From: Chromera velia
Lineage: Eukaryota; Sar; Chromeraceae
NCBI GenBank assembly: GCA_018398765.1
Contig: JAHBMJ010000661.1
Location: forward strand, 20,001-40,000
Direction: 5' to 3'
DNA: 20,000 nucleotides
Part shown: one piece after another, positions 1-20,000 of the stretch
Layout: the number at the start of each line of letters is the position of its first letter
Numbering within the stretch: the first letter of the stretch is position 1
The notes under the pieces: generated by a model
What the model was told of the DNA's origin: nothing
What the model saw: only the letters and a program-made list of their open reading frames with translations
The model's database searches: none
Made by a program: the position numbers and the translations under genes

Positions 1-223
1 TCAACACGACAGTGTCGAAAGCGTCTGTGACCAAAACCAGTTCGTCGTCCTCGCACGTCTGCAGGTGCTCAAGGACGAGGCCGAATCGCCACGAGAAGCC
101 CCCCCATTTTTTTCCAAATCCCAAGAGATGAAGGTCAACGCCGTTCTTCTCACAGGACTCTTTGAAGATGTGAAACATTCGCTCCTCGTGCGTGGCTACG
201 GAAATGATACGAAATCCCCCCAT
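1..223 (-). CDS. PLOD-like glycosyltransferase, N-terminal part (runs off left edge)
   Basis: The reverse strand reads open from an ATG at 221-223 to the window edge (74 codons, no stop). The product begins MGGFRIISVATHEERM and continues with a hydrophobic strand, LLGFGKKWGG, and then LVLVTDAFDTVVL near the edge. This order matches the start of the glycosyltransferase domain of procollagen-lysine hydroxylases (PLOD) and related GT25-type enzymes: a first beta strand ending in VAT, then a 'LG.G..W' motif, then an acidic metal/UDP-sugar motif like 'F.DSYDV', seen here as TDAFD. Such enzymes transfer sugars to hydroxylysine or similar acceptors in the secretory pathway; the substrate here is unknown. 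The frame stays open upstream of this ATG for about 20 codons to a TGA, and an AG at about 281 could be a splice acceptor. An upstream exon, for example one with a signal peptide, is therefore possible. No signal peptide is visible in the part seen. Confidence 0.6.
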   Translation of the reverse strand, partial: MGGFRIISVATHEERMFHIFKESCEKNGVDLHLLGFGKKWGGFSWRFGLVLEHLQTCEDDELVLVTDAFDTVVL

Positions 224-892
224 CTCTTCTGCCCAACGCAATGAAGTGTAATGAACACAATCAGCTACTTCCCCTCTGCACCCATCCCACCTTCAGCGTG
301 GGAGAAATTGAAACAACAACTCGCTGATTCCTCACACGAGAGAATTGGTGCACTGTGTTTGAAGTGCTCCTTTCTCCTCGGAACACTGAGCGGTGAACCT
401 GGAACAACAGATGCCACTTTGTTCCGCTTTCGGAACCGATAATAACCACCAAGAGAGATCGCCTGTCAGTACACTCAAGTGGCTTTCTCTGAAGTCAAAT
501 GCGTCAGATACAGCTGGGGGTCGACCGTTCACGACTGAAGTGGGATTCAATAAGCAAAACACGGAGACGGAACTGGAATCTCAGCGTACGGGCCAAAAAA
601 AGTTCTCTTTGACCGCAAGTTCCGTCTACATCTCACCAACCACCCTCCGCCGCTGTGCTGGTATCCGAAACTTCCTGAAATCCGAAATCGATTCGTCTTT
701 CCGACCGTGCTTAAACTATCTTAAACTGTCGATCGCCTGTTGTGGAAGTATTGCGGAAGTGTACAGAACGTCACATGAACGTCATGCACAGAACATGCAA
801 GTCAGCTCGCGCGCCTTGCGCGCGCGGAAGTAAGTCTGCATGGCATGCAGAGCGGATTATCACTAGTGGGGGGGCTGGCCATGTTTGGTGTA
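224..892. other. Spacer upstream of the PLOD-like gene; no gene seen
   Basis: I see no convincing coding sequence. The short open frames on both strands lack recognisable motifs and overlap one another. It is the likely 5' flank of the minus-strand gene ending at 223. It contains a GC-only hairpin at 808-824 (seven-base arms, CTT loop) and, just beyond it, a 15-base near-palindrome at 836-850 (CTGCATGGCATGCAG) built from two GCATG-type half sites. Either could be a regulatory site, but this is not shown. Confidence 0.4.
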
Positions 893-990
893 CCCGGCGA
901 AACGGCGCACCCCAACCAAACTATAAACTATCACAAAAAAACCCGGCGCACAGGCACACCCCAACCAAACTATAAACTATCACACAAAAA
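893..990. repeat. 49-bp tandem duplication
   Basis: Two copies lie head to tail with a 49-base period, at 893-941 and 942-990. Each begins CCCGGCG, has a GGC(G/A)CACCCC core, and ends with CCAACCAAACTATAAACTAT followed by a short A-rich run. The copies differ at only a few bases in the first third, so the duplication is fairly recent. No coding role is visible. Confidence 0.75.
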
Positions 991-3100
991 TGTTAGGTGT
1001 GGCAGTGACAAGTGAACAATTTCGGCTCTTCCACCCAAGTGCGACTTGCGGCTAAAAGTGCAACATCTTCTTTTAAAAAACTTATACGGCAGATGGGAAG
1101 AGAACGGAAAATCCCAAATAAATTTTGAAAAAATAGAAAATCAGGTCACGCACAATAACGCATAACTATAGTAAAGTATAGCGTTCTATAATATGTGTGT
1201 TCTTAGTTTTTCCGGAAATTGACTTACAATTTATTCAATAGTATGATTCTGTAGTCTTCTGCTTTTTTTATGCTATGTTTAGCTATGTTGTGCAAGCCGT
1301 CCCCGGGCAGTGGACCTCGGAACAAACCCGGAACATAAATCCTAATCACACCAAATTTAGTTTAATTTGATCTAATCATATTGACTGTAGTTATAATTTA
1401 CTAGTCAATTTATTTCTAATGAATCTAATCACTAGTAATCATTAGTACCCACTTACTTACTTCTAGACTTACTTAAGTTTGGTTTAACATAACAGTCTGT
1501 AGAGAGTACCAGAGAGAAATAACAACTTACATATGTAGGAGTTGATAAACATGTCACGTGATTTAACATCATGATGTACAAAAAATGGCTCATATACGGG
1601 CTCACAAACTGTACTAAAAAAGAACAAGTTTTTTCGAATTCTTTCTTGATCTGCTATTCTTTTTGGAACAGTACATTTTAATATTCCTATGTCTACATTC
1701 AAAAAGACTGAGAGTTGCTTAAATCGAGAAAAAGACGTTAAAACATGCAGTAAAGAGAATACGGATGTGTACGGATCCCTTAGTGCAGAAATATGCAGAA
1801 AAGACGTAGATAGGCATAGACCGGTGCACCGAACCGAGCAGACATGCTTTCTCTTTTCTGTGTGGACAGACTTGGAAGGAACAGACGGGGGTGGGAAGGC
1901 AAACAGGAGAGACGTGGCCACATCTTGGCCTCCTGCGCCCCAGTTGGAGCGGGGGTGAATCCAAGTCCGAGAGACAGAGAAGGGAACAGGGTGAGCTGGA
2001 GGAACGGTAAAACTGCTTGCACCTTGCAACAAACATACGCAAAACACGAAGACGGCTAGGTGAGCTGAGACAACGGAACGAAGAAGCAAAAATTCATGGG
2101 TGGAAGTGTTCTTTTCTGTCTGCAGGCGGATGTACCGAATCTTCAACTTTCCAAAGAGAGGAGAAGAGAAGAGAATGATGGTAAAAGCAAAAGACGGAAA
2201 CGGCACATGCATGTCGGATCAATCTCTCCAGAAGGGTGCTGCACTGCGGGGATGATGTGAGGATGCAGGTAGCATAAGCCTAGACTCCTCGAAGGAGGCG
2301 CTTCCCTTCTTTTTGACTCACCTCTTTTTCTTTGACACACGGTGATGGGACCGAAGCGGCCATCAAGGCCACAATCTCAGGAGAGAAGATCGAGGGAGAA
2401 AGAACGTGTCCTCGCGTCTGCTACTTTCGCATTTCTTTTATCCTTTTCCGTTGTCAGAAACAGCACGCGATGTGACAGGCGTCGATAGACACACCCAGTC
2501 TGAGACAGGCATACGGGCAGGCAGGAGGAAAGAACACAAAGAGCTTGCTGGAGCTGGGGCTCGGCCTTCCCCGATCATTATACACACCGGGGATCTGTGG
2601 CAAAAGAAGTCAGTCTGACAGGCACCAAAGGAGACAGAAAGGAAGAAGAGACAGACAAGTGTTGCGCAACACGTACTTCTTCAATTGGTCATTGACAGAC
2701 TGTGCGTTTCTTTTTTCTTCACTCCTTCTCTTCATGCAGACAACAGACAAAAAGAATGAAAGAATCAAAGACTAAAGAAAAAGACGGCCACTCATACAAC
2801 GATTGACAGACGGTGGAAGAAGAGAAGGCGACGCGCGAATCTGGCTGACACGCGCCCCCGAAGGCCGGATCACGCGGAAGTTTGCAGCGAACAGGGCCTG
2901 AAATACAGTCAGATCGAACAGTTTTATTTCCTCTTATTCAACTTGAAAACCACAAGTCAACACAGCGCGCGACACAGACAGGAACGACGCCTACAGAGTG
3001 AAGAAACTCAGGGCCAAAGGTATTGTGATGCAAATGTTTCCTCTTTCTCCAGTCCCACCACTTGTTTCTTTTTTCTCTGGAGAGAGACACCTATACATGC
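991..3100. other. Non-coding spacer; AT-rich then purine/pyrimidine-biased
   Basis: From about 1020 to 1500 the DNA is AT-rich, with repeated short words (TAATC, ACTAG, TTACT) typical of decayed intergenic DNA. From about 1500 to 3100 it is rich in GA/AG on the plus strand with scattered GACAGAC words. Several open frames exist here, including a 242-codon one on the minus strand (1484-2212). Their products are rich in Ser, Phe, Leu and Cys, as expected from chance reading of pyrimidine-rich DNA, and show no domain or splice support. I call no gene. Confidence 0.45.
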
Positions 3101-3144
3101 ATACACACATACATACACACACACACACACACGCGCGCGCACAT

Positions 3145-3196
<52 letters not shown>

Positions 3197-3214
3197 AGAG
3201 AAAGAGAGAGAGAG
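3101..3214. repeat. Compound CA / CG / GA microsatellite
   Basis: A run of CA and CATA units is followed by a short CGCGCG block, more CA, a long uninterrupted GA run from about 3158, and finally GAAA-GA units. The alternating purine-pyrimidine first half could adopt Z-DNA, and the homopurine second half could form triplex structures. Long open frames across it in several reading phases are artefacts of the repeat. Confidence 0.9.
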
Positions 3215-4283
3215 CACGCTTCAGAAAAGCGCGCAGGAAAACATAGAGAGAGAAAATTTCTCAGCAGATGAGCGCGTGCACGACTGCTGGAAAACGAAAG
3301 GAGAAAGACCAGGGCGTGAAGGCACCAAATCATTGAGGCACGTACACGGGACACACTCGCAAAGATCACGAGCAATTGATTTGCATATATGAAAAGGACT
3401 CAACCAGTAGGAGAAGGAAGTAAGAAGACGATACCAATCCCCCTCTCTTCATTATAAAAACACAGGAAGAGAAAATTACCAGCAGAGGAGGTGAAACCAA
3501 AAGGCTACAGATTTGGACACTCAAAATACAACGAAGAAGACACGGATGCTCCCTTTCCGTTTTGTTTTTTCCCTTTTGCTCTCCGTCAGCCTCCGACTCT
3601 CCCATCCTCCTTCAGCTTCCGTCTATTGTAAGCTGGCAAACTCCACCAACCACATGGAACGGTCTTACATGCTCTACAGGGCTGGTAGACTGAGAGACAG
3701 ACTGTACGGTCTCTTTTCTCTGTTGCCGCGACGCACGAAAAAGCGAAGAAGACGGAGGAAAGACAGTTAAACAGGCAGAGTCAGACACAATCAAGCATAG
3801 ATGCACACATGTACTTTTGCTTTCGGTTTCGAAAACCCCTTCTCTCTACATACGTCTTTTCCCCCCGCCCCTGCCCCCCTTCCCCGTACAAAACTAACTA
3901 CCAGAAGAACTTTTCCATTCATTTGCTATCACGTGCTGTCTTTGTGCTCGAGAACAAGAGAGAACGACTACAGAAGAGATGGGAGATTTCGACTGCCGTA
4001 GGACGAAAGCAAAAAAGGAACGGGACGCCTGTTTCAGATTCATGGTCGGGCTTCCCTCTTTCGTTTCGGATTTGTTCCCCGACGACATCTAGCTCCCTCT
4101 CTCTGTGACTTCTTTTTTCTCCTGTCACAAATCGCCCCAAGACTTGCGCCCTTCCTGCCCTTTCCCACCCTCATTCGTTTTGCGTAACTCCCTCACCACG
4201 GAATGCAGCTGCATTCTTCAGTGGAGCATGCACCCCCCCCCCATCCCCCCCCTCTACAGGCGTTCTCACCAATGAAGGAAGTG
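3215..4283. other. Downstream region / presumed 3' UTR of the large minus-strand gene
   Basis: No coding evidence was found on either strand. The part nearest 4283 lies directly after the stop codon of the large gene and should include its 3' UTR. Two C runs at 4233-4242 and 4245-4252 give long G runs on the transcript strand about 30-50 bases past the stop. I did not identify a clear polyadenylation signal. The remainder is low-complexity and mildly pyrimidine-rich. Confidence 0.4.
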
Positions 4284-6970
4284 TTACATTGGTCCCCCTC
4301 TAGTGACTTTGTGCGCGCCAGAATCTTCCATTCCCATGCCTCGAGATGGGGTGGCACTGCCAGTGCTACCTGAACCCACAACGGCACTTCCAGAAGAGGC
4401 GAGGAGATGAGATGAAGCGCTCTCTCTGTGGAGTTGCGTTGGATTCTGCTGACTGTGTTCGCGGAGAATCAATGCGGAGGTGTTGGAGCCAGCGAGGTCA
4501 GGATTTAATAACCAGTTCCAGCTGCCTGGAACTCTTCGAGGTCGCGAGAGTCCATTCGCTCCAGAGGGGAAAGGGGGGGGCGGGACTGAGAATGAAAAGA
4601 GGGCGTTAGGAGAGAGAGGCACACGCTCATCGGGACTCCAGGGAGACAGAGACACCTCAGGATACGGAGACAGCCCATACTCCGAGGTAGGGTTGTCGAC
4701 GCTCGCAGCAGATGCCGCAGCAAGCACGAGGTCCTCGGCTTGGAGGTCCTGCCCATGATCCGCCACCCTCTGCCCTGCCACAGAGATCTCCGCAGACGCA
4801 CCCGTTTCATTCGCCCCCCCCACCACTTCCCCGCCACACTGCTCATCATCTTCCTCATTCTCCTCCCCCTCCCCAACCTTTCGCACCTTTGGGAGCTTCT
4901 CACCATCTCTCTCTTGTGACTCTTCCTTCTTGAGAGGGCGTTTATCCCTCGGCAGCAGAGTGGAGGCGTCTTCCTGTTTGGCAGCACTCAGACGAGATTG
5001 CCAGTCAGCGTCGTGAGGGTATCCACCCTTCGGCAAGCCTCTCCACGCAGGGTCCGGGAAGTGACCACCCGACTCGGCATTGGAAGTCTCCTCATCCAGG
5101 TCTCCTGACAGTTGTGTGGGGGGGGCTAGGGGAGAGGGACTGGCTGCTGCTGCTGCGGCTGGTGGGTTGGGACGTCCCAGGTTGACGGGATTGACTGCAC
5201 TGTGAGGGTGAGGATGGCCTCCTGCCTGTGCCTCGGCAAAGCTCTGCATCAGGGCACTTTGTACTGCAGGGTCTTCTTCGATTTCCATCTCGGAGGAGGT
5301 CTCTGCCGGGACAGAAACATGAGGCTGTGCAGCAGCTGTAGGAGGTTGGTTGGCGTCGGACTCCACGACACTGCAGAAAATCTGACAAGCCTTTTTACTG
5401 GCTTCGATGAGCCGGCTGTGGGATGGGAAGCCCCCGGGGCAGGGGACGACTGTTGCATCGTCAAATTCGTAAAAAGCCCTCCCTCGCTCGCAAAGGGCTG
5501 TGTGGTGCCCTGTGCGGATCCCAGTGTCTCGACCTGCATACAGGGACACTCCATGATTGACTGAGCTACCTGGCAAAGTTAGCAGAGTCACGCTGAGAGC
5601 TAGAGAGAGACATTTCAGAAGGAAAATAAAACGACAACGACACCCCTTGCAAAGAGACTACCTCCCATCATACTTCACGAATCTTTTCAGAGCTCAGCAA
5701 AAAGTTAACAGGCAGTCTGGACACGACACGTTCCAGATACGGGAGTCAGACAAACTCAACCACCCGGCTCACCATCATGCTCGGCAATCGCACTAATCCG
5801 CAACATCTTCTCGCCGAACTTCAGCATCATGTCTGGGGGGATGTTGACGGGGGTGGGGTCAAAAGAACCATGGTGGTCTCTTCCCGCCTCCCCCTCCACC
5901 TCGACGATCCTTGGATGGCTAGATCGAGGGATCTCAAATATCACTGTCGACAGGCATGTGAGCTTCTTGCTAGGGCAGTCCCCCCCGTCGACTCCCCCCA
6001 GCTGCTCAAGGGACCCAGTGAGAGACTGTCCAGGTCTGACGTGGATGAGCAGGACGTCGTAGCGCTTTTGGGTCTTCAAACTTTCTTGATAGAAGGCCCT
6101 CGCCATTAACGTCCCTTCCTCACGCCCTGTCGACGGCACGTTGAACTGTCTGGAGACAAACTGCATCCAAGAGGGAGATCGACAGGCAGACAGATTTTTA
6201 AAGAAGCAAAAAAGACCTCCGAAGCAATTGTCTATTGGCTTGCCCCGCTATCCCTAGACTGCAGTTGTTCTTCAAAGCCGCATCAGTAGAAGATATATAG
6301 ACATCTCGATGCTTGCAGAAAGAGGCTGCATGCATGTATCTGATTGGAAGGCTTGGAAGGGCAAAAAAACAAAAAAAAAACGACTTCAAGCTCTTAAGCC
6401 ATTGAAGTACTGCATTCCTTCATTTTTGTGGCTGCAGCAAACTCACTGAAGGGATCGACTGACCAGAGATGACAGGATGTCAGAGACGAACTCGTCCACG
6501 CCCCTCTGATCCGTTGTCCTCCATCCCTCTCTCTGCTGGAAATTCCAGAGTCCCCAAACAGCGTCAATCAATTTGAAGACGCTCACCTGTCCCCTTCTCT
6601 TGCCTCCGAGCTGGCCGCAGACCTCACAGAGAACAGACGCAAGCCGGTACCTGCGTCGGTTGGAGTCCCGTGTGTGGGACTTGAGCAGGTTCTGCAGGCA
6701 CCTTGGGAATGCCGCCACGCTCACGAGCCCTTGCACAGTCACGTGACAGGAGCAAGACATCACCCCTGGCTCTCTGGCAATGCCGATTGGCAGTTTCACG
6801 CGAGTTCCCCTCCCTGCAGCTCCCGTTCCACCAGAGGACTGCGGGGCCCTCCCAGAGGGAAACGACTGGCTTGCTCTCACGTCGTTCAGTGCATCCGTCA
6901 CAAAAGCGCTCCCCAGCTCTTCGACTTTGTACACCATCAGGTATACAGAGTCCATCCCGCTGTTCAATCT
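4284..6970 (-). other. Module 4: USP domain with intact triad (USP-B), UIM and C-terminal tail
   Basis: Exon 13 (6464-6970) encodes the end of USP-A, a Gly/Ser-rich linker and the USP-B Cys box MSCSCHVTVQGLVSVAAF. Measured back from the conserved Gln, the nucleophile position is the first Cys (codon 6752-6754, residue about 1294). The same exon ends with the QDA-type box TTDQRGVDEFVSDILSSL. Exon 14 (5773-6160) has YDVLLIHVRPGQ, matching the family 'vLiiHlkRf' strand. Exon 15 begins RDTGIRTGHHTALCERG (His, codon 5505-5507) and FYEFDDATVVP (Asp, codon 5460-5462). Cys, His and Asp are therefore all present, although the Asn of the Cys box is missing and the zinc-finger cysteines are not evident. 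The tail has EEDPAVQSALMQSFAE (about 5229-5290), fitting the ubiquitin-interacting motif pattern A-L-x-x-S-x-x-E after acidic residues. A basic cluster (KRPLKK, KLPKVRKV) looks like a bipartite nuclear signal. The remaining roughly 290 residues are Pro/Ser/Ala-rich and probably disordered. Confidence 0.68.
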
Positions 6971-9900
6971 CTAAAGGGACGCGACACCGTCCGCAAGAGG
7001 ATGCGCTCCGTCCGGATCGACCTCCCACCAACCGGCCCACTGCCCCTCCTCCCGGCGGATAACTCGGTACTCGCAATCCGTGGGAGACGGTCCTGCAAAA
7101 GAGCACACGTACGGTTAAAGGAACTTTGTTTCGCAGTGCTGGCAGGAAAATACAGTAACACTGGTAGCCCGTAACTTGTACTGAATTCCCTCATTAGACA
7201 AAGTAGAATCCAATTTCAGTGGGTGGCCTCGTGCTTTGAGGACCCATATGCGAAAGTGTGATTTGATCGAGCCAGCCAGACTATGCACAGCACGAGACAA
7301 ATCTCAATCTTGACCAACCGTTGTGTACAATGGCGCTCTGCAGTCGAAGGTCGTACAGCTCAAAAAGTGTCTCGTGTTCCGGAATCGGCGCTGGCGCCGT
7401 GGACTTGTGCCCTCGGCTGCCCCGAAATCGAGCAACGTGACAAACAAGGGCCTCTCCAAGCCGGAGACGGTCCATCATGACACTGCACCTTTTGGATCGT
7501 CGTAATTTATCCAGAGGTTCGCCGTCAGAGATTCGGGAGGGGCGCTCTCCCTGCACAGTCGCCCACTGGCTGCAGGTGAGGAACCAAGTGCCCCAGGGCT
7601 GCAGGTGAGGAACAAAGTGCCCCAGGGCTGCAGGTGAGGAACAAAGTGCCCCAGGGCTGCAGGTGAGGAACCAAGTGCCCCAGGGCTGCAGGATTGATTT
7701 CATCTCTCCCTTGTACCCTAGTCCGGAAAAGAGTCCGATGCTTTTTCCTTGAACCTTCTCGAGCACCTCGGGTCCCTGCATACAACCAACATGCATCCAT
7801 AAACAATTTGCACGAAGAGAGGATTCACATGAAAAACTTTACCGAGCTCGGCGTTCACAAAGCACTTCTTTCTGAAGTATGTCGTCCTTGCTCTTGTACA
7901 CTGGAGCTCGAAAGAAAATTTGAGGCGGTCACAGTGTGCAGTCTCCCCTCTCACTATGTCATTCTTGTATGGCTGTCGTGCATTCCTGGCAGGCCTTCGT
8001 CGCTTTCCTTCTTGCACGCATGACAAGGAGCTAAGGAGCAAGCGAGTCCCCATATGTAAGACGTTTCACGCTTTGTTCACAGTGACTGTCCGATTTGAAA
8101 CTTTTCACACTGACCAGAAGAGAGAGGATGACCTCAAGAAGGTGTGCAGCGTCCGCCTGGTTCAAGTTCCGGAAGGAAAGCGTTGGTTGCACCGCAATGA
8201 GAATACTCTCAAGGGTCTGATCGACCTCGGCGTCGATCATCTCTGCGCCTTCCAGGTAGTCGAGCAGCCTGCGGAGGTGAAAGTGCAGCCCGGTGGTCTG
8301 GCCTGCAGACAGTCTTCGGACTTCGTCTGAGACGCCGCGAATTCCAAAGAGGAGCTGCACTACTGCGATGATGCCTGAGTGGTTCCTCCCCGGTGTTTGC
8401 GGAATGTTCCGGGGCCTGACGGGCAGGTCAGGTCCTGCAGCAGCAGACAATGGGCAGAGGGAAAGGAAGCGGTGACGCACAGCAGATGCAAAGCGGATCG
8501 AGATGCAAACGCCAGGAGACTCCGAAAAGCAGAGGAAGGAAACGAAGGATTTCGGATGTCGGATGTGTGCTTCCTTATCCTTCTCTCCCTCCTGATCTCG
8601 CATGAACCCCCAAGAGAGATGCACACCCCATGCAAACCAGATGCCAGTCACGCATGATGCTGACGCACCAGAGTGCTCGTGCTCCGCTGGCTGCCAGGAT
8701 CTGAGAGCCTTGAGAAAGGTCGACAGGGTCAGGGGCTGTCCCTTCACAAGGAGTTTGGAGACGAGGGCCTCGAGACAGGGCATGTTCGAACTCAGGCTCC
8801 GGACACTGGCCATGTCCTCTGCCAGCAACCTCTGCACCGATTTTTTGGTCGTCTCTCCTCTCTTCTCATGCTGCTCTTGAAGCTGCTGCAGAGCTTTACC
8901 CACCTGCAATTGATCGAAACATGTTCAAAAACTGTTTTGCTCATAATGTTGACGCAGGCTGAATGTGACGGGTCGGTTTAAGAAAACAGAAATGAGATGA
9001 GAAACTTTAAGGAGGAAGAAAATCTCCGCAAGCGAATTCTCCCACCACAGAGTGCCCCCCCCTCCCTGCTGACCGGGGTCGAGGGGTCCGCCCCCTTCAC
9101 GGATCTTGCCACATCGTCCCCGAGCACGTTGATCAGCTTCTCAATGACCCAAGAGCACTTTCCTTCGTTGATTCGAATGCCTGGGAACAGGGTCTGATTT
9201 GCGATTCCTCCTGCCTTCTTCAAAGCCCGATGCTCATCCCGATCGTAGCGTTTCCAGAGGCCTTCCGCGCTGCGGCTCTGGTTGCTCTTGACGTCGTCAG
9301 TAGTGCCCAGACGGACCTGTGCGACGTGCAAGGTCTTCTTCTGCTCTGCCAAGTGCTTGAGGAAAGTGGGGAGCTCTTTCATGATCTCGTCTTCGAGGTT
9401 CGGCTCGAGGTTTGTGAGGAACTCCTCCACACGCTTGTGCTGGAGATCTTTCTTCTTCCCCTGAGAGAGAGGCTTGAGCATCTTCTTCAGAACTCTGTCC
9501 ATGAGCTCGTCAGAGAAGCCCAGCTTCAGGGGCATGCATCCGATTCGTTGACGGACAATGGCATGTGCACAGGAAGCTCAAATGACCGACGAAGACAAAA
9601 GTGTCCGCAAGAGGCCAGGATGAAAGCGAGACAAGAAACCAGAGATGGAGGGATTCAATGAGGGCCGGATGAGAATGGCTGAGAGAATCACAACCGATGG
9701 AAAGAAAAGACGAGAAGATAAATTGAAGCGAAGAAAGGAAGAAAAGGGATGCCAAACGAGGAGCGCCGCAGCAATGGAACACGACTGACTCTGGGCAGAT
9801 GTGCTCATCAAAGATCCCCAAGTCGATCCTCTCAGAGAGGCGTCCCCCATTCTCCCCTGCTGATCTAGACTGAGCTCGGGTTTGCGCATGCGGGGTGCTG

Positions 9901-12900
9901 TCAACAGTGTTCAGAATCACAGTGACTGCCTTGTCTCTCGCGTCCTTTACCATGGCATCTCTGGAGCGAATCTTCTTGTGCACCTCCTCTGTGATTTCCT
10001 GCCTGTTCACGCATGCAAAGCACGGAAGGAAGGAAGGAAGGAAGGAAGGAAGGAAGGGAAGGAAGGAAGGAAGCAAGGAAGCAGGGAAGGGGGGCGTCTC
10101 TTCGTTTGGCAGCAAGGGTGCTTGGCAAGAAGCTGGAAAGGCGGGGAGGGGCACATCTCTCCTTTTAGCAGCATGGATGCGCGGCAAGAGGGAAGCCTTG
10201 CGGGAAAAAGTGACTGTAACTTTTGAGCAATGCGTGGAACAAAAATCGACCTCCAGGTGTGTGACTCGATCACAGGATTTCCTATGAAAATGGTAAAGTG
10301 TGGACAGAGACAGACCAGGGTGACTGCGAGAAAAAATACAGCCGAATGAAACCATCTCAGCCTTCTGGCTTCACTCACTCGAGGAAAGGTCGGCAGTGCT
10401 TGTCGGGACATTTGGACAGGGAGGAGTCGCCCTCCACGAGGCACTTTTTGAGGGCGGGGAAGATAGGGCCCAACTGGTCGTACATGGCACTGAAGTCCTG
10501 CTTCCTGAAGGGACCTCGGTGCTTGATGATAGCGTCGATGGCCTTGTTGAAGGTGCCATGGTTGCGGAACTCGCCTGTCGCTTCGTTGACACACTTCGTC
10601 ATGGTGTTCCGTGCGGAAACATCCTCAAGAACTCCCTTCAGGTCGTGCTTGACCACCTTGGCCACCCTGTCCTGACACGCTTGCTTGTACGCAATCATAT
10701 CCGTGTTCCCCTGGAGGAGGGTCTTCTGGGAGGAGGGCTCAAGAAGCTCTCGCAGCTTCGTTAGACGGGCGACGTTCCGCTCGTCGTCGACGCCGTCGGC
10801 AAGAGAAGACGCGTCTTCCATCTCCTCGATCGAGAGCAGCTCTCGCTCCCGCCCTTGGGCCTCCGTCAAATCTCCTTCAGCAAGTGCACCGATGCCCTTG
10901 AGGGTGGCGCAGCAAAGGAGGGCAAAAAGAGCTGAAGTCCCGGATTTCTCCAGCACCTGCACAAACAGAAGACACCCAAAAAAGGGTTTTGGAGCAGTGG
11001 GATGAGAAGACCATGAGCAAAACAAAAATAGCAACAGCGTTGTTCCCCGGCGAGCCCTTCCATTTTTTGGCAGCCTTTGAAAGACACACAGAGAGAAGCC
11101 GACGGCGGAGGCGGGAATTGACCAAGTCATTACAGGAAACAATGAAGGCACAAACCTTGGGTAGGAAGCAGAAAAGGCAACGGCAAGGTGTGACTTGGAA
11201 TACCTCCACAATTCTAAGCAACGCGTTTTAGTCTCATGGGGGGATGTTCGTGAGAAAACTGGGCACGGGCACCACTGTGCAAGCTATTGATCCTGACAAA
11301 CCTTCGCAAATTCCACCTCTGCTGTAGCCTCAGACCCTGAGACCCTCGCCAGCTCAGTGAGGACGATCCGCCGATTTTTGAGCAGCTGAAAACCGGCATC
11401 CAATGACAGGGATCTGAATGGAACGAGGTTCTCCAGCTCCACGCGCGAGAGAAAGGAAGAGGCAGAGGATGACCGTCTAGGGGGATGCGGCCCGACTGCT
11501 TCGTCTTGTGCTTCTTCATCCTCTGAATACTCCGTTGCCTCCGAATCCAAGTCCACTCCCGTCTCCTGAGCCTGCACTCTGAACGCCCTGTTGAGGCCGT
11601 GGAAGAACTGGTCCTTCTCCTCCTCCTTCAATTCCCAGAATTCTACGTTCTCACTGCAAGCAGCAAAGGAGCAGCAAAATCCATTTCTTTCATCCCGCAG
11701 AACTCTTCAAAAGCTAGACTCTCGTGACGAGGCCGGAAATATGCAACGTTTCGCTCACACTGTGGGGCAGCGCACACAAATTCCATTGCTTACACACCCC
11801 AAGCCAGACTGAGTGTCATCTTTCTGCCGTTAAAAAAGGAGGGGGGCCACCCACCCGTCTGCCTAACTGACTGACTGACCGGATCTGCGCAAAGAATTCC
11901 AGAGCGTTGTTCGCATCCACGCGATCGAACGAGTTGAGCCTTGCCGATGGGTAGATCTCGCTGTGGATCATCGTTGCGGTTCTGCGGGTGCCCTTCTCGT
12001 CCAGGAGGCCGTAGATCTTCAGGTGCCTGGACACATCATCTCCCGTCTGACGGTGCAGCGACAATGCAGCCTCAGCGCTCTGCAATAGAACAAGATGCAT
12101 GGGCAGGCAGAAGGGTCAGGTGCATGGGAGACTGGGAAAAATCAGATACACCGCGACCAAGGCGGGCTACATTTTTCGGGGAGGAATGGAATGGGAAGAA
12201 AAAGAAGTCGACAGCCGGAGGGAAACCTCGTTGCTACAGAGCGGCTGCAAAGTCTGGAAACGAGGATCGAGCGGAGGATTTCAGTGGAGAGGATTCTGCA
12301 CAGCAAACGCCCATGCAGTACACACATGCACAAACAGTGCCTGCATGGGGAGAGAGGGATGGGGGAGCTTGAGGAAGGAGAGCTGCCCCAACACCCAACT
12401 TCCTGCCCCAACGCCCAACTTCCTGCCCCAACACCCAGCTTCCTGCCCCAACGCCCAACTTCCTGCCCCAACACCCAACTTCCTGCCCCAACACCCAACT
12501 TCCTGCCCCAACACCTAACTTCGGAGAGGGAAGGAGAAGAAGAGAGTGTTGGAGGGCAGGCAGAGAGAGACCGGCTTTTGGAAGAGGCTTCACCCAGGCT
12601 CATCCGCACAGAGGACACGGTACAGCCAGGGATAAAGATGACGGACCTTGAATGTTTCGATAGCCCTCTGCCTGTGAAGACGATTCTGGTCAGTCACGCC
12701 GGGCGTGTCGGTGATGCGGCAGGGCAGCTGCAGGGGAAGATTGAGGACGAAGCTCTTCTTCTTTACGATGAACGGGAACATCTTGCGGATCTTGTTGATG
12801 GTCTTCGCATCGTGATTGAAGATAGACAGAAGGCCCTCTCGGGGAACTTGGCTGAAGATGTGGTCCTTGACCCACTCCGTGTACTTGTCAGGACTTCGCC

Positions 12901-14118
12901 GAGCCTCCGGATCTGTACAGGGGTCTGCGGTCCAGATTCTGGCAGCGTGGGCGAGGATGTTCAGGGCTTCTTTTCCGCTCTTCACCTTCGCATAAACTGC
13001 ACACAGTAGAGAGACGGAAGAGATTTTTGAATGAGAGCTCGGAGGCATTTTTCATGACGGGCGAACCACTAGGGGGAAAAAAAAGCCAAGGCTTTCGAAA
13101 AAGAGCTGGCAAGAGTCAGCAAAACAGGCGAAGGGGTGGCTGGGAAACTCAGCAGAGAAAAACGGCACTTCAAGGCATCGCAGGGGTTCACTGCAAGTGA
13201 GGAAAAAGGGGGGAACGTAACACGCGAAACTGACCCGCGACGGTGGTCTTCTCGCCCAAGATGGGTCGGACTGCTGGGTTGCTTAGAGTGTCCTCAAGAT
13301 TTTTTTGGAGCCTCTTCTCCTCAAATTCATTGTCGCAATCTTTGAGCGACTTGGACATGTTCAGGATGTCCTCAAGGTTCTTGGAATCCTCAATCTCAAC
13401 CTGCGGGAAGGGCAAAGAAAGGGCGGAGGAAGGGCCGCGTGTAGATGAGATCTAGCAAGTGGAAGGAAGTTTGAAGGGGAACCAGATGGCAGTCAGGCAA
13501 GCTGTCGCGCTGAGACACATTGAAAAAACAGACGAAGAGACATCAAAACAGTGTCACGGTGAGGGACAAAAAATAAGTTCCTCTTGTTCTGTCCTTTCTG
13601 CCAAGTCGGAACCTCATTCCTCCCCTTTCACCACCAGATGCAAGCTATACGGACGGCAGAGACAACTAAAACAGAGAAAAAACGCAGCTGGCAGTGACCA
13701 GATCTGACTAGAGACACACTGACTGTTGCACTCTGAGACAGAGACGCGAACTGTTCGTTTCACAGGGAACCCGCTGTCCCTTCGAACTGACCGAGAAGGA
13801 TACCAGCGCACCGCCAGGCTCAGCAGTGACGTCATTATTTGTCGTCCTTTCCGGCGCATCACCTTCGGGGACGCATTCAAGCCTCCCGCTGGTCTGTGAT
13901 CCTGGCAGGGCAGAGACGGCATCTGCATCCAGGAAAACGACCCGGTCGTGTTCAGCCCTCCGTCTAAATCCCTCTTCTGCCGCTCTCTTGACAATCAGAT
14001 CCAACGTGTTCTCGTCCAGGGTGTTCTCACAAATCTTGTTGTACACCCAACTTTTCCCTACGTTTCGAGGCCCACCGAACGCTGTGGTCCCCACGGCGCG
14101 GCTCGATGCCGTGCCCAT
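4284..14118 (-). CDS. Large fusion protein: dynamin-like GTPase + pseudo-USP + USP + UIM (about 15 exons)
   Basis: Reconstructed on the minus strand from the ATG at 14116-14118 to a TAA at 4284-4286. Exons in transcript order: 13792-14118, 13235-13400, 12647-12996, 11880-12079, 11302-11653, 10379-10956, 9790-10002, 9101-9494, 8669-8903, 8115-8434, 7319-7775, 7022-7092, 6464-6970, 5773-6160, 4284-5533. All introns are GT-AG; six donors read GTCAGT and eleven of fourteen acceptors end in GCAG. Reading phase is preserved at every junction and the total (5,808 nt) is a multiple of three, giving about 1,935 residues. Modules in order: P-loop GTPase (about 1-465), helical region (about 466-938), pseudo-USP (about 950-1240), USP with intact Cys/His/Asp (about 1285-1560), then a disordered tail with a UIM. 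The weakest point is exon 12/13, where a TAG at 6971-6973 forces either a 51-nt intron or termination at about 1,237 residues. The 7/8 junction (acceptor GGACAG) is also less certain. The product likely acts in ubiquitin-linked regulation, but its substrate is unknown. Confidence 0.7.
6971..7021 (-). other. Candidate 51-nt intron (exitron) carrying an in-frame TAG
   Basis: The frame of exon 12 runs straight into TAG (6971-6973) and then continues in the same frame into SVYLMVYKVEE, which is needed to finish USP-A. The only frame-preserving escape I find is a 51-nt intron with donor GAG|GTCGAT and acceptor CCCTTTAG. It would remove VDPDGAHPLADGV, which itself looks like conserved USP sequence. 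All other introns here are 197-567 nt, and none of the others ends in TTTAG. A nonsense mutation, a real gene end or a sequence error is therefore at least as likely. Confidence 0.3.
7022..8434 (-). other. Module 3: inactive USP (peptidase C19) domain, USP-A
   Basis: Exons 10-12 show the USP landmarks in order. The Cys box is NHSGIIAVVQLLF (residues about 956-968), which aligns with the family N-T-C-Y-x-N-x-x-x-Q: Asn and Gln are kept, but the catalytic Cys is Ser (codon 8376-8378). The QQDAHEF-type box is LNQADAAHLLEVILSLL at the end of exon 10. A strand like the family 'LP..L..H..RF' follows as LVCHVARF in exon 11. The His box, split by an intron, is VHNG then PSPTDCEYRVI, where GHY has become CEY, so the catalytic His is Glu. 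GQWAGWWEVDPDG corresponds to the W.FDD motif. The last beta strand, SVYLMVYKVEE, lies beyond the in-frame TAG at 6971-6973, in exon 13. With Cys and His both replaced, hydrolase activity is not expected; ubiquitin binding is possible. Confidence 0.7.
7568..7693. repeat. 29-bp minisatellite inside exon 11
   Basis: Four complete 29-bp units (7568, 7597, 7626, 7655) plus a 10-base partial copy, nearly identical; the one variable site I noted is AACCAAG versus AACAAAG. The array lies in the reading frame of USP-A. Because 29 is not a multiple of three, successive units are read in different frames, and none contains a stop. Each unit has GCAG|GTGAGG on the plus strand (donor-like) and CTCACCTGCAG on the minus strand (acceptor-like). 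Part of exon 11 could therefore be spliced out, for example from a GTACAAG donor at about 7729 to the last unit, which also keeps frame. Confidence 0.85.
8669..10956 (-). other. Module 2: helical middle region (exons 6-9)
   Basis: Exons 6-9 (10379-10956, 9790-10002, 9101-9494, 8669-8903) encode about 470 residues rich in Lys, Glu, Leu and Gln, with heptad-like stretches such as VEEFLTNLEPNLEDEIMKEL and VGKALQQLQEQHEKRG. This is consistent with the helical stalk or coiled coil that usually follows the GTPase domain in dynamin-like proteins. No enzymatic motif is recognised. At the 3' end of exon 6 the frame reads into a TGA, but a consensus donor (GTGAGT at 10378-10373) lies just before it and joins in phase 2 to exon 7. 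Exon 7 to exon 8 uses donor GTCAGT and acceptor GGACAG, again in phase 2. Confidence 0.5.
10024..10090. repeat. GGAA microsatellite in intron 6
   Basis: About 16 GGAA units, with single-base variants toward the right end, lie within the intron between exons 6 and 7 (10003-10378). The immediate neighbours at about 10100-10200 contain two diverged copies of a longer segment (CTTGGCAAGA.. / GCGGCAAGA..), suggesting a local duplication. Open frames through the tract in either strand are repeat artefacts. Confidence 0.85.
11302..14118 (-). other. Module 1: P-loop GTPase region (exons 1-5, residues about 1-465)
   Basis: Exon 1 encodes GGPRNVGKSW, a Walker A/G1 motif (GPRNVGKS, residues 16-23). Exon 3 ends with the G3-type motif ITDTPGVTDQNR (DTPG, residues about 261-264) followed by an amphipathic helix. 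The long gap between G1 and G3 (about 240 residues) and the LPCRITDTPG context resemble SLIP-GC (NUGGC)-type members of the dynamin superfamily more than small GTPases; that is a judgement from memory of the families. No clear N/TKxD (G4) motif is visible. MIHSEIYP in exon 4 may occupy that strand, so nucleotide specificity is uncertain. Exon 5 carries an acidic and serine-rich insert. The N-terminus MGTASS fits an N-myristoylation pattern (Gly2, Ser6), which would allow membrane attachment. Confidence 0.55.
12382..12521. repeat. 20-bp minisatellite in intron 3 (7 copies)
   Basis: Seven contiguous 20-base units (consensus CCTGCCCCAACACCCAACTT) differ only at one or two sites, such as ACACCC versus ACGCCC. 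They sit inside the intron between exons 4 and 3 (12080-12646). On the transcript strand the unit is G-rich (AAGTTGGGTGTTGGGGCAGG), with repeated GGG/GGGG runs that could form G-quadruplexes in the nascent RNA or coding-strand DNA. Confidence 0.9.
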
Positions 14119-14760
14119 TCTCGCTTGGTGGTGCGATAAAACAGTGATTTCACAATTTCATTGCTCTACTTACAGCCAAAGAGTACAGTCCTGACTCCTG
14201 GGTACATAGACTCCTCCCTTGAACCACACGCAGAAATTATGCATGCTGAGAAAGGAAGACTGTCAGCGGTGTGTGCATGTACTCTGTGTAACATTTTTGT
14301 GAGGGTCGCTTGGAGGACGCATACAACATTTCGCGTACTGGATCACGCGTCTTCTGATAAAGAGAAAGTGCCCCTCAAGCAACGCCGCGCGCTCTTTCCG
14401 GGGCCGAAATCAGAATTGTATAACGCGCAGGCCATACCGACAATGAACACTAGCGTACATATTCCTACCACAGAGAGGTCCGAAAGGTTCAAATATCGTA
14501 AACGTCAAACAGTCAGAAACGGTTACAGTTTGTGTGGATGCACTGTCTCTGCATGCATGAACATACAGGGAAAAAACCTACGAAACACACAAACAGAGGC
14601 TCCGCCCGGCTTTTCAGAGTCATATGGGGGATTGCCTACCTGCAGGGATACACATGCATGCATAGAGTCCAAAATCGCTCGGAGAGCAGTACCAGTCTGT
14701 GCATGCACAGCTGCTTTCATTGCCTACCTATCCCGTTCCTTACTGGACTGTAGCAGCCCG
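14119..14760 (-). promoter_or_regulatory. Probable promoter/5' UTR of the large gene with TGCATGC motifs
   Basis: This is the region directly upstream of the start codon at 14118. It holds four TGCATGC-type sites, at 14240-14246, 14550-14557, 14655-14662 and 14700-14707. TGCATGC is a known promoter element in coccidian apicomplexans, where it is linked to ApiAP2-type factors; its use in this organism is inference. A 207-codon open frame on the plus strand (14161-14784) covers the same DNA, but it shows no recognisable domain and I do not call it a gene. The transcription start cannot be placed from sequence alone. Confidence 0.4.
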
Positions 14761-15719
14761 AGCCACAGATCTTTGCAGTTATGACTGAAAAAAATTGTTC
14801 CCTGCCTGGCTGTGTTACAGTAGTGTGAGTATGCAGTTAACAGCCTCTGAGAGGAGACAGACATGCTGCTCTGGCTCATCTAAATCTGATGCAAGCAAGC
14901 TTGCAAACGGCCCTGGAAAGCAAGAAAAATGACAATTTGCTTGACACACGCTATTCGTACATAGTAGATGTACGCTATATGGCTGCATGGTTGAAGCTGC
15001 GGAAAAGTATGCTCGCGGTCGCGAGAATTGTTTTGTCTAGTTGTTTCGTAATTTAGTATCTCCTGTTTCGTTTTCCAGAGTCATGGTGGTTTCACCCCAG
15101 GTGCACCATGAACATTCTGATTTACTCAGATTTGAATTAATGATATATAATGGCAGAAGCCGCCCAAACATTTTGACACTTGACAAAAGCCATCAACAAC
15201 TTGCTTTTTATACGAGTATAAACTTTAGTGAGGCTTAAATAGGCTTTTTGTAAATTTGTATATTTAAGAATACTTCTGTACGGGTTTTTCATAATGCTAT
15301 GCTATGCATCTTAAAAAATATTTAAACATCTCATAAGAGAATTGATTTTCTTTTAATATTATTTTAATATAAAATATCACAGTGGTCAAACAGTATCTCG
15401 AATAATCCTTCTTTCATCATATTTTTTTTAATTTTTTTTTTTTAACGATGGTTTATTTAACTTTGAGTTTTTGACTCATCATTCACTTAATTTTTTTATG
15501 AATTTCTTGTAGCCTTAATTGAAGATTATTGAACGTTCTTCATGCGACTTCAGGGCTAATTAATCAAGGCGCGATAAGCTGCTACCGGCTACGACAGTAG
15601 GTGCCGCTTCAAGCCCCACTTTGCAACATCTTTACAAAAAAGTGGGAGCAAAATAAGGAGAGACAGAGGGATAGAATTTGAGACCTAGTTTGAGACCCAT
15701 CATCATGGGCTAGATCATG
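14761..15719. other. AT-rich intergenic DNA; no gene seen
   Basis: Strongly AT-rich from about 15040 to 15560, with T runs (15421-15444) and repeated TTTAA/TTAAT words. No open frame longer than 65 codons has any coding character. I looked at 15575-15630 for a tRNA because of a TTCAAGCCCC element, but no cloverleaf could be drawn. Confidence 0.45.
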
Positions 15720-16800
15720 ACTCATGAGGGAGGAAGGCTAGGAAGCAGGGAAGGAAGCATGAAGCAAATAAAAGAGCAACGAACTAGGTGAGGAAGGAGG
15801 GGGCGTGATGGAGGCAGGTCCTGGTAAGGAGACAGGGAGGGTGATCGAGAGGAAGGGAGGGATGAACTTCCGAGGAAGGAAGGAAGGAAGGAAGGAAGGA
15901 AGGAAGGAAGGAAGGAAGAAAGGAAGGAAGGAAGGAAGGAAAGAAGGAAGGAAGGAAGGAAGGAAGGATGGAAGAAAGGAGGAAAGGGGGGAAAGGACGA
16001 AGATGGAAGAGACGAATAGAGGGAGGGAAGGAGGAAGGGAAGGAGGGAGGGAGAAAGGTTAGGAACCGGAAGGAATAAAGCAGGGAGGAAAGAAGAAATC
16101 AAGGAAAGAAAGTCTCAGTAGGAAAGAAGTAGGTAGATAAACAAGTACCAAGCAAATGAGCAAGCAAACAAAAACTGGAGAAAGGACAGAAAAAAGAAAT
16201 AGTGGAAAAACATGTAGAAAGAGAGGAGGCAGGCGGAAAGTGGAAGAATGAAGAAATAAAACAGGGATCAAAGACAGGAAGAAGGGAAGAAAGAAAGTGC
16301 AGAAACAAAGAAGAGAGGAAAGAAGGACGGAAGGACGAAAGCACAAAGAATAAAAAAAGGGAGGAAAGAAAAATTTAAAAAAAAGAAAGAAAGAAAGAAT
16401 GAAAGACATTAAGTAAGAAAGAAAGAGCGAGGAAGTCTGTCAGCAAGCGAGTCAGCTAGTGAAAGAGGCATTGAGTAAGTGGATATTGCTTGGTGTCTGT
16501 GTGAGTGAGCAAGCGGGTTAGTGTGTAAGTGACTGAGTGAGTGAATGAGTGAGTGAGCGACTGAACGAGTGAGCGAAAGAGCAGAGGGAGGGAGGAATTC
16601 CGAAGGAAGCTGGGATGAAAGCAGGCAGGGAAGGAGGCAGGTAGGGAGGGTCAGTAGAAAAGAGTGAGGAGGTGAGTGGATGAGCGAAGAAGTGAGTAAG
16701 TCAGTAAGTCAGGGGAGGAAGGCAAGGATGAAGTGATGGAGAAAGGGATTAAGGAAGAGAGCGCGTGAGCGAGTGAGTAAGTGAGCGAGAAGAGTCTTTT
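15720..16800. repeat. About 1.1 kb purine-strand tract with GGAA and GAGT/GAGC repeats
   Basis: The plus strand is overwhelmingly purine. It contains a long GGAA array at 15874-15968 with GAAA and GATG interruptions, then degenerate GAAAGAAG and GGAGG units, and from about 16431 to 16800 a degenerate tetranucleotide region of GAGT, GAGC and AAGT units. Such homopurine tracts can form triplexes and are unstable. The apparent minus-strand proteins rich in Ser, Phe, Leu and Pro are translation of this simple sequence. Confidence 0.8.
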
Positions 16801-17677
16801 CAGCAAAAATTATGAGCGTGATTGATTATGACTGGTCCAATCCAGGCTGGGAGAAGACGCAGTCCGCATTTTTGAACGAAGAGACATGAATTCCTGACGG
16901 AGACGGGCATGCATCAACAAACTGAATAGATGGAGGCAGAAAAGAAACAGACAGAAATACCAGCCCCACGCATACGCAGGACATTTAAGGACAGCTACAT
17001 ATACGCCTTCAGTCCTAGTCGACACTCAATGCTGCAAACACAGAGCGGGAACAGCTCAAGCGCTTAACGACTTTCCAAGAAATTATCTATGAAGACACAC
17101 AAACAGTCGCAGACAGCTGTGCATTGCTTCAACGTCTTACCTGATGTTGGTGTGCAGCTAACAGTGTTGAAAGTCTTGGAGTGAATCGAGAGGAGAGGGA
17201 TGGAGATTGATCATCGATGGCCGGCGGAGATGGCACTCTTCTTGTGGTCCCGAAAGAGGGTAACTCAACGACGTCTCAAAGTTTTTCAAAAGAATAATGA
17301 CCAGACGATCCCTCTTCCTTCTTCCTTGACACGTATGTTGAAAGAGTGCGACACGTATTGTTTGGCAGTACTGACTATAAAACTATGCTAAAACCGCCTG
17401 CCTACTTTCGACGCAGTGGCAGAAAGTGATAGCAGATCAAACGAGGGTAGGTTGTTAATTTTTGACGCTTTTCTGAGCCAATGAGGAGCGGAGCTTTCCG
17501 GGGCCTTTTTTTTTACCAAAGTTCCATGCATCGTGAGCTCTGGGGAAAGTTTGGTAAGTGCCCCCCGCTTCGCTTTCTAGGGTCATCTGTTTGTTTGAGT
17601 ATCTGACTGTTGACTTCTTGTGGTATGGACCCCATGTGTTCTGAAGTACTCTTATCACACTTGTATTTGCCATAGTG
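16801..17677. other. Unique-looking spacer; no gene seen
   Basis: The composition returns to roughly balanced. The short open frames (for example 17200-17391) have no recognisable motif, and no splice-consistent extension was found. Nothing else could be supported. Confidence 0.4.
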
Positions 17678-17722
17678 ATTACCCCCAAGAAGGCTTCCTA
17701 TGGTTGATCCGGAGCGGCCGTC

Positions 17723-17939
17723 AAAGCCCAGGTGCCGAAGGTGCCCGGCTGCTAAAGCCCGACCGCGCCGAAGGCGCAGGCCTGCCAAAGCCCAACCATG
17801 CTGAAGGCGCGGGCCTGTCAAAGCCTGACTGTGCCAAAGGCGCGGGCCTACCAAAGCCCGACCGCACTGAAGGCGCGGCCATGCCAAAGCCTGACTGTGC
17901 CGAAGGCGCAGGCCTACCAAAGCCTGACCGTGCCACCCC
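17723..17939. repeat. 33-bp minisatellite (about 6.6 copies)
   Basis: Units start with AAAGCC at 17723, 17754, 17787, 17820, 17853, 17886 and 17919. The first is 31 bases, the next five are 33 and the last is partial. The core is CCGAAGGCGC with CpG-type transitions (CG to TG/CA), as expected of ageing methylated repeats. Because 33 is a multiple of three, frames stay open on both strands; the plus frame would read PKPDxAEGAGL repeatedly. I regard this as a by-product of the repeat and not as a gene. Confidence 0.85.
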
Positions 17940-17954
17940 AAAGCCCACATGCAT

Positions 17955-18016
17955 GTGGTTTTTACAGTTATACGCATTAATTTGTGTGGCTTTTGCAGTT
18001 ATACGTATTAATACAT
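17955..18016. repeat. 31-bp tandem duplication
   Basis: Two copies of GTGG(T/C)TTTT(A/G)CAGTTATACG(C/T)ATTAAT lie 31 bases apart (starting at 17955 and 17986). They are flanked on both sides by ACATGCATGT-like palindromes (about 17948 and 18013). Confidence 0.7.
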
Positions 18017-18158
18017 GCATGTACAAAAGTGCAAAAGCTATCTAAAAAATGTCTTGGTCTTCTAGCTTGTCCGTTTCACTTTTGATGCGGAGCCTCTAAG
18101 AGAGGAAGGCAGATCTGATAGAGTGCTTCCTTCTTTCCAGTAAGCCACCGCGTTTTGT

Positions 18159-19079
18159 ATGTTTGTGCGTATTGAACAACTCACGTTTTGTGCAAATGAA
18201 TCAACAGGGAAGTACTTTGTATATCAGTCACTTGCAAAGGAGGATATTGACTATGCCTATGCAGTTGTATCCTTTTTAACCTTAGGGGAGGGAGAAGTCT
18301 TCTTCTCTAACTTTCTTCGAACTCCTTCGTACCCTTTGATTCCTCTGTGTGACATTGGCTGCCGTGTCTTGTTCAATGAAGAAGGTCGATATACTTGCCT
18401 TGAGAGAGATACAGGTGGGGAAGGCATAAAAATTCATTCTTTCCCTCTTTCACTTTACTTTCAAACATTAAAAATTTGAAGAAAGCTGACAGCCAGACAA
18501 AAAGAAAACGTTCGGAGACAGGGGCTGCAAGCTCTTACAAAAAGAGAGATGAAGAAGGAGCTGAAAGCAAGACGTCTTTCTGCTCACGCAGGTGGAGAGT
18601 TGAGCGAGGTTCGAAGGGCTATAGCCTTTGAAGTTTTCAATGAAAGCAGAGAATTATGGGCCCTGACGACAGAGTATAAGCCCGCGGTTGATGTGTATCC
18701 CTTCAAGTCAAAAGTTGGTGCACCAGCGCACGCAATCGTTTACGCCAGTGCACCTCCTACTGCAGCTTCTGATTCATCTACTAAATCTGTAACTGGGGAT
18801 GTTAGCCAATTAATTGAAGAAGCTGTGGAGGTGGAGGTTCGACGGTATGAAAGGCGTCAAGCAAGAGGACAAAAAGCGTAAGTAAAACGAAAAACGAAAG
18901 CAAAAGCAAAGGCTAAAGCAAAAAATAAGGCGAAAGCAAAGGCTACTTTGTTTGCCCGGGTGACGAGCGAATATAGTGGCAGCGAAGGTCCTGGAGGGGG
19001 GGCTACAGAGTCTGATGATGATGACGATGACTATCGCCCTGCTGCGCGCAGAGTCCATGGATCTAGAATTCCTAAATGA
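18159..19079 (+). pseudogene. Broken reading frame, possibly copia-type retroelement remnant
   Basis: One reading frame runs from an ATG at 18159 to TGA at 19077-19079 (306 codons). It is interrupted by TGA at 18477-18479 and TAA at 18879-18881; a further TAA lies just upstream at about 18139. The first part contains FLTLGEGEV and then PSYPLIPLCDIGCRVLFNEE, which resembles the segment before the integrase in Ty1/copia polyproteins ('LyvP.l..NLIS...L...G..v.F'). This match is from memory and weak. The second part is charged and helical (SQLIEEAVEVEVRRYERRQ). The third has an Ala-Lys repeat and an acidic run of six Asp. Persistence of frame across two stops suggests a formerly intact gene. It lies inside the inverted-repeat-bounded segment. 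Confidence 0.4.
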
Positions 19080-19257
19080 AGACTGACTAAGACTGACAGA
19101 TTCAAACTAATTAAAATCAATATTTTTTTGTTGTTGTTATTTTAAATATTTAAGTTGATTATAGCAGATACTATAAGAGAGTATTAAAATATTTTAAAAC
19201 TAAGTTAAACTAGATTAAATTATATTATAATATTTTTAAGCTACAATGGACTGGAGG

Positions 19258-19340
19258 GATATTCCATACTAGAAAGAATTAGCTTTCTGTCGCCAGAGCC
19301 TTGACGATATTGCATACTAGAAAGAATGAGCTTTCTATCG
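19258..19340. repeat. 48-bp-period tandem duplication with internal hairpins
   Basis: Two 35-base copies, 19258-19292 and 19306-19340, share GATATT(C/G)CATACTAGAAAG and then AAT(T/G)AGCTTTCT(G/A)TCG. Each copy contains the inverted pair AGAAAG ... CTTTCT, able to form a small hairpin. They lie near the right end of the presumed element. Confidence 0.75.
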
Positions 19341-19352
19341 TCAATTTGTAAC

Positions 19353-19392
19353 GTCAAAGCCCTGGTGCCGAAGGCGCCAGGCTGCCAAAGCC
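19353..19392. repeat. Seed copy of the 33-bp unit with a GC-rich hairpin
   Basis: This is essentially a single copy (with the start of a second) of the unit amplified at 17723-17939, in the same orientation. It includes CCTGGTGCC-GAA-GGCGCCAGG, a nine-base stem with one wobble pair and a three-base loop. Its position close to the right inverted repeat mirrors the array next to the left one. Confidence 0.6.
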
Positions 19393-19444
19393 TGGAGTTT
19401 AATTGACAGACCATAGGGTCATAGGAAGGCTTCTTGGGGGTAAT

Positions 19445-20000
19445 GGTGATTGATTGGTGCGAGAGAGAATACATACCCATACGAAGCATCGCTACTTTCA
19501 AACAGAACACATGCAGACATATATGCATGCAGATAGGCCGTTCGATACATCCAAATCAAAAATTGATCAAAAGAGTTAGATAGCCCCGAAGAGCAGTGTT
19601 GCGGTTATTCCACAGTGTTCATTCTCGGTATGGCCTCGCGGTATTCTCTTTTCCGGGGCCGTTTGTATGCGGTGGCATGCCAGGGCTCCATGCGTTTGAA
19701 GGTAGATCGAGACGCGGAACCGGAATGCGGGCCGGGTCCAACCACCCCGGCAACTCTATATATATACTTTTTTAAATTTTTTATTATGAATAATATTTTT
19801 CTTCGCATGCAAAAACGATCCGTCATCCTCCTCCCGTGCGCGGCCCTGCGGAGACGGCAAATTTTGTTTCCCTCAGTGCATGTACAGACCCAGCAAAATT
19901 AAGGGGACACAAGAAAACATTCATAAAAAATAGAAGACGTATATACATAGAATGAGTAGATGGCAAAGTCGCGATCATTTCCGCGCCCTCTTTTTCTGTC
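19445..20000. other. No gene seen
   Basis: The sequence right of the inverted repeat contains short AT-rich stretches (TATATATA at about 19758) and a GC-richer segment at 19620-19750. The 95-codon plus-strand frame at 19615 has no recognisable motif. Nothing else could be supported before the window edge. Confidence 0.4.

Follow-up and report, generated by a model that had tools for sequence, protein, structure and literature searches.

This locus raises the question of whether a single gene of Chromera velia joins a nucleotide-binding domain to ubiquitin-specific protease (USP) domains. The initial annotation had read a dynamin-like GTPase, two USP domains and a ubiquitin-interacting motif (UIM) as one spliced chain. 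We know of no P-loop dynamin-like NTPase joined to USP domains in one chain, and a search of the open-access literature found no paper on an NTPase-USP fusion as judged by titles and the starts of abstracts. In the window, that is, the whole analysed stretch of 20,000 nucleotides at C660:20001-40000, a gene of 14 exons was built by hand on the minus strand, running from an ATG at 14118 to a TAA at 4284:

4284..14118, minus strand: whole gene, 14 exons; hand model compared with a colinear paralog
13792..14118, minus strand: exon 1, residues 1-109, with the P-loop; hand model
13235..13400, minus strand: exon 2, residues 110-165; both ends match the paralog in column and phase
12647..12996, minus strand: exon 3, residues 165-281, with DTPG; paralog match at E 1e-12
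11880..12079, minus strand: exon 4, residues 282-348; hand model
11302..11653, minus strand: exon 5, acidic linker, residues 348-465; identical to the paralog at 23 of 113 positions
10379..10956, minus strand: exon 6, middle part, residues 466-658; paralog match at E 1e-13
9790..10002, minus strand: exon 7, residues 658-729; phase-2 donor as in the paralog, picked after the paralog was known
9074..9494, minus strand: exon 8, residues 729-869; acceptor uncertain, alternative start at 9523
8669..8903, minus strand: exon 9, residues 870-948; hand model
8115..8434, minus strand: exon 10, start of USP1, residues 948-1054; hand model
7319..7775, minus strand: exon 11, core of USP1, residues 1055-1207; 29-nt tandem repeat inside, at 7561-7705
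6464..7092, minus strand: exon 12, end of USP1 and start of USP2, residues 1207-1416; hand model and paralog match
5773..6160, minus strand: exon 13, USP2, residues 1417-1546; hand model
4284..5533, minus strand: exon 14, His box of USP2, UIM-type motif, low-complexity tail and stop; hand model and paralog match

All 13 introns have GT-AG ends, and their lengths range from 170 to 567 nt. The coding chain of 1,961 codons contains one internal in-frame stop, compared with about 72 (3.7% of codons) by base composition, and a GC3 of 0.66 in the exons next to a GC content of 0.50 in the introns gives a clear codon signal. A consistent splice phase links the P-loop (residues 16-23), DTPG (residues 261-264), two USP-like stretches and a UIM-type motif. 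The start, stop, motifs and phases of the single chain proposed earlier were confirmed, but the chain is not open, having a TAG at codon 1247. It also needs 14 exons and 13 junctions instead of the 14 junctions previously counted, a number from which we infer that the earlier model probably assumed a 51-nt intron at 7021-6971.

All 13 junctions were fixed before any relative was known, and intron 7 alone was later altered, at both ends. This intron (9789-9495), and chiefly its acceptor at 9494, is the least certain and weakest point of the gene model. Its former donor, GAGTCA/GTCGTG (the slash marks the splice site), was dropped for GA/GTCAGT, which has the phase of the paralog. An extra exon at 7900-7843 within USP1 was also dropped, since the resulting frame would be full of stops; exon 10 can be linked to 7775 in phase 0, and the paralog agrees with this. 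Since the 29-nt unit of the exon 11 repeat is not a multiple of three, the reading frame changes from one copy to the next; the paralog exon aligned with it is shorter at that place. Intron 3 carries a 20-nt tandem repeat (12383-12522), and (AAGG)n arrays are found at 10017-10090, within intron 6, and at 15870-15970.

That the parts are linked in a single chain is supported by a paralog that has diverged but is colinear over most of the length and shares most intron positions. The genome searched comprised 177.8 Mb in 4040 contigs and was the only eukaryotic genome covered. With the N-terminal part of the window protein as query (nine candidates scored), six matches with E <= 0.1 were obtained, five of them the window itself and the sixth C1338:65096-65434 with 36% identity. 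Contig C1338 also has a weak match to the Pfam family UCH at 74101-74400 (E 8.5e-4), and tblastn of the whole window protein against C1338:61001-81000 gave colinear matches over residues 171-1618 in the numbering of the first gene model, in a list that includes chance matches at high E. The paralog model spans C1338:63854-76325 and has 14 exons encoding 1,783 amino acids without a stop. In a MAFFT alignment of the two proteins, 497 of the 1677 aligned positions are identical (29.6%). Eleven of the 13 intron positions fall in the same alignment column and all 13 have the same phase, introns 8 and 9 being out of column by 1 and 8, while random placement of 13 introns (2000 trials) gave a mean of 0.1 column matches and a maximum of 2. 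One reader built both gene models by hand, that of the paralog with the window phases in view, so this agreement is strong without being blind. Intron 4 of the paralog (2143 nt; L017 5080-6930) contains long minus-strand open stretches that by eye seem similar to a retroelement reverse transcriptase.

A wrong joining of two adjacent genes, one for the NTPase and one for the tandem USPs, is highly improbable. It would suit the fact that no family with this order is known to us, but no gap between exons exceeds 567 nt, and order, strand and intron phases are kept in a paralog of such low identity. In this genome, the contigs with UCH matches (33 matches) and those with Dynamin_N matches (24) did not overlap among the scored candidates as judged by eye, and the window copy is itself absent from the 33 UCH matches among scored candidates. 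Judged from the gene models, the fusion of P-loop domain, middle part, two USP-like domains and UIM-type motif holds as gene anatomy, a real and unusual arrangement built from known domains. It points to a domain-joining event that predates the gene duplication in this alga. Our preferred reading of the whole, with a probability of roughly 55%, is one large protein in which a dynamin/SLIP-GC-like NTPase, a pseudo-USP1, a live USP2 and a tail with a UIM-type motif would perform assembly-gated deubiquitination.

The evidence for the two protease-like domains comes from Pfam, from profile searches against solved structures and from the following features:

6926..8434, minus strand: USP1, predicted pseudo-USP; UCH on this domain alone 14.0 bits, E 0.038, below cut-off; USP46 alignment
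8376..8378, minus strand: Ser at the catalytic Cys position of USP1, residue 967; NHSGIIAVVQLLF, compared with RTSYAIAVVQMLF in the paralog
7070..7072, minus strand: Glu at the catalytic His position of USP1, residue 1214; profile alignment to GHY of USP46 and alignment of the two copies
5349..6793, minus strand: USP2, likely active; UCH on this domain alone 19.2 bits, E 0.00099, below cut-off; profile matches to USP30 and USP21
6752..6754, minus strand: predicted catalytic Cys of USP2, residue 1320; printed alignment with TCFMNSLLQGL of USP30
5505..5507, minus strand: predicted catalytic His of USP2, residue 1555; stretch matched to Ubp8 and USP21, residue placed by eye

Over the tandem region of the window copy, UCH was found in two stretches (E 2.4e-6, 27.8 bits) and thus above the cut-off of 23.9, and in the paralog it was found in three stretches (E 4.2e-16, 59.8 bits); it was found in none of 14 control genomes, all of which are prokaryotic. 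On USP1 alone, the match covers residues 25-292 on profile positions 15-238. A profile of the tandem region built from the two sequences gave 27 PDB rows with E <= 1, of which 25 were USPs (best E 0.0019) and the others C protein (7s0r) and RRN11 (5n5y). With the USP1 profile alone, 11 of 11 rows with E <= 5 were USPs (best E 0.063). The USP2 profile alone gave 11 rows with E <= 1, comprising seven USPs, among them USP30 with the best E of 0.087 and USP21 at E 0.21, as well as two NEDD8 E1 chains, C protein and RRN11. Single-sequence phmmer searches of the PDB with two queries resulted in one match each (E 1.6 and 0.61), which were judged to be chance.

The claim of two USP proteases made in the initial annotation stands for the C19/USP fold (PF00443), with the tandem region above the UCH cut-off and PDB profile matches that are mostly USPs, and for the residues of USP2; it fails for the catalytic Cys and His of USP1, which neither copy has. 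Ser967 was located by eye on the Cys box and the alignment of the two copies, not by residue alignment to a solved USP, and the paralog has Ser at the Cys position and Ile at the His position. USP2 has its Cys, His and Asp (C1320, H1555 and an FDD box at residues 1569-1571, ending at 5457), the His and FDD having been assigned by eye on the USP motif, and the paralog keeps the same residues, with GHFMAIC...FFYFDD as the counterpart of the His and FDD boxes. In both copies, USP1 is predicted to be a pseudo-USP whose catalytic Cys and His have been lost. Given the Ser and Glu at these positions, only USP2 looks active, and it is likely to be an active deubiquitinase.

USP2 shares its Cys, His and FDD boxes with the peptidase C19/UCH (PF00443) proteins that were matched (USP25, USP30, USP46, USP21, USP12, Ubp8 and Ubp6), and a DA-x-x-hydrophobic thumb stretch of USP46 and USP30 is aligned with that of the USP domains here. 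Unlike in known USPs, these domains stand in tandem behind a P-loop NTPase, the first one is apparently dead, and they are very divergent, with about 31-34% identity even between the two paralogs. Pseudo-USPs are inactive USP-fold proteins. USP1 resembles them in having the fold signature without Cys and His, but differs in sharing a chain with an active-looking USP.

In the window copy, one codon interrupts the reading frame:

6971..6973, minus strand: in-frame TAG, codon 1247, toward the end of USP1; from the gene model

This stop comes after the His box of USP1 and before the last strand of the domain, where the USP1 profile can be aligned with USP46. At the same site, the paralog has coding sequence in one uninterrupted exon, with no stop and no intron. 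The window copy could be a member of the fusion family that has recently become a pseudogene or gives a truncated product, with translation ending in USP1 and no USP2-UIM part, an alternative that we take seriously and rate somewhat below even odds. Besides the TAG in a frame that is open in the paralog, it would account for the absence of an AG acceptor where exon 8 of the paralog starts, which means that a downstream acceptor has to be assumed in the window copy. However, this stop is the only one in the whole chain, a frameshift is not required, and the identity to the paralog is 30.3% from the stop to the end of USP2 compared with 26.7-33.7% before it (NTPase, middle part and USP1). Downstream of the TAG, the two copies differ at codon positions 1, 2 and 3 by 0.525, 0.475 and 0.646, compared with 0.704, 0.745 and 0.755 for random pairing, and on either side of the TAG the differences at positions 1 and 2 are below those of random pairing. 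The similar identity and these codon differences indicate that the 3' part was constrained for most of the time since the duplication. The TAG would then be recent, or it could stem from an assembly error, so that the window copy may have been misassembled, may be truncated or may have become a pseudogene recently. If the TAG is real and used, the product of this copy would end after the NTPase, the middle part and most of USP1, and the copy on C1338 would be the working one.

A different solution would be that the 51-nt intron mentioned above splices the TAG out of the mRNA, leaving the gene intact. The segment has GT...AG ends, phase 0 and a length that is a multiple of three. This is nevertheless distinctly unlikely, as the other introns of the window copy are at least 170 nt long, the shortest intron of the paralog has 113 nt, the same place in the paralog is coding and intronless, and the stretch suits the USP fold between His box and last strand.

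The motifs of the N-terminal domain are as follows:

14050..14073, minus strand: Walker A / G1 motif GPRNVGKS; from the sequence, GERGIGKST in the paralog
12698..12709, minus strand: G3 motif DTPG; from the sequence, DPPG in the paralog

Members of the dynamin superfamily have the motifs G1 GxxxxGK[ST], G3 DxxG and G4 [NT]KxD. Both copies have G1 and G3 in this form, and a G4 motif of this form was not seen by eye after G3 in either copy. Walker A starts at residue 16 in the window copy, with DxPG 245 residues further on; the corresponding figures for the paralog are 12 and 249, and a G2-like TRRTTAFP is present there. Another locus of the same genome, L030 (C597:3491-4525), has a Dynamin_N match above the cut-off (E 3.3e-8), a G1-G3 spacing of 231 and a TKVD motif. 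Alignment of the two-sequence NTPase profile to L030 with hhalign gave a P-value of 5e-4 and a probability of 31%, covering the N-terminal 94 columns only.

In the paralog, Dynamin_N remained below the cut-off (E 0.0031, 18.0 bits, cut-off 27), as did all 20 Pfam families listed for its NTPase, including AAA_16 at E 0.00048, and an NCBIfam scan of this domain gave nothing close to a cut-off. For the window copy, no Dynamin_N match was listed, and MMR_HSR1 (E 0.0023) was below the cut-off. Both copies are absent from the Dynamin_N list of the genome (24 matches with E <= 0.1; 33 candidates scored). Since Dynamin_N has matches in 14 of 14 control genomes, it is a broad rather than a narrow test. 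A profile of NTPase and middle part against the PDB gave nine rows, five with ribosomal L17 on the middle part (best E 0.0052, judged to be chance), three with Era at the P-loop (best E 0.35) and one with mS35, and among viral contigs 252 and 117 pattern matches contained no relatives. Proteins of the dynamin superfamily also have an assembling helical stalk; exon 6 was predicted to be all-helical, but the AlphaFold models of this single exon (mean pLDDT 43.8) and of a second one (mean pLDDT 41.5) were both too poor to use.

Accordingly, the domain is named a P-loop NTPase of dynamin/SLIP-GC-like layout, and its dynamin-like identity is only suggestive. The P-loop, the DxPG and a spacing near that of L030 speak for the dynamin-like GTPase originally proposed, but NKxD was not seen and the Pfam scores are below cut-off. 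We take the domain to resemble SLIP-GC/NUGGC. Like these and the dynamin superfamily, it has a P-loop followed by DxPG about 245 residues on, a comparison made via Dynamin_N and L030 only; it differs in the NKxD that was not seen, in falling below the Pfam cut-off and in the attached USP domains. That the domain belongs to a different type of P-loop NTPase (AAA, STAND or septin-like) is rather unlikely. The better score of AAA_16 than of Dynamin_N in the paralog, both below cut-off, and the NKxD that was not seen would agree with it, whereas the DxPG, the G2-like motif of the paralog, the spacing of 245-249 compared with 231 in L030 and the pairwise hhalign result argue for the dynamin-like layout, and the AAA matches are confined to the Walker A stretch.

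In the C-terminal tail, two short motifs were identified:

5232..5279, minus strand: UIM-type motif EEDPAVQSALMQSFAE, residues 1631-1646; full pattern in 0 of 20,000 tail shuffles
4926..4943, minus strand: basic, NLS-like KRPLKK, aligned with KRPRLE in the tail of the paralog

The UIM consensus consists of an acidic patch followed by Phi-x-x-A-L-x-x-S-x-x-E, and EEDPAVQSALMQSFAE fits this consensus. The full pattern occurred in 1 of 3,000 shuffles of the whole protein. On its own, the short core occurred in 314 of 20,000 shuffled tails and 177 of 3,000 shuffled whole proteins. The UIM previously reported here is present as a pattern in consistent phase, but Pfam gave no match on the 60 residues around it and the motif is missing from the paralog. 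KRPLKK and KRPRLE may represent a nuclear signal.

The proposed mechanism goes beyond the observed domain order, intron conservation and catalytic residues lost and kept in assuming nucleotide hydrolysis, oligomerisation, ubiquitin binding and cleavage and a nuclear site. The protein would consist of an N-terminal P-loop NTPase, a middle part of about 480 residues, a dead USP1, a USP2 keeping Cys, His and Asp, and a low-complexity tail with a UIM-type motif. Nucleotide binding would lead to assembly on a target, and the assembly would gather many pseudo-USP1 and UIM surfaces able to hold ubiquitin or ubiquitin chains. USP2 would cleave the ubiquitin held there, with assembly concentrating or gating deubiquitination locally. 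Should both halves be functional, nucleotide state would be coupled in cis to the removal of ubiquitin, and the dead-live USP pair would be a clear example of a pseudoenzyme retained as a receptor. That the family forms a chromerid-specific class of nucleotide-gated deubiquitinases, with an assembling NTPase and a dead-USP ubiquitin receptor beside a live USP, perhaps nuclear and perhaps acting in cell defence or genome surveillance, is a tentative and rather doubtful extension.

Two further elements were observed in the neighbourhood of the gene. The region 17678-19444 looks like a DNA transposon, with 25-nt terminal inverted repeats (96%) flanking 1,717 nt with plus-strand frames, two of which were scanned and had no Pfam match over the cut-off. 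At the edge of the window, positions 2-292 of the minus strand encode a fragment of a PLOD glycosyltransferase domain (PF25342, E 1.7e-7) belonging to a neighbouring gene that is cut by the window edge.
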